Assembly (NCBI GenBank): GCA_934045905.1
Contig: OW203768.1
Coordinates: 20,846,770-20,910,769, forward strand
DNA: 64,000 nucleotides
Direction of reading: 5' to 3'
Origin: Leuctra nigra
Taxonomy: Eukaryota; Arthropoda; Insecta; Plecoptera; Leuctridae
A program made the translations under genes and the position numbers. Positions 1-64,000 of the stretch are shown piece by piece; position 1 is the first letter of the stretch, and the number at the start of each line of letters is the position of its first letter. The notes under the pieces were generated by a model. The model was not told the origin of the DNA, searched no databases, and saw only the letters and a program-made list of their open reading frames with translations.

Positions 1-877
1 GACCCATCGGTGATAAAAATACTTCTCATACAATGTATCGCGGTACAGCCTACACATATGTGATCTTGAATTCACAGCATCTGGCCTCAGACTCTATTTC
101 GTTTGGCAGCCAGCTGTAAACCGTTCCACTCGTCGATGATTAATTTGTGTTATTTTGAATTACTCTGTACGTTGTAAAAATAGTTTCAAGATATATGATA
201 GGACCTATTGATGACATCCGCTCAAGCCATGTTCGATATAGTAATATTTATCTGGATGTCTATAAAGATGTCTGATTCTAGCCCCGAGGAATAAATCTCT
301 GCCAAATGGTTTGGTCGCGGAATATGGACGACCTTTCGGTCCAAGATTTGGACCGATTCCAATATAATGTTCGAAATAGAACTTCAGTTTAGCAATCCTC
401 TCGTCGCAACTCCGTGGAATTTGATCCAATTAAGGCGCATAATTGATAAGGTATTCAATTAATAAAGTTCAAATTGGCAATACAATTATTTTAAGTTTAT
501 TACAGTGGTATTTATGTTCGCATTTGGGGGGGGGGGGGGGGGGGGGCGACCCTGCTTTTATAATGGTACCTACTAAAGAGCGGATTGGTCCTGAATGCTG
601 TCCCCTCAGTTCCTCTTGCAGAAAATAATGTACTTCTTTTTATACTGTTTTCGTAATTTCTTTATTCGCTTGACACACTGTCAAGTCTAAAAGCAGAGAG
701 CTGAGTGAAGAGCAGCTCTCCCATTGGTTGACAGCTGTCACGTGACCTTATTTGCCTCTGGTATTCTGTAGTGATCTAAAATGCAAATAGTAACTAGAAA
801 GTTTGTCTCGGTGTTCTTTTTTTAGCTGTTACGAGAATGTCATTGATACATTCTAAAATAAACAAAATTTAACACTT

Positions 878-975
878 GCACAAGGGTTGTAACCAAACCA
901 CTGTACCTAAGGGTCTATACTGAAGGGCACAAGGGTTGTAACCAAACCACTGTACCTAAGGGTCTATACTGAAGA
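878..975. repeat. Two-copy 49-bp tandem direct repeat
   Basis: Two adjacent, almost identical 49-bp units begin with gcacaagggttgtaacc at 878 and 927. This is a simple local duplication with no coding content that I can identify. Confidence 0.85.
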
Positions 976-2711
976 ACTGTAGGTACTATAGTGTAAACTT
1001 GTATGAAATTAGGGTGAAATTGTGACCATTCATCAAAGTGGAGCGGGATCCAAAAAGTGGCGTATTTCATCTGTTTTGGCAACAATGGTTGACAATAAAT
1101 GGCAATATCTCCATAGATCAATGGGCGTCCGCAGGATTTCTGCCAGGTGGGGGCAGGGCAAGGAAAACAATATTTAAGGGTCAAGGGGGGTATGGGGGTG
1201 CCCCCCCCTGGCCCGCAGGGCATTTTTTGGTTTTTGGATACTTTGAAATCAATTTTCTTTAGTTTTTTTGGTTACAAAATAAAAATATACGTAAAACCCC
1301 AGAAAATGTTTATGTTTCCTTACATCCAGGGGGGGGAGGGAAGCGCCCCCCCCCCCCCGCGCCCATGATTATGACATTGCCCAAGTCAAATCTTGGTTGG
1401 GGATGAAAACAGGACGACACCTCCAGCCACCGACGACGACGTCATAGCATGCCTCTTAGCGCCAAATTAAAATAAAAATTAGATTTTTGAGCGAGCAAAG
1501 CAAGTGGCTCCCTTTGGCTTTTTTAATACGTACCTTAGGAAATTCCATATGAAGAAATCTGATTTTTGCTATATTGAGTTGATTGTTGAATGACACGCCG
1601 TATAATTAATCATATATCTTTTAAAATGACTCGTAGTTTTGATCGAAGTTCATTCACTCGCCATTTGCCAATTTCCGGTGATAACGATAAAGATTTTTTT
1701 GAATTGTAATCGACAATACGTTCGAATTGCATTGGTATTTGAATTCACAGCTCGGTTTAAAAGTCACGGCATTTATCATCAGAGCCAGCGACGCTTTGTC
1801 TACTTCAGGATATGTCGACAGATGGCAGCACTAGTCGAATAACATTCGAACTCAAACTTTTCATACAAATTATTTTATTTTGTGTATTTTCACAATATTT
1901 ATAATACTTAACACAGAAATGCATTGTATATATAACATACTGTAGCTCATTCATGCAATAAAATATATATTATATTTACATTTATTCCTGTAGCATTAGG
2001 TAATTTTACAATTTACAACTAAAACACACGATTGTATAAAATTCACAACCCCACAATCTTAAGTGGATAACATATTATTTTCTCACATATTTACATCAAA
2101 TATATCCATATGTGTCATGGATATATGCCTAAAAATACACACATTACAAAATATACACAAATACAGTATGGGTAGCTACAGGGACCAACATTTTGAATCT
2201 AGACATAATCAAAAAAAACTTTTGATTGATAATATTAACTTTTTAATCGAAATTCTTCAAGTGTAGAGTTATGTTCACTACTCTTCAATTAACATTATTC
2301 AATTGTTGTCTTCACTTAGTAGACTATACTGTAATATGTCTAGATTTCGCAACATTGATCCACAAACTGTTGATTTGTCTCTTGACTGAACGTCTTTTGG
2401 TTATTTGACCATTTCAAGGAGAACAATTATTTACTTAATGTTTTAATAAAACTGTGATACGTAACCACATCTTGGCTCACTTAAAAGTAAACAATAACAA
2501 ACAACAAACTATGATATCGGTCTCCTATATTAGTCTTGCGACCTCAGTCTTGGAAGTCGATATTTATAAAGTAAAACTGCCCATTATATTTATTATTACT
2601 GCCCATAATTGACACACAGAACGCTTTATCGACGGAGAAGGAGATACATTAAGTAGTAAGTACACTGGCAAAAATCTGGACGGTTCATATTTCCATCCAA
2701 AATAGTGTCGT

Positions 2712-2795
2712 CATATGCGTCTATAGGAGTTGGGGGAGGTGTAAGAGGTATTTACCCCCTCTCCACCCACCGTATAAATCCTGTAGACGCATATG
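2712..2795. repeat. Small inverted repeat (hairpin), about 84 bp
   Basis: The arm catatgcgtctatagga at 2712-2728 is answered by tcctgtagacgcatatg at 2779-2795, with two mismatches. The loop is a purine/pyrimidine-rich segment with GGGGGAGG and CCCCCTCTCC. It is probably a very short MITE or a fold-back remnant. Confidence 0.6.
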
Positions 2796-3487
2796 ATTGT
2801 AATTTTGACTTTAAAAAAGTTTTAAGTGATTGTCTTGCGAATTAAGATTGTAAACACACTTTTAAAGCAAACTTAGGATACTACATTGCATAATTGACAT
2901 TTTAAGAAAACTGTGCTTTGCACAGTAGCATTGCATTTTGAGTAAATACTGTTTTGCCAATGTCAAGAAAATACCGCCGTCATGTTGGTTGAAGCTACGA
3001 TCATATGTTCGTAATTTTTTATTTGCACAAACTACAATAATGCGAGCCACGAAAACGTGTAATTTAATAATAAACAAACTTTTTCTTTTTTTTACTGGAA
3101 GTTTGATACCGAACAGTCTTTACCCACAAAGCAATCCATAACCAACGAATGGCTCTTTACTTTCTTAAATAGCCTATTGACTAAGAAAACTCCCCAATTT
3201 CAAAATCATCAGAATAACTTCAATTTAAAGCGTGCTTTAAAAGTGAACAGTTGCAGGGATACGAAAACTATAAGTAGTTTTTATAAGTACTCTGCTTTCT
3301 GTATGTAAACAATTAGCTTTTCATGGTGATGGCCAATACGTAGGGACAAATATTTAGCCAATAATAACCGTGGTACTTTAAAGTCACGTTCACATAGTGC
3401 GGTTGCGTTTTTCTTTTCTTTTGTACTCGTAAATATCGCCGCATTGGGTGCAGAACGGCACATTAAGGCGAATAGAATAATTATATG

Positions 3488-3497
3488 TTTATTTATT
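3488..3497 (-). terminator. Candidate polyadenylation signals for the pipe-like gene
   Basis: On the minus strand two overlapping AATAAA hexamers (plus strand tttatttatt) lie about 480 bases beyond the stop codon of the terminal exon. I saw no earlier canonical hexamer between the stop and this point. This is the first plausible 3' end of the transcript, but AATAAA is common by chance in AT-rich DNA, so the call is weak. Confidence 0.35.
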
Positions 3498-3976
3498 TCA
3501 CCTTATCCAACTGCACCTATAGTTGTAACAGGAGGGAGTGGAAGACAAAATGGTGATAAAACTATTGTCGTTTCCTCAGTCACCGCATGGGATTGGCTAT
3601 CAAATGTTTGAAAAAAGTGATAATTAATGTGACGGAAAAGAATATAAGTACAAAGTGTTTTCGACGGACTTGTGATTGGTTTAACATAAACACAAAACGC
3701 ACTATGTGAACTGCACTTTCGTATTTTGCGAACAAATTAGGAACAAAGTTTCAAAACGCATTATGTCAATCGAACACTTTTCGGTAGAAGTTGACAAACA
3801 TGAATAACAACATCCAAACTCATACTCAAACTGGACATATTGCTTTCTGAAACTGTGCTCCTGAAATATGAAAACCATGGCCGCGTCTCCGGTCATCTAC
3901 TGCCGCGAGCCTGCACCATGACCACGCCTCGAGCTCCGTCTGCCGAGAGTTCTCCTGCACGACCTCCACGTCGCGA

Positions 3977-4155
3977 TCACCGCGTCCCCACGGCCGGCAG
4001 CTTGAGCGCCAGGAGCTGTCGATGGAGGCGTTGACGGACGAACTCGTAGAACTCGATCTCGCGCGTGAAGTTCCGTCTGACGATGTCCTTCACCGCCTCG
4101 CTGACGGGGGGCTTGTAGAGGTTGCGGTTGATGCGCGCGAACCGATCGACCTCTT
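3977..4155 (-). CDS. pip: Pipe-like 2-O-sulfotransferase, terminal coding exon
   Basis: This exon encodes the last 58 residues plus the codon shared with the previous exon. The acceptor is tcgtcttgcag followed by AAGAGGTC, and the stop is TGA at 3979-3977. The G left over from the previous exon plus AA makes a Glu codon, so the phase fits exactly. The translation contains NFTR, an N-glycosylation sequon, and EIEFYEFVRQRLHRQL. The latter corresponds to the conserved C-terminal EFYEF helix of heparan sulfate 2-O-sulfotransferase and its relatives. The exon is GC-rich compared with its surroundings, as are all coding exons here. The protein ends soon after this helix (ALKLPAVGTR), which is a short tail for the family. 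The assignment to the family is firm; the choice between pipe and another uronyl/heparan 2-O-sulfotransferase paralogue is inference. Confidence 0.9.
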
Positions 4156-4752
4156 CTGCAAGACGAGGACAACGATCAGGGGGATGCCGTCGAGAGTGCG
4201 AGAGAGTAAGAGAAACTAGAGAGATTATTGCTGACTGTTTAGAGACCATCCAAAATAGGTAATCTACGTTAATAGTCCTTTTCAGATACATTATCAACAA
4301 AATAATGCCAATTTACCACGCCGGTTTCTAGCCAATTAACAAGTGCTCTAAATGTCATTTAAAATTGAAATTGATTTCAATTTCTCAAACAAATTTTAAT
4401 TTTGAGGACCAATTTTGTGCATAAATGGAGTCCATATGAACCCAAATGATGTGATTTTTTGAGTAGACACCAATGTATAAACCTCTGAATAAATATTTTC
4501 CTTTCTTCTAAAAAATTTCTAATCCCGTTTCGGCCCGAAATTCGGGCCGAAACATGATTAAAAACAGTTTTAGAATAGGGCCCCTGGAAATACTCTCTAT
4601 CTCGTAACGGTACTATGTATTATTTTGCTGAAATAAACTTTGTTTTCCCTTCATTTGCGGCCCAAACTCGATGCCATCTGAAACCACGACAATACCTGCA
4701 CCCTCTTCTCTCCTTCACTTCTAATATGGTGCGACTACAACTAAGAACATAC
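4156..4752 (-). other. Intron between the last two exons, with MITE remnant
   Basis: This is a 597-bp intron with donor GTATGT (at 4752) and acceptor CTTGCAG (at 4156). It contains a perfect short palindrome, tttcggcccgaaattc with its mirror, at about 4528-4555. It also contains ttttagaatagggccc at about 4568, which matches the right end of the MITE at 33972-34104. It is therefore a probable decayed copy of that element. No gene is seen in it. Confidence 0.6.
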
Positions 4753-4907
4753 CTCTATACACTTGCCCCGCTCCTGCGAAGAATCTCGGCACGTAATGCT
4801 CCATCACTGTCAAAGTGGAGTTCAGATCCTCCAGCACGCCGACGACGGCGTAGTGACGCTCAACGGCGTCCTTGGCGCGCTGCATGGCGCCGACCGTGTT
4901 GAACGGT
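4753..4907 (-). CDS. pip: Pipe-like 2-O-sulfotransferase, penultimate exon (intact copy)
   Basis: This 155-bp exon runs from acceptor gctctcattccag to donor GTATGT. AC from the previous exon plus A forms Thr, and 51 codons and a trailing G follow. Residues FNTVGAMQRAK, then AVVGVLEDL, then VPRFFAGAGQVYR match the family's C-terminal sulfotransferase core. Human heparan sulfate 2-O-sulfotransferase has the same order, with a GVTEEL-type strand followed by a LPRFF-type helix. NSTL is an N-glycosylation sequon. Upstream of it lie four truncated copies of the same acceptor and exon start (5047, 5187, 5327, 5467). Only this copy has the full 3' half and a donor site, so it must be the productive exon. 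Confidence 0.92.
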
Positions 4908-5467
4908 CTGGAATGAGAGCAACACATCGTCACATGATGTCCGTCACTGTCAGGGTGGAGTTGAGATCCTCCAGCACTCCGACGACGGCGTAGTGACGCT
5001 CAACGGCGTCCTTGGCGCGCTGCATGGCGCCGACCGTGTTGAACGGCCTGGAATGAGAGCAACACATCGTCACATGATGTCCGTCACTGTCAGAGTGGAG
5101 TTGAGATCCTCCAGCACGCCGACGACGGCGTAGTGACGCTCAACGGCGTCCTTGGCGCGCTGCATGGCGCCGACCGTGTTGAACGGCCTGGAATGAGAGC
5201 AACACATCGTCACATGATGTCCGTCACTGTCAGAGTGGAGTTGAGATCCTCCAGCACGCCGACGACGGCGTAGTGACGCTCAACGGCGTCCTTGGCGCGC
5301 TGCATGGCGCCGACCGTGTTGAACGGTCTGGAATGAGAGCAACACATCGTCACATGATGTCCGTCACTGTCAGAGCGGAGTTGAGATCCTCCAGCACGCC
5401 GACGACGGCGTAGTGACGCTCAACGGCGTCCTTGGCGCGCTGCATGGCGCCGACTGTGTTGAACGGT
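4908..5467 (-). repeat. Array of four truncated exon copies with acceptors (140-bp unit)
   Basis: The array consists of exact 140-bp periods upstream of the intact 4753-4907 exon. Each unit holds the first part of the exon (through NSTLTV) and then diverges to GACGGACATCATGTGACG. It ends in the acceptor gctctcattccag, which joins the next unit. Exon-start copies begin at 5047, 5187, 5327 and 5467. All lack the PRFF segment and any clear donor. Read in frame, each runs STLTVTDIM and then a TGA stop. The outermost copy (5467) has a different acceptor, atttcaatttatag, presumably the original intron end. The copies differ at only a few bases, so the expansion or homogenisation is recent. Confidence 0.9.
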
Positions 5468-6575
5468 CTATAAATTGAAATGAATAAATTTACATAACGC
5501 TGCACTTGGGGAAAGAACATCAAATGTCATTAACAGCATTCTTCGAAAAAAATAACCTGTTGTAATAATTTTTTTTTAGTAATCTCACAAGTCATCAAGA
5601 ATCAATTTGGGATTTTTTATACATCAAAATCTACAATTGTTTTAAATGTAGCTTTCAACACACATGCTTCTCGGTTTAGTTAATTTGACGTACACTGTCA
5701 GTGACTCAAATCTTGATGAAAGCTGATGAAAATATCAACAGATTGAAAATGTTGAAAATATTTGTGTGATTTTGCTGTTCACCGATGTGTGAGTTCTCAG
5801 GCTTGTCAGACGGCTTTGTTTGTTCCCTCACCTCAAATGCACTTCTTTGACAGTTGACACGTTTTACTTAAGTTCATTCTTCAGAAGTAGGTAAAAATCA
5901 CGTAAAATCAACAATAGAGTTGGTAATACGTAGACTTTCTAATTTATCTCGGATACACTTTTTAAAAAATATACAATTTATTTATTAATGTATGACAGCC
6001 GCACTTGTGGGTTCCCATGTAGGTTTACAATTCATAACCAAATGTAATAAATCTGTCAAAGTACCTACTATTAAATGTAGTGTTACTTTTACCGCACGTG
6101 GCGGCTTCAAATACATTAGTAATAAATTTATCACTTTTTTGTCAGTCTGCATCGAACCAAACAAAATGAATAGTTTTGAGTTTTGACTAATACAACATCA
6201 TCTAACACACTCTTAATACCATGGTTTTAAACATAAAAATGTACTAAAAGACGCCGACAATACGTAAATTAGATATTTCCATTCATACCGTGAAAACCAA
6301 GTCAAGAACTAAATCCTTGCTTTATTCATAATCATCTTCAGATCGTTGCATTCAGTAATAACAATAATTTGACTAATGTCACTCTTCTCGTTTACAGACT
6401 TCTTAGAAACATTTCTTTGAGTGAAACTTGTACGACATCAATGATTGTAATTATAGTAAAGCGGCTAGATCTAAAGACGTACTCTCTTTGCGTCAAGTAA
6501 TACCCGTGATCAGTTGCACTAACAATGTCGTAAGTGTTGGAGAGTGTTTAGTGACGTGAAGTTGTGAACACTCAC
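5468..6575 (-). other. Intron upstream of the 140-bp array, nothing recognised
   Basis: This is AT-rich intron sequence from donor GTGAGT (6575) to the outermost acceptor of the array (5468). I see no MITE ends, SINE boxes or coding similarity. A short frame at 5992-6186 on the plus strand has no recognisable features. Confidence 0.5.
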
Positions 6576-6700
6576 GTGCATTCGTCGCCATGGCCGCAGA
6601 AGAAGAGACTCTGACGCCGGTGGTCTCCTATCCCCTCGTGCGTCTCTCCCTCGATGTAGCGGCACTCCCGGTTTCCCTCCAGGACGCAGGTCTCGAAGTC
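6576..6700 (-). CDS. pip: Pipe-like 2-O-sulfotransferase, cysteine-pair exon
   Basis: This 125-bp exon has acceptor cttcttatccag followed by GACTTCGAG, and donor GAATGCAC followed by GTGAGT. It encodes 41 residues starting DFETCVLEGNREC and ending FFCGHGDEC. The two cysteine pairs are spaced C-x7-C and C-x5-C. These are the spacings of the two disulfide-forming pairs of human heparan sulfate 2-O-sulfotransferase (TFDEC...DC and FFCGH..EC). The join from the previous exon gives LKM-DFETC, and the join to the next gives GDEC-TPFN, both in phase. There is no array around this exon, in contrast to the exons on either side. A plus-strand frame over the same bases (6590-6811) is a shadow. Confidence 0.92.
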
Positions 6701-7045
6701 CTGGATAAGAAGGCGGAATTGTTATCTCAAAACTACAGATTGATGCTTTTAGGAGGAGAACACGACAAAATACTTTCGACACAAATGAGGGGGTTTGTTT
6801 TAAAATTTTAAAAATAAATGTGATTTTCGTGTAGGGCACGTTGATTAATTGGTGCAAAATATATTATTATTGTGTATAGTTTTACAAAATCCTCTAGGCA
6901 CGTGAAGTAAAATTAAGTTTTTATTTTATTAGCAATACATCCAAATTAGAAATACAGCTCCACACTTGAATCACTCACTCAATATTGGTCATATCTTGCC
7001 TCAACGTAGCACACTTTTTTAAGAAAAATACTCCACTCCTATTAT

Positions 7046-7253
7046 CTGTACCTCAGAGGTAGTAGGGCGGAAGTCCATTTGAATGATTCTTGAGGTGATC
7101 TCATAACCCATTAATTCTGCCTTCATCAAATCATATTTGTAATGGTGACATGAGTCATTATGTGTAAGAGAATACTTTAATTTGATGACATCAATCGAAT
7201 GACAATTGATATAGCTTGATTACATCGGACTTCCAGCATTCTACCTCTGTACC
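7046..7253. mobile_element. Palindromic MITE (CTGTACCTCAGAGGTAG family), copy 1
   Basis: The left end ctgtacctcagaggtag is mirrored by ctacctctgtacc at the right end. The subterminal ggaagtccatttgaatgatt is mirrored by a ggacttcc-type segment. Other copies lie at 22352, 42605, 44278, 46566 and 58492. No coding capacity is seen. Its right end sits only about 17 bases from the donor site of the 7271-7427 exon, so it inserted almost on a splice site without destroying it. Confidence 0.75.
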
Positions 7254-7270
7254 AATGAAACCCCACTGAC

Positions 7271-7427
7271 CATCTTGAGCCACCTGGGATCCGGCAGCGG
7301 GATGTCTGGGAAGGCCTGCTTCCTCTCGACGTAATACCAGGGCGCTCTGACGTAGTAGTACCAGGAGATGACACGCTCCACGGGGTCTCGAACCAGGTTC
7401 ACGTAGATGGGCTCCGGCATGTGGTAT
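7271..7427 (-). CDS. pip: Pipe-like 2-O-sulfotransferase, 3'-phosphate-binding exon (intact copy)
   Basis: This 157-bp exon has acceptor catgttgcag followed by ATACCACATG, and donor AAGATG followed by GTCAGT. GA from the previous exon plus A gives Glu, and 52 codons follow. The core is IYVNLVRDPVERVISWYYY, which matches the family motif that binds the 3'-phosphate of PAPS. The Arg of VRDP and the Ser eight residues later (VIS) hold the positions of the binding Arg and Ser in human heparan sulfate 2-O-sulfotransferase. The exon ends PLPDPRWLKM. Upstream are 13 truncated copies of the acceptor and the first 70 or so bases. Only this copy continues past SWY into YYVRAPWYYV and reaches a donor. 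Confidence 0.93.
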
Positions 7428-8636
7428 CTGCAACATGCACATAGTGTCAGTACCAGGAGATGACTCGCTCCGGGTCTCGAACCAGGTTCACGTAGATGGG
7501 CTCCGGCATGTGGTATCTGCAACATGCACATAGTGTCAGTACCAGGAGATGACTCGCTCCACGGGGTCTCGCACCAGGTTCACGTAGATGGGCTCCGGCA
7601 TGTGGTATCTGCAACATGCACATAGTGTCAGTACCAGGAGATGACTCGCTCCACGGGGTCTCGCACCAGGTTCACGTAGATGGGCTCCGGCATGTGGTAT
7701 CTGCAACATGCACATAGTGTCAGTACCAGGAGATGACTCGCTCCACGGGGTCTCGCACCAGGTTCACGTAGATGGGCTCCGGCATGTGGTATCTGCAACA
7801 TGCACATAGTGTCAGTACCAGGAGATGACTCGCTCCACGGGGTCTCGCACCAGGTTCACGTAGATGGGCTCCGGCATGTGGTATCTGCAACATGCACATA
7901 GTGTCAGTACCAGGAGATGACTCGCTCCACGGGGTCTCGCACCAGGTTCACGTAGATGGGCTCCGGCATGTGGTATCTGCAACATGCATCGTGTCAGTAC
8001 CAGGAGATGACTCGCTCCACGGGGTCTCGCACCAGGTTCACGTAGATGGGCTCCGGCATGAGGTATCTGCAACATGCACATAGTGTCAGTACCAGGAGAT
8101 GACTCGCTCCACGGGGTCTCGCACCAGGTTCACGTAGATGGGCTCCGGCATGTGGTATCTGCAACATGCACATAGTGTCAGTACCAGGAGATGACTCGCT
8201 CCACGGGGTCTCGCACCAGGTTCACGTAGATGGGCTCCGGCATGTGGTATCTGCAACATGCACATAGTGTCAGTACCAGGAGATGACTCGCTCCACGGGG
8301 TCTCGCACCAGGTTCACGTAGATGGGCTCCGGCATGTGGTATCTGCAACATGCACATAGTGTCAGTACCAGGAGATGACTCGCTCCACGGGGTCTCGCAC
8401 CAGGTTCACGTAGATGGGCTCCGGCATGTGGTATCTGCAACATGCATCGTGTCAGTACCAGGAGATGACTCGCTCCACGGGGTCTCGCACCAGGTTCACG
8501 TAGATGGGCTCCGGCATGTGGTATCTGCAACATGCATCGTGTCAGTACCAGGAGATGACTCGCTCCACGGGGTCTCGCACCAGGTTCACGTAGATGGGCT
8601 CCGGCATGTGGTATCTGCAACATGCACATCGTGTCA
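7428..8636 (-). repeat. Array of 13 truncated exon copies with acceptors (about 92-bp unit)
   Basis: Acceptor boundaries recur at 7516, 7608, 7700, 7792, 7884, 7976, 8066, 8158, 8250, 8342, 8434, 8524 and 8614, upstream of the intact acceptor at 7427. Spacing is 92 bp, with 89- and 90-bp variants. Each unit is the last 22 or so bases of the intron (ctgacactatgtgcatgttgcag-like) plus the first 70 or so bases of the exon. The outermost copy runs into unique intron sequence with the same ctgacac segment, so the unit is a simple tandem duplication across the intron-exon boundary. At every junction the frame reads VISWY and then a TGA stop. Copies differ at very few bases. Confidence 0.93.
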
Positions 8637-8790
8637 GTGGGGCAACAGATTCTCAGAGACATCACGTTGGATTGGAACTGCAGCCAGTCAAGCAGGATTC
8701 ACAAGAACAGAGTCGCTCAGCGGTGCGTCGTGTTGTTTTCAAAGAGCGGAATGAAGTAATTGCGTAATGAAGACGAGTGACTGTTATCAA

Positions 8791-8810
8791 GGGGGGGGGG
8801 GGGGGGGGGG
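8791..8810 (+). repeat. G20 homopolymer
   Basis: Twenty consecutive G on the plus strand lie within the intron of the pipe-like gene, so there are twenty C in the transcript. The length is likely to vary, and sequencing error is possible. Confidence 0.8.
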
Positions 8811-9252
8811 CACACAATTCAGCCTACAATTCAAATTATACAGTTTCAATGAAAACAAATTATCAACTGCCAATTTAATTTCAGGGATTTCTTCAAAAAA
8901 TAATTATATTTGATAGGTATTTAAATTTTTCGATTCCAAGTTGAAGTTTTGTCAAATGATTCCAGGTACATTTTCACATATCTATCAGACATGGGCAAAA
9001 TACTCTGTTTCAATGTATTTGGAATACAAGATACTGATACTTTCAATTTGGGTATCTAAAATACAAGATACAAGATACATTTTAGAGATGTATTTAAAAT
9101 ACAAGATACAAGATAGTATCTTTAGATACTTCAAAAAAGATACATTTAAAGATCCTTTTTTTTATTCTCATACATATCATCCAACAGTAAAAAATTAAGG
9201 GACTTACTTTCTTAATTAAATTTTAATTTGTTCTATTTGTAAGGCAACATAC

Positions 9253-10555
9253 TTAAGACGGCTGGGTAGTGAGTTTGACCTTGAAGAGTTTTTTAATCGA
9301 TTTTTATCAATATCTTTTTCCAGTGTAATTGAGCGAGCGTAGCGAGCGTCACCACGGTACTCTTATGGCACTTTCTCTGTGTGTTTTTTTTTGTTTTTTT
9401 TTGTCTGCACTGCCGAGGTCAAACCGCACAACCAATCGATCTGAAATTTTGCACACGTACTAACGTGATCTATGCGGTCTCTGGGATCGTTTTTGAAAGG
9501 GATCTTGTGATTGGTTCAAATTTAAAAAAAATTATCTTTCGATTGGGAATTTGAAAATTTCCCGTTCAATTTGAAATTTTGATAAGTCATTACGACCAAC
9601 ATTTTGCCCAATCAAACAAAATTTCATCCAATTAAAATTAAAAAAATTATTTAATGTGTTTTTTGAAATTTAAACTAGAACCGTATCACCGATCAACTTA
9701 AAACGTTGCATGGTCATTGGGACCAACATAATCTGTATTTTTTAATACTTTCAGACTATTCTGTGTTTAAATCCAAAAGTAATTGACATTTTACGGACAT
9801 TTTGCGTGTTGGCTGTCAAATTTCTCGAAAATGTTGATCACGGCTACTTTGACTCTTCAGTTCTAATCCAAGGTAGTTGAGCAAAACTTTTAAACGCATA
9901 TGAAACTAATAATTACCGTTCAACAGATCGATCTGATATTGTGTACACACACTAATATCGTATGAGTGGTCCCAGGTATATTTTTTGAAAGAGATTCTGT
10001 GATTTTTGAATATTTACTGGGAACGTAGTTCAATTATAAAGGTTCAATCGATCAACTTAAAACTTTACATGGTTATTGGGACTAATATTTGAGTGATATT
10101 TGGAGATTTTTAAACAAGTCTGTGAAAAATTCAAGAAATTGGCTTTTAATGATATTTTTGATAGACGCAGAATTTCGGTTCGAGGTGTTACGCGTATCCG
10201 TGCTCGCTCATCAACGCGTTTCACAGAGCGTTTTCCTAGTTGTTAACAAAATAGGGCTATGGACGTGAATTCAGAACAGTTCAATGAAAATAATTTCATA
10301 GTTTGGAATAAGCTATTAGTTTTATTGTGTCCAACAGGTGTTTAGAACCCGAAAATTACTAAATTTTCGGGTTTTAAACACCTGTTGGACAAAATACAAC
10401 TAATAACTTATTCCAAACTATGAAATTATTTTCATTGAACTGTTCTGAATTCACGTCCATAGCCCTATTTTGTTAACAATTACACTGGAAAAAGATATTG
10501 ATAAAAATCGATTAAGAAACTCGTTAATGCCACGCTCACTACCAAGCCCTCTTAA
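9253..10555. mobile_element. TTAA-flanked foldback element, copy A, interrupted
   Basis: Both ends are flanked by TTAA (9253-9256 and 10552-10555). The left arm gacggctgggtagtgagttt is mirrored by the right arm ending ctcactaccaagccctc. Copies B and C (19274, 28817) are complete 392-bp palindromes including TTAA. Copy A has the same arms but is split after cagtgtaattg by about 910 bp of other sequence. TTAA flanks suggest a piggyBac-type target preference, but no transposase is present, so this is inference. Confidence 0.8.
9332..10241. other. Unclassified repeat-like insert inside foldback copy A
   Basis: The segment starts agcgagcgtagcgagcgtc and includes a ccgtgctcgctcat stretch near its other end. 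It contains two diverged internal blocks of the type caatcgatctgaaattttgc and a second motif, gatcaacttaaaac, also repeated at a distance of several hundred bases. No coding frame of note is present. It appears to be an additional transposon or an internal part of a longer version of the foldback family. Confidence 0.45.
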
Positions 10556-11215
10556 CATTTTCTTGATCGATTCAATACGGCAACGTGTATTATTTGATGC
10601 TTGTTTGAACTCAAGCAAGAGATCAAGCTATCTTTGAAATTCTAGGCGCATAAAAATGTATCTTGTATTTTAAATCTTCAAAAAAGATACAAAATACTTT
10701 AGAAATGGGTATTTAAAATACAAGATACAGATACATTTGGCTCATGTATTTAAAATACTAGATACAAGATACAAATGTATCTAAGATACGTATCTTAAGA
10801 TACAAGTATCTAGATACTGCCCATGTCTGATATCTATCGATACAAATATAGACTCAATACCTATTAAAAAATATGTAAATGCTCCGATCAAGTTGAAATG
10901 CAATAAGGACTTGAGCTTTTTCCAGGGGTTGGAGAAACGTGTTCTCAAATACATTGATCATTGATTCTATGCGTTAGCAATATGCAAAAAATTGGTGTGA
11001 TCTTGATGGTGATATTTTCGTACAAACTATGTTTAAAGTAATTCGTTGCATTTTAAATCGCTATTATTTTTAAATTTGGCGCTTTACATGTTTTGAAAAA
11101 TAGAAAGTAACTTAATCAATGTCATGTGAATCATTCTTTACAATCAAAATCGGCTCAATCAACTCTCACAGATCATATTCGCATCCAATACAAAAGCTCG
11201 CTTATTCTTTCTTAC

Positions 11216-12095
11216 TCTGTGAAGTTGGTGAAGCACACATGCTTGATGTACACAGCTGGAGGCTCGAAGCTGTTGACGTGCTCCGCCAGTCCTATCTGGT
11301 CTGGAGGAGCCAGCCGGATGACCTTCTGGATGTACTTACTCTGTGAAGTTGGTGAAGCACACATGCTTGATGTACACTGCTGGAGGCTCGAAGCTGTTGA
11401 CGTGCTCCGCCAGTCCTATCTGGTCTGGAGGAGCCAGCCGGATGACCTTCTGGATGTACTTACTCTGTGAAGTTGGTGAAGCACACATGCTTGATGTACA
11501 CTGCTGGAGGCTTGAAGCTGTTGACGTGCTCCGCCAGTCCTATCTGGTCTGGAGGAGCCAGCCGGATGACCTTCTGGATGTACTTACTCTGTGAAGTTGG
11601 TGAAGCACACATGCTTGATGTACACTGCTGGAGGCTCGAAGCTGTTGACGTGCTCCGCCAGTCCTATCTGGTCTGGAGGAGCCAGCCGGATGACCTTCTG
11701 GATGTACTTACTCTGTGAAGTTGGTGAAGCACACATGCTTGATGTACACTGCTGGAGGCTCGAAGCTGTTGACGTGCTCCGCCAGTCCTATCTGGTCTGG
11801 AGGAGCCAGCCGGATGACCTTCTGGATGTACTTACTCTGTGAAGTTGGTGAAGCACACATGCTTGATGTACACTGCTGGAGGCTCGAAGCTGTTGACGTG
11901 CTCCGCCAGTCCTATCTGGTCTGGAGGTGCCAGCCGGATGGTCTCCACCTTCTGGATGTACTTACTCTGTGAAGTTGGTGAAGCACACATGCTTGATGTA
12001 CACAGCTGGAGGCTCGAAGCTGTTGGTGTGCTCCGCCAGTCCTATCTGGTCTGCAGGAGCCAGCCGGATGGTCTCCACCTTCTGGATGTACTTAC
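11216..12095 (-). repeat. Array of seven truncated exon copies with donors (124/130-bp unit)
   Basis: Exon-end copies terminate at 11966, 11836, 11712, 11588, 11464, 11340 and 11216, downstream of the intact donor at 12096. The first two steps are 130 bp and the rest 124 bp. The 124-bp type lacks six bases inside the VETIR segment. Each unit is the 3' part of the exon (from ACATCCAGAAGG) plus the donor gtaagt. The outermost donor (11216) reads gtaagaaagaataag, probably the original intron start, while internal ones read gtaagtacatccag. If a later donor is used, translation stops at TAA right after FTNFTE. The plus-strand 83-residue frames over this region are shadows of the repeat. Confidence 0.92.
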
Positions 12096-12373
12096 TCTGT
12101 GAAGTTGGTGAAGCACACATGCTTGATGTACACAGCTGGAGGCTCGAAGCTGTTGACGTGCTCCGCCAGTCCTATCTGGTCTGGAGGAGCCAGCCGGATG
12201 GTCTCCACCTTCTGGATGTGGTCGCGATGGAAGCCGAACTGGTTGCGGATGGAGAGGCGACGCAAAAGCTCCATGAACGTCTGACTGCCGACCTTGGGCA
12301 CGCGGTTGAAGAAGACGATCTGGACCCCGGCTTTGGCGGTGTTGTTTAGGTTCTGAGCGTCCAGAGAGTCCAT
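12096..12373 (-). CDS. pip: Pipe-like 2-O-sulfotransferase, PAPS-binding exon (intact copy)
   Basis: This 278-bp exon has acceptor cgatgtttccag followed by ATGGAC, and donor ACAGA followed by GTAAGT. It holds 92 codons plus two bases. The key segment is VFFNRVPKVGSQTF, about 20 residues in. The Lys of RVPK lies in the 5'-phosphosulfate loop that contacts PAPS in this family. Near the end, YIKHVCFTNFTE lines up with the GHVSF segment of heparan sulfate 2-O-sulfotransferase, so its His is the likely catalytic base. NNT and NFT are glycosylation sequons. The RVPKVGSQT form points to pipe, which sulfates glycans or glycoproteins in the fly secretory pathway. The initial ATG is an internal Met codon, because the phase joins cleanly to the exon at 14133-14191. 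Confidence 0.93.
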
Positions 12374-13746
12374 CTGGAAACATCGGAACATTAGCACCAG
12401 ATATCCGTACAGAAAGACTCCATTTGTGGAGATAATTTGTTTTAGAATTTTAAAGTTTTCAAGTCAATTTTAAGTAAAAAAATATCACTAATCCGGTTTA
12501 CCATGATCTGACAACTTAAAAGCTGAATTAAACCTTTAACCTGTAACTTTTATCTTTACCACGAGAGAAAAAGATTAATACCTACCTAATTAGTATAAAT
12601 CACTTTATTATGGTACCTATTTATGTTTTCTACAGCTTGTCAAAAGCTCATCCAATGGTTTTCCTGACTCTGAAGTAAGGCATTGACAATGAAAAAAGAT
12701 GAAACCTTTCGTCTTTACTATGAGAGAATCCACACAAAATGTTTCATTTTTCGGTATGTTTATGGGACTAAATTTCTGTATAGGTAGCTGTCAAATGTAG
12801 TCTTAATAGGCAAAGGAACTCGATCAATGCCAAAGCTTATTTTAAACGAAGACGCTAACGTTTCCCATGAAATTTAATCTTTTTATGTGGATTCAGTTCC
12901 CATGTCCTGGTATAGTCAAAGAAATTAGATGGTTACACTCTATCTCTCTCTGCTCCATATAAAAACATGTTTATGTTATGGGTCAGAAAGAGGCAGAGTT
13001 TGAACCATCTTATTTTCCTGACTGTACAAATCAAAGTGGGTATAGCAGATAATAGGGGAGCTATCCTGAGCTATATTTTGTAAGCGGGTCCCTTTCCTTT
13101 CCCTTAAAGTTTTTCTTTGAAGTAAAGTGAAAATGAGAATAACTTGTTACCGAATCAGTACCACCTTTATGGTACCCAGACAAATTGCGGAAGAATTTAA
13201 TTTTACTTTAGGTATCATGAATTTGAACAAGATAATTAATTTGCTTTGATTTCTAGATTATCATTTTAATGTAGACCTTTCACTATCCAAAGCATGGGTA
13301 AAATGCTTTCTATAATATCATTCTAGTAATTACAACGTAATTACAGTATAATTACAATAGCTTTATTTTGGTTTATAAATACCTACTCTGATTTTTATAC
13401 CTAGTAACGAAAATGTTTCTCAAATAGCTGAGAAACCGATTACTTTATTCTTTGTTCTGACACTATATTTTAGTACTATACCAAAAAGTAAACAACTAAA
13501 TCGGATTATACCGATAATCGAATTGGTATTTACAAAATTACAATACACTTAAACAGGAAAATATATCGAAATTAGATATGTAACAGAAGTTTTAATTAAT
13601 AACACTTATGTGGACAATCTTATTTTGAAAAGCTATAATTTTCTTTGAAGCCATCAATTACTTCCAATACATTCGCAAAGAATGACTGAAGCTGGAAGAG
13701 CAATAGGGAGTAAGATGCGAATGCAGATCTGACTGACGTGTGACTC
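12374..13746 (-). other. Intron sequence, nothing recognised
   Basis: AT-rich sequence lies between the PAPS-binding exon and the small hAT element. I see no transposon ends, SINE boxes or coding similarity. Confidence 0.5.
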
Positions 13747-13754
13747 GAGACTGT

Positions 13755-14063
13755 CAGGCGCGTAGGAACTAAATTTGCAAGGGGGGGGGAATAATATTGT
13801 AAAAGAACTTGAGCTGGAAATACTAGTGCCTACGAAGACAATGGGGGGTCTGGGGGGAGGGCCTCCAGAAAAATGCGGGTCCGGGGCGCATAGCCCCGGA
13901 TTTTTTTTTTGAATTTCAGACATCAATTTGGTGCATTTCTACGCGATTTTTTAAGCAAATTTTTTTCTTGACACATAAATTTATAAGAACATAGGGAGGG
14001 GAATTAAATCAGAGGGGGGGGGGGGGGAATGGGGGGAAAATCCCCCCTCTTCCTACGCTCCTG
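13755..14063. mobile_element. Short hAT-type MITE with 8-bp target duplication (309 bp)
   Basis: The left end CAGGCGCGTAGGAAC starts at 13755 and the right end TCCTACGCTCCTG finishes at 14063, giving imperfect inverted repeats. A perfect 8-bp duplication GAGACTGT flanks it (13747-13754 and 14064-14071). The interior is rich in G runs and includes tccggggcgcatagccccgg. Related but right-truncated copies are at 21412 and inside the element at 59442. It lies only 70 bases from the donor of the 14133-14191 exon. Confidence 0.85.
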
Positions 14064-14132
14064 GAGACTGTCCCCACGGAAATGCCAGGATGTCGTCGCT
14101 TCATTGCAATAACCAGAAGCAAGTCGTCTTAC

Positions 14133-14191
14133 CTCGCCACTCTCCGTCAGCATGCGCACCATCGCGTTCATGGCGGCGTCCCCGCTGTGAC
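14133..14191 (-). CDS. pip: Pipe-like 2-O-sulfotransferase, small stem exon
   Basis: This 59-bp exon has acceptor cttgtgcgcag followed by GTCACAGC, and donor GGCGAG followed by GTAAGAC. G from the upstream exon plus GT makes Gly, and 19 codons follow (HSGDAAMNAMVRMLTESGE). The exon ends in phase 0 and joins MDSLDAQ in the next one. The sequence is not conserved enough to recognise by itself. The evidence is the pair of consensus splice sites, the exact phase at both ends and the GC-rich composition. Its place in the protein is the lumenal stem between the membrane anchor and the catalytic domain. Confidence 0.82.
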
Positions 14192-15889
14192 CTGCGCACA
14201 AGAAACAAACGCAAATGTTACAAACAACTCAGCAGTACATCATTCAGGACATCATTTCATTTTCTTATATCAAAATGGGTTGTTCTTGATAATTATTTCA
14301 AATGCGATGAACTTTTTAGCGTGTTTTTTACAATGCCTATGGGTAGCACGTCTACACTCTCTAACAGCTAAGATTTTTTGTTCGTAATTTGATTTCAGGA
14401 TGATTGGTAGGTGATCATGATGATGATAATGATTTTAATAATTTGATAATTTTTAAAGATTTGTAATAATTTGGCTCCTGGTTTCTTTCCTTAAATGGAT
14501 GGAACGTCGTAGACACTATTTTACAAAATAAAAGTCAAACCAAAATAGCTCACAGCAACAGTTCAGACTGAAGCAAACCACGAAATATTATGTCATTCAT
14601 GAAGGCCTGAAGCCGGAATAAGGAAATATTCTGAGTGAATTAATGTATTGCATACATTTTCGAGCTCTAATAAAAATCCGATTTTTATTCAAACCTTTCT
14701 TGAATATATTTAAAGTTCAAAACTTGCACCTTCTACTAATTAAAACATACACATGTCGCCGGTTGTATACGGATGAGGAAAGTCATTATGTAAATGCTGA
14801 ATGACATCTGCTGCCAGTCTGACTCGTATTGGAATAACTCAAGAGACAATTGAATATGTATGACTTCCAGTAGCCAGGACGATGATACTAAGTAGTAGGA
14901 AGAGTGCATTATCCTTGGCTCCAGGAGATGATACTAATGATGAGTGCAGAACATAGAGTCATGTTCTAAGTACCTATTCAATTCTTACTTCATTTCTCAT
15001 TTGTTAGTTAATGCGTGTACTTATTGCCGTTCTAATGGAGCAAACAGAAATAAAGTATAGAACTAAAGGCATGCACTGACAACTCTCTTGTTCTTCAACG
15101 TATTTGACTTTTCATCTAATTTTACTTCAACGTTTTTGTGTTTGATCCTCTATATTATTACCAAGAGATGTAATAATAATTTTCCTGATGTATTCTTGTT
15201 GTATATGTTTGACACCCTGTTACAATACTATCGGAATATTTAGTTACAATATTGCAGCGCGCCATATAATATGTTTCTGTCAACTTTTCGGACATAAAAA
15301 TGTAAATTTAAATCGAGTGTAGGTCCAATGATGGTTGTCATTTGCCAGCGGTAATGTTCTAATCAATGTGGTAACCTAGTTGTGGTCATTCATTGCTAGT
15401 CGACCCTTCCGAAGAGGCACATATCCATTCCAAACTCAGATCTGACGTTGACAAATCTCATCTAAACTTTGGATTAAACTAACGGTTTCATCATTTTGAA
15501 GTATGATTGGATGTAGGACTGCAAATTTAGTGCATTATTTAGTTATTCGACTTAATTTATAGTAAACGGCTCAACTACACGTAAATGTATTACCAATTAC
15601 CGGAATAATACGAGTAAATATGTAAATAAATAATAAATAAATAAATTTATTTAGACAATGAACTAATTTTTATTTGTGGTTTTGACTAGAACCACAAGTA
15701 TATCATATCTCTACTCGCTGTTTTAGAATCCTTCACGCAGTAAGTCACAAACCAGTAACCACGTGACCCAAGAGTGCGCCATTAACCACATGAAAATAAA
15801 CACAAGTCGCAGCGGTTTCTCTCGTTTAATTATCATATTCCTAGTCTCACACTTGTCGGATATTCCATCAACAAACAGAAGCGTCCGAA

Positions 15890-16045
15890 CAATGCGTGCG
15901 CAATCCCGTTGTGTTGATCGTCTCTGCGCGTGCGCGACGGCCGCCATGTTTGTCGCGATGCTTGTAGGGAAGAACCGTTGCGTGGGAAGCGAGCGTTGTC
16001 GCGGGCGGCGGAACGGAAGAGCTCTTGATAGCCGTGACATTACGC
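15890..16045. promoter_or_regulatory. CpG-rich patch, possible internal promoter
   Basis: A GC-rich island sits in otherwise AT-rich intron. It includes ctgcgcgtgcgcgacgg, similar to an NRF-1 site, and gtgcgcaatc. On the minus strand it has acatggcggc, which resembles a YY1 site and a start context. Open frames exist on both strands (plus 15763-16128, minus 15723-16052) but neither is recognisable. It may be an alternative promoter or first exon of the host gene, or an unrelated promoter. This is inference from composition only. Confidence 0.3.
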
Positions 16046-17137
16046 ATGACATTCAGGAAGTTTCAGGACTTTGTTTTTGTTCTCGGTGTGAATGTGGCGA
16101 CAATTTAATTGTCTACGAATTGAAATGACGACACCGTGAAAATGAACTGTACATTTACTTCAAATGCATGGGAAACTATACACTTTTAGTCTTACTTTCT
16201 AAGTAGTAAAAATTATATTAAAAAACAGACAGTTTTGAAAAAGAGCCGATTCACTTACGCGCTTCATTCAAAATTCAAAAAATTTATCACTGACCAAGAA
16301 ACTGATCAAGAAAAAATCCAAGTCAGTTATTCAATTTGACAACATTTGGCTGAGTACGATTCGAGAGCAATTGTTGAGAAGACGGAAAGGAATGAAGGAT
16401 GTAATGTTTTTAAGTTTTTTGTTTATTTTTTTTCAGATATATCTGCGCCACTATATAACGGTATTTTACAAACTACTTTCATTGAAAATTATCTGTTTGC
16501 AAGAATAAATGCGTATTTGTGTGGCGGCGGAATAGTACACATTTACCCTAAATTTGTCTTTTTTGCCTTTCAATTTTTCTATGTTTTGTCAGAAATCTAA
16601 TTGTTTGATAATTCTCCTGATGAAGGCTACAGATAGTAGCTGAACTGTTGAGATTGTAATTGAACATATAAAGGACACGCTTGCTCCCTTATCCTATGTC
16701 TCCACCCCGGCCCGTTAATCACAAGCAATTTCTAAATAAAATCTCATATAAATTTATTGCATATTTTCTATTTTCTAGAATAGAAAGACACATTATAGTT
16801 TAGGTTTGTAATGAACAAAGATTACCTACTTTGAATTGTGTACTGTGTGGAAATGAAGTAGTTAATAAAAAATACGTGCACCATATTTATTCAATTTCAA
16901 AATCATCATACAATTTTAAATATTTCAATTTTCTGGAAGTGTAAAAACAGTTTTGACATTTGTAAGTGTGGTAATAGACAATATTGTTACCATAAATTGT
17001 CATAAATAGAGTTATGGTGAAGTATATTATGTAATCAAAATGACTGGTGTCGTAATTGCAAATGGGATCGGACAAATGGCATTACTTTTTTTAGCTCACC
17101 TCAAGAATCATTGATGTAGACTAGTATTCTCTTTGTA

Positions 17138-17333
17138 CACTCGACAATTAATACAGTATTTAAACGAAACGGATTGGCTGCTGGTCAGATTCCTTGACAT
17201 TCAATCCTTGTTAACATCAATGAAATCAGAGCTCGCCTAATGGAGGTAGCTGACGAGTTAGCATAAACTTCATCGGATGATGCCATCACATTCTTTTTCA
17301 GCCAATCCATTTCTTTCAAATACAGTTTTATCA
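17138..17333. mobile_element. Degenerate copy of the CACTCAAACC MITE family
   Basis: It shares ggattggctgctggt, ttccttgaca, tcaatccttgtt, gagctcgcctaat and ggatgatgccatca with the copies at 35055, 55575 and 60121. Its termini are decayed. It is directly followed by the GGAACC-rich hAT element. Confidence 0.65.
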
Positions 17334-17341
17334 TTTGTTGA

Positions 17342-18041
17342 CAGGGAACCGGAACCGGAACCTAGAACCGGTATGTACCTTTATAATTTCGGAACCAGAA
17401 CCGGAACCGGAACCGTTATACTTTTTTCCAAAGAACCGGAACCGGAACCCGAACCTTTATAATCAATTAGGTTCTTAAAGGTTCTTAAAGGTTCTTTAAG
17501 GTTCCTTCTTTTAATAAAAAATCATGTATATCACTTGGATATAATATCACAAAGTTGTATAAAGTTTATTTTTTGATAAAATTTCCAATGTGTATTTTTT
17601 GTAGAAATTTTTAATTCTTGATAAGAAATAATGATTCTTCATATGCAAACGCTGCTCGAGTTTTCAATTTTTGAATCTGACTACTGCGATGAGAACTGCA
17701 TTGCCGACAATTTGAATATGATAGCTCAGGAAAAATGAATGTTTACGTTGTCTTATGGAGAAAATTGCAGCCACTATAGTCTCCTCTGAATTTTACTCTG
17801 CGCACCAACATGTGAATTTTATACATACACTGCCTACACCAGTGCTTGCATTCATAGGACAAAATCCAAATCAAATAATTCCATTAAATTTGACATGTAA
17901 TCCTGAAGTTTTATAATATATAGTTAACCGGAACCGGAACCCGGAACCTTTATGCAGGAACCGGAACCGAACCGTTAAGAATATTTGTTTTAGAACCGGA
18001 ACCGGAACCCAAACCATTATTCATAAAGGTTCGGGTCCCTG
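17342..18041. mobile_element. hAT-type element with GGAACC-repeat ends (700 bp)
   Basis: The left end CAGGGAACCGGAACC starts at 17342 and the right end GGTTCGGGTCCCTG finishes at 18041. Both are flanked by a perfect 8-bp duplication, TTTGTTGA (17334-17341 and 18042-18049). The ends are built of tandem GGAACC and AAGGTTC hexamers, in opposite orientation at the two ends. The central 400 bp is AT-rich with no coding frame. The subterminal hexamer arrays look like transposase-binding repeats. Confidence 0.88.
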
Positions 18042-18049
18042 TTTGTTGA

Positions 18050-19273
18050 TATGCATTCTCTGTCTTAGATAAGAAATATACATAAAAATATGGACTAAAA
18101 ATATAAATTTTCAACACTACAATGCTCATTCTGAAACTAGTATCAAAAACAAGGGTAATTACATTCGCTACATAAAAGAGCAATTATTGCGACCATGATA
18201 GGGATCTATGAGAGCTGAAGACACTCCCAAGTTCAGCGAAAACGTGACTAATTACCGAGAAACACAGCCGACTTCGTGAACTCCGAATCATCATAACTTC
18301 TTCTCTTGACTTGATGTCGCAAATACGTGATTTATTTGACGTCAAGTCACTTAGAAACCACGCGAAACTGGTTCACTTACAATTACATCGAAATACTCTT
18401 TCAAATAACATCTGTGGCTAAAACGGGTAATACAAGCTCGATTTCAGGTACTATTGTGGACCTTATTTAGTATTGATCCAAAGAGCACTTTACTAGTATT
18501 TTCTTCTCAGCTCGCAGTTGTCAGTTTTGTGCTGCTAATTTGTGTGGCTTAAACTATATTTTTTTTACGATTCGATTGGAAAAGTGTGTGGAAGATTATG
18601 AATCACATGGAAAATACTGAATTTTTGGTCAACTTCAAACCGCAATCTCTCAATCATTTTTATATCGAAAATGTATCAACCTCAATAACAAAATGTACGC
18701 TACGTGACACTTTTAGAAAGGTCAAATGTTGGGTGCTGATGTTGAAGAATAAATACGATGAAACCTGCTCGTAGCATAATGGCACAGAGGACATAACATT
18801 GCATATTGAATGTATGTACAACTTGACAGCTAGATTAATACAGGTGGCTATGAATGTCACTCATTATTTTTAACAATAAGGCAATGTCCTTATTTACTAC
18901 TTTAGTAAGTCATTAATAGCGATATTTATATCCAGTTTTTCAACCCTCTGCTAAATGTAACCCTTAAAAGTTTAAATAGTAAGTTAATTTGCTGGTATAG
19001 GTATAGAGGTAAAAATTCTACTTCCTTTTTGGAATGAGCTAGGAAGCAGATTTTTGAATCATGAGAATATAGGGCTATCAAGTATTGTGCTAGTTTTGAA
19101 AATTTCCCAAAATAAGATAGGTAAGGTATCGTGTTATTTTTTTTTCTATGATCATGTTGAATGCCAAAACGTAAGAGACGCATACGGGCATACTCGTTAA
19201 AGGGTTAAAACAGTAGATAACTATATATTGCCATGGTAACAACCAATTATATTCTTTGCATGACCGTTTTAAC
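18050..19273. other. Intron sequence, nothing recognised
   Basis: AT-rich sequence without transposon ends or coding similarity that I can see. Short open frames on both strands have no features. Confidence 0.4.
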
Positions 19274-19665
19274 TTAAGAGGGCTTGGTAGTGAGCGTGGC
19301 CTTGACGAGTTTTTTAATCGATTTTTATCAATATCTTTTTCCAGTGTAATTGTTAACAAAATAGGGCTATGGACGTGAATTCAGAACAGTTCAATGAAAA
19401 TAATTTCATAGTTTGGAATAAGCTATTAGTTTTATTGTGTCCAAGAGGTGTTTAGAACCCGAAAATTACTAAATTTTCGGGTTCTAAACACCTGTAGGAC
19501 AAAGTAAATCAAATAAACCATTCCAAGCTATGGAATTATTTTCATTTAACTGTTCTGAATTCACGTCTATAGCCCTATTTTGTTAACAATTACACTGGAA
19601 AAAGATATTGATAAAAATCGATTTAAAAACTCTTCAAAGTCAAACTCACTACCAAGCCGTCTTAA
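19274..19665. mobile_element. TTAA-flanked foldback element, copy B (palindrome)
   Basis: TTAA occurs at 19274-19277 and 19662-19665. The interior is a nearly complete palindrome of about 384 bp whose centre is aacccgaaaattac against attttcgggtt. The left arm has the gagcgtggccttgacgag variant and the right arm the mirror of gagtttgactttgaagag. This is the opposite arrangement to copies A and C. Confidence 0.88.
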
Positions 19666-21411
19666 CAACACATTTTAAGAGTTGATTAGGACTATCGCCA
19701 TGGCAACAACCGATGTCATTCCCACTTAGAAAAACCGGACCTTAATATTACCTATATCTATTGTATTAATGATACATTTCAGTGATGCTATTGCAATGTC
19801 AAAAAATTACATGATCGCTTTTAAATGACAATTTATAAATTGGGACATCTTGTTCAATAAAAGGCGTCCAAACTCGAAAGTCCGTTTTTCTATAACGTTG
19901 TTTCTGTATAAACAACCTAATGAAATGTAGGCAAATGAAATGCTTGTCAGATATCTCTCTAAATTTCCCCGTTTGAACTGAGTGCTAGAAAAACATCACG
20001 TACATTAACTTTACTGTTGCATAATGCATGTTGCGATCTTACGATTATTCCACAGATACGTAACAGAATCGTAATGCGTTAAAATAATGTAATTAGTGCA
20101 CTGTTATAATTGTTAGACATGGCTAGGCTAGGTGTTCAAGGCGTAAACACAGTTATGCCAGTAGTTCTTGGGAGAATAGCAACAACTGGGTCTTGCGATG
20201 GGTTCCGTCCCTTTCTTCACGCTAACCATGAAACAAGGATGTTGTAACAGTATTTGACAGAAGTACACCTTTTTATATACTTCCATCCAACTCCAAGTGG
20301 TCTGGCTTGGTTTGACAAAGAATGTTGCCCCGCAAATATCGTTATAGCCTTTGTAAATAGTACCTTTACTTTTTATCTTTTAGAATGTGAAATATTTTTC
20401 TAGGTTATATTTAAAAGTTTCAGAGTTACATACATTTCAGTAAATACTGACGCCAGACAAACATGAGTGGCATTAAAATTGAAATTTTCGATCATGAAGA
20501 AAGTGCATTATACAAAATGTCACGCTAGTCTAACATCTCGTATCGAGTAGGTGTTAAAATTTACAAAAAATATTAAGTTATAACAGTTTTAATTATATTT
20601 TTCTTAGTAAGATTTCATAACTATGCATGCAAACTGGAAAATAGTTTTCGGTTGCGTCAAAAATAATCAATTTAATGTGTTAATTTTGATGAAGTAAATC
20701 AATCTTTTTCTTTGACGACCTAATAAAATATTACCTATAGGTACTTCATCACAGTATATATGTTCAAATAATTGAATATACCAATTAAAATAATTTTTAC
20801 CCCGTGTATACATTTCTTTGAAATACATTGATGTAATAGAAGTTGTAAACTGAACTGTTCGCGTTAAACTCTTCATTAGCGGACATAGTACTTTGTAACT
20901 TCTGACTGAATTCATTGACAAATTCTCTGCTTACTCGTGCGTTGAAATCTCCGTGATTTCCTCTGCTTTGTAGCACCTGACGTTGATACGATCAACTTAC
21001 ACTGCATTGACAGATCTTGAGAAATCATCCGGATGGCTCCGGTGTAGACAAAAAAATCCATGTAGTTTGAATTCCTATTTTACAACAAAAGTTCAGAGTA
21101 TGGAAAATCAAATTTCACGTGAAATTATATAGAAACAAAAGCAACCAATATACTTTCTGATTGGTCAATTAGTAACAACTTGCTGTGGTCCATCGCCTGC
21201 TCTAATTTTGAAATCATTACTTTGGCACACTAACATTACCTCTTTTGTGAAAGAGCAGTAGACAGTGTCCATTCATTCATTTGCCATGTTAATGAACTTG
21301 AAATAGGTAATTATATCATATTTGATAATTAATTCCCTTCATAATAAGTTATTTGACAACTCTCAAACTCTACATGTTCTTTCATTTTCAAGACCAGATT
21401 TCACATATCCC
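19666..21411. other. Intron sequence, nothing recognised
   Basis: I see no repeats with defined ends, RNA genes or coding similarity in this AT-rich stretch. Confidence 0.4.
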
Positions 21412-21665
21412 CAGGCGCGTAGGAACTAAATTTGCAAAAGAACTTAAGCTTAGTGGCTACGAAGACAAAGGGGACCTGGGGAAAGGGCCCCCAGTACAAT
21501 GCGGGTTTGGGGCGCAGCCCCCGGAAAGTTTTTGAATTTCAGGCATGAATTTGTTGCATTTCTACGCAATTTTAACACTTTTCAAGCGTTATCTTGACTT
21601 ATAAGTATATGACCATATAGGGAGGGAATTGAATCAGAGGAGGGGATTTCCCCCCCCCCCCCCCG
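21412..21665. mobile_element. Right-truncated copy of the CAGGCGCGTAGGAAC MITE
   Basis: It starts CAGGCGCGTAGGAAC like the element at 13755 and keeps the ccggggcgcagcccccgg-type interior and the ttgcatttctacgc segment. The expected TCCTACG right end is missing after a C run at about 21651-21664. No target duplication is found. Confidence 0.7.
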
Positions 21666-22351
21666 TCTGAAAAGTGTATCTGATCGAATATTTTCTGAGT
21701 GGATTTTCAGAAATTTCAAATCAGTTAGAACGACACCCAAGAATTTGAGTCTTTTACGAATATTCTCTCCTTCTGTCACAGATAATAAAATACTAATAAG
21801 CTTGACATCAGAGTATACTGTGACATATACGATGACACTCTCTCAACTGTCCTGCCATTTCACGTCACAAATAACTGATAATTTGCGATGTCCGCACGTA
21901 CTCTGTTTTTCCCTCTGGCCACCGCATCAATATCGGTCAGCGATCACATTGTGGTTGCATCGGAGTGATTGGTCTTTACATATTGGAGCGCTGCTAATGC
22001 AACTGGCACAGCCACCTAGATCTTCTTCCTTCTTTCACTGCCATTGTCACAGATGACGTCAGTTCGAGGTAGAGAACGTCATTCAAGAGTCGGTTGCACT
22101 TCAAGTAAATACTGGAGATGATACTTCCTAGCTAGCTAGCTTCATAATATTTGTAGCTACCATCCAAATTCCAGATTATAACAAATGAGAGAAATAATAA
22201 AAATATCTATTTTTGAGTATTTTTGTCAACACTATCAAGAATACAATGTACCCAATTTGTGCCCAAAAGTCATTAAAATATGAAAAAAGAATACAACACT
22301 TAAACGTTTTTACGGTTTGCAGTTAGTGAAAAACCACTGTATTTATAAATT

Positions 22352-22580
22352 CTGTAACTCAGAGTTACAAGGCCCGATGTCCATTTTCTTGATTTTGTCT
22401 TCATTTTTGGAATCCATGCAATCAAGCTCTATCAATTGAAATTTGACGTAAATCAACAAATTCAGTTAAGTATTGAATTATTCTCTTACAATATTACTCA
22501 TGTCATTACCAAATTTGATTGGAGAAGGCAATTACTGCAAGAATCATTGAAATGACATCGCGCTACTACCTCGGAAGTAA
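22352..22580. mobile_element. Palindromic MITE (CTGTACCTCAGAGGTAG family), copy 2
   Basis: The left end is ctgtaactcagagttac, followed by aaggcccgatgtccatttt. The right end ctacctcggaagta mirrors it. It shares the internal segments atcaagctctatcaatt and ttctcttacaat with the other copies. Confidence 0.7.
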
Positions 22581-22659
22581 AGATTTATATTCGTCACATT
22601 TTTCATTATTACATTCAAAAGTTGCCGATGTTTAGTAATTATTATCTCCATTGTTTACC

Positions 22660-22855
22660 TACGATGATGATGATATGATGAATACGTTTAAGGATGAACG
22701 GTGGGAAGGAGGCGGCGGGGGCCAAGCAGAACGACAACGAAACCCTCCCATCATTTCCCCCACTAGAATCAATGAAATGTCTCAGTCAAGAAGGCCGGCC
22801 TCTGGGATCGAACCCCGTGCAAGTTCACCGCTGATCGTGCATCATCCGGAACCGC
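22660..22855 (-). mobile_element. tRNA-derived SINE, copy 1
   Basis: On the minus strand the segment gggttcgatcccag is a good RNA polymerase III B box. Upstream gcggtgaacttgc is where the A-box half would end. Downstream come the family features: a gactgag stretch, then ttcccaccgttcatcc, then a tcatcatcat tail. The same order occurs in the fuller copy at 28096-28384. Confidence 0.65.
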
Positions 22856-22899
22856 CGCTCGTCGCCACAGTCCCACAGGGGTCCGCGTGGGCGGTGCGG

Positions 22900-25800
22900 G
22901 GGCGTTATGGCAAGAGTGTAACTGGGTCTCCGGGTCAACTCTCGGTCAATGTCACACGCCAGAGGTCAAACGCCGAGTCGTTATGTAATCATACTTTACA
23001 TTCTAACGTGTTCAACTGGATGGAAATGGTTTACAGTCGATTAATTAGATACTGGATAGGTGAGTATAGATGTAACTTTATACGCTAAACACGCTAATAA
23101 ATTGTACTAATATAAACGTAACTGGATAACTAACAGGAAACCATAGTTAAATAACTATATAAATTGACACAAACATCAATTTAATAAATATAGTGTCACA
23201 AATAAGTAGTAAATCGGTATCTCAGATAGTATAATGATATAATGATATGCATAATGAGAAAACATTTTTATTCAAAGTTTAGTAGTGATTAGACTGATGA
23301 TTTTGTAGTAGTATACCTAATGGGTTTGGTTTTTAATTCCATTTGATGCGTTATTGTTATTATTGTGGTAGGATAATTTATTAATTTTATATTTTCAATT
23401 TATTATCATAGCTTTTTAACCAAACATTTTCCTGATCTTTAGTATTCTGTTTTTTTTTTTGCAATTTGTATGTGCTGTACAAACAGATAATAAATAATAA
23501 TAATTCACGAGGAATGAAAACAATTTCGTTCAGAAAGTATTTTGATATAAACGTTATATATTTATTTTATTAGTTTTTAGTATGAATAAAAATAAAACTG
23601 TATAATGATGATCATGAAAACGAAAATGAAGACATTTACATCTGTATCGTGGGTTTAGAGGAGGAAGTGACTTAATCCAAAAATGTAAAACTGAGATAAG
23701 GAGATTTTAATACTGGAAGTACCCAAGGAGAAGTACCATAATAAATATAAAATTATTGCTCACAGAAATGGGATTCTTTATTAAATTACTCGTTTGTTTC
23801 TAATAACATTATCTAGAAAGTTTCAATAAAGTTTGAGCATAATTTAGTTATTTGAGTTTCATTGATCATCCAATTCTCTCTTTCACTAAATCATGACTAA
23901 ATGAACTGGTATTTCTGAACACACCCGGGACTTGATCAATTTCTCTCTTATAGTTATAAAGCGATTTTTTCTATAATTTTTTACATTAAAAACACGTTTT
24001 TTTTAAATTTGGACTAAAGTTTCTCCTCTAAGCTCACGATTTATTCTGCCGTGTTTTCAAATTGAACTGAAGGTTTTTTCTGATACACTTATAGAGGTTC
24101 CATTAAATTAGTTCATTTCTAAAATTTTATACATTGTTTTAGATCAAGTCATAGAGTATTCTGCTTGTGCCATTTTGCAGTAAATGATGAGCATCTTCTC
24201 TTAATAATGTGGCCCGCATTACATTTAAGTTAATTTACATCTCTTAATTGTAGTGTTTTCTACTTAATTACAGGTTATGTTTAATTACCGAGAACAATGT
24301 GGAAGATTCTCGTTGCATCTCACGAATTCATTATTGAAATTGCAGAGATAATTTCAGATGCGGCCAAACAACTGCAATTCAGAAAGACACGAAGAAAACT
24401 CTGCACGCGAATGTTCCATGGAAATTGTCTGCTGAGATTTGACTTCATTCGTCGCGGTGCAATTTCACAAGTCACTCGTATTTTTAGAGTTATGAATGAC
24501 TAACTACTGAAAATAAAAATGTATTAAATAAAGTGCTAGACGCTTCGGTCCACCATAAAGAATGCACAAATGCAAGATTTGTGCAATTGCAAGGTTAATT
24601 TATACCTTCTGACAATTATTCTAAAATATAATACAAAAAATAAAAAGATGAAATGAAATTAAAAAAATTGATAATATCATAAAAAGCGGTTCGTTCTGTA
24701 TGTAAATTATTTAATTATCATCGATTATTTAAATTATTAAATAATTTGCACATAGAACGATTAGCATTTTATTTTAGGAAGAGATGTGCGTTGTGAAAAA
24801 TATCCGATTCATTCGTATTTTTTTCCCTTCCATCATCCTGACTCCATGAAAGTTTACCACATAAACCTACATTCTCAGCATTTTATTTAATTACTAATTT
24901 TACATACTACTAATACTAATTTAAATTTATAAAATTACTAATAAAAAGACTATTTTTTGGCTGAAAATTGGGAATTGGAGGGATCAATAAGATTTAGGCC
25001 CATTTTACCCATAGAAAATAATCAAGCGCAGCGAAGCGAGTGTGATCGATCTAATGACGTTGCGCATGAGCAGAAGATGCGTTAACGACGCACGAGGTAC
25101 AGCATCGCGGTCCACTGCATGGGAACATATAGCAGGCAAACATTCACAGACATTATACCGATGATTTTCAGCATCATTTGCTTTTTGTCGAGACAAATCC
25201 TAACGACTAGGTTTTTCTAGTGTTCTGTAAGTGTGATCGGGATAATTAGCTAATTGCGACTTATGCAGTAATTTGTTCAACCCGGGGCCAAAGAAGAAAT
25301 TGTAATTATATTAAAAAAGTGAAAACGAAGAGTATACCCAAAGTAATACTCTATAATTATGAAAAGAACCTCCCATGTGACTTCGATTTAATCTCTAAAG
25401 GAAAAAGTTCTATAAAATAAAAAATATCATTTAACATTTCAAGCTATTTTTTAATGCTACTTTTCATGACCTAATCAAAACACATAGCCATATTTCAATT
25501 CAAAGATTAACAAATGTCTCTGGAGAAAAATAAGTTGGATAGAAAACATTGCCAAAATCCTCTAATGTGCGAATTCAAGCCAATCCAGAGTCGGCCGTGT
25601 AAACCATCGCTAAAAGTGCAGAATGCATACAAATTACAATTTCTAGTCCTTGTAACTTTGAAACACTAATCAAAATGTTGTGTTCTGTAATTATGACCTC
25701 ATACTAACTCTACCCATGCTCGAAGGTATCTATACCTAAATCTTACATTTTACCTCACTAAATTAGTACACAGTTTACTTGAACTAGATGTTGTTCCATG

Positions 25801-28090
25801 TAAACAATTGCCGAACTGTTGAGTCAATACAACTATTTCATAACCAACACGTAATTCTCTCGACTGATCTAGATTGCTCCTTTGTATTCTCCGACATACA
25901 ATTTCCACCACCCACTCGATGCAATCAAATACAAATACCAACAAAATGACCCGTGAATCGTGCAGTTTCGGGCGTTGTTTATCTTTCTCGGTGTGATTGC
26001 AACAATTACACCTGAGAATCGATTAACCTAGATGTCGATATTAATAGAGATTGGAACTATCACCGGACAACGTCACGAAGATGCTGGGGACTCGTGAACA
26101 TCCTGTTATTAACAATGTCATGGTTTGTAGCTTCATTGTTCACTGGTTCAAATCAGAATCTGCCTCAGCAGAGGAAGATTCTTATCTATTTGGGTAATCT
26201 TTATTTGTTATTATTTATAAGAAGCAGGTATTTTTTAATAGTAAATGAAAACTAAAAACAACAATCTCTTTTGGGCCAAGAAAGACAAAGAGTGTTCAAT
26301 TTTAAAGAGGATGTGTGCTTCCTCTTTGAAAAGAATCTTCTTTTGATACTGATAAATTTGAATATGCAGAACTGAAAGGACGTGTAAATTATATTATGCA
26401 GACCAGTTATAATTCCCATGTTTATGAATTAAGCGAATTAATTAAGTGCGTTTAGGAATCTAGTTTTCCCTACAATTAGGCCAACGACTGTCACGAAAAC
26501 AAGACTGGTTCCTCTTCAAAATACCAGTCATAGAAGTCTTTTAATGAATTCCTCCCATTATTGAGTTTCCTCCTTTTATGAGGTGAAATATCACGCCTTC
26601 TATAATTGCCACTTTGTACCTTTCATTCTTGTTCCATTTTAGCACGAGCACAATGCAGACATTGGGATTGTCTTGGATACAATGCTGACATTGGGATTGT
26701 CTTGGATACAATGCTGATACGATCTGGACACGAGGTAAAAATATGGATCTGATTTCAAAAACATGTACCGTATTTTGCCTTAAGCTTTTCTACGATATTT
26801 CTCCTTTGGTTAGTAGTAACATATTATAAATAGGGTTTAATTGCAATTGCTTCACTTTCAATTTTCTACACACATGATCTTGGTGTCTATTCGTGAGTGA
26901 GTTATTTTGGATTACACATACGCATATCACGACTTGTAGTTGTGTATATAATTTACTTTCAATTGGATAGAATAGCAGGCAGTGTAATTAGAATTAAACA
27001 AATTGGGCCAATATCTTACAACGAGAGAAGGAGAAAAGAATGCACACAGAAGGGTCGATTTTTTAAGGAAATTATGCTTTAACTTTTATGTTTTGGAAGT
27101 GATTAAGTCCTGCAAACCTGATTGGTTGAGCTTTCGCCTTTAGTGAGCTTAAACGTTGTAAAATTGTACATGAATATCACAATAAATGGAGCATTTTTTG
27201 TGGATTCTACTATACCCACCCTTTCCTCGGAACTGACTGAATTTTTTATACCCATGAAGATTCCAAGATTATATGATTTTTTCCACCAGAATTCAGACAC
27301 AAGTTTTCGTACAAACATAACTACTTTTTAATTTTAAGAACGGGTTTTAGGTTACCTTCTAGGCACCGAGCCGGGTCGAAGTGCAGTATATTAGTCTTGA
27401 TTGTTCCCGCCATCGCTCTAGATCTCTCACATCATTGTGTGAACTGTGGCTAAACGTTTTGGTCAATTTCTCACGGACTTCTGAGCAAGAGGGACTCTGG
27501 TCTTCGTGTAATTGAGAACACGACCCGCTGCAACTCATTTTGTTCGCTGTTCGAGGTGATATCTTGCTCGGTGGGTCAGTCTCAGAGCTGAACGATCTAC
27601 TTGGATGTGGACGATGGGACTCGGGGCGGATTGATCTCTTGGGCGTGAGACAAGTCGGAACTGGGTCAAATACGAGGTTAAGCCACAGGATTTAGAGAAA
27701 AACTTAAAAAATAACTATATTTGAACAACACAACTTAGTTTGTTTTAGACATTCTGTGTATTTTATGAAATTTTAATTTTACTGGTCGGCGACTGTCAAA
27801 CTTTTTCCCCCGGAAATTAAGTTACATAAAATAAATCCATTAATTTTAATCAAATCCGTTAGTTCGTTTTTACATTATGATTTCGGTTAGAGTGGCGATT
27901 TTTTCCATATAAAAATTAATGTGTTGAAGAATACCACTATGAACATCCATACGTCGTGGTCTCCAGAATATCATAGTCATGCATCTGCAGTAAAAACTGA
28001 ATAACTATTATAATTTCGATGACAAAAGCCATGCATTCTGTCATATTGATGACAGTGTAACTGAAATTGTTTCTGAACAAACCTAACACA
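22900..28090. other. Intron sequence, few recognisable features
   Basis: The stretch is long and AT-rich. The only structure I note is a short 29-bp tandem duplication near 26650-26712 (acattgggattgtcttgg twice) and a gcgcagcgaagcgagtg motif at 25024, similar to that at 9332. The open frames at 24297-24503, 25005-25196 and 27122-27331 have no recognisable motif. Confidence 0.4.
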
Positions 28091-28095
28091 TTTGC

Positions 28096-28384
28096 GAAAC
28101 TTTTTTTGTCGCTTAACGTCGCACTGTTCTGCAGCGAGGCTAATGGCGACGGATTGATGATTATGATGATGATTGGGAGATTATGATGATGATGATGAGT
28201 AGGTAAGGATGGAAGGTGGGAAGAAGGCAGTCGTGGCCTATTAGTAGGGTACCTTCCCAGCATTTGCCTGTCGACTGAGGGAAAACCACGAAAATAACCC
28301 AGTCAGAAAGGACGGCCGCGGGAATCGAACACGGGCCTCCGGAATACAAGTTCAGAGCGTAACCACTCACCCAACTTCAGCCAG
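28096..28384 (-). mobile_element. tRNA-derived SINE, fullest copy
   Basis: Read on the minus strand it starts ctgaagttgggtgagtgg, with an A-box-like tgagtggttacgc. It continues with B box gttcgattcccgc, then gactgggttattttcg and cctcagtcgacaggc. Next come ttcttcccaccttccatcc and a tcatcatcat run, and it ends cagtgcgacgttaagcgac followed by an A run. Order, boxes and the A-rich tail fit a tRNA-derived SINE of about 290 bp. Confidence 0.82.
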
Positions 28385-28816
28385 CTTGTACCTATTTGAG
28401 AACAAACGAAGGGGTTCGCCAAATTTAATACAAAATTATCAGTCTAATTGGCAGTTAGCAATTTCTATACTTGATTTTAATTACATCAACAACAGGTCTC
28501 TTGAGTTCAACTCAAGAGATTTTTATCTCCTTAAAACATGTTGATTCATTCTTCAGTTTCTGCTACCTCTCAAAGAAATTACAGCTAAGTTTCCATCTTC
28601 TTGGGTGAAGTATTTCAATAATCACACGGCTTTTATCTCGACATATAATTACTGCAGATGTAACGCACTTATCAAGAATGATGCAATGTCACGGTGACAT
28701 AATTCTGTCCGAGTGGCTGATACTCGCACAGACTTGTCGGCAAATAACGGTTCCGCACATTGTCTTAGCCGGTATAAAAACACTTCGAGTTTCCTTCAGT
28801 TGCGCGATATTGTAAG

Positions 28817-29208
28817 TTAAGACGGCTTGGTAGTGAGTTTGACCTTGAAGAGTTTTTAAATCGATTTTTATCAATATCTTTTTCCAGTGTAATTGTTAAC
28901 AAAATAGGGCTATAGACGTGAATTCAGAACAGTTAAATGAAAATAATTCCATAGCTTGGAATGGTTTATTTGATTTACTTTGTCCTACAGGTGTTTAGAA
29001 TCCGAAAATTTAGTAATTTTCGGGTTCTAAACACCTCTTGGACACAATAAGACTAATAGCTTATTCCAAACTATGAAATTATTTTCATTGAACTGTTCTG
29101 AATTCACGTCCATAGCCCTATTTTGTTAACAATTACACTGGAAAAAGATATTGATAAAAATCGATTAAAAAACTCGTCAAGGCCACGCTCACTACCAAGC
29201 CCTCTTAA
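28817..29208. mobile_element. TTAA-flanked foldback element, copy C (palindrome)
   Basis: TTAA occurs at 28817-28820 and 29205-29208. Like copy B it is a full palindrome with the same centre. Its arms are in the same order as copy A: the gtttgaccttgaag arm on the left and the ggccacgctc arm on the right. Confidence 0.88.
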
Positions 29209-30060
29209 CACACACGATTGCTTTTTATATTAGATGCAATTAGATGTTTACGATGAGAAGATTAATTGCATTTTGAACAAGAGTAAGAAATTAACAATGA
29301 CTGTTGGCCGCACGACTCGATAATAAATGATGAGGTCGCAAACTGTACTTGGATTTACCAAGTTCTTCGTATTGCAAATACTTATAAAGATGTAATGTAA
29401 ATCGTAGTTTTGAAACATCGAGTACTGTTAAAAAATTGAAAAAGTACCCTACATTGGGGGAGTCTATAAGCTACGGCCGTAGTGTAAAACTAAGAATAGG
29501 TATACAAATTATAAGATAGTGTAAAATATGCAGTAATAAAAAAATTAACCACTTCAAAACTGCTAAAATTAATGCTAAATTATTCTGCATATACTTATCG
29601 TATACATAGTCGACTGTCAATATTCGGTACACCTAACGATATTTCAAGCATAATAGTTTTTTGGCCATAATTTTTATTTAAAAACCTCTTGTTCCAAAAC
29701 ATGTGGGTCAGGGGGTATAGACCACATCATATCATATTGAGTATAATTTCATTTTACAATATGTTTTTACAATATGTTATGTTTTTTTGTTTTTCATATC
29801 AGGGATCTATAAATTTAAATCATTTAAAAGGAACCACTCTGCAAGGGAAACTGTGGGCCACTGCCCCTTAGACCCCAAAACACCATTCATTTGGAAACCT
29901 CAGACCCGACCATTATGATGTCACATTATAATCACGTCTCCCACAGAGATAAATGTTGCACACAATCGAGTTCAGTAGATAACTTCAGCTCCACGAGCGA
30001 AAGAAACCGGTCAAGATTCGAGATCAACTACTGGTAAAATGCAGCTGTAGACAATAGTCT
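29209..30060. other. Intron sequence, nothing recognised
   Basis: AT-rich, without visible repeats, RNA genes or coding similarity. Confidence 0.4.
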
Positions 30061-30062
30061 AC

Positions 30063-30296
30063 CATGACCCCTATTCTACAACTTTATTTCTTATGAAAAA
30101 GAAACGGAATCGGGATGTTTCTCTTTTGTCGTCAATTAATGCTTAACTATAAAGAAATACAGTATACGGAATCCGATTCCTTTCTTTCGGAAATGGCTTA
30201 CATAATAGAGGTTCCCTTATTCTGTAAACCCATTTCAGTTTGTGAAACAAAAGATTTCTGTCCCGAATCCTTCAGAAATAAAGTTACATAATCTTG
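30063..30296. mobile_element. Possible MITE with imperfect inverted arms
   Basis: Left part cctattctacaactttattt and aaacggaatcggga are mirrored, imperfectly, by tcccgaatccttcagaaat and aaagttacataat on the right. A second pair, ggaatccgattcctttc, lies in the middle. No target duplication was defined. Confidence 0.45.
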
Positions 30297-30409
30297 GATC
30301 CATAAACCTGTGCGAACAAGACGAAGATGCAGCTGCATTCGACTCGACCAGTTCAGAAGATCTAGAAGAGTGACCTCTTTACCGTCACCTAGATCCGACA
30401 TCAAGTTCT

Positions 30410-30480
30410 CTTCTTCCTGTTGGCGCTGCGATGATGACGTCACAGCATTGTGTCTGGACCAATCACGATCATCTCTCTTT
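30410..30480 (-). promoter_or_regulatory. CRE and inverted CCAAT motif, possible promoter
   Basis: The plus strand has a perfect palindromic cAMP response element, TGACGTCA, at about 30435, and a CCAAT motif (ggaccaatcac) about 20 bases further on. On the minus strand the order is ATTGG, then TGACGTCA, then an ATG opening a frame (30443-30198). That frame starts MTSSSQRQQEEENLMSD and is not recognised. It is only suggestive. Confidence 0.22.
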
Positions 30481-31035
30481 CAATTACCGACGACATAATG
30501 AGAGGATGGCAGTAATCTGTTTTACCGGCTCGTTATTGTCTGCCTGCGGGATGTTCAAGCTGGTTTCGAATTACAAATCATTACTTTAACTCAGTTTACA
30601 ACAGTTTTTTATCTTGGCTGTCGGCTCTGTAAACATTAAGTGACATAATCGTTTGCTTCCAATCGGAATGTAACATTGTTTCTCACAGCGGGGCGAATTG
30701 AGATGAATGAGTTATTTAAATAGCAGCTTATTTGCACAATAAGCTAGCTATAGGAAGACGCAACGTAGTAGACGGAAAGGATAATTATTTATAATTGGCG
30801 CATAAAATTACTCTCTGCATGACATCCTTCTATTTACAAACGACAATTTCAATCGTAATGAAGTTACACACATGTCATTGTAGAAATTATCTTAAAGACA
30901 TAATTAAAATTCATATAATTAAAGTCTTTATAAGATTTGTAACTTTTGTCCTCAAGAATAGCATATTTGGTTTTATACAAGTTTTCTTGTTGGAATAATT
31001 TTTATTTAATTTTAATTTAATTTTAATTCTTCTGC

Positions 31036-31200
31036 AACTTAATGATAACTGATGAATGATTATGATAATTGGGAGATGATGAAGAATAAGGAATAAGTTG
31101 GGAAGGAGGCGGTCGTGGTCTCTTATATGGGAGCCTTCGCAGAATTTGCCTTACGACTGAGGGAATCCCGGAATTACCTCAGGTATGAAGGACAATCGAT
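31036..31200 (-). mobile_element. tRNA-derived SINE fragment
   Basis: It shares gatgaatgattatgataattggg, gggaaggaggcggtcgtgg and tacgactgaggga with the fuller SINE. The tRNA-like head with the B box is missing. Confidence 0.6.
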
Positions 31201-32164
31201 ATTAGATAGATAGATATCTAGATATTAATCTATCCTATAAAGATATCGGCCACATCGGTATATCTAACGTAGTTTGTCGGAACTCTCTGTTAAATTAGGC
31301 CTAAACTCAAGCGGATTTACAAGAAGAGTTCTATGTCCATTTTCAAATGATCTGACGCTTTCGAATAATGTAAGTGGATTTTAAATATTTAACAAGCCAT
31401 TTCATGTATTTACAAGTGATGCTGATATGTAAGACAACGAATTTGAAACCTGAAGATGTTCCCTACATGGCTCTGTCCACAACCACGCCAATGTCCCACT
31501 TGCCAGAGTCCCACTAACACAAACATAAACAAACTTTCCGTTTTCTTCACGATTTAGCGACAAACAGTCATTCCCATTTACATAATTACGTCATAATCTC
31601 GAAACTCGTCCGTAAGTGGAGTATAGAAACATCATATTTGCATTTCGGATTTCTTATATCACAATACCAATTCTATAGAAAAACAATGGGAGTTTCGTAA
31701 TCTCTCGACGTGCTTTCTAAAAAACTGTGAACAATTGTTGACGTCTGTCACGGCTTCTGGCCCGAGAGGATAGAAGAAGAATCAAGACCAGTTCCTTGCA
31801 ATTCCACCAGACTCAGACGAGAAGCGAGAATTCAGGACAATGTGTGAACCTCAACAAGATTGCAGAGTTCAAAGTCTAATAGCATACAAGGACTGTGATT
31901 GCCTAAACGCTCCAATCTTACAAACAAATGTAAATTTTATATTTTATTGAAAGTCAACAGTTCAGTTCAATATTTTCAATGCCGTACCGTATTTCAAATT
32001 ATAATAATATAAATAATTACCTTTTCGCTTCTGCTTTTGAATGAATTATGTTAGCTGAAGTTTCTTTATCAAACTTTGAACTGCGAGAATGTACAAATTA
32101 GTTTAGAAACATTATTTCTTATTGTGTCTAAATAATTTATAGACGATTCGACAGCTAGGTAATC

Positions 32165-32260
32165 TCGCTCCTGTGAATGATTATGAAGATGATTGAGAGA
32201 TAAGAAGATAAATATATGGAGGGAGGGAGGGTAATGGCCTTTTAAATAAAAATGTACGTC
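32165..32260 (-). mobile_element. SINE tail fragment
   Basis: It contains tgaatgattatgaagatga followed by gattgagaga and gggagggagggtaatggcc, in the order of the SINE body. It is short and diverged. Confidence 0.4.
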
Positions 32261-32504
32261 AAAATGTAACTACGGAAGTTAAACTACACAAATTAAATTC
32301 CAAACATCGAAGCAAATGTGTTTACTGTTTTGAATAATATAAAAACCATGTGTACTCATTTAACAATGTTATAAATCTAAATGTAAGTGCATTCACTTAA
32401 GATGCACACATGACACGGAATGCAACTGCATTCGGACGCATGTTTATGTCACTTCTCTACGTATAGAACATTAATGCACTGCATAATGTGACAGCGGATG
32501 TTCA

Positions 32505-32740
32505 TGTAGCATTGTCCGCTTCTTCAGTAGAAGACATGTGTTTTACAAGACTTGAAGCGGAAGTGCTGCAGGATCACACAAGTGCAGGATTATACTGTGC
32601 AAGAATATTGCACTGTATCATCGAGGCCCTCGGTATAATGCGACATTAAATGGCAGCATTGTCCGCTTCTTCAGTACAAAGTGTTCAGCGGAAGTTCCGC
32701 AGGATCACTCGTGTGCAGGATTATACAGATTAATGTCAAA
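32505..32740. repeat. Imperfect direct duplication of about 110 bp
   Basis: The segment gcattgtccgcttcttcagta is followed by agcggaagtgctgcaggatcac and gtgcaggattatac at about 32511-32604. The same segments appear again at about 32655-32731 with small differences. No coding content is recognised. Confidence 0.7.
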
Positions 32741-33971
32741 ATTAATTTTCTCAGTTTGAGAAAGTTGTGATTATTAGAGGCTAAAAGTAAATGTATTGTT
32801 CGCTAGCGATTTCGGTAAGATCTTGTGAAGAGACAAATATTCAAGTTAGAAGAAATGTTCGCGCGAAAAAAAATAGACTTCGCGTATACGTTATTTTGGG
32901 AAAACTGTGTAACATCTGCATAATTTCTTATAGCCACGCGAACGTTAATATTTGTATATCTAAGAATAGTTACACAATCTTACGTCTCTGGTAGAATTGG
33001 AAGACCAATTGTTAAAATAAATTTGTGTTTGTGTGAACGCAACTTTTAATAACTTATAAAGATACAAGGCAGTTCAATAAAGAGGGATGATGATGTTATA
33101 TAAAGCAACATTTAGCAACGAAAAAATAATCAGAAGTTTTGAAAATATTATATTCAGTAAAAAAAACATTTTGTTTTGAATTTTATAATATTCCTCAAAA
33201 TCTGTAAAATATCAGTTGATTTAGCCTGGAATTCTCTCTTTTCGAATTAAGATAATCTTTTCGGTTTCACACTCTAAACATTCTGCAATATTTGCATAGC
33301 AATATTTAGTTGTTTTAGAAATGCATTCTGCAATACCATCATTCTGCCGAAGCATTGCTATTGCTCTGCACATGAACATGAAGCAGGTCAGCTGTGATAT
33401 CACACGCAAACCGTGACATCACATCCGTCACAGACAGCTCAGCTCTTGATTATGTTGATCGATGGTTCCCGTATCACGTAGGTACATTCTACCTTCGAAA
33501 TAACATAATTCGACGATTTTCTTGTCGAAAAACCGAGTTAAGTTTTTCACGATGAAGATTTTGAATCCTCCTAACCTTCTTTTACTGAAGCAAAACAAAA
33601 TAGTTGATTTGACATAATGCTTCAATTCAGCGCACGATGCCTTCTTCTTTTGAAGTGATGCACGAATTGTACAAATTTCTACTAATATATTACAAACAAA
33701 GTTTTAAAAAGGTTTAATGTATTGCATTATTTTACGGATAGGTACAATTTGAATATTAGTACCTTATTCAGAAAATATTGAAGTCCAGTGTCATCCACTT
33801 TTATCGTTTCTTCAATCAGCAATGAAGACATTAAAATATTTGATATTGGTTATAGGTAGATATTGTTGCATCAAGGGTTATATAGGGCTGTCGGAGGGGG
33901 CAATTCATCCGTTTATTGCTTTTCAGAAAAATTTATAAATTATTAACGGTCGGTCAGTTTATTGATCAAGC

Positions 33972-34104
33972 CTGGGGCCCTATTCTAGAACGTTTTCCCA
34001 TTTCCATTATGCTGCAATCCAGTCACGGCTAAAAGGATTAACATTGCATGGAATCAAATTCCATCAGAATTGGGAATTTTAAAGTTCTAGAATAGGGCCC
34101 CTGG
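33972..34104. mobile_element. Short MITE with GGGGCCCTATTCTAGAAC inverted ends
   Basis: The left end ctggggccctattctagaac is mirrored by gttctagaatagggcccc at the right. The whole is about 133 bp with no coding capacity. A right-end remnant is found at about 4568-4588. Confidence 0.8.
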
Positions 34105-34177
34105 ACAGTTGACCCATGGACCTAGATTTCCGAATTGATTGTCAACTTAATATTAGTAGAATTTTCCATAACGTTTA

Positions 34178-34340
34178 AAAGCCCCATTTACACGGTGCAA
34201 TTTCTTGAACAACTTCTGTGTCACAGAAGTTCTGCACATGTGCAGATTTATTTTATCATCTCAAAAGTGATACTGCGCACGAGCAGAACCTCTGTGGCAC
34301 AGAAGTTGTTCAAGAAATTGCACCGTGTAAATGGGGCTTT
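34178..34340. mobile_element. Palindromic MITE AAAGCCCCATTTACACGG, copy 1
   Basis: The left arm aaagccccatttacacggtg and cttgaacaacttctgtg are mirrored on the right by gttgttcaagaaattgcacc and gtgtaaatggggcttt. The loop includes ctgcacatgtgcag and ctgcgcacgagcag. A second copy, inverted relative to this one, is at 51608-51769. Confidence 0.88.
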
Positions 34341-34344
34341 AGAA

Positions 34345-35050
34345 ATATTTGTCATTTAATGTCTACAAATGCACGTAAGATAAAAGTTATATTCTTGAAA
34401 ATTCGAGAGTAAAATTTAGAGACTCTAATTCTCAGCATCAAAGTTTCCAAGGTTATCATGATTCTCACACAATAAAACTGAAATAAACGTTTTGACACAA
34501 CCAAAACTGTTGAATTCTGAATGTCACGAATCCAAATGCTCCTGAAAGACAAGGACACGAGATGCTGGCACATGCGAGTAACAGAGATGCGAGGTGTTTG
34601 ACCGAAGACGTCTGTCATCGTTCATCGCGTCAGAGGCCCGGGTTCAGAGCCAGTCAGAGGCGATCACGCCGAATCCGCGGTCGAACGCCACTCGATTCGA
34701 GTCTAATTCATTGTCCGTGAATTATTGATCGAATCTTCGGCGATTGAGACTCATACATCTTTCTATCTGACAGGTAGATGAACTTCTGTTGAAAAGTAGA
34801 ATGGATTTGAATTTAATGAGGCTCGTGGAGGTAATTCCATGCTGGATACTAATTTAATGTATGAGCCACATTGCTTCGCCGCCTTTCAAATCCATCAAAT
34901 TCAAAATACATGTATACTTGCTACAGCGTACTAATTTTTCTTAAATTTTGTTAAATGGAGTCGGTAACATTATTAAGTGATATTATAGGCATTTTTTAGA
35001 CGCCATCAAAAAATCAGGGACATTATATTATAAATGAGTAGTACTATGCA
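34345..35050. other. Intron sequence, nothing certain
   Basis: Only a ggcccgggttcagagcc segment near 34635 recalls a tRNA B box, and it has no partner A box. No gene is recognised. Confidence 0.4.
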
Positions 35051-35054
35051 TGTA

Positions 35055-35268
35055 CACTCAAACCAATAAAAATCGGTACTCGAAAAGAAAAGGATATGCT
35101 GATTAAGGTTTGATGGCATCATCCCATGAAGGCTGTGTGTGTTAACGCATCATCTACCTCTAGTAGGTGAGCTCTTATTTTATTGATAATAACAAGGATT
35201 GATTGTCAAGGAACCATACCAGCAGCCAATCCTTTCTTTTCGAGTTCCAATTTTTATTGGTTTGAGTG
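35055..35268. mobile_element. MITE with CACTCAAACCAATAAAAAT ends, copy 1
   Basis: The left end cactcaaaccaataaaaatc is mirrored by atttttattggtttgagtg on the right. TA occurs immediately outside the left end, as in the copies at 55575 and 60121. The length, about 214 bp, and the TA target fit a Tc1/mariner-derived MITE; the superfamily is inference. Confidence 0.82.
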
Positions 35269-35684
35269 CATACATCGTCAAAAGAAGTTTGAGAATATTC
35301 ATAATAAAGTTATAACTTCATGTTTAATTATAGGTTAGACCTCCTACATTTTTAATTTATATATTATATTTCGATTTTTCTGTTTTCGCGCAGATAAAAA
35401 TTGTCAAAAAGCACAGAATAACAAATGTATATAAATATTAAAATTTCAGAACGGACATTTCATTTCCCAATTCCTCAATCTTCAATTCTGAGCGAAAAGA
35501 TTGAAGAGTTCTTCTGCGCAATCAGCCAAGCGCGCAGAATGGACATTCGTTCCATGAGATTAAATTTGAGTAATTTGTCACATTTTATACGATTACCCGC
35601 GAAATGTCATTGCTAGTCTTCTAGAGCGGACGATATTCCATAACATTTGAATTCCCGATCCTACTGGAATGTTAAAGTTAGAAG

Positions 35685-37141
35685 TAGGGATGGAGAAAAT
35701 ATCGATATATCGATATATATCGATATCAAAAAAATATTGAAATATCGATACCCGAATATATTGAATATCGATATATTATTATTATTATTATTATTTATTT
35801 TAAAACACATATATAACACATATACACAGGATACATATTATTATACATGCGTTTACTGGCAGTGGGAATAGAGCAAAGCCCCGTAACAACATGTGCCCCA
35901 CTGCCAGCTTGAGCAAAAAGTCACAGATACATTAAAAACACATTAAAAAGACAACCATAAAGATAAATTAAATATATACTTATCAAGAATAAATAACAAA
36001 ATCGTGCGTGAGCACTCGTCGATAAAAACTATTGTTGACTATTTAAAATTCGCAGCCGTAAATTTAGTTTAAAATCATTAATGTTAGTGCAGTCTTGTCG
36101 TAAACTAGATGGTAGACTATTGTATGAAGCAACAACTCTGGTGTAAAAAGCATGCAAATATAGATCCGTACGTGCAAATGGAGGAATCAATCTTCCAACA
36201 TAATTATGTCTTGATCTAGAGACATTGTTAATTGTAACACGCACATAAGGATCAAGGTCCACAAGGAATAAAAGCATTTTTTTAAAGAAGATTAAATCAA
36301 TTTCATTCACTAAATTCTCAATAGAGAGTAGTGAACACAAACGCAACCTCTCTCCCGAGGACACATCCCTTCTCTTAGTAAAGGATGTATTGAAATATCG
36401 ATATATCGAAATATTGAAATATCGATATATTGAAATATCGAAATATTGAAATATCGAAATATCGAAATATTGAAATATCGAAATATCGAAATATTGAAAT
36501 ATCGATATATTGAAATATTGAAATATCGATATATTGAAATATTGAAATATCGATATATTGAAATATCGATATATCGAAGCTTTACCGTATGATACAACTA
36601 TATTCTTAATTGAAGTTTATACCTACTATGGCAAAATAATTCATATTTGCAGTGCAGCGTTTATCACATTTTAGGACAATTTCTCAGATTATTCAAATTT
36701 CTTTCTTATCTGGCCGGTGACCCTATATTTTGCAACGGCTCTGTTATTTCTATTTAAATTTTCTTTTGAATTTCCTATCAGTTTTAGGAGCAATTTAAGG
36801 CATTTATGCGATATATCAATATTTCCATACCTACATCGAAATATAATATTGTCATATATCAATATTTCGATATTTCAATATTTCGATATTTCGATATTTC
36901 GATATTTCGATATTTCGATATTTCAATATATCGATATTTCGATATTTCAATATATCGATATTTCGATATTTCAATATTTCAATATATCGATATTTCAATA
37001 TATCGATACTTCAATATATCGATATTTCGATAATTCAATATTTCAATATATCGATATATTGCGATATCGATATATCGATATATATCGATATATAAATGAT
37101 ATCGATAGTCGATATCAAAATCCAGGTTCGCTCCATCCCTA
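35685..37141. mobile_element. hAT-type element with ATCGATATTTCG repeat arms and retroelement cargo
   Basis: TAGGGATGGAG at 35685 is mirrored by CTCCATCCCTA ending at 37141. Both are flanked by a perfect 8-bp duplication, GTTAGAAG (35677-35684 and 37142-37149). The ends and the inner flanks are long runs of atcgatatat and gatatttc units (35699-35775, 36390-36580, 36805-37115). Between them, at about 35776-36380, sits the 3' tail of a non-LTR retrotransposon in minus orientation. The total is 1457 bp. Confidence 0.87.
36029..36364 (-). pseudogene. 3' tail of a non-LTR retrotransposon reverse transcriptase ORF
   Basis: This 111-residue minus-strand frame contains DLDPYVRVTINNVSRSRHNY, then RLIPPFARTDLYLHAFYTRV and YNSLPSSLRQ, and ends NDFKLNLR. 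This order (a basic R-rich stretch, an aromatic F..R segment, WNSLP-like, then F K..L) is the usual extreme C-terminus of reverse transcriptase polyproteins of non-LTR retrotransposons. It stops at 36029. The downstream part (35800-36028) would be the 3' untranslated tail, ending in an AAT-type simple repeat near 35776-35800. It is 5'-truncated, with no polymerase motifs, and so not functional. Confidence 0.7.
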
Positions 37142-37149
37142 GTTAGAAG

Positions 37150-37779
37150 GGTCCCCCCCCCCCTCTGCAGAGGGTAGCCTCTGCATAGTCTCAAGTCCCA
37201 CCCTGACGAGAGAATTTTTCTGGCAAAGACTTCATAAATGGGACGTAATTATATGTGACAAAAACTCTTATAACTTACTTATTTATACAAATAGAACTCT
37301 GATTTAGAATGTAGTACACAAACTGTGTTCTGACAGCTATTACATTAGGAAAATCAATGATATATTAAAAGTAAATATGCTCTATTTCGAATTAAAAAAT
37401 CGAACATTATTTACTATTGAGGATTTCACGACCCCAATTTCATCCCAGAACTATCGTGAATGACATTTGACAACATAATCTAGTTGATCAACCATTTATT
37501 TCACTTTAAAAATGTTAAAACTGGAATTTTATAAAAAAAAAATGTTTTCTCCCATTTAAGAAGTATTTGCCAGAAAAATATTCGCCACCCTGACCGCCCT
37601 GACCCTTACTGCAGGACGGAGGTCGTGCTAAACACCATGTTATTTGCAGTCCACGAGATTGAACAACAGTTACGCAAGAATTAATGCGCTGTTCGACGCA
37701 AGCAGATCTCTGCCCCGGAGAATAAACAGTGTCGTGAGTGCAGGTCGTGAGGTCAGGACACGCGCATTTGCATAGGATG
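37150..37779. other. Sequence between hAT element and minisatellite, nothing recognised
   Basis: It contains a C run near 37155 and no gene or repeat that I can define. Confidence 0.4.
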
Positions 37780-40700
37780 CAATTTGTTCATTCCAGAGCA
37801 GTCTTGCACTGAAATCCATCGGGCAGTGGAATCTTGCATTTGTCTCATTCCAGAGCAGTCTTGCACTGGCATCCATCGGGCGCTAGAATCTTGCATTTGT
37901 CTCATTCCAGAGCAGTCTTGCACTGGCATCCATCGGGCGCTGGAATCTTGCATTTGTCTCATTCCAGAGCAGTCTTGCACTGGAATCCATCGGGCGGTGG
38001 AATCTTGCATTTGTCTCATTCCAGAGCAGTCTTGCACTGGCATCCATCGGGCGGTGGAATCTTGCATTTGTCTCATTCCAGAGCAGTCTTGCACTTGCAT
38101 CCATCGGGCGGTGGAATCTTGCATTTGTCTCTTTCCAGAGCAGTCTTGCACTAGCATCCATCGGGCAGTGATATCTTGCATTTGTCTCATTCCAGAGCAG
38201 TCTTGCACTGGCATCCATCGGGCAGTGGAATCTTGCATTTGTCTCATTCCAGAGCAGTCTTGCACTGGAATCCATCGGGCGTTGGAATCTTGCATTTGTC
38301 TCATTCCAGAGCAGTCTTGCACAGGCATCCATCGGGCAGTGGAATCTTGCATTTGTCTCATTCCAGAGCAGTCTTGCACTGGCATCCATCGGGCAGTGGA
38401 ATCTTGCATTTATCTCATTCCAGAGCAGTCTTGCACTGGCATCCATCGGGCAGTGGAATCTTGCATTTGTCTCATTCCAGAGCAGTCTTGCACAGACATC
38501 CATCGGGCAGTGGAATCTTGCATTTGTCTCATTCCAGAGCAGTCTTGCACTGGAATCCATCGGGCAGTGGAATCTTGCATTTGTCTCATTCCAGAGCAGT
38601 CTTGCACAGGCATCCATCGGCAGTGGAATCTTGCATTTGTCTCATTCCAGAGCAGTCTTGCACTGGCATCCATCGGGCAGTGGAATCTTGCATTTGTCTC
38701 ATTCCAGAGCAGTCTTGCACTGGCATCCATCGGGCAGTGGAATTTTGCCTTTGTCTCATTCCAGAGCAGTCTTGCACTGGCATCCATCGGCAGTGGAATC
38801 TTGCATTTGTCTCATTCCAGAGCAGTCTTGCACAGGCATCCATCGGGCAGTGGAATCTTGCATTTGTCTCATTCCAGAGCAGTCTTGCACTGGCATCCAT
38901 CGGGCAGTGGAATCTTGCATTTGTCTCATTCCAGAGCAGTGTTGCACTGGCATCCATCGGGCAGTGGAATCTTGCATTTGTCTCATTCCAGAGCAGTCTT
39001 GCACTGGCATCCATCGGGCAGTGGAATCTTGCACTTGTCTCATTCCAGAGCAGTCTTGCACTGGAATCCATCGGGCAGTGGAATCTTGCATTTGTCTCAT
39101 TCCAGAGCAGTCTTGCACTGGAATCCATCGGGCAGTGGAATCTTGCATTTGTCTCATTCCAGAGCAGTCTTGCACTGGCATCCATCGGGCGGTGGAATCT
39201 TGCATTTGTCTCATTCCAGAGCAGTCTTGCACTGGAATCCATCGGGCAGTGGAATCTTGCATTTGTCTCATTCCAGAGCAGTCTTGCACTGGCATCCATC
39301 GGGCGGTGGAATCTTGCATTTGTCTCATTCCAGAGCAGTCTTGCACTGGAATCCATCGGGCAGTGGAATCTTGCATTTGTCTCATTCCAGAGCATTCTTG
39401 CACTGGCATCCATCGGGCAGTGGAATCTTGCATTTGTCTCGCGTTCATTCCAGAGCAGTCTTGCACTGGAATCCATCGGGCAGTGGAATCTTGCATTTGT
39501 CTCATTCCAGAGCTGTCTTGCACTGGAATCCATCGGGCAGTGGAATCTTGCATTTGTCTCATTCCAGAGCAGTCTTGCACTGGCATCCATCGGGCGGTGG
39601 AATCTTGCATTTGTCTCATTCCAGAGCTGTCTTGCACTGGAATCCATCGGGCAGTGGAATCTTGCATTTAACTCGCGTCCATTCTAGAGCAGTCTTGCAC
39701 TGGAATCCATCGGGCAGTGGAATCTTGCATTTGTCTCATTCCAGAGCAGTCTTGCACTGGCATCCATCGGGCAGTGGAATCTTGCATTTGTCTCATTCCA
39801 GAGCTGTCTTGCACTGGAATCCATCGGGCAGTGGAATCTTGCATTTGTCTCATTCCAGAGCTGTCTTGCACTGGCATCCATCGGTCGGTGGAATCTTGCA
39901 TTTGTCTCATTCCAGAGCTGTCTTGCACTGGAATCCATCGGGCAGTGGAATCTTGTATTTGTCTCGCGTTCATTCCAGAGCAGTCTTGCACTGGAATCCA
40001 TCGGGCAGTGGAATCTTGCATTTGTCTCATTCCAGAGCTGTCTTGCACTGGCATCCATCGGGCGGTGGAATCTTGCATTTGTCTCATTCCAGAGCAGTCT
40101 TGCACTGGCATCCATCGGGCGGTGGAATCTTGCATTTGTCTCATTCCAGAGCTGTCTTGCACTGGAATCCATCGGGCAGTGGAATCTTGCATTTGTCTCG
40201 CGTCCATTCTAGAGCAGTCTTGCACTGGAATCCATCGGGCGTTGGAATCTTGCATTTGTCTCATTCCAGAGCTGTCTTGCACTGGCATCCATCGGGCGGT
40301 GGAATCTTGCATTTGTCTCATTCCAGAGCAGTCTTGCACTGGCATCCATCGGGCAGTGGAATCTTGCATTTGTCTCGCGTTCATTCCAGAACAGTCTTGC
40401 ACTGGAATCCATCGGGCAGTGGAATCTTGCATTTGTCTCATTCCAGAGCTGTCTTGCACTGGCATCCATCGGGCGGTGGAATCTTGCATTTGTCTCATTC
40501 CAGAGCAGTCTTGCACTGGCATCCATCGGGCGGTGGAATCTTGCATTTGTCTCATTCCAGAGCTGTCTTGCACTGGAATCCATCGGGCAGTGGAATCTTG
40601 CATTTGTCTCGCGTCCATTCCAGAGCAGTCTTGCACTGGAATCCATCGGGCAGTGGAATCTTGCATTTGTCTCATTCCAGAGCAGTCTTGCTCTGGCATC

Positions 40701-41527
40701 CATCGGGCAGTGGAATCTTGCATTTGTCTCATACCAGAGCAGTCTTGCACTGGAATCCATCGGGCAGTGGAATCTTGCACTTGTCTCATTCCAGAGCAGT
40801 CTTGCACTGGCATCCATCGGGCAGTGGAATCTTGCATTTGTCTCATTCCAGAGCAGTCTTGCACTGGCATCCATCGGGCAGTGGAATCTTGCATTTGTCT
40901 CATTCCAGAGCAGTCTTGCACTGGCATCCATCGGGCAGTGGAATCTTGCATTTGTCTCATTCCAGAGCAGTCTTGCACTGGCATCCATCGGGCAGTGGAA
41001 TCTTGCATTTGTCTCATTCCAGAGCTGTCTTGCACTGGCATCCATCGGGCGGTGGAATCTTGCATTTGTCTCATTCCAGAGCAGTCTTGCACTGGCATCC
41101 ATCGGGCGGTGGAATCTTGCATTTGTCTCATTCCAGAGCAGTCTTGCACAGGCATCCATCGGGCGGTGGAATCTTGCATTTGTCTCATTCCAGAGCAGTC
41201 TTGCACTGGCATCCATCGGGCAGTGGAATCTTGCATTTGTCTCATTCCAGAGCAGTCTTGCACTGGCATCCATCGGGCGGTGGAATCTTGCATTTGTCTC
41301 ATTCCAGAGCAGTCTTGCACTGGCATCCATCGGGCGGTGGAATCTTGCATTTGTCTCATTCCAGAGCAGTCTTGCACTGGAATCCATCGGGCAGTGGAAT
41401 CTTGCATTTGTCTCATTCCAGAGCAGTCTTGCACTGGAATCCATCGGGCGGTGGAATCTTGCATTTGTCTCATTCCAGAGCAGTCTGGCACTGGCATCCA
41501 TCGGCAGTGGAATCTTGCATTTGTCTC
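37780..41527. repeat. 57-bp minisatellite, about 65 tandem copies
   Basis: A 57-bp unit is repeated head to tail over 3.75 kb. On the plus strand it includes ttgcatttgtctcattccag, agcagtcttgcactggcatc and catcgggcagtggaatc. Variants include 63-bp units with CGCGTT or CGCGTC inserted, 56-bp units lacking one G, gcagtc/gctgtc, ggcatcc/ggaatcc and cagtgg/cggtgg. Because 57 is a multiple of three and the unit lacks stops in five frames, very long open frames arise on both strands (up to 1252 codons). The 56-bp units shift the frame, so no single frame is preserved. It lies inside the long intron. Confidence 0.95.
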
Positions 41528-41627
41528 GTGATATCGCGTTAGCTATGCTGTTGTCTTCTTGGGCGTTTTGCGCAGATCGGGAAATAATATTGATTTGATG
41601 AGCTTCATTGAAAGAAACACGGAACAA

Positions 41628-41850
41628 GATGACTCCGGGGTAAAGCTGGGGACTTGTATTCCGGATCCCGGGGTCGATTCCCGCGTCGTTCCTTCCTGAG
41701 ATTTCTTTGTGGTTTTCAGTAGTCAAGAAGAAAATGTTGGGTACCGACGAATACACCTTCTTCAAGCTTCCATCCAGTCTTACTAATTCTTCAATTCTTT
41801 AATTCTTTAATTCTTTAATTCTCAGTCGAGATCAGTGCAACGTTAAATCA
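41628..41850 (+). mobile_element. tRNA-derived SINE abutting the minisatellite
   Basis: The plus strand reads ggggtaaagctggggac, then B box gggtcgattcccgc at 41671-41684. It continues with ccttcctgagatttctttg and gtaccgacgaatac, a ttctttaattcttt run, and the family end cagtgcaacgttaaatc. It lies about 100 bp beyond the last minisatellite unit. Confidence 0.72.
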
Positions 41851-42394
41851 TTTTTAAGAATCCATATTTCGAGTATCATCGTTTATTTATTGAAATGAAA
41901 CAACGAAAATTCATAGAAGTAAATAAATTTATCTGATGTTGCAATTTATTTTTAGAATCTCGTTGTTTTTAGTTTTTTGATTGAAAACTTGGCAAATGTT
42001 AAGCAATGACATCACGTAAAACATCTTCAGTTTATGAATCCTCGATGTATTTAAAGGTAGTCACATAAAAATGCCTCATCATCGTTAACAAACCATCTAC
42101 TGATCTTCTACCAAATGTAAATAACAAACTAAGACATGAATCAAATCAATAATTTTCACAGTCTGACCAACTGTGAAAAAATAATTGCTTATGATTTGAC
42201 CACTCGTGAACAATGTGTGTCAAAAGGTGTATCAATTAGAGGACCAGCTGTACACACTTGTGCCACAGACATAAAGTACCATGATTGTGAATAGGTAATA
42301 ATTAACAGAAAATTAATTTAATGAATCTTTACACATCACCGGGTGCCCTTTTTCTACTGACAGATGTTGGCTCAGGTATTAACGCAGATTTTTT

Positions 42395-42570
42395 TTATCA
42401 CTCGATTTCCTTTAGTAGAAAGGTAAATGATGGGTGGGAGGTTCCCTTAATAGGCCACGACCGGCTCCTTTCCACCGTCAATTTTTAGTTTTTCTTCATC
42501 CTCATCTCCCAATCATCATTCAACATCGCCACTAGCCTAGCTGCAGAACAGTGCGACGTTAAACACCACA
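42395..42570 (+). mobile_element. SINE fragment (3' part)
   Basis: It shares ataggccacgaccggctcc, ttccaccgtca, a tcatcctcatctcccaatca stretch and the end gcagaacagtgcgacgttaa with the fuller SINE. The tRNA-like head is missing. Confidence 0.7.
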
Positions 42571-42604
42571 CATTAAATAATTATTACAACTGGAATTAAG
42601 TTAT

Positions 42605-42852
42605 TTACCTCAGAAGCAGAAGGTCTGAAGTCTATTTTCTCGATTTTACGTTGCACACTTTTGAAATAATGTAATCAAGCTCTATCATTTGCCATTTGAC
42701 TGATGTCAACAAATACAGCTATATCGAAGTATTCTCTTACAAAATGACTCATGTTACCATCACAATATGATTGGATGAAAACAGAATTACTGTTTTTTAA
42801 GCACCCCAATAATCATTGAAAAAAACTTCCGCCCTTCTCCTTCTAAGTTACT
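42605..42852. mobile_element. Palindromic MITE (CTGTACCTCAGAGGTAG family), copy 3
   Basis: acctcagaagcagaaggtctg at the left is mirrored by cttccgcccttctccttct at the right. The interior atcaagctctatcattt and ttctcttacaaaatgac are family segments. Confidence 0.65.
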
Positions 42853-44277
42853 AAGTTGTATAGCTAACTAGATTGACTAACTATTCTGATTTTGAATAAC
42901 GTTTTATCATTTAACTGGACACTTCCTTCCCTTTGTCCTTGTTGTATGACACTCTCCACAGTTAACAATAGCGTCCGAATAGTGAGACAGTTCCCCAAGC
43001 ACTAACTGTAGTTTATCATAATACCAGTCGATCACTGAATTATCAATAAAACATCCGTGTAATGTGGGTATCTCACGTGTACAGTTATCCACGCCGCAGT
43101 AACAATAGTTCCCATCGAATTACATGCAGATTGAGCCGGTAACGAGCAAAGTGCAAGTGCAGTTCATGATGCACTTTCTAGCTGCAGTGTCGTGGTGCAT
43201 TGTTGTAGAGTGCACATTTACATGGTCTATTTGCGGGTACACAATGCTGCCGGAGCGTGACATGGCGAGTGTCTTTTTGCTAGATTCCGGTATAAAATCT
43301 GCGTTTCATTATAGAAACGTCATTTTTATAAAATGTATAGATTTTGTAAATTTTGTTTCAGATAACATGTGTCAGATAACTAGCAACACGTTTTGTGTTA
43401 CGCGTTGATCAGCTAGTCTTCGTATTGCATGCGCATAATATTATGTAGTGAGAAAAACAGCTGTAAATATAAACCTTTCATTGCACATCAATATGATGAA
43501 ACGATTTGAAAAGTGAGCATAAAATTGTCAATAACTCTTAAAGTTCTTGACCGATTTGGTTAAAAATTTGCAAAAATCAATAAAATGTTACTCCAAATGA
43601 GCTTGTAAAATGCTAATATGTGTGACCGGTGGTATATGGTATCATAGTGTGTTAGCAAAAATTTCAAATTGATTGACGGATCAGTTACGTTGGCAATCAG
43701 GAAAAAAATAAACAAAATACAAACAAAAACCAAAATGCCCAAGAGTATCTTGCTGCACTCGCTGCTGCCCGCAATTTTGTTGTGGGAAGCAGAGTATTTT
43801 TTTATTTGTATTATTTTTACTCACAGATAAAATACTTCCACTTGTAACGCATAAAAGCATGAACTTCCTCACTTGTCTTTAACCATTGAAAATTGACTCC
43901 GTTGCTCGGGGGGACAAAAACCAGAAACCAATCGACGTGGGAAACAAAAGGTACAAATCGATTCAGCAAGTTTGTGCGTACAAAGTAACGGACTTGCGAA
44001 CTAACCCTGTAGAGTAGCAGCTATTAAACAAGATGTGTTGACACATTGTGTCAAATGTCATGTGTCACTCATGCCAAGAGACTTGTAGTGATTTATCTTG
44101 GCGAGTTTCACCACCTTGTCAGACGTCAATCATTGTTCAGTGGTGACAGGAGAAGTCGTAGGTTATTCTCTTGACTGTCATTTAAATAATAGTAAAGGTA
44201 AAGATAAATATCATTTCAATCATCATAATATCCAAATGTAATACTACAGAAGTCATAAAGGATTATACGAATCAATT

Positions 44278-44626
44278 CTGTACCTAGATGTAGAAGGGTG
44301 GAAGTCCATTTCAATGATTCTTGACGTGAGAAAACCATAGTAATTCTTGTACCTAAATTGGTGGCATGAGTCCCTATAACAGCACTTATGATTTGGTTAT
44401 ATTTTATGTATACTACTTTGCATCCTTGTGAGATATTGTGTGAATAAAATATTTTTAGATTGAAAAAAATTGGAATTGAATTGTAAGAGAATATTCAATA
44501 TACCTAAGTATTTTTGTTGACATCAGTCAAATGGCAATCGATAGAGATTGATTACATAATCCACAAAAGTTCGCAAAGCAAATTCCAGAAAATTGACTTC
44601 CGGCCTTCTACCCCTTAGGTGCAGAA
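44278..44626. mobile_element. Palindromic MITE (CTGTACCTCAGAGGTAG family), copy 4
   Basis: The left end is ctgtacctagatgtagaagg and the right end ccggccttctaccccttagg. Between them are tggcatgagtccctata and aatggcaatcgatagagat. At about 350 bp it is longer than the other copies. It lies about 210 bp from the donor of the membrane-anchor exon. Confidence 0.65.
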
Positions 44627-44838
44627 CTTATTGAATCAAGACTCAAAATCCAGTTTTAAAAGCAAACTTTTACTTTCTAGATAATAAAAAGATAACGAGT
44701 TTTAACCGAATATGTTCAAGTTTGTTGGTGATTTCACTCGTATTATGTTACAATTTATAGTCTTCACTCATTGTTTTCACTGAGTCGTCCTGCTATTCCG
44801 TCGCAATGCCAGCCGGGAAGAACGTCAACTTGTCTTAC

Positions 44839-44978
44839 CTGAGAGCTGGTTGGAGGAGATGAGCTCGTCGCTCTGTCTTCTGTCCTGCATCTCTCGCAGC
44901 TTCGTGTGCAGATCTCGCGTGTGGATGAAGAGGAAGAGGGTCGTGGAGATGGCCATCAGAGCCACCAGCTCGCTGTAT
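44839..44978 (-). CDS. pip: Pipe-like 2-O-sulfotransferase, membrane-anchor exon
   Basis: This 140-bp exon has acceptor gttgctccag followed by ATACAGCG, and donor CTCTCAG followed by GTAAGAC. It encodes YSELVALMAISTTLFLFIHT, a single hydrophobic segment near the N-terminus. A charged stem with coiled-coil character follows (LHTKLREMQDRRQSDELISS). This is the layout of a type II Golgi glycosyl/sulfotransferase: a short cytosolic tail, a signal anchor and a lumenal stem. The final G joins GT of the next exon to make Gly. The exon begins one base into the third position of a codon, so at least one upstream exon must supply the start. Confidence 0.87.
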
Positions 44979-46565
44979 CTGGAGCAACACAGAAGATCAG
45001 AACATTTGTAATAACATGGAAAACACTGCTCACCCGAAATAGAGTATCAGTTTCATTGATAGAGAGCAAAATCAAATTTCATGGGGCATTTTTTCTTTTA
45101 GAAAGGTGAAACTTTGAATAATTTCATAATAAATGTACCCAACAAGTAACAGCCCAGAAAACTTCGTTGCCAAGGCATAGCAAATTGTGCAGGCTGGTTT
45201 CATCAATGGGAACATAATTCTATCAATATCGATTGATATGGAATTAACTACGCGTATTCATACCAAAATAAAAGTAATTACCATCTGAGAGGTTCATAAT
45301 TTACAAACATTATTCTGACACCTAATTCAAGGGAAGTCTCGTGAAATTTTATCCAGTTAATTTGTAAATATCAACATAAATAATAATGATAAACACACTT
45401 TTCATCAGCGAAATTTAAAATATTCATTCATAAAAATCAAATTCAAATGTCATTGGATATTTTGGCGGGAAAAACGGCAGGTAACGAGAATCAGGATTGT
45501 GATGGCATTTCCAATTGTCTCTAACAATGCTGTTGCCATGGTGATTCCTTTGTTGCTATGGCAATATAGCGGTTGTGATGTCATTGTCAATTTTCCTGTT
45601 TCAAAATTGTAAGAAATCAATCTTTGTAAATTTATTCATTTAAAACTATTCATCTCACAACAAAAATAATACCAAATCTAAAATCTTAGCTTTCATAAAA
45701 TAACTATTATTCTGAAATCTAATTTTAAATTAGAGGATGATTGGAAAATTATGAAGTAATAGAATGTTGAGAAGGAGGTGATCGTGGTATATTCCAAGAG
45801 ACTGAGATCTACAGAAGTCTGAACAGGCTTCTGCATCCGGAGGAATTCTTCAAGAGTTAATTAATATTCCAATCAATTCGTTTCAATTACTAATTAAGTC
45901 TATTTACATCCCACTCATTACGGTTCCGTTACCTTTTACAGGAAAACACTTAAATTCCATTGTCCTTAATCAACAATCGATGCATCGAAGTCGAGATCCT
46001 GTCTGTCTCTTACTTCCACTTCATATTTGTATACGACTCATAAACCAGTGCAGATTTCAGATTACCTTTACGGTTCCATTACCAAAATCGAAAGCATTTT
46101 TATTACATTTCTCTTTCAAATTCTACTAGCATATTTGTTTGGAACAAATATGCGAATATTAAACAAAATCGCGTCGATTTTAGATTCCATTTCTTATAGT
46201 TCCGTCCTCATAACCCACAGCACTTCTCTCTTACTATCACAGACAATTACTGACATAAAGTCTCTGTCATGAATATTCATGAATGTGGCGCCTATTACAC
46301 TTGATCGTCTTGCAAGGATGTGTTATTATGGGCGTTGCAATGTCAGATGTGTCAGACTTGTATTGAATTGTAATCGATCCTCTTGGCAATTAACTTCGCA
46401 CATTGTTCTATTTTAGTTGCCAAGTGGTGGATGTCAAATGATCATGGCATGGGTTATTCATGATTCAAAACTTGACATTTCAATTTTGTTCAAGAATGCA
46501 TTTGAGTTGATACAAATTCATAATAAAGCTAATAAAATCGGTGAAATATTTAATTGAATATTGTT
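44979..46565. other. Upstream intron sequence with a SINE fragment
   Basis: About 45735-45840 carries gattggaaaattatgaag and gagaaggaggtgatcgtgg, a diverged minus-strand SINE fragment. Nothing else is recognised. Confidence 0.4.
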
Positions 46566-46750
46566 GTATATTAGAGGTAGAAAGCCCGATGTCCATTTCA
46601 TTGATTCTTGAGGTGAGCTTCGTTCAGCTAACTGCTATTGACTTCAGTCAAATGGCAATCAATAAAGAAAAGCTTGATTACATTATTCCAAAAGTGGACA
46701 ACGTAAAAATCGAGATAATGAACATCGGGCCTTCTACCTCTGAGGTACAG
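46566..46750. mobile_element. Palindromic MITE (CTGTACCTCAGAGGTAG family), copy 5
   Basis: The left end ttagaggtagaaagcccgat and gtccatttcattgattcttg are mirrored by aatgaacatcgggccttc and tacctctgaggtacag. The plus-strand open frame at 46541-46825 is a by-product of this element. Confidence 0.78.
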
Positions 46751-46839
46751 ATAGTATTTAGGATTTTAAGAGGGTCGAACAAAATACGGAAGGCACAATT
46801 TTCTATGAATTTGACTTTTGTGTGAGTATATAGTACATG

Positions 46840-49730
46840 GTTATTTTTGGAAACCATCCGACACGGTGGTATAATTATGAATTTCAGTGGAAAAGAATGG
46901 TTTTTGAATCATGAATCGTAACTTTGTTCTTGTGCAGACCAGTGCAACTGCATCATGAAGTGCAACATGAAGTGCATCATGAAGTGACACATAAAGTGCA
47001 GTGAACTGAATGACAGCAACTCTGACCTTCATATCAAGGCGTGTGCTAATCTCGTGATGCTGTGATCTATCCGACAGCAATGTTAAGTTCAACGTCATTG
47101 AAATTGTCCGCAGTTAACACACTTCCGCCGTCAATGAGTTTTATTCCTTTAATTTATTTCCCAATCTCTTAAAATTAACGTGTTGTTGGCTTTTAGTTGG
47201 TTCTAGGTCAAGTTCAGTTTTTTCACACTTTCCATATGAAACTGCTTTCTGATCACTGCAGGTGATAAAATATCAGAATGTCATCAGGAATTTATTTTCT
47301 TTCAGGCAGATATAAAAACTATTCTTGCTTGTCATTCCAGTGATACGCACTATATAGTTAGTTATAATTTATTTTAATGAATGGTCTGATGACAACAGAA
47401 TGTTCGTCTTTCGGCAATCTTTAAAATGTAGTCAGTCAGTCAGTATGATATTTTTCTTTGAAACTTAATATTAATTTATTTTGAATTTATAAAACCAGTA
47501 GTGTATAAAAAGTAGGGATAATTATTGTAATCCTCAGCAAAGTGTACTTAATTGGTAAATTTTCAGACCAGCTTCTTACTGCCAACAAGTTTTAATAATT
47601 TGCATTATACATAGTTTCTGTTAAATAAGGATACAATAACTAGTCCATTAATTAATTTTCTTGCTTCAGATTCACGTTCTTGATTCGCTCCACATTAAAC
47701 ATTACATTAATAAGCCGTCACATAATCATAATTACTAACTCTCATGTTAATAATGTTTCATATTATTCAGACATTCATCTAGATTTTTACTATGTTTAAT
47801 AATTTTCATCAATGCCTTTTTCACACGCGCATTTACAGGTGATCACTCAAACGCGATAATTTTGCTTTATTATCTTAATCCTTATTTGTGTGTAATAAAC
47901 TTTATGTTATATTTCTATTCTATTCAGTAATAAATGTTTTATTGTTTTCACGACTAGTACAAATATATGAACTTTCCTACTAAACTGCATGGTGCATTTC
48001 CGCTGGAATGTTGGTATTGTTGTTTTGTTGTTACATAAGCCAATGGTTCGCGAAGTTCAAGAGCAACAAATGAACTTGTCGGTGAAATCGCAGGTTGTAT
48101 CGAAATGAATCGAATCACTGAGCAAACAGTTGACATAGGACTCGAAGAGAAAGCCAGTGGCGATGGATATGTGTCAAGAATGCAATTGGAGTGCAATTAT
48201 TATGCATTTTTCAGACGAGTTTTCTAGAGAGTCATTCTCACAGAGTAACAAGATCGCTCTCGCTATCGTTTTAAAATGTGAACTTGTGTTCAGAGACTCG
48301 AAAGTCTCTTGTCACAAGATTTTCACATTGTCTTACTCCTAATTAAAAAGTCCACATTTGGATTGCACTCATCATTACTTCTTTAATTTATAAATCATGT
48401 TCAATAGACTTTCTAGTATTCAGGTTTAGTCCAAAATATTTATTACAATTGTAAAAACTAAACAGGTTGACTGCTATTTCTTTGCTCAGTGATCTCTCCA
48501 TACGTCAAAAGTATACCTACGAAAACAATATTATAATCTTTAATTCGTTTTTAACGAAATAATCATTTTTCTCATGAAGGGGAGGGGTAAATAATTAGGG
48601 CTAAACCTCATTTTTGTCCACTACAACAAAGATGTACAAAATAGTGACCATAAAAATGTTGCTAAATGTCGTTTTTGGTTGGCAACATATTAGATTAAGG
48701 GAAAAAAATCAAACGCCCCCTCCCCCCCCCCCCTCACATGTCAGGCAACTAAACTTAACTTATATCAACTTTATTCTGCAAGTACAAACCGAGGTACAAA
48801 CTACTTACTGCATACGAGTATCTATTTTATTGGCTCGTTGTCGCTTCTTCAATCACACTTCTTTACCTATAATGATACTATGAATTACCTGTTTCTAATT
48901 TTATGAGTAGGTACGTCAATACACCACACTACACGTAATCTCACATTAAGTGCAACAAGAGAAATCCCCATAATATTGCACGTCCTACTTTGAAATATAT
49001 AATTTTTTGAACAATTTTACGATGCACATATAATTTCCTTCCTAGTAAATTGTTTGCGCAGAAAAGTAGTCGCACAACGATCTCTTGTATGATAGTAATT
49101 AGACTGGCTAAATGACCTACAAGAACCCGGCGAACAATAAAGAGCAAGTGTTGTTATTGATAGCCTTCCGCTGACTTGATTCTCTTGTCTGATCTGCCAT
49201 TATTCTCTCCGCTCACACATTCAATCTTCCATGCGTCAGAGCAGGGCTTTCTATTCGACGGTCCAGTCTTTCCAAGACCTTTTAGTCTAAGTCAAGACCA
49301 AACATAGCACAATACAGGCAAGTGTAGCCTAGGAAGGAAGCTTCCTAAGATCCTAAGATGTGCGAAACTACAAAGCACCATGAGAGCCTATTTCGTGTAC
49401 CATATGTGAGTGGCCACGACGAAATATGTTTTTGTTTCCAAACTAAATCACTGAACAGGAGACTAATTATTTTATTAACAACAATAATGTATTGTTCATT
49501 TGATTTATTATTCAGAGCACCTGTATAAAAATATGAAGTAAAGTTATGAAGTATGTGAGTTATAAAATTATGTATGAAGTTACACCTCATGCTCAAAAGA
49601 ATTTTTATCGACGCAAGTGCCCAGAGTCTACTGGATTCCGTCCATAAGAATATTAGCTCAGTCTTGTGGTATTGATGACACATCTGCAAATATTACTTGC
49701 GGACGCAACTAGATTTTAGCATGAGGCTGT
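46840..49730. other. Upstream sequence, no gene recognised
   Basis: Apart from the candidate start exon at 48809 I see a C-rich tract at about 48715-48733 and nothing with defined ends. The open frames on both strands (for example minus 47954-48196) are not recognisable. Confidence 0.4.
48809..48813 (-). CDS. pip: Candidate first coding exon end (ATG plus two bases)
   Basis: On the minus strand ATGCA is followed by a perfect donor GTAAGTAG. Spliced to 44978 it gives Met-Gln-Tyr-Ser-Glu, which opens the membrane-anchor exon in frame. That would give a protein of about 365 residues with a two-residue cytosolic lead. The frame upstream of this ATG meets a TGA after 14 codons. The start context (cgtATG) is weak and the upstream exon limit is not defined. 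It fits the phase requirement, but a short match like this can arise by chance. Confidence 0.25.
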
Positions 49731-49734
49731 TTTA

Positions 49735-49850
49735 GGCCAAGTAATGGCCTCACATTTATTCTTAATTTTGATCATCCTTATCATCTTCATAATCATTCAT
49801 CAGTCGTCATTGGCCTAGTAGCAGAAAAGTACGATGTTAAACAATTCTAA
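49735..49850 (+). mobile_element. SINE fragment (3' part)
   Basis: It contains aggccaagtaatggcctc, a tcatccttatcatcttcataa stretch and the family end ggcctagtagcagaaaagta then cgatgttaaac. The tRNA-like head is absent. Confidence 0.55.
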
Positions 49851-51607
49851 AACAAATAGTCTAAGGCCATTCCATGATTTTAAAAGGAATCGGAATGTCG
49901 GTGGCTTTATAAAGAAGCGCAGCATTACCACATCACGTAACGCAACTTGAGCCAACATATACCTACATATCTATCAGTTGGAATGTCAATATCTGTACCA
50001 CGAGTACAGGCGAACAAAAATCACACAAAACTCTCCATTCATTAGAATATTTATTCGTTTACCGACATTAAATGGTCAAAAGTAAATCTAATGGCCAAGA
50101 GGCTGTCAATCGAGTTTACCTACAACAAACTGACTTGCCAACTTGAAATAAGAAAACGCATGTTTTCCGTTAGTAAGAACAATTTGATAGGATTCAATTC
50201 ATCTTTATTTTCAGTTGTCAACAGCAAAATCGGATAACCAACGGGTATACCTGACATTTGACTCTTGCCAACTTAGCAAGTAAGCTTCTATTACCAAAAA
50301 TTTGACCCTAGTTCAAATCCAAAACATTTGTAATTTTCCCCCCTTCTCTCATGTCATACTTGTATGATTGCGTGCTGTCTCTTGTCAGGCCTGGTCTGAT
50401 TGAAGCTATCTCCTGATGGCCTGCTGATGTCTTGACGGTATAATTTGCCACACAATTGCAATGCGCGTGCGCTAGATGCATGTCAGATGAGATGAGCATG
50501 CGCAGATCAAGGTCAATCGGAATTACAAGAACATATCAACAAGTTGCTGGCAAGAGATGATATGGAGAGAAATACGATCGTTATGCTGACGTTGGAATGC
50601 AGAATTATATACGATAATCTGTTTAACGCCTTTAATTTAGAGGTTAAGGTGCCAAAGAGGATTAGCATATTATTAAAATTGTACATCAGATACATCAGGA
50701 AAGAAGTAGATTAGAATCTAAAGAAATGGGCTCCAGTTTTGGACAATTTGAATTTTATATACGTTATTTATGCTAATAATGTTTTAATTTCGTATGTTCG
50801 GACAGTTTAAAGTTGGTGGAATATCTGATTGAGACAGAAATCTGTGCGAAACTTCGCAATTAAAGGGAAATATGAATTGGCATAAATACGAGTAGCTGGA
50901 AACATAATTATGAAATTGCTAATTGCTTACTGTGAAAGCTGTGTTGTGTTCCTGAACTTCAGTCAATGAAGCATGAATCTTCATCATTATGTCGAATAGG
51001 GTTTGCGGTTAATATTTGTTATAACCATTGTAACGGTAGTAAGTGCAATAAAACTTAGATAAAAACAGACATGAATAATTCCTCATAAAATCTAAAATTA
51101 TATCCTACACTTTGACTTATATTCAATAAAGTATTACGAGTATTTGTATTTCTTTAGTTCAATTAGTTACTGGATATCCGGTGTCGGTTTGTGTTCCTTG
51201 GTCCATATGTAATGTGAGATGACATAAACGGCTGTCAAACAACTTTTCAATTAGAGTTTGACGTAATTATTCGCCCTATAATTATCACTCATCATTAAAA
51301 AGTTCAAACCACAGGACCAAATCGACACAACATTTCCTGAATTCTGTTTCTAGAAAATGCGTGATAGTATATTACAAGAATTATAAGTTGCCATATCCTT
51401 TGTAATGCAACTTGAAACGGGTAATTATTACCAAAATAACGGGTAATTTTTAATTTTTCTTCGAAAATACACGTGACTAAGAACATATTTTCAAAATTAT
51501 TAAGAATTACCAAAAAGCCAGTAAGATACATTTTGCTCCAATAGCGTAGATGGCTAGAATAAAGTATAGGAATAAACGCGCTTTTCCATATTATTAGGAA
51601 TTTATGT

Positions 51608-51769
51608 AAAGCCCCATTTACACGGTGCAATTTCTTGAACAACTTCTGTGCCACAGAGGTTCTGCTCGTGCGCAGTATCACTTTTGAGATGATAAATGGA
51701 ATCTGCACATGTGCAGAACTTTTTTGACACAGAAGTTGTTCAAGAAATTGCACCGTGTAAATGGGGCTT
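51608..51769. mobile_element. Palindromic MITE AAAGCCCCATTTACACGG, copy 2
   Basis: It has the same ends as the copy at 34178. Its loop is in the reverse orientation, ctgctcgtgcgcag coming before ctgcacatgtgcag. The minus-strand 149-residue frame that overlaps it starts inside this element and is not a real gene. Confidence 0.88.
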
Positions 51770-52124
51770 AAAAGTTTAAGTTTTGAACTGGTGAATAATT
51801 ATGTAGATAAATGTGTTTACGATACGACATTTAAGTTGTAAACAAACAGATAATGTACGACTTATTTAGCGTCAAACAATGGATGCTCACAATGGTGAGA
51901 AGAAAATTGTAGTTGTAGCTACTAATTCTTGACCACTTGTCTTAATTTTGACAATTCATTTCCGCAAGAGACAAAACAAAATAAAATCGTGAAACACGTA
52001 GCTATAACTGCCTTAAAATGTTAAAAAGTTCATTAGACGCGGTTGCCCAAAATTGACCACAAACGTTTCCTTTGCCATCTTTAACTTTTAACGTTTCCCG
52101 CGTTGGTAATGATAACACAGTGTG

Positions 52125-52265
52125 TGAATGTGTAAACGAGTAGACTGTGTGTAGTCTAAGTGTGTAGACTACTATACAAGTCTATACTATACTATAGACT
52201 ACTATACTATACTGTGTGTAGTCTAAGTGTGTAGACTACTATACAAGTCGTACTATACACTCACA
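52125..52265. repeat. Local duplication rich in TAGACTACTATAC
   Basis: Two copies of actgtgtgtagtctaagtgt plus gtagactactatacaagtc lie about 70 bases apart, separated by shorter ctatactatac repeats. Confidence 0.75.
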
Positions 52266-52559
52266 CTCACTCAACATACCGTAAATGCCTAATAAACTGA
52301 GGAGCAGACCAAACACTTTTACTGTAAGCAACAACATGGCATTTTCGGCCTACTGGATCTCAAAATTGGGAAATCTCACATTGTTGCGAAATAACTTAAT
52401 TTCGAGCTATGGCCCACCTGACAACATATACCAAATTTGGGAACAATACGTTATGCCGTTTGGGTGCTAGAGGGCCGTGAAAACAGTGAAATTACACCCC
52501 TTTTAAAAGCTATCTGATGATGATGATGATTCAGATATCAGGAAACGTTGCTATCACTG

Positions 52560-53010
52560 CCACAGCCTAAACGGCTGAACCGATCGATATGAAAATTTTA
52601 CCACATGTGCACTTTTGGCGTCTAATGATACCTTTGTTCTTATAAATTTTTTGTGCCGCCATTTTTAAACCGGAAGTGACGTCATATATCAAAAACGGCT
52701 GGACCGATTAGAACGAAATTAGCGCCATTCGATTTAGAAGGTCATCTATAAGGAATACCAATAGTGAAAGAAGAAATGTTCTATAACCTAAACCGGAAAT
52801 GACGTCATAAAAATTACAAATCTGACTAAAATCATCTCTTATATCAATAACTACATATTCAGAAGGCTTATAATGTTACATAACATTAATAGATACAAAT
52901 TTTAGGTGGCAGTGATGTCAACCGCCATTTTGAAAACCGGAAGTGATGCCGTAACTCGAGAACGGCTGGACCGATTGGAACGAAACTTTTGCTATACTTT
53001 GTAACATATT
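52560..53010. other. Unclassified transposon-like non-coding repeat
   Basis: The motif acggctgaaccgatcgatat and its variants (acggctggaccgattagaac, acggctggaccgattggaac) recur three times with gaaatt or gaaactt nearby. Each is followed by a ccggaagtgacgtcat-type segment. The repeated gatcgat-tgaaatttt motif recalls the insert at 9332-10241. No ends or frames could be defined. Confidence 0.4.
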
Positions 53011-53212
53011 ATTTATAGCATTAACACAGTAACAAGCACAACTTTTCTTAGCAACCAAATCACAAAATCTTATTTTTTAAAAGAATTATATTCTTTGGTG
53101 CCACAATATGTTACAAGTTGTAATAATAAACTGAAAAAAGGAGTGATATCCCCATAAAAAACACTCCGTGTAAAAATACTAGCCAAGTCTCTGAGTGTCT
53201 CTGAGTCATAAC

Positions 53213-53693
53213 TAGGGCTAGGATGTTTATGACATGTCCTTTTTAACTTTTTGTTCAGACACGTCTAAAAATGATACATAAATATTTTTCATCTGTTCCT
53301 AATTTCAAAAATATGTGTTTCATTTTGCCTGAAAATGCCCTATTAAATTTTTTGAAATTCAGTCGTTTTCTTGTTATTTTAATTTTTTTTTTTTTTTTAT
53401 TATTATTGGAGAAAATAATATCAAATATTTGTTTCAAGTTTTGTCTTAACAAAATTTCCATCCTCCACTTGGATGTCCAACAACGATACTTGACACATTG
53501 ACACATTCATACAATAATTTAAGTTAATTTTAAAATCTTTCTCCGAATTCAACTCATAAACCAATGAATCGAATAATATGTTGACGAATATTACCTACAA
53601 AGCATATCATTTCCTTGGTCCTTTTTCGGGATTGTATAGTCCTTTTTTAATAGTTTTGTACTATTTGTCTGCTTGGACGTTTCGTAGGCCCTA
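53213..53693. mobile_element. hAT-type MITE (481 bp), 8-bp target duplication with one mismatch
   Basis: It starts TAGGGCTAGGATG at 53213 and ends CGTAGGCCCTA at 53693. It is flanked by GTCATAAC (53205-53212) and GTCATGAC (53694-53701). The interior is AT-rich and shares long segments with 61172-61655, such as acgtctaaaaatgatacata and caacgatacttgacacattg. Confidence 0.72.
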
Positions 53694-53709
53694 GTCATGA
53701 CCGCGTCTA

Positions 53710-53960
53710 GTAATGTCACGTGACTGTTTCTAAAGTGTGTGAATGTGTAGCCGAGTCGGATGTTCTGAAGATTAGCCGAGAGTCCGGCGTCATCAGCGAG
53801 GCGCGAGACGAGTCAGTGTGAAAGTCGCTCATGCGCACGGCTGAACTAGGCCACCGCGCCTCTCACGCGCGCACCCAGTCGATCACGAGAGCCATGCAGC
53901 TCGATACTCAGCGCGGAGCACCGAGTGAATCCAGTTCAAAATAACAACACTTTTGCGGGT
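53710..53960. promoter_or_regulatory. CpG-rich island, candidate promoter/5' exon
   Basis: This is a 200-bp GC-rich patch in AT-rich surroundings. It includes a perfect palindromic E-box GTCACGTGAC at 53715-53724, a tcagtgtg initiator-like motif near 53816, and ctcatgcgcacgg. On the plus strand gcgg followed by GTAAAAC near 53957 could be a donor. It could be the promoter of the pipe-like gene or of a neighbour; there is no coding evidence. Confidence 0.3.
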
Positions 53961-54269
53961 AAAACACACTATTTCCTCACAAAAAAATTTACATTTTCAT
54001 TTATCAATATGTAATTTAAATTCGGTTGACATTTTGACGTAATTTTATACTAAAAAAATTACATCACTCGACAGGAATGTTTGTTAAAAAAATAACCCAG
54101 GAATACCGTTTTACAGTCAAATGTCCACTGAATTTTAATGTAATATTTATGAATGAAAATGTACATTTTTGAGTTTGAAAAAGTGTATTATACCATCATA
54201 CTAAGTAGATTGTGTTGTTATTTTGAAACAATTTATTTTAAACGAATCAGAAACGTATGCATATTCTCT

Positions 54270-54465
54270 AATAAGATGAATGATTATGCCGATAGTTAAT
54301 TGGGGAGATGGTTCAGGAAGGTGGGAAGGAGACGGTCGTGGTTACCTAGCAACCTTCCCAGCATTTACCTCTCGACTGAGAGAAACTACAAAACCCCTCA
54401 GTCAGGAACGATCAGCCGCGAGAATCGAAACCAAGTGCAAGACTGAGCCAACTTGCTCCAGAGTA
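54270..54465 (-). mobile_element. tRNA-derived SINE, copy at 54.3 kb
   Basis: On the minus strand ggtttcgattctcgcgg is a B-box-like segment. It is followed by the gactgagg stretch, a ctctcagtcgagagg block and gctgggaaggttgctaggta. Then come ccacgaccgtctccttccc and the tcat-rich tail, in the family order. Confidence 0.68.
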
Positions 54466-55574
54466 TTTTGTTATATTTATTACAGTCCATTAACTACTAA
54501 TTACTCCGTGGATCGAGGGTAATTAATTATGAAATTCTTCGTGCGTTCATTTCAAAACATTTAAAATAATTGGTAACGGTGGAAAGATCCATTATACATT
54601 TTAGTATTTCCTTATTGATAGCCTCAAAATATTAAGTTATTACAAAACTACCACATCTCTATTAAATCTCAGTAAGTATAAAATGTTTCATTTATACTTA
54701 TATCTTTAATTAATTTACCCCCGAAAAAGAGATGTATACACTAATTTCGCACAGACTCTTGCAAATGTTCATAACATTCGACTGCGTGAGTGAATGTTGT
54801 AATATTTCTCATCGTGTTAGTGACAATAAGCGAAAGTGGCCTATGATTGGTACTATCACGACATTGTGGCAACTCTTCTGCTATTCGTGAAGGATTTGGC
54901 GCCAAGGTTTGAACTCAATCTGCAGACGGGACGTGGAGAGAGATTTTGGAATGTAATTTCATCAATGGGTTACATTCACATGAAAGGTTTTGTATGTATT
55001 AAATTTCATAGCACATTCACAACAGCGATGGTTTTATGAAAGCAAAAGGAAATGATGTTATATTTTCTATGTCAATAAGTCCCACTAAATTGGAATCAAA
55101 TATACAAAGTGAAGAAGTTTTAAATCGCAATGTCAGTTAAACGCAATTTTCTATAAATTTGGAAAAGATAAGCCTGTGTTTATCTATTTCATTGCTGTGG
55201 GGTAATTTTGTAATGAATTTTACGAGTTTGAACTTATCAGGCTGAAGTTACAGAGCAGCTGTTCATTCGCTTCCCACTATAGAAAAATTTGTTCTCTTGA
55301 CATATTGCATTTTGAAACTCTGCTCCTCAGCATCATTTCGTCAAAATAATAGACAGATATTAATTATACAATGCGACGGTGCTTCTGAAGCTATCTAAAT
55401 CATAGTTATTGTGTAATTTCGAATGTTTCTAATACAATTCGTGCTGGCAAGGGCTGACCGAAGTTAAATGTGAATGTGTATGTGTAATGTGTAATGTGAA
55501 TGCGAAGTTGTATGTGTGTGTAGATTTGACATTGACCACGAAATCTAAACATCTTTTGTAGGCTGTTTAGGTTA

Positions 55575-55763
55575 CACTCAAACCAATAAAAATTGGTACT
55601 CGAAAAGAAAAGAATTGGCTGCTGGTGAAATTCCTTGACAATCAATCCTTGTTATTATCATTGAAATAAGAGCTCACCTACTATGAGTTAGATTATGCGT
55701 TAACACAACCTTCATGGAATTAATCCTATTCTTTTCGAGTACCGATTTTTATTGGTTTGAGTT
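55575..55763. mobile_element. MITE with CACTCAAACCAATAAAAAT ends, copy 2
   Basis: The left end cactcaaaccaataaaaatt is mirrored by atttttattggtttgag. TA lies just outside both ends (55573-55574 and 55764-55765). Interior segments ttggctgctggtg, tcaatccttgttatt and gagctcacc are shared with the other copies. Confidence 0.85.
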
Positions 55764-56038
55764 TACAAGTAACATTTAAATAATCCATCTAAGTTGAGTA
55801 AAAACTTGAGAGTTCTTGAGAGTATTTTTGAACACTAATTTGACTATAAGTGGGCCAACGGGTGCGAACACCCGCATTTACAACCCGCGCCGTCGAGAGA
55901 CTTGATAACAGGTTGGAGGCAGGTCGTCACACTAACCCCCAAACACTTAAAGGGATAAATGATATAATCACGGTCTTCTGGAAATTTCTACAAATTTGCA
56001 AAGAATTTCGAATTTCTAGAAGGCAGTTTCACCATGTA

Positions 56039-57499
56039 GTGAGGGCTGTAAGCACAAAAACAGTGCAAAATGTGATACTAATTTTTCCTTTAGCAGTCTT
56101 ATAGGAAATTTTCCGCTCTTTCTTAATTTCGATATCCTCAAAAAATCGGGCGGCCATTTTGGGCTCCAGGGCTGTTCAAAGTGCCAAAAGGAGTGTATTT
56201 CAGTGAAATTATAATACTTTGGTCAATTTATTGTTCTTTTATAATAAACGATGTGTCAGGAAGGTACGATAAAAAAAATTAAAATTCTAGGTCTAACCAA
56301 AGTTGTATTTATTCAAGAAATTAAAGATGTCGGCGGATAAGCTCTAAAATGCCAGTAATTTTCAGGGAATTCGTTTTTCAAGGTTGCAGTTGCTTATGTA
56401 GGTTAATATTATGGACCTTTATCTTAAATATTGATGGATCACGAAATTCACCCTTTGGGGGGTGAGGGGTGGAGACCTAAATGTTTCGATATCAGTAAAA
56501 TAAACGATAGTAGATAGGGACTAATAATTTCTTGCATACACTAATAAAATTGTGCTCTGTTCGAAAAAAATCACAAGATCACAAAATTATGTCGCCATCT
56601 TGAATGAGACGCGATTATATTTAGTTCTTTTGTGCTCAGCAGTTCAAAAATCATGATAAATTAGCTGTTTTGGTCATCCCTTGTTCACTGCAAATGTATC
56701 GAGTCACTGCCTCCTGGACGAACATTACATGCTAAACTCCCTATCCTGGGACGTTTTTTCAATACAAGAATGCAATTTCAATGAGAACGGTTGGAGATAC
56801 AGAAAATATGCTAATTACAAATTTAATTATTAGTATTAGGGCTATATTTTATGTCAAATAAACTTTTTCGTAGTGCTTATAAAACTTACTAAATTTTACG
56901 AAAAATGAAAAATAAACTCTTTTTATCCAAGATGGCGGCATAATTTTGAGTTCTCGTATTTTTTTTTAAGAGAGCACATTTTCTTTAGTATGTGCAAGGA
57001 ACCATTTTTCTCTAGCTAGTGTGGGCTATTGTACAGATATCGAAACCTTTAGGTCTCCACCCCCCACCCCCCAAAGGGTTAATTTCGTGACCCATTGATT
57101 TTTAAGTTAAAAGTACATAATATGAACCAACATAAACAACTGCAACCTTGAAGCACAAATTCCCTGAAAATGGCGGTCATTTTAGAGCTTACCCGCCGAC
57201 ATCTTTAATTTCTTGAATAAATACAACTTTGGTTAGACTTAGATTTTTTATTTTTTTATCGTACCTTCCTGACACATCGTTTATTATACAAGAACAATAA
57301 ATTGACAAAAGTATTATAATTACACTGAAATACACTCTTTTTGGTACTTTGGACAGCCCTGGAGCCCAAAATGGCCGCCCGATTTTTTGAGGATATCGAA
57401 ATTATGAAAGAGCGGAAAATTTCCTATAAGACTGCCAAAGGAAAAATTAGTATCACATTTTGCACTATTTTGCCAAATGTATGTGCTAACAGCCCTCAC
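56039..57499. mobile_element. Large foldback element with arms of about 600 bp
   Basis: GTGAGGGCTGTAAGC at 56039 is mirrored by gtgctaacagccctcac ending at 57499, with TA immediately outside both ends. The arms match over most of their length in inverted order. Matching segments include aaaaaatcgggcggcc, gtgtcaggaaggtacga, ttattcaagaaattaaagat and ttcgatatc. The centre is at about 56760. No transposase frame is present. TA flanks suggest a Tc1/mariner-type origin. Confidence 0.88.
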
Positions 57500-57959
57500 T
57501 AATGGGAACACATTTTTACATGTATAACTCGCTTTTCAGATGGAAAAACGTAAAAATAAGGCAGTAAAACCCTCATAGCTCGGTAAAACGTCACAAAGGT
57601 ATACATTTAATAATTTTATAATAAAATGTTGCATCTGATACACGCTATAGTAGTTTTTCAAAAAATCTATACGTGGGAAAGCAGCCACATACGCTTTTAA
57701 AAATATCAGCATGACTTTTTCCGTATGGTCTCAATGAAACTGAGAAAAAAAACTGTATAACTTTGAAGCGATATATCTCGAAAATTAGTTCACATTGACC
57801 ACTTTTTCTCACCATATTATGATGCAGCAAAAAAATCTATTTATATGCGAAATTTGAACGATTTCTATACATAAGTGAAATTCGGAGATCCCTATCCTTA
57901 ATGTTGAGAACCGAGGTATCCAATACACCCGCCGTTGGGATAACTACTTTCCCGATGTG

Positions 57960-58180
57960 CGAATCAGAACTCCTCCTTGCTTGGAATGCTTCTGCTTCGC
58001 TTCACGAAGACTTTGCGGTGATCTCGGGTGGATAATGCGTGGTCCACGTGCGTCCAGCCGCCTCTCCCACGCTCTGGCACGCACACTGCGGTCAGCCTGA
58101 TTACTAGCATCACACACAGAGTTCGCTGGCATCGTCGCGCTTCAAGGTTATCCGCCATGACACTTCGTTACACGTCTGGC
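57960..58180 (-). promoter_or_regulatory. GC-rich patch with small open frames, unassigned
   Basis: On the minus strand gtgtcATGGCGG opens a 64-codon frame (58158-57964), and a second frame starts at 58132 (62 codons, MPANSVCDASNQ onward). Composition is coding-like or CpG-rich, and the start context is good. I do not recognise either product and no clear donor is seen. It could be a first exon, a transposon exon or a promoter. Confidence 0.2.
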
Positions 58181-58491
58181 CACAGTGAGGTTAATGGAGG
58201 TGAACACTTAAATAATAGTATGAATGAAGTTACAGATGCGTTACTTTTACTCTGCACTTTTATAATCATTCAATCATATTTTGATGAAATAAACCACATG
58301 TATTATGTAACTCATATTAGTAGTAAGTTTATTGTTTAAGAACGATTTCAATAACATAATAAATAATATACATTGTGATTGCTATCAAATACAAAATTAA
58401 AATACTTTATGAAATACATTTTAGTTAATAATATTTTTGTATTTTGTATGTTTTTACTTCAGAAATAGATGGAACAAAATGTTAAATATTT

Positions 58492-58688
58492 TTGAGGTAA
58501 GTTCAAAATCCAATAATTCTGCCTTCATCCAATATTATTTGTAGAAGCTAGGACACCAGTCATTTTGTAAAATAATACTTCAATATGTGTGTTAGTTTCT
58601 AATTGATAGAGCTTGATTACATGATACCAAAAGTGTGCAACGGAAAATCGAGGAAATGGACATCGGGCCTTCTACCTCTGAGGTACAG
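58492..58688. mobile_element. Palindromic MITE (CTGTACCTCAGAGGTAG family), copy 6
   Basis: The right end reads gaaatggacatcgggccttc then tacctctgaggtacag. The left end is truncated within the ttgaggtaagttc region, but attctgccttcatccaat is shared with copy 1. Confidence 0.65.
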
Positions 58689-59441
58689 ATTTTAATATTA
58701 TGCTAGGTTGTATTTACAAGTCATGGTATTAGTATGGCAGCGTGTCACGAACTGGCGAGATTTCTAGTAGGCTACTCAAAATCTTTGAGATGTTTTAATT
58801 AAAACAATTTTGCTAAAAGTATTTAACATCGCTGTACAAACGTTTACAAGTACTTGTATATCGATGACTTAGCTGATTTCAGAGAAATCATCAACTCAGA
58901 TTTCTGCCTCGAAGCTGTTTATTTCTGCAACCAGCAATAAAGTTCGTTTTCACTCATCTTTTTAACGAGCAAAAATGAATCTCCGCAAAAGTTCTAAAGT
59001 TCATTAACACTTGACTCATCACGCGAGTTTCCGAATTAAAAATCATTTTTATGGAACCCTTTATTCTTAACAACATGTTAAACATAGTTCATGCAGAGTT
59101 TATAATTATTCTGGAAGTAACACCTCAGAAATATTATACTAAAATTGAGTAATGAATGCAGAATAATCTGAAGTAACAACACAATGGCATGTATGACGTG
59201 AGACAAGTTGCAGGAATAAGGCAGGAGAATTCCGCGGCAATTGAAGCATAACGCACGCTCAAATACATGTTCGCTGTCAATACGAACAACGATAGCTATT
59301 TCAACAATGCAGTGCATTATTCATTCTATTATTTTATACGAGTTAATTTTTATCAACAGAAGACCAGTCCATAGAAGATATCTTTGTTGCTCTGGATAAG
59401 GGATTCTAAAGAATGTCACATACCTACAGATTGGTTTATAG

Positions 59442-59971
59442 CAGCGGTCGCCAACCTTTTGGACCTCGCGGACCACTTATATGACAATTTTATATCTCGG
59501 GGACCACTCAGGCGCGTAAAATACGTATGACGGGAAATACGATTGGTGAGGGAGACAATGGGGGGTCTGGGGGGAGGGCCCCCCAGCACCAAGCGGGTCC
59601 GGGGCGCTTAGCCCCGGAAATTTTTGGTTTTCAGGAAGTCATTTGGCGCGTTTCTACGCTATTTCAGCCAACTTTTTTTTTCCAGAAAAAGCGTTTAAAA
59701 TAACTCTTATAGGTATTGGAAAAATACTCGGAAACTGATATTATTTTCATTATAGAGCTGGTGAATACGTATAGTTGGTAGGTAGATACTTTGTAAAGAC
59801 ATTATTACGTATTGAAACATGTCCGAATTCAATACATTTGTGTTGTGCCATTTTTCTAAATTAAATAAATTGCATGGAAACTTAAAAGTAAACTTCCAAT
59901 TTTCTCTGCGGACCACCAACATTTTCTCGCGGACCACCAGTGGTCCGCGGACCACCGGTTGGCGACCGCTG
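59442..59971. mobile_element. hAT-type element CAGCGGTCGCCAACC (530 bp) with nested MITE piece
   Basis: A perfect 15-bp terminal inverted repeat, CAGCGGTCGCCAACC, starts at 59442 and is mirrored ending at 59971. It is flanked by a perfect 8-bp duplication, GTTTATAG (59434-59441 and 59972-59979). Subterminal repeats of gcggaccac occur in both orientations. Inside, about 59509-59700 matches the left part of the CAGGCGCGTA MITE at 13755, with its ggtccggggcgcttagcccc block. Confidence 0.9.
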
Positions 59972-60120
59972 GTTTATAGGATGTTCACACAAGTTCATTT
60001 GTTTATTATTTTAATTAAGTCGGGTATTTTGTTTAATTATGCATCAATTTGATCATATTTGTTGTCTTTATTCTTGAATTAGCTTCGGCTTTGTGGAGCA
60101 TGAGATGATCTATTTATGTA

Positions 60121-60336
60121 CACTCAAACCAATAAAAATTGGTACTCGAAAAGAAAAGGATTGGCTGCTGGTAAGGTTACTTGACAATCAATCCTTGATA
60201 TTATAATTAATGAAATAAGAGCTCGCCTAATAGAGGTATAGTTAATGCGTTAACACAGCCTTCATGGGATGATGCCATCAAACCTTAATCAGCCAATCCT
60301 TTTCTTTTCGAGTACCGATTTTTATTGGTTTGAGTG
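60121..60336. mobile_element. MITE with CACTCAAACCAATAAAAAT ends, copy 3
   Basis: cactcaaaccaataaaaatt at 60121 is mirrored by atttttattggtttgagtg ending at 60336. TA duplication lies at 60119-60120 and 60337-60338. It is the best-preserved copy of the family. Confidence 0.88.
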
Positions 60337-60541
60337 TACATATATTTCTTTTGTTTATGAAATAAATAATAAAAAATAATCGAAGAGAGAACGCGTCAAA
60401 GATCAAGTAAGTTCATTATATTCACGAAATGTTTCTCCATTTGTATCAATTCAAATAGATTTTCACCATTTTCTTGGGGCGATTTCTAATCAAAAACAGT
60501 GCGTAGCAAAATTATTAGAATGGTACATCTCTTAAATTTCA

Positions 60542-60581
60542 TTAGGTTAGGATAGGTTAGGTTAGGTTATTAGGTTAGGTT
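60542..60581 (+). repeat. Interstitial TTAGG telomere-type repeat
   Basis: It consists of about seven TTAGG units with one TTAGG to ATAGG change and one short break. TTAGG is the telomere repeat of most insects; short internal tracts are common in insect genomes. Confidence 0.8.
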
Positions 60582-61171
60582 TGAGACTAGTAAAAGTTCT
60601 TTTCGATTAATACATTCCTCATGTGATTCGATATAACTGAACGCATTTCTACCAACGATTGCTATACTTTCCTTCCTCTACGTAGGTTATGTTCATTCTC
60701 ATTTCCTTCCAGTAATGAGGAGATTGGCAATAATAATAAGTTCACGTCTATTCCAGCCTGGAGCAACGATTAAACAAGATGCACGCATAAGATGGATGTG
60801 TTGAGATTCATCTGGGTTTTGCTCGACTGTTGCAATGTACTTCTGCGAGGTAATGGTAATGAGTTGTAATAATGCAAGTAATAATATTGAAGATGTCACC
60901 GGATATGCACAAGGACATTGCGACAAATTGTTAGTAATTACTTAGACAAATTTGCTGTAATTCCATTGAAATCTGAATGAACAATATTCTCAATGTTGTT
61001 CAAGTCACGCAAAATGTTCAGAGAAGATCATTTTATTTGATAAGAAATGTACGAAGTTAGAACCAAAGATAAGTTTTTGGTATACACAGTTTTCAACGAA
61101 GTAAGTCTGTATATACAAAATAGAGGATGCCTTTATTTTAAATTGTTGAAGGCGTAAACGTGATAATTATG

Positions 61172-61655
61172 TTTAGGACATATCCTTTTTAATTTATTGT
61201 TAAGACACGCCTAAAAATGATACATAAATATGTTTGATGTGTTCCTGATTTAAAAAATGAGTGTTTTATTTTTCTTGAAAATGCATTTTTCTATTTTTTT
61301 TTTATGATTTCAGTCCTTTTCTTGGTATTTTAAGGTCGTTTTGTAATTTTTTAAATTATTGGAGAAAATGAGATCAAATATTTGTTTCAAGTTATTGTTG
61401 TCTTCATAAAAATATTTCCATCCTCCACTTGGTGACCAACAACGATACTTGACACATTGACACATTCAAACAATAATTTAAGTTCATTTTAATATCTTAC
61501 TCCAAATTCAACTCCTTGACCAATAAATCGAATAATATTCTGACGAATATTACAAAGCAAAACATTTCATTGGTCCTTTTTCGGGATTTTATAGTCCTTT
61601 TTTAAATAGGTTTAAGGTACTATTTGTCTGCCTTTTTGGACGTTTCATAGGCTAT
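61172..61655. mobile_element. Second copy of the 53213 hAT-type MITE, ends decayed
   Basis: It is collinear with 53213-53693 in the same orientation. Shared segments include cctttttaatttattgttaa, acgcctaaaaatgatacata, caacgatacttgacacattg and tttgtctgcc plus ttggacgtttcatagg. The terminal TAGGGC motifs are not preserved. Confidence 0.75.
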
Positions 61656-61659
61656 AAAC

Positions 61660-63080
61660 ATTAGAGTGATAATAGAGACGATATGGGTTCTTACTATTGA
61701 CGAAAGAATTGCAAATAGTTTTTTTCCACGTTTAGATGCAAGAACTGAGTGGTCAAAAACTTCAGCACGGAATTAATATCATATGCATTCTCATAATGAC
61801 TAGCTCGATTGAAATATAACATCCGTATAAAGAAATCAGATAAATAATTCTAATTAATATGAAAGTAATTTTCATGAGAGGATGGGTTCACTTGATTCAA
61901 AGAAAGAGGATCGGATTGAAGTTAGTGAAAGGTGGATCCAGATGGATGAGAAATCCTTTCAAATCATCTTCTCTTCGGCACCCGATTTACATAATGCAAA
62001 CAACACGAAATAATATCACTGATTTAATATTGGGGTATAAAATAGGAACGGATATGCAGAATAAAGCCTCGCTTTTATATTCCAATTTCGTGATCTTCTG
62101 TTGAAAGACGAGGCGATCTGGATCTCTTACTCGACAATAAGATGACTGACAAGTTAAACATCGGTTACAAACTTACAAAGACTTTCCATTTTAGGAATAG
62201 TACCAATAAAATAACAGTTGGATTATTGTACGATTCTGCGAATACGCTGTAATACTAACGTCTAATAACGTTATATTTCTACTGAGTTTCGTTAATTTAG
62301 GATTTATTTTGATTTTAAGTATTATTTTCTAATTTCGTATGAAAATCGAACCGAGCCCAATATTTATGGTTAGGTCGTGAAATAACAATTAAATCCTTTA
62401 ACTTAGTATAAAGACTGTACCTAGACCGAAAGAAAGTAAAACATTACAAAGAGGAAAATAACTTAAAATGGCATTGGCAAAACTACCTATGTGTTAATTA
62501 TTTAAGATAATTCGAAAGGTGTCAAACATATTTATTTCGCTATACATGTTTTTAACGGTTCAATGCTTTTTCTTTAAAACCTATATTAATTGTGTTGGGA
62601 TAGGTTCGTAATATTTTTTTTATTAAATTATTTTTCAACATAGCATAAATTTTAATTTGAAAAATGTAAATCGAAACAGTTGACCAATAGTATTTAAAAA
62701 CTGTTAAATTGTGAAACTGTTGACAAATAATTTAATTTGACGAAATATTCCAACACTAGTAATGGTTTGAATTACTAGTTTTATTACTAAATTATACAAT
62801 TATAAGTGAAGATTTTTCAATAAAAATCGAAACTGTAGACAAAAATAATTTTAAATAATTATAATAAAACATGACGAAATATCCCAAAACTAGTAATTGT
62901 TTTTATTATGAGTTTTATTATAACTTACAATTATTACAATTATTACAAGTTTTGTCTTGAAGAAGATTTTAAAATAAAAATAGAAACTGTTGACAAAAAA
63001 TTTTAAAATAATAAAAAAAACATGGCGAAATATCCTAAAACTAGTAATTGTTTAAATATATGTCTCTTTTCTCTCCTCTC
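61660..63080. other. AT-rich upstream sequence, nothing recognised
   Basis: A loosely repeated theme, gaaactgttgacaaa with attttaaa nearby, recurs about four times between 62680 and 63000. No gene or defined element is seen. Confidence 0.4.
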
Positions 63081-63500
63081 CTCGCACAATGCAATAAGGA
63101 TGTAGCTACTTCCAAGAACCCCGAGCCGCTCCGTGATCCGTAGCGTTTGATCGGCTAATAATGGCTCATCGACTGCATCTGGCGGTCTCACGGGGTCTAA
63201 TCACTCTCAGAGGCCGGGTAATTGAAAGTGATTCACACTCGAGGAGAGATGTTTGGTCAGTCAACATCGGACTGAGACGCCGCCGCATCGCAACCAGTTC
63301 GAGACGATGACGGGGCAGGAAACTCACGTCGACGTCGAATTCGGATTCCTAAATCAACACATCTCGATCGAGCAGAGACAGAAGAAGCTGCCTTACATTA
63401 TTTTCAGCTATTTACGTGGCTTTTGCCGGCGGATGATGATTTTGAAGGGCCCTCAGAAGCTGAACAAACTAAAGTTACATCAGAAGTAGCTTGATTATGG
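63080..63500. promoter_or_regulatory. GC-richer segment, possible untranslated exon/promoter
   Basis: The composition is coding-like or UTR-like. On the minus strand a GTGAGT donor consensus follows GACGTCGAC at about 63332. On the plus strand an open frame runs 63253-63489 (MVSQHRTETPPHRNQ onward) with no recognisable domain. It may be a 5' exon of the pipe-like gene or of a gene to the right, but nothing proves transcription. Confidence 0.22.
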
Positions 63501-63919
63501 CTTGATCAATAAAGATTCTTGGATTTATTTTTAAACTTACAACAATGAGAGACCGAGAAATGATAAATCCAGGAATTCATGCTTGCACGAACTTATTTTG
63601 TTTTATATCAGCAATGCAAAATTATTGACTTTTCCACCTGAGGACGGACATTTTGTTGGCACGTTGACGGGTCATATTATAACTTTATTGAGGTAAATCG
63701 ATGAATTTTTGTAATGTGAGTGATTCCTCTTCGTACTAAAGATATCTCCGGGACCTATTGAATTTCCCAGGTGCCCATTAACTATAAAATATCGTCAAAA
63801 AAGCACAGAATCGAAGCTATTCTGCGTGCCATCAAGATGGTGGCAGGTTACAATGAGATGACATCACGCGCAAAGTATGAATACAATTTTACTTTTGGCT
63901 TCTGATAGGCCGATATGGA

Positions 63920-63920
<1 letters not shown>

Positions 63921-63992
<72 letters not shown>
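63921..63992 (+). repeat. (ATG)n microsatellite, 24 units
   Basis: This is an uninterrupted trinucleotide run ending near the window edge. It is preceded by a related gatggag stretch and is likely to vary in length between individuals. Confidence 0.95.
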
Positions 63993-63994
<2 letters not shown>

Positions 63995-64000
63995 AAGATA

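Follow-up and report, generated by a model that had tools for sequence, protein, structure and literature searches.

The minus strand of the window (the whole 64,000-nt stretch of Leuctra nigra contig OW203768.1 that was analysed) carries pipe, a heparan sulfate 2-O-sulfotransferase gene. A Pfam profile search of its product returned Sulfotransfer_2 (61.7 bits versus a cut-off of 22), the PDB match was HS2ST, and the top protein match scored 681 bits; most of the named entries among the 120 matches listed were pipe, with pipe of Anabrus simplex the closest relative among the matches listed (81%). Reading frames and tblastn placed seven exons, all on the minus strand: E2, coding for the N-terminal part (44839..44978), E3 (14133..14191) and E6 (6576..6700), all three without an array; the intact copies of E4 (12096..12373, donor at 12095), E5 (7271..7427, acceptor at 7427) and E7 (4753..4907, acceptor at 4907, the only acceptor joined directly to the complete exon); and E8, the last coding exon with the stop codon (3977..4155, by tblastn to insect pipe proteins). 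The exons have a GC content of 57–68%, versus 37% for the window. No other clear gene was seen by eye in the 45 longest of the 228 open frames of the window. A further long array (57 bp × 65, 37782–41527), absent from the first-pass annotation, lies in the large intron of pipe.

Tandem Repeats Finder (TRF) placed three long arrays at exon boundaries of this gene, with scores of 1277 (4800–5469), 2445 (7357–8638) and 1816 (11211–12200) that rule out a chance origin, and with matches of 97–98% between what are minisatellite-like tandem units. The first-pass annotation had reported three junction arrays in one gene, in two orientations, and this description was confirmed; its ratio of three in seven exons holds for those located, while the gene probably has at least eight exons, since tblastn did not locate a first coding exon upstream of 44978. 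The E7 acceptor array (4908..5469, minus strand, period 140) adds four junction copies, for a total of five acceptors with first exonic bases at 5467, 5327, 5187, 5047 and 4907. The E5 acceptor array (7428..8638, minus strand, period 89–92) adds 13, giving 14 acceptors with first exonic bases from 8614 to 7427. At E4, seven extra donors (11211..12095, minus strand, period 130 or 124) bring the total to eight, with first intronic bases at 12095, 11965, 11835, 11711, 11587, 11463, 11339 and 11215. Units of ~90–140 bp, each combining the GC-rich edge of an exon with a short intronic stretch, thus stand in rows of 5, 14 and 8 junction copies, and the intact exon is adjoined only by the last acceptor (E5, E7) or the first donor (E4). 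Joining of the exons with these last acceptors and this first donor results in an intact pipe frame, as judged by reading frame and tblastn.

Acceptor copies were identified by AG at regular spacing, so that every one of them has an AG by definition, and donor copies by GTAAG. The 5′ edge of the E7 array falls exactly at the acceptor, with the 5′-most copy preceded by a different intron (TTTATAG), a feature not expected from plain tandem duplication; AG/GCC replaces AG/ACC in two of the four extra copies. The similarity of the 36-base tail of the E7 unit to the continuation of the exon was matched by 2 of 2000 shuffles in an anchored alignment and by 229 of 2000 in a free local one, and the tail has no 12-base word in common with the rest of the window. 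At E5, a 3-base overlap (ACT) was noted by eye at the join.

Elsewhere in the 536 Mb L. nigra assembly, five further genes, four encoding kinases and the fifth a second sulfotransferase, contain acceptor arrays built in the same way: a CDK16-like kinase (unit 77 bp, 5 acceptors), an AMPK-family kinase (144 bp, 4 acceptors), a cGMP-dependent kinase (145 bp, 4 acceptors), a PAS-domain kinase (51 bp, 15 acceptors) and the second sulfotransferase (about 106 bp, 5 acceptors). Boundary-spanning units therefore comprise two acceptor arrays and one donor array in pipe and five acceptor arrays elsewhere. The sample consisted of 87 kinase loci, the one second sulfotransferase gene and two phosphatase genes; the kinase loci were taken from 132 listed matches (the 30 best, then 40 and 17 others, shorter matches first), and kinase rows resembling one repeated family, with the same open-frame length in many places, were largely left out. 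Neither 17 kinase loci with short flanks nor the two phosphatase genes, which were excluded from the Fisher test below, had an array. With such arrays in five further genes from a limited sample, the process cannot be called pipe-specific, and the locus-specific process proposed in the first-pass annotation was not borne out.

The placement of arrays at junctions was significant under a uniform null (P = 2e−5) and less so under a GC-matched null (P = 0.018); most of it is accounted for by the GC richness of exons in an AT-rich genome. Array density in pipe (3/7 exons) exceeded that of the kinase target loci (3/87, the CDK16-like array being outside this count as it lies at a neighbour exon; Fisher P = 0.005) and of short-exon loci (3/57, P = 0.014), in a comparison biased by the selection of pipe for its arrays. 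Depending on the rate chosen, 13 to 98 such genes are expected among every 10,000 with seven exons. A degree of local bias may persist, since the GC-matched P is still 0.018 and pipe is denser in arrays than the kinase sample.

VISWY-stop, TVTDIM-stop and NFTE-stop, the three readings named before, are all present, and all extra copies in pipe are indeed closed by an in-frame stop (17/17 acceptor copies of E5 and E7, each within its own unit, and 7/7 E4 donors), which rules out coding repeats. Each E7 copy is closed by a TGA 115 nt downstream of its acceptor, and each E5 copy by a TGA 67–70 nt past it, within the branch-point-like motif TGAC; read-through at the extra E4 donors gives GAG-TAA, the TAA being part of the donor itself as read from the sequence. 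Across all eight arrays, closure extends to 52/52 extra copies (45/45 acceptors and 7/7 donors). In 5/7 acceptor arrays, judged on one copy per array, a branch-point-like TRAC lies 18–22 nt before the next acceptor, so that an acceptor copy, with its AG, looks like a whole splice site. The stop falls within the branch-point-like motif or the donor in 6/8 arrays, and, judging by these motifs, the stops mostly appear to derive from splice signals and to need no design. At the same time, simulated random duplications at the pipe acceptors gave closure of 0.53 (one extra copy) to 0.72 (three), from which the chance of 7/7 closed acceptor arrays comes to 0.01 to 0.10 by arithmetic. Complete closure of 52 extra copies, set against these values, hints at selection on closure without showing it.

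Variation among the copies was examined in their exonic parts. All six variants common to several pipe copies were synonymous (6/6), while single-copy variants included three synonymous and five non-synonymous changes, close to the neutral share of 0.26, as would be expected if the intact exon is constrained while the copies drift. Both indels in the pipe copies (3 and 6 bases) are in frame, which may be a hint of constraint on the copies; by reading of the sequence, indels in copies at two of the other-gene loci (L070 and L097) shift the frame. Edge units differ from the homogenised inner units in the E4 and E5 arrays: one base at E4 is common to the intact, first extra and last extra copies and absent from the five between, and at E5 it is the intact copy and the one beside it that stand apart from the rest.

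These findings suggest, with a probability of roughly 0.78, that three of the seven located pipe exons carry minisatellites of the type described in amphioxus as mirages, with the copies likely removed as intron, since splicing is predicted to occur only at the junction adjoining the intact exon. The pipe arrays have the features of that type, namely minisatellite-like units that span a boundary, AG/GT signals and distinct edge units. Their origin would lie in small tandem duplications within GC-rich exons, with slippage or unequal exchange then extending them. Where the duplicated stretch lies wholly within an exon, the protein would be broken and the duplication lost; one that includes the junction would be tolerated, because the last acceptor or the first donor still yields a normal message. 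Any other choice of junction reads into a stop, and such messages would be degraded. The arrays in five other genes would place the process genome-wide. The simpler alternative mentioned in the first-pass annotation, neutral expansion, has the better support. The pipe arrays are thus likely an insect example of a kind known from amphioxus and likely a tolerated, genome-wide repeat, whose effect on pipe level may be a small cost.

Several other readings were weighed against this one. An unlikely possibility is that the arrays act as a splice-competition dial, in which decoy copies bind U1, U2AF and U2 snRNP, misspliced pipe goes to decay, and copy number sets the level. The closure of all 52 extra copies would suit such a dial, as would the strength of the sites: scored with a weight matrix, the E5 acceptor ranks lowest of seven and its array has the highest copy number in pipe, and the E4 donor shares last place among six. 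Against it stand the same-build arrays in the four kinase genes and the other sulfotransferase gene, which have no known function in common, and the position of the stop in a branch-point-like motif or donor in most arrays. In vitro, according to the accessible text of PMC5389562, splicing is inhibited when duplicated 3′ splice sites are occupied at the same time, a result that favours the dial and makes an effect of arrays on splicing output physically reasonable; amphioxus mirages, however, are reported without splicing disturbance in what is accessible of PMC3087553 and PMC3902484. A related proposal that we regard as equally speculative is that a branch point (TRAC) or donor (GTAAG) doubling as a stop works as a kill switch, that arrays would persist genome-wide mainly where this is so, and that copy number would set the amount of message lost. 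That the stop overlaps a branch-point-like motif is a straightforward prediction, open to counting across the genome.

It is rather less probable that pipe is a special hotspot in which junction arrays recur across insects. The density of arrays relative to the sampled kinase loci (P = 0.005) points that way, but the window was chosen because of them, and 13 to 98 genes of this sort are expected in every 10,000 with seven exons, depending on the rate. The pipe model of Timema genevievae reads on through copies of the start of E7 in shifted frames (ranking first of 137 proteins and above 100/100 shuffles for such copies), and that of Cydia pomonella has seven copies of an E2 segment; yet none of the other 36 matches spans more than 29% of the Cydia repeat region, both cases are known from protein models alone, and the insect comparison covered the pipe family only. 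These two cases are uninformative on the frequency of closure, since arrays with stops cannot appear in protein models. Copies en route to new exons or introns, as in the model stated for amphioxus globins in the accessible part of PMC3087553, are very improbable here. Each E4 unit does hold a donor, and in the single E4 unit that was scanned an acceptor-like site scored 8.1 (same matrix), above the E5 acceptor; all acceptor copies, however, end in stops, and therefore none looks usable as it stands. Tandem alternative exons were rejected, as one E5 and one E7 unit scanned had no strong partner site (best donor-like scores 6.9 and 4.8, same matrix), the acceptor-like site in the E4 unit notwithstanding. 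Hardly credible, finally, is an assembly artefact: although arrays are a known weak spot of assemblers, these are 0.7 to 1.3 kb long, their copies carry their own variants and indels, and the published L. nigra genome, for which an alternate haplotype exists, was assembled from 32-fold HiFi reads.

Tolerated mirage-type arrays thus remain our preferred reading, and it is with amphioxus that the comparison is closest. In the accessible text of PMC3087553 and PMC3902484, mirages are arrays at exon boundaries of both kinds in the globin genes BflGb6 and BflGb9 and in Adh3, TnC and PGBD5, and RT-PCR suggested regular splicing. As here, their tandem units span an exon boundary with acceptors or donors (10–160 bp there, 51–145 bp in the stonefly), edge copies escape homogenisation, and the intact exon adjoins the array. 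The stonefly case differs in its insect host, in having up to 15 acceptors in a row, and in the presence of three arrays in one gene, with five more in other genes from a limited sample; that a stop closes every copy was determined for the stonefly and is not reported in that text for amphioxus, while splicing was assayed there and the stonefly arrays are known from DNA alone. In the open-licence literature that was searched, junction arrays of this kind were found for amphioxus only, with no insect case. The minisatellites of C. elegans, as far as the accessible text of PMC4039745 goes, are intron motifs with no bearing on junction copies.

Junction arrays bear on the origin of new introns and exons, and are places where gene predictors may err. 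Tandem genomic duplication, the Rogers model of intron gain illustrated by the potato RdRp gene (accessible part of PMC4974935), likewise involves a duplicated stretch with splice signals; a new intron was gained there, whereas here an existing boundary has been multiplied and no new intron is evident. The beta-globin constructs of PMC5389562, in its accessible text, resemble the stonefly arrays in carrying a 3′ splice site in multiple copies within a single pre-mRNA; they spliced poorly in vitro and only to the distal site, a choice that fits the predicted use of the last acceptor in pipe. Those constructs were made in the laboratory with two sites, whereas the stonefly arrays, with 4 to 15 natural copies, are natural versions of such duplicated-splice-site constructs for studying how the spliceosome chooses its sites.

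The minus-strand gene of the window (insect DNA of 37% GC) is, judging by its predicted product, pipe: joined together, its seven located exons (E2–E8) yield an open protein of 363 residues, which carries a Sulfotransfer_2 domain, matches heparan sulfate 2-O-sulfotransferase structures and shares 81% identity with Anabrus simplex pipe. A tblastn search for the first coding exon found none. Tandem splice-junction copies occur at three exons, with five acceptors at E7 (spacing 140), 14 acceptors at E5 (spacing 89–92) and eight donors at E4 (spacing 130 or 124); the whole exon adjoins one array end only, namely the last acceptor of E5 and E7 and the first donor of E4. Splicing at any other site would extend E5 (157 nt) to a maximum of 1344 nt, E7 from 155 up to 715 nt and E4 from 278 up to 1158 nt, and every such reading runs into an in-frame stop. 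These copy counts and reading frames bear out the first-pass annotation, which had described three junction arrays in one gene, all closed by stops.

The locus-specific process that it had also suggested found no support, as acceptor arrays occur in four kinase genes and a second sulfotransferase gene. The E5 junction, searched against the whole assembly (536,196,549 bases, the window lying on contig 7), matched only the 14 pipe-array places among the best candidates, to which scoring was confined. The kinase sample comprised 87 loci (the best 30 of the listed matches plus 40 and 17 others); TRF, run on each, detected 12 arrays with units of at least 25 bp in 261 kb, including four acceptor arrays. 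Three of these lie on the target exon, and the intact exons best match SNF1/AMPK-family kinases (sampled stretch L066), cGMP-dependent kinase 1 (L070) and a PAS-domain kinase (L073); the fourth (L049) lies on a neighbouring exon instead, best matching CDK16. On contig 2, the second sulfotransferase gene holds a fifth acceptor array outside pipe, more diverged and with a 106-bp unit (C2:23379848-23380378, stretches L097/L098); by eye, most of its copies are one base short of the intact exon. No arrays were present in the stretches taken from two phosphatase genes. At L020:1203-1490, beside a kinase match, TRF reported a 135-bp unit repeated 2.1 times, by eye at the 3' coding end and with its first copy stopped at the seam. 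Array density was higher in pipe, a gene selected for its arrays (3/7 exons versus 3/87 loci, P = 0.005; versus 3/57, P = 0.014).

Four arrays in the window have units longer than 40 bp in at least four copies, 8-bp AT repeats excluded: E4, E5, E7 and a 57-bp array. Three of them extend across a pipe junction, of which 13 were considered (P = 2e-5 under uniform placement, 0.018 with GC-matched units), and GC accounts for most of this placement because pipe exons have 57–68% GC. By our own reading of the units of all eight junction arrays (three in pipe, five in other genes), their mean intronic share was 0.27, again towards the exon side (uniform P = 0.01), and seven of these eight arrays occupy an acceptor position (P = 0.07). 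The array of 57-bp units lies within the large pipe intron (37782-41527) and comprises ~65 repeats; it is open in several frames, including one of 1252 residues on the plus strand, and its units contain CTCATTCCAG, also present in E7 units on the other strand. AT-rich arrays built from 8-bp steps (TATCGAAATAT type) and running in both orientations occupy 36384-37115. Two copies of a palindrome-like, perhaps MITE-like, element (AATAGGGCTATGGACGTGAATTCAGAACAG and its inverted copy) were seen by eye at 10230-10500 and 19330-19640.

Across seven acceptor arrays, an in-frame stop closes all 45 extra copies, 40 of them inside their own unit or at the seam; in the PAS-kinase array, 5 of the 14 extra copies meet their first stop in a later copy. 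Read-through of the E4 extra donors likewise meets a stop (7/7), the donor itself being one (GA/GTAAG). Stop position was inspected in one copy per acceptor array. In five of seven the stop is a TRAC motif at branch-point position, 18–22 nt ahead of the following acceptor. The CDK16-like gene has its stop formed at the acceptor itself (AG/TGAC), and in the second sulfotransferase gene a missing base creates it. The five ordinary pipe acceptors have TRAC or TRAT 18–27 nt upstream. We take the TRAC motif of the units to be branch-point-like. A unit with its own splice signal therefore carries a stop along in one third of frames; against that third, an in-frame motif in 5/7 gives P = 0.045 (by arithmetic). 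The probability that all seven acceptor arrays are closed by chance lies between 0.01 and 0.10, calculated by raising to the seventh power the 0.53 and 0.72 of two nulls from random duplications in pipe alone; under other settings, with acceptors and donors together, closure was 0.66. Complete closure leaves room for selection on closure, without showing it.

Pipe variants common to several copies were all synonymous (6/6, P = 3e-4, neutral share 0.26), and those confined to single copies comprised three synonymous and five not (same neutral share). On the simplest reading, fixed differences arose with the intact exon constrained, and the copies drift. Among 137 insect pipe proteins compared, the gene model of Timema genevievae (P0049) runs, at residues about 198–260, through tandem repeats of the E7 start that are shifted in frame and flanked on either side by an in-frame copy; it scored 9.47 versus 7.06 for the next protein and 7.61 for the best of 100 shuffles, its lead being less clear by unweighted run length (11 versus 10). 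A repeated IEANKLVMCYPEDI stretch also lies between its E7 and E8. In Cydia pomonella pipe isoform X3 (P0135), a 51-residue unit that includes an E2 segment is present in seven copies, of which the final one lacks the SKCYS tail; the pattern resembles an in-frame repetition of an intron end together with an exon start. At most 29% of this region is covered by the 36 other matches. Both are predicted proteins, able to reveal only arrays that read open.

The first-pass annotation had further proposed that copy number sets pipe level through splice-site competition and nonsense-mediated decay. According to PMC5389562, both copies of a duplicated 3' splice site can be bound at the same time, splicing then being inhibited, and beta-globin duplicates splice very inefficiently, at the distal site only. 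Use of the last acceptor in pipe would fit the beta-globin result, and by analogy a loss of splicing efficiency would be expected at the arrays; that they act as a dial on pipe level seems improbable to us.

The structure is real and striking, is not confined to pipe and belongs to a kind already known. The pipe arrays answer to the description of amphioxus mirages, minisatellites of units spanning an exon–intron boundary (PMC3087553, PMC3902484); PMC3902484 also describes imperfect mirages in PGBD5, with Adh and TnC as cited cases. In E4, one base is common to the intact, first extra and last extra copies and absent from the five between, and in this difference between edge and inner copies the array resembles the edge units of amphioxus.
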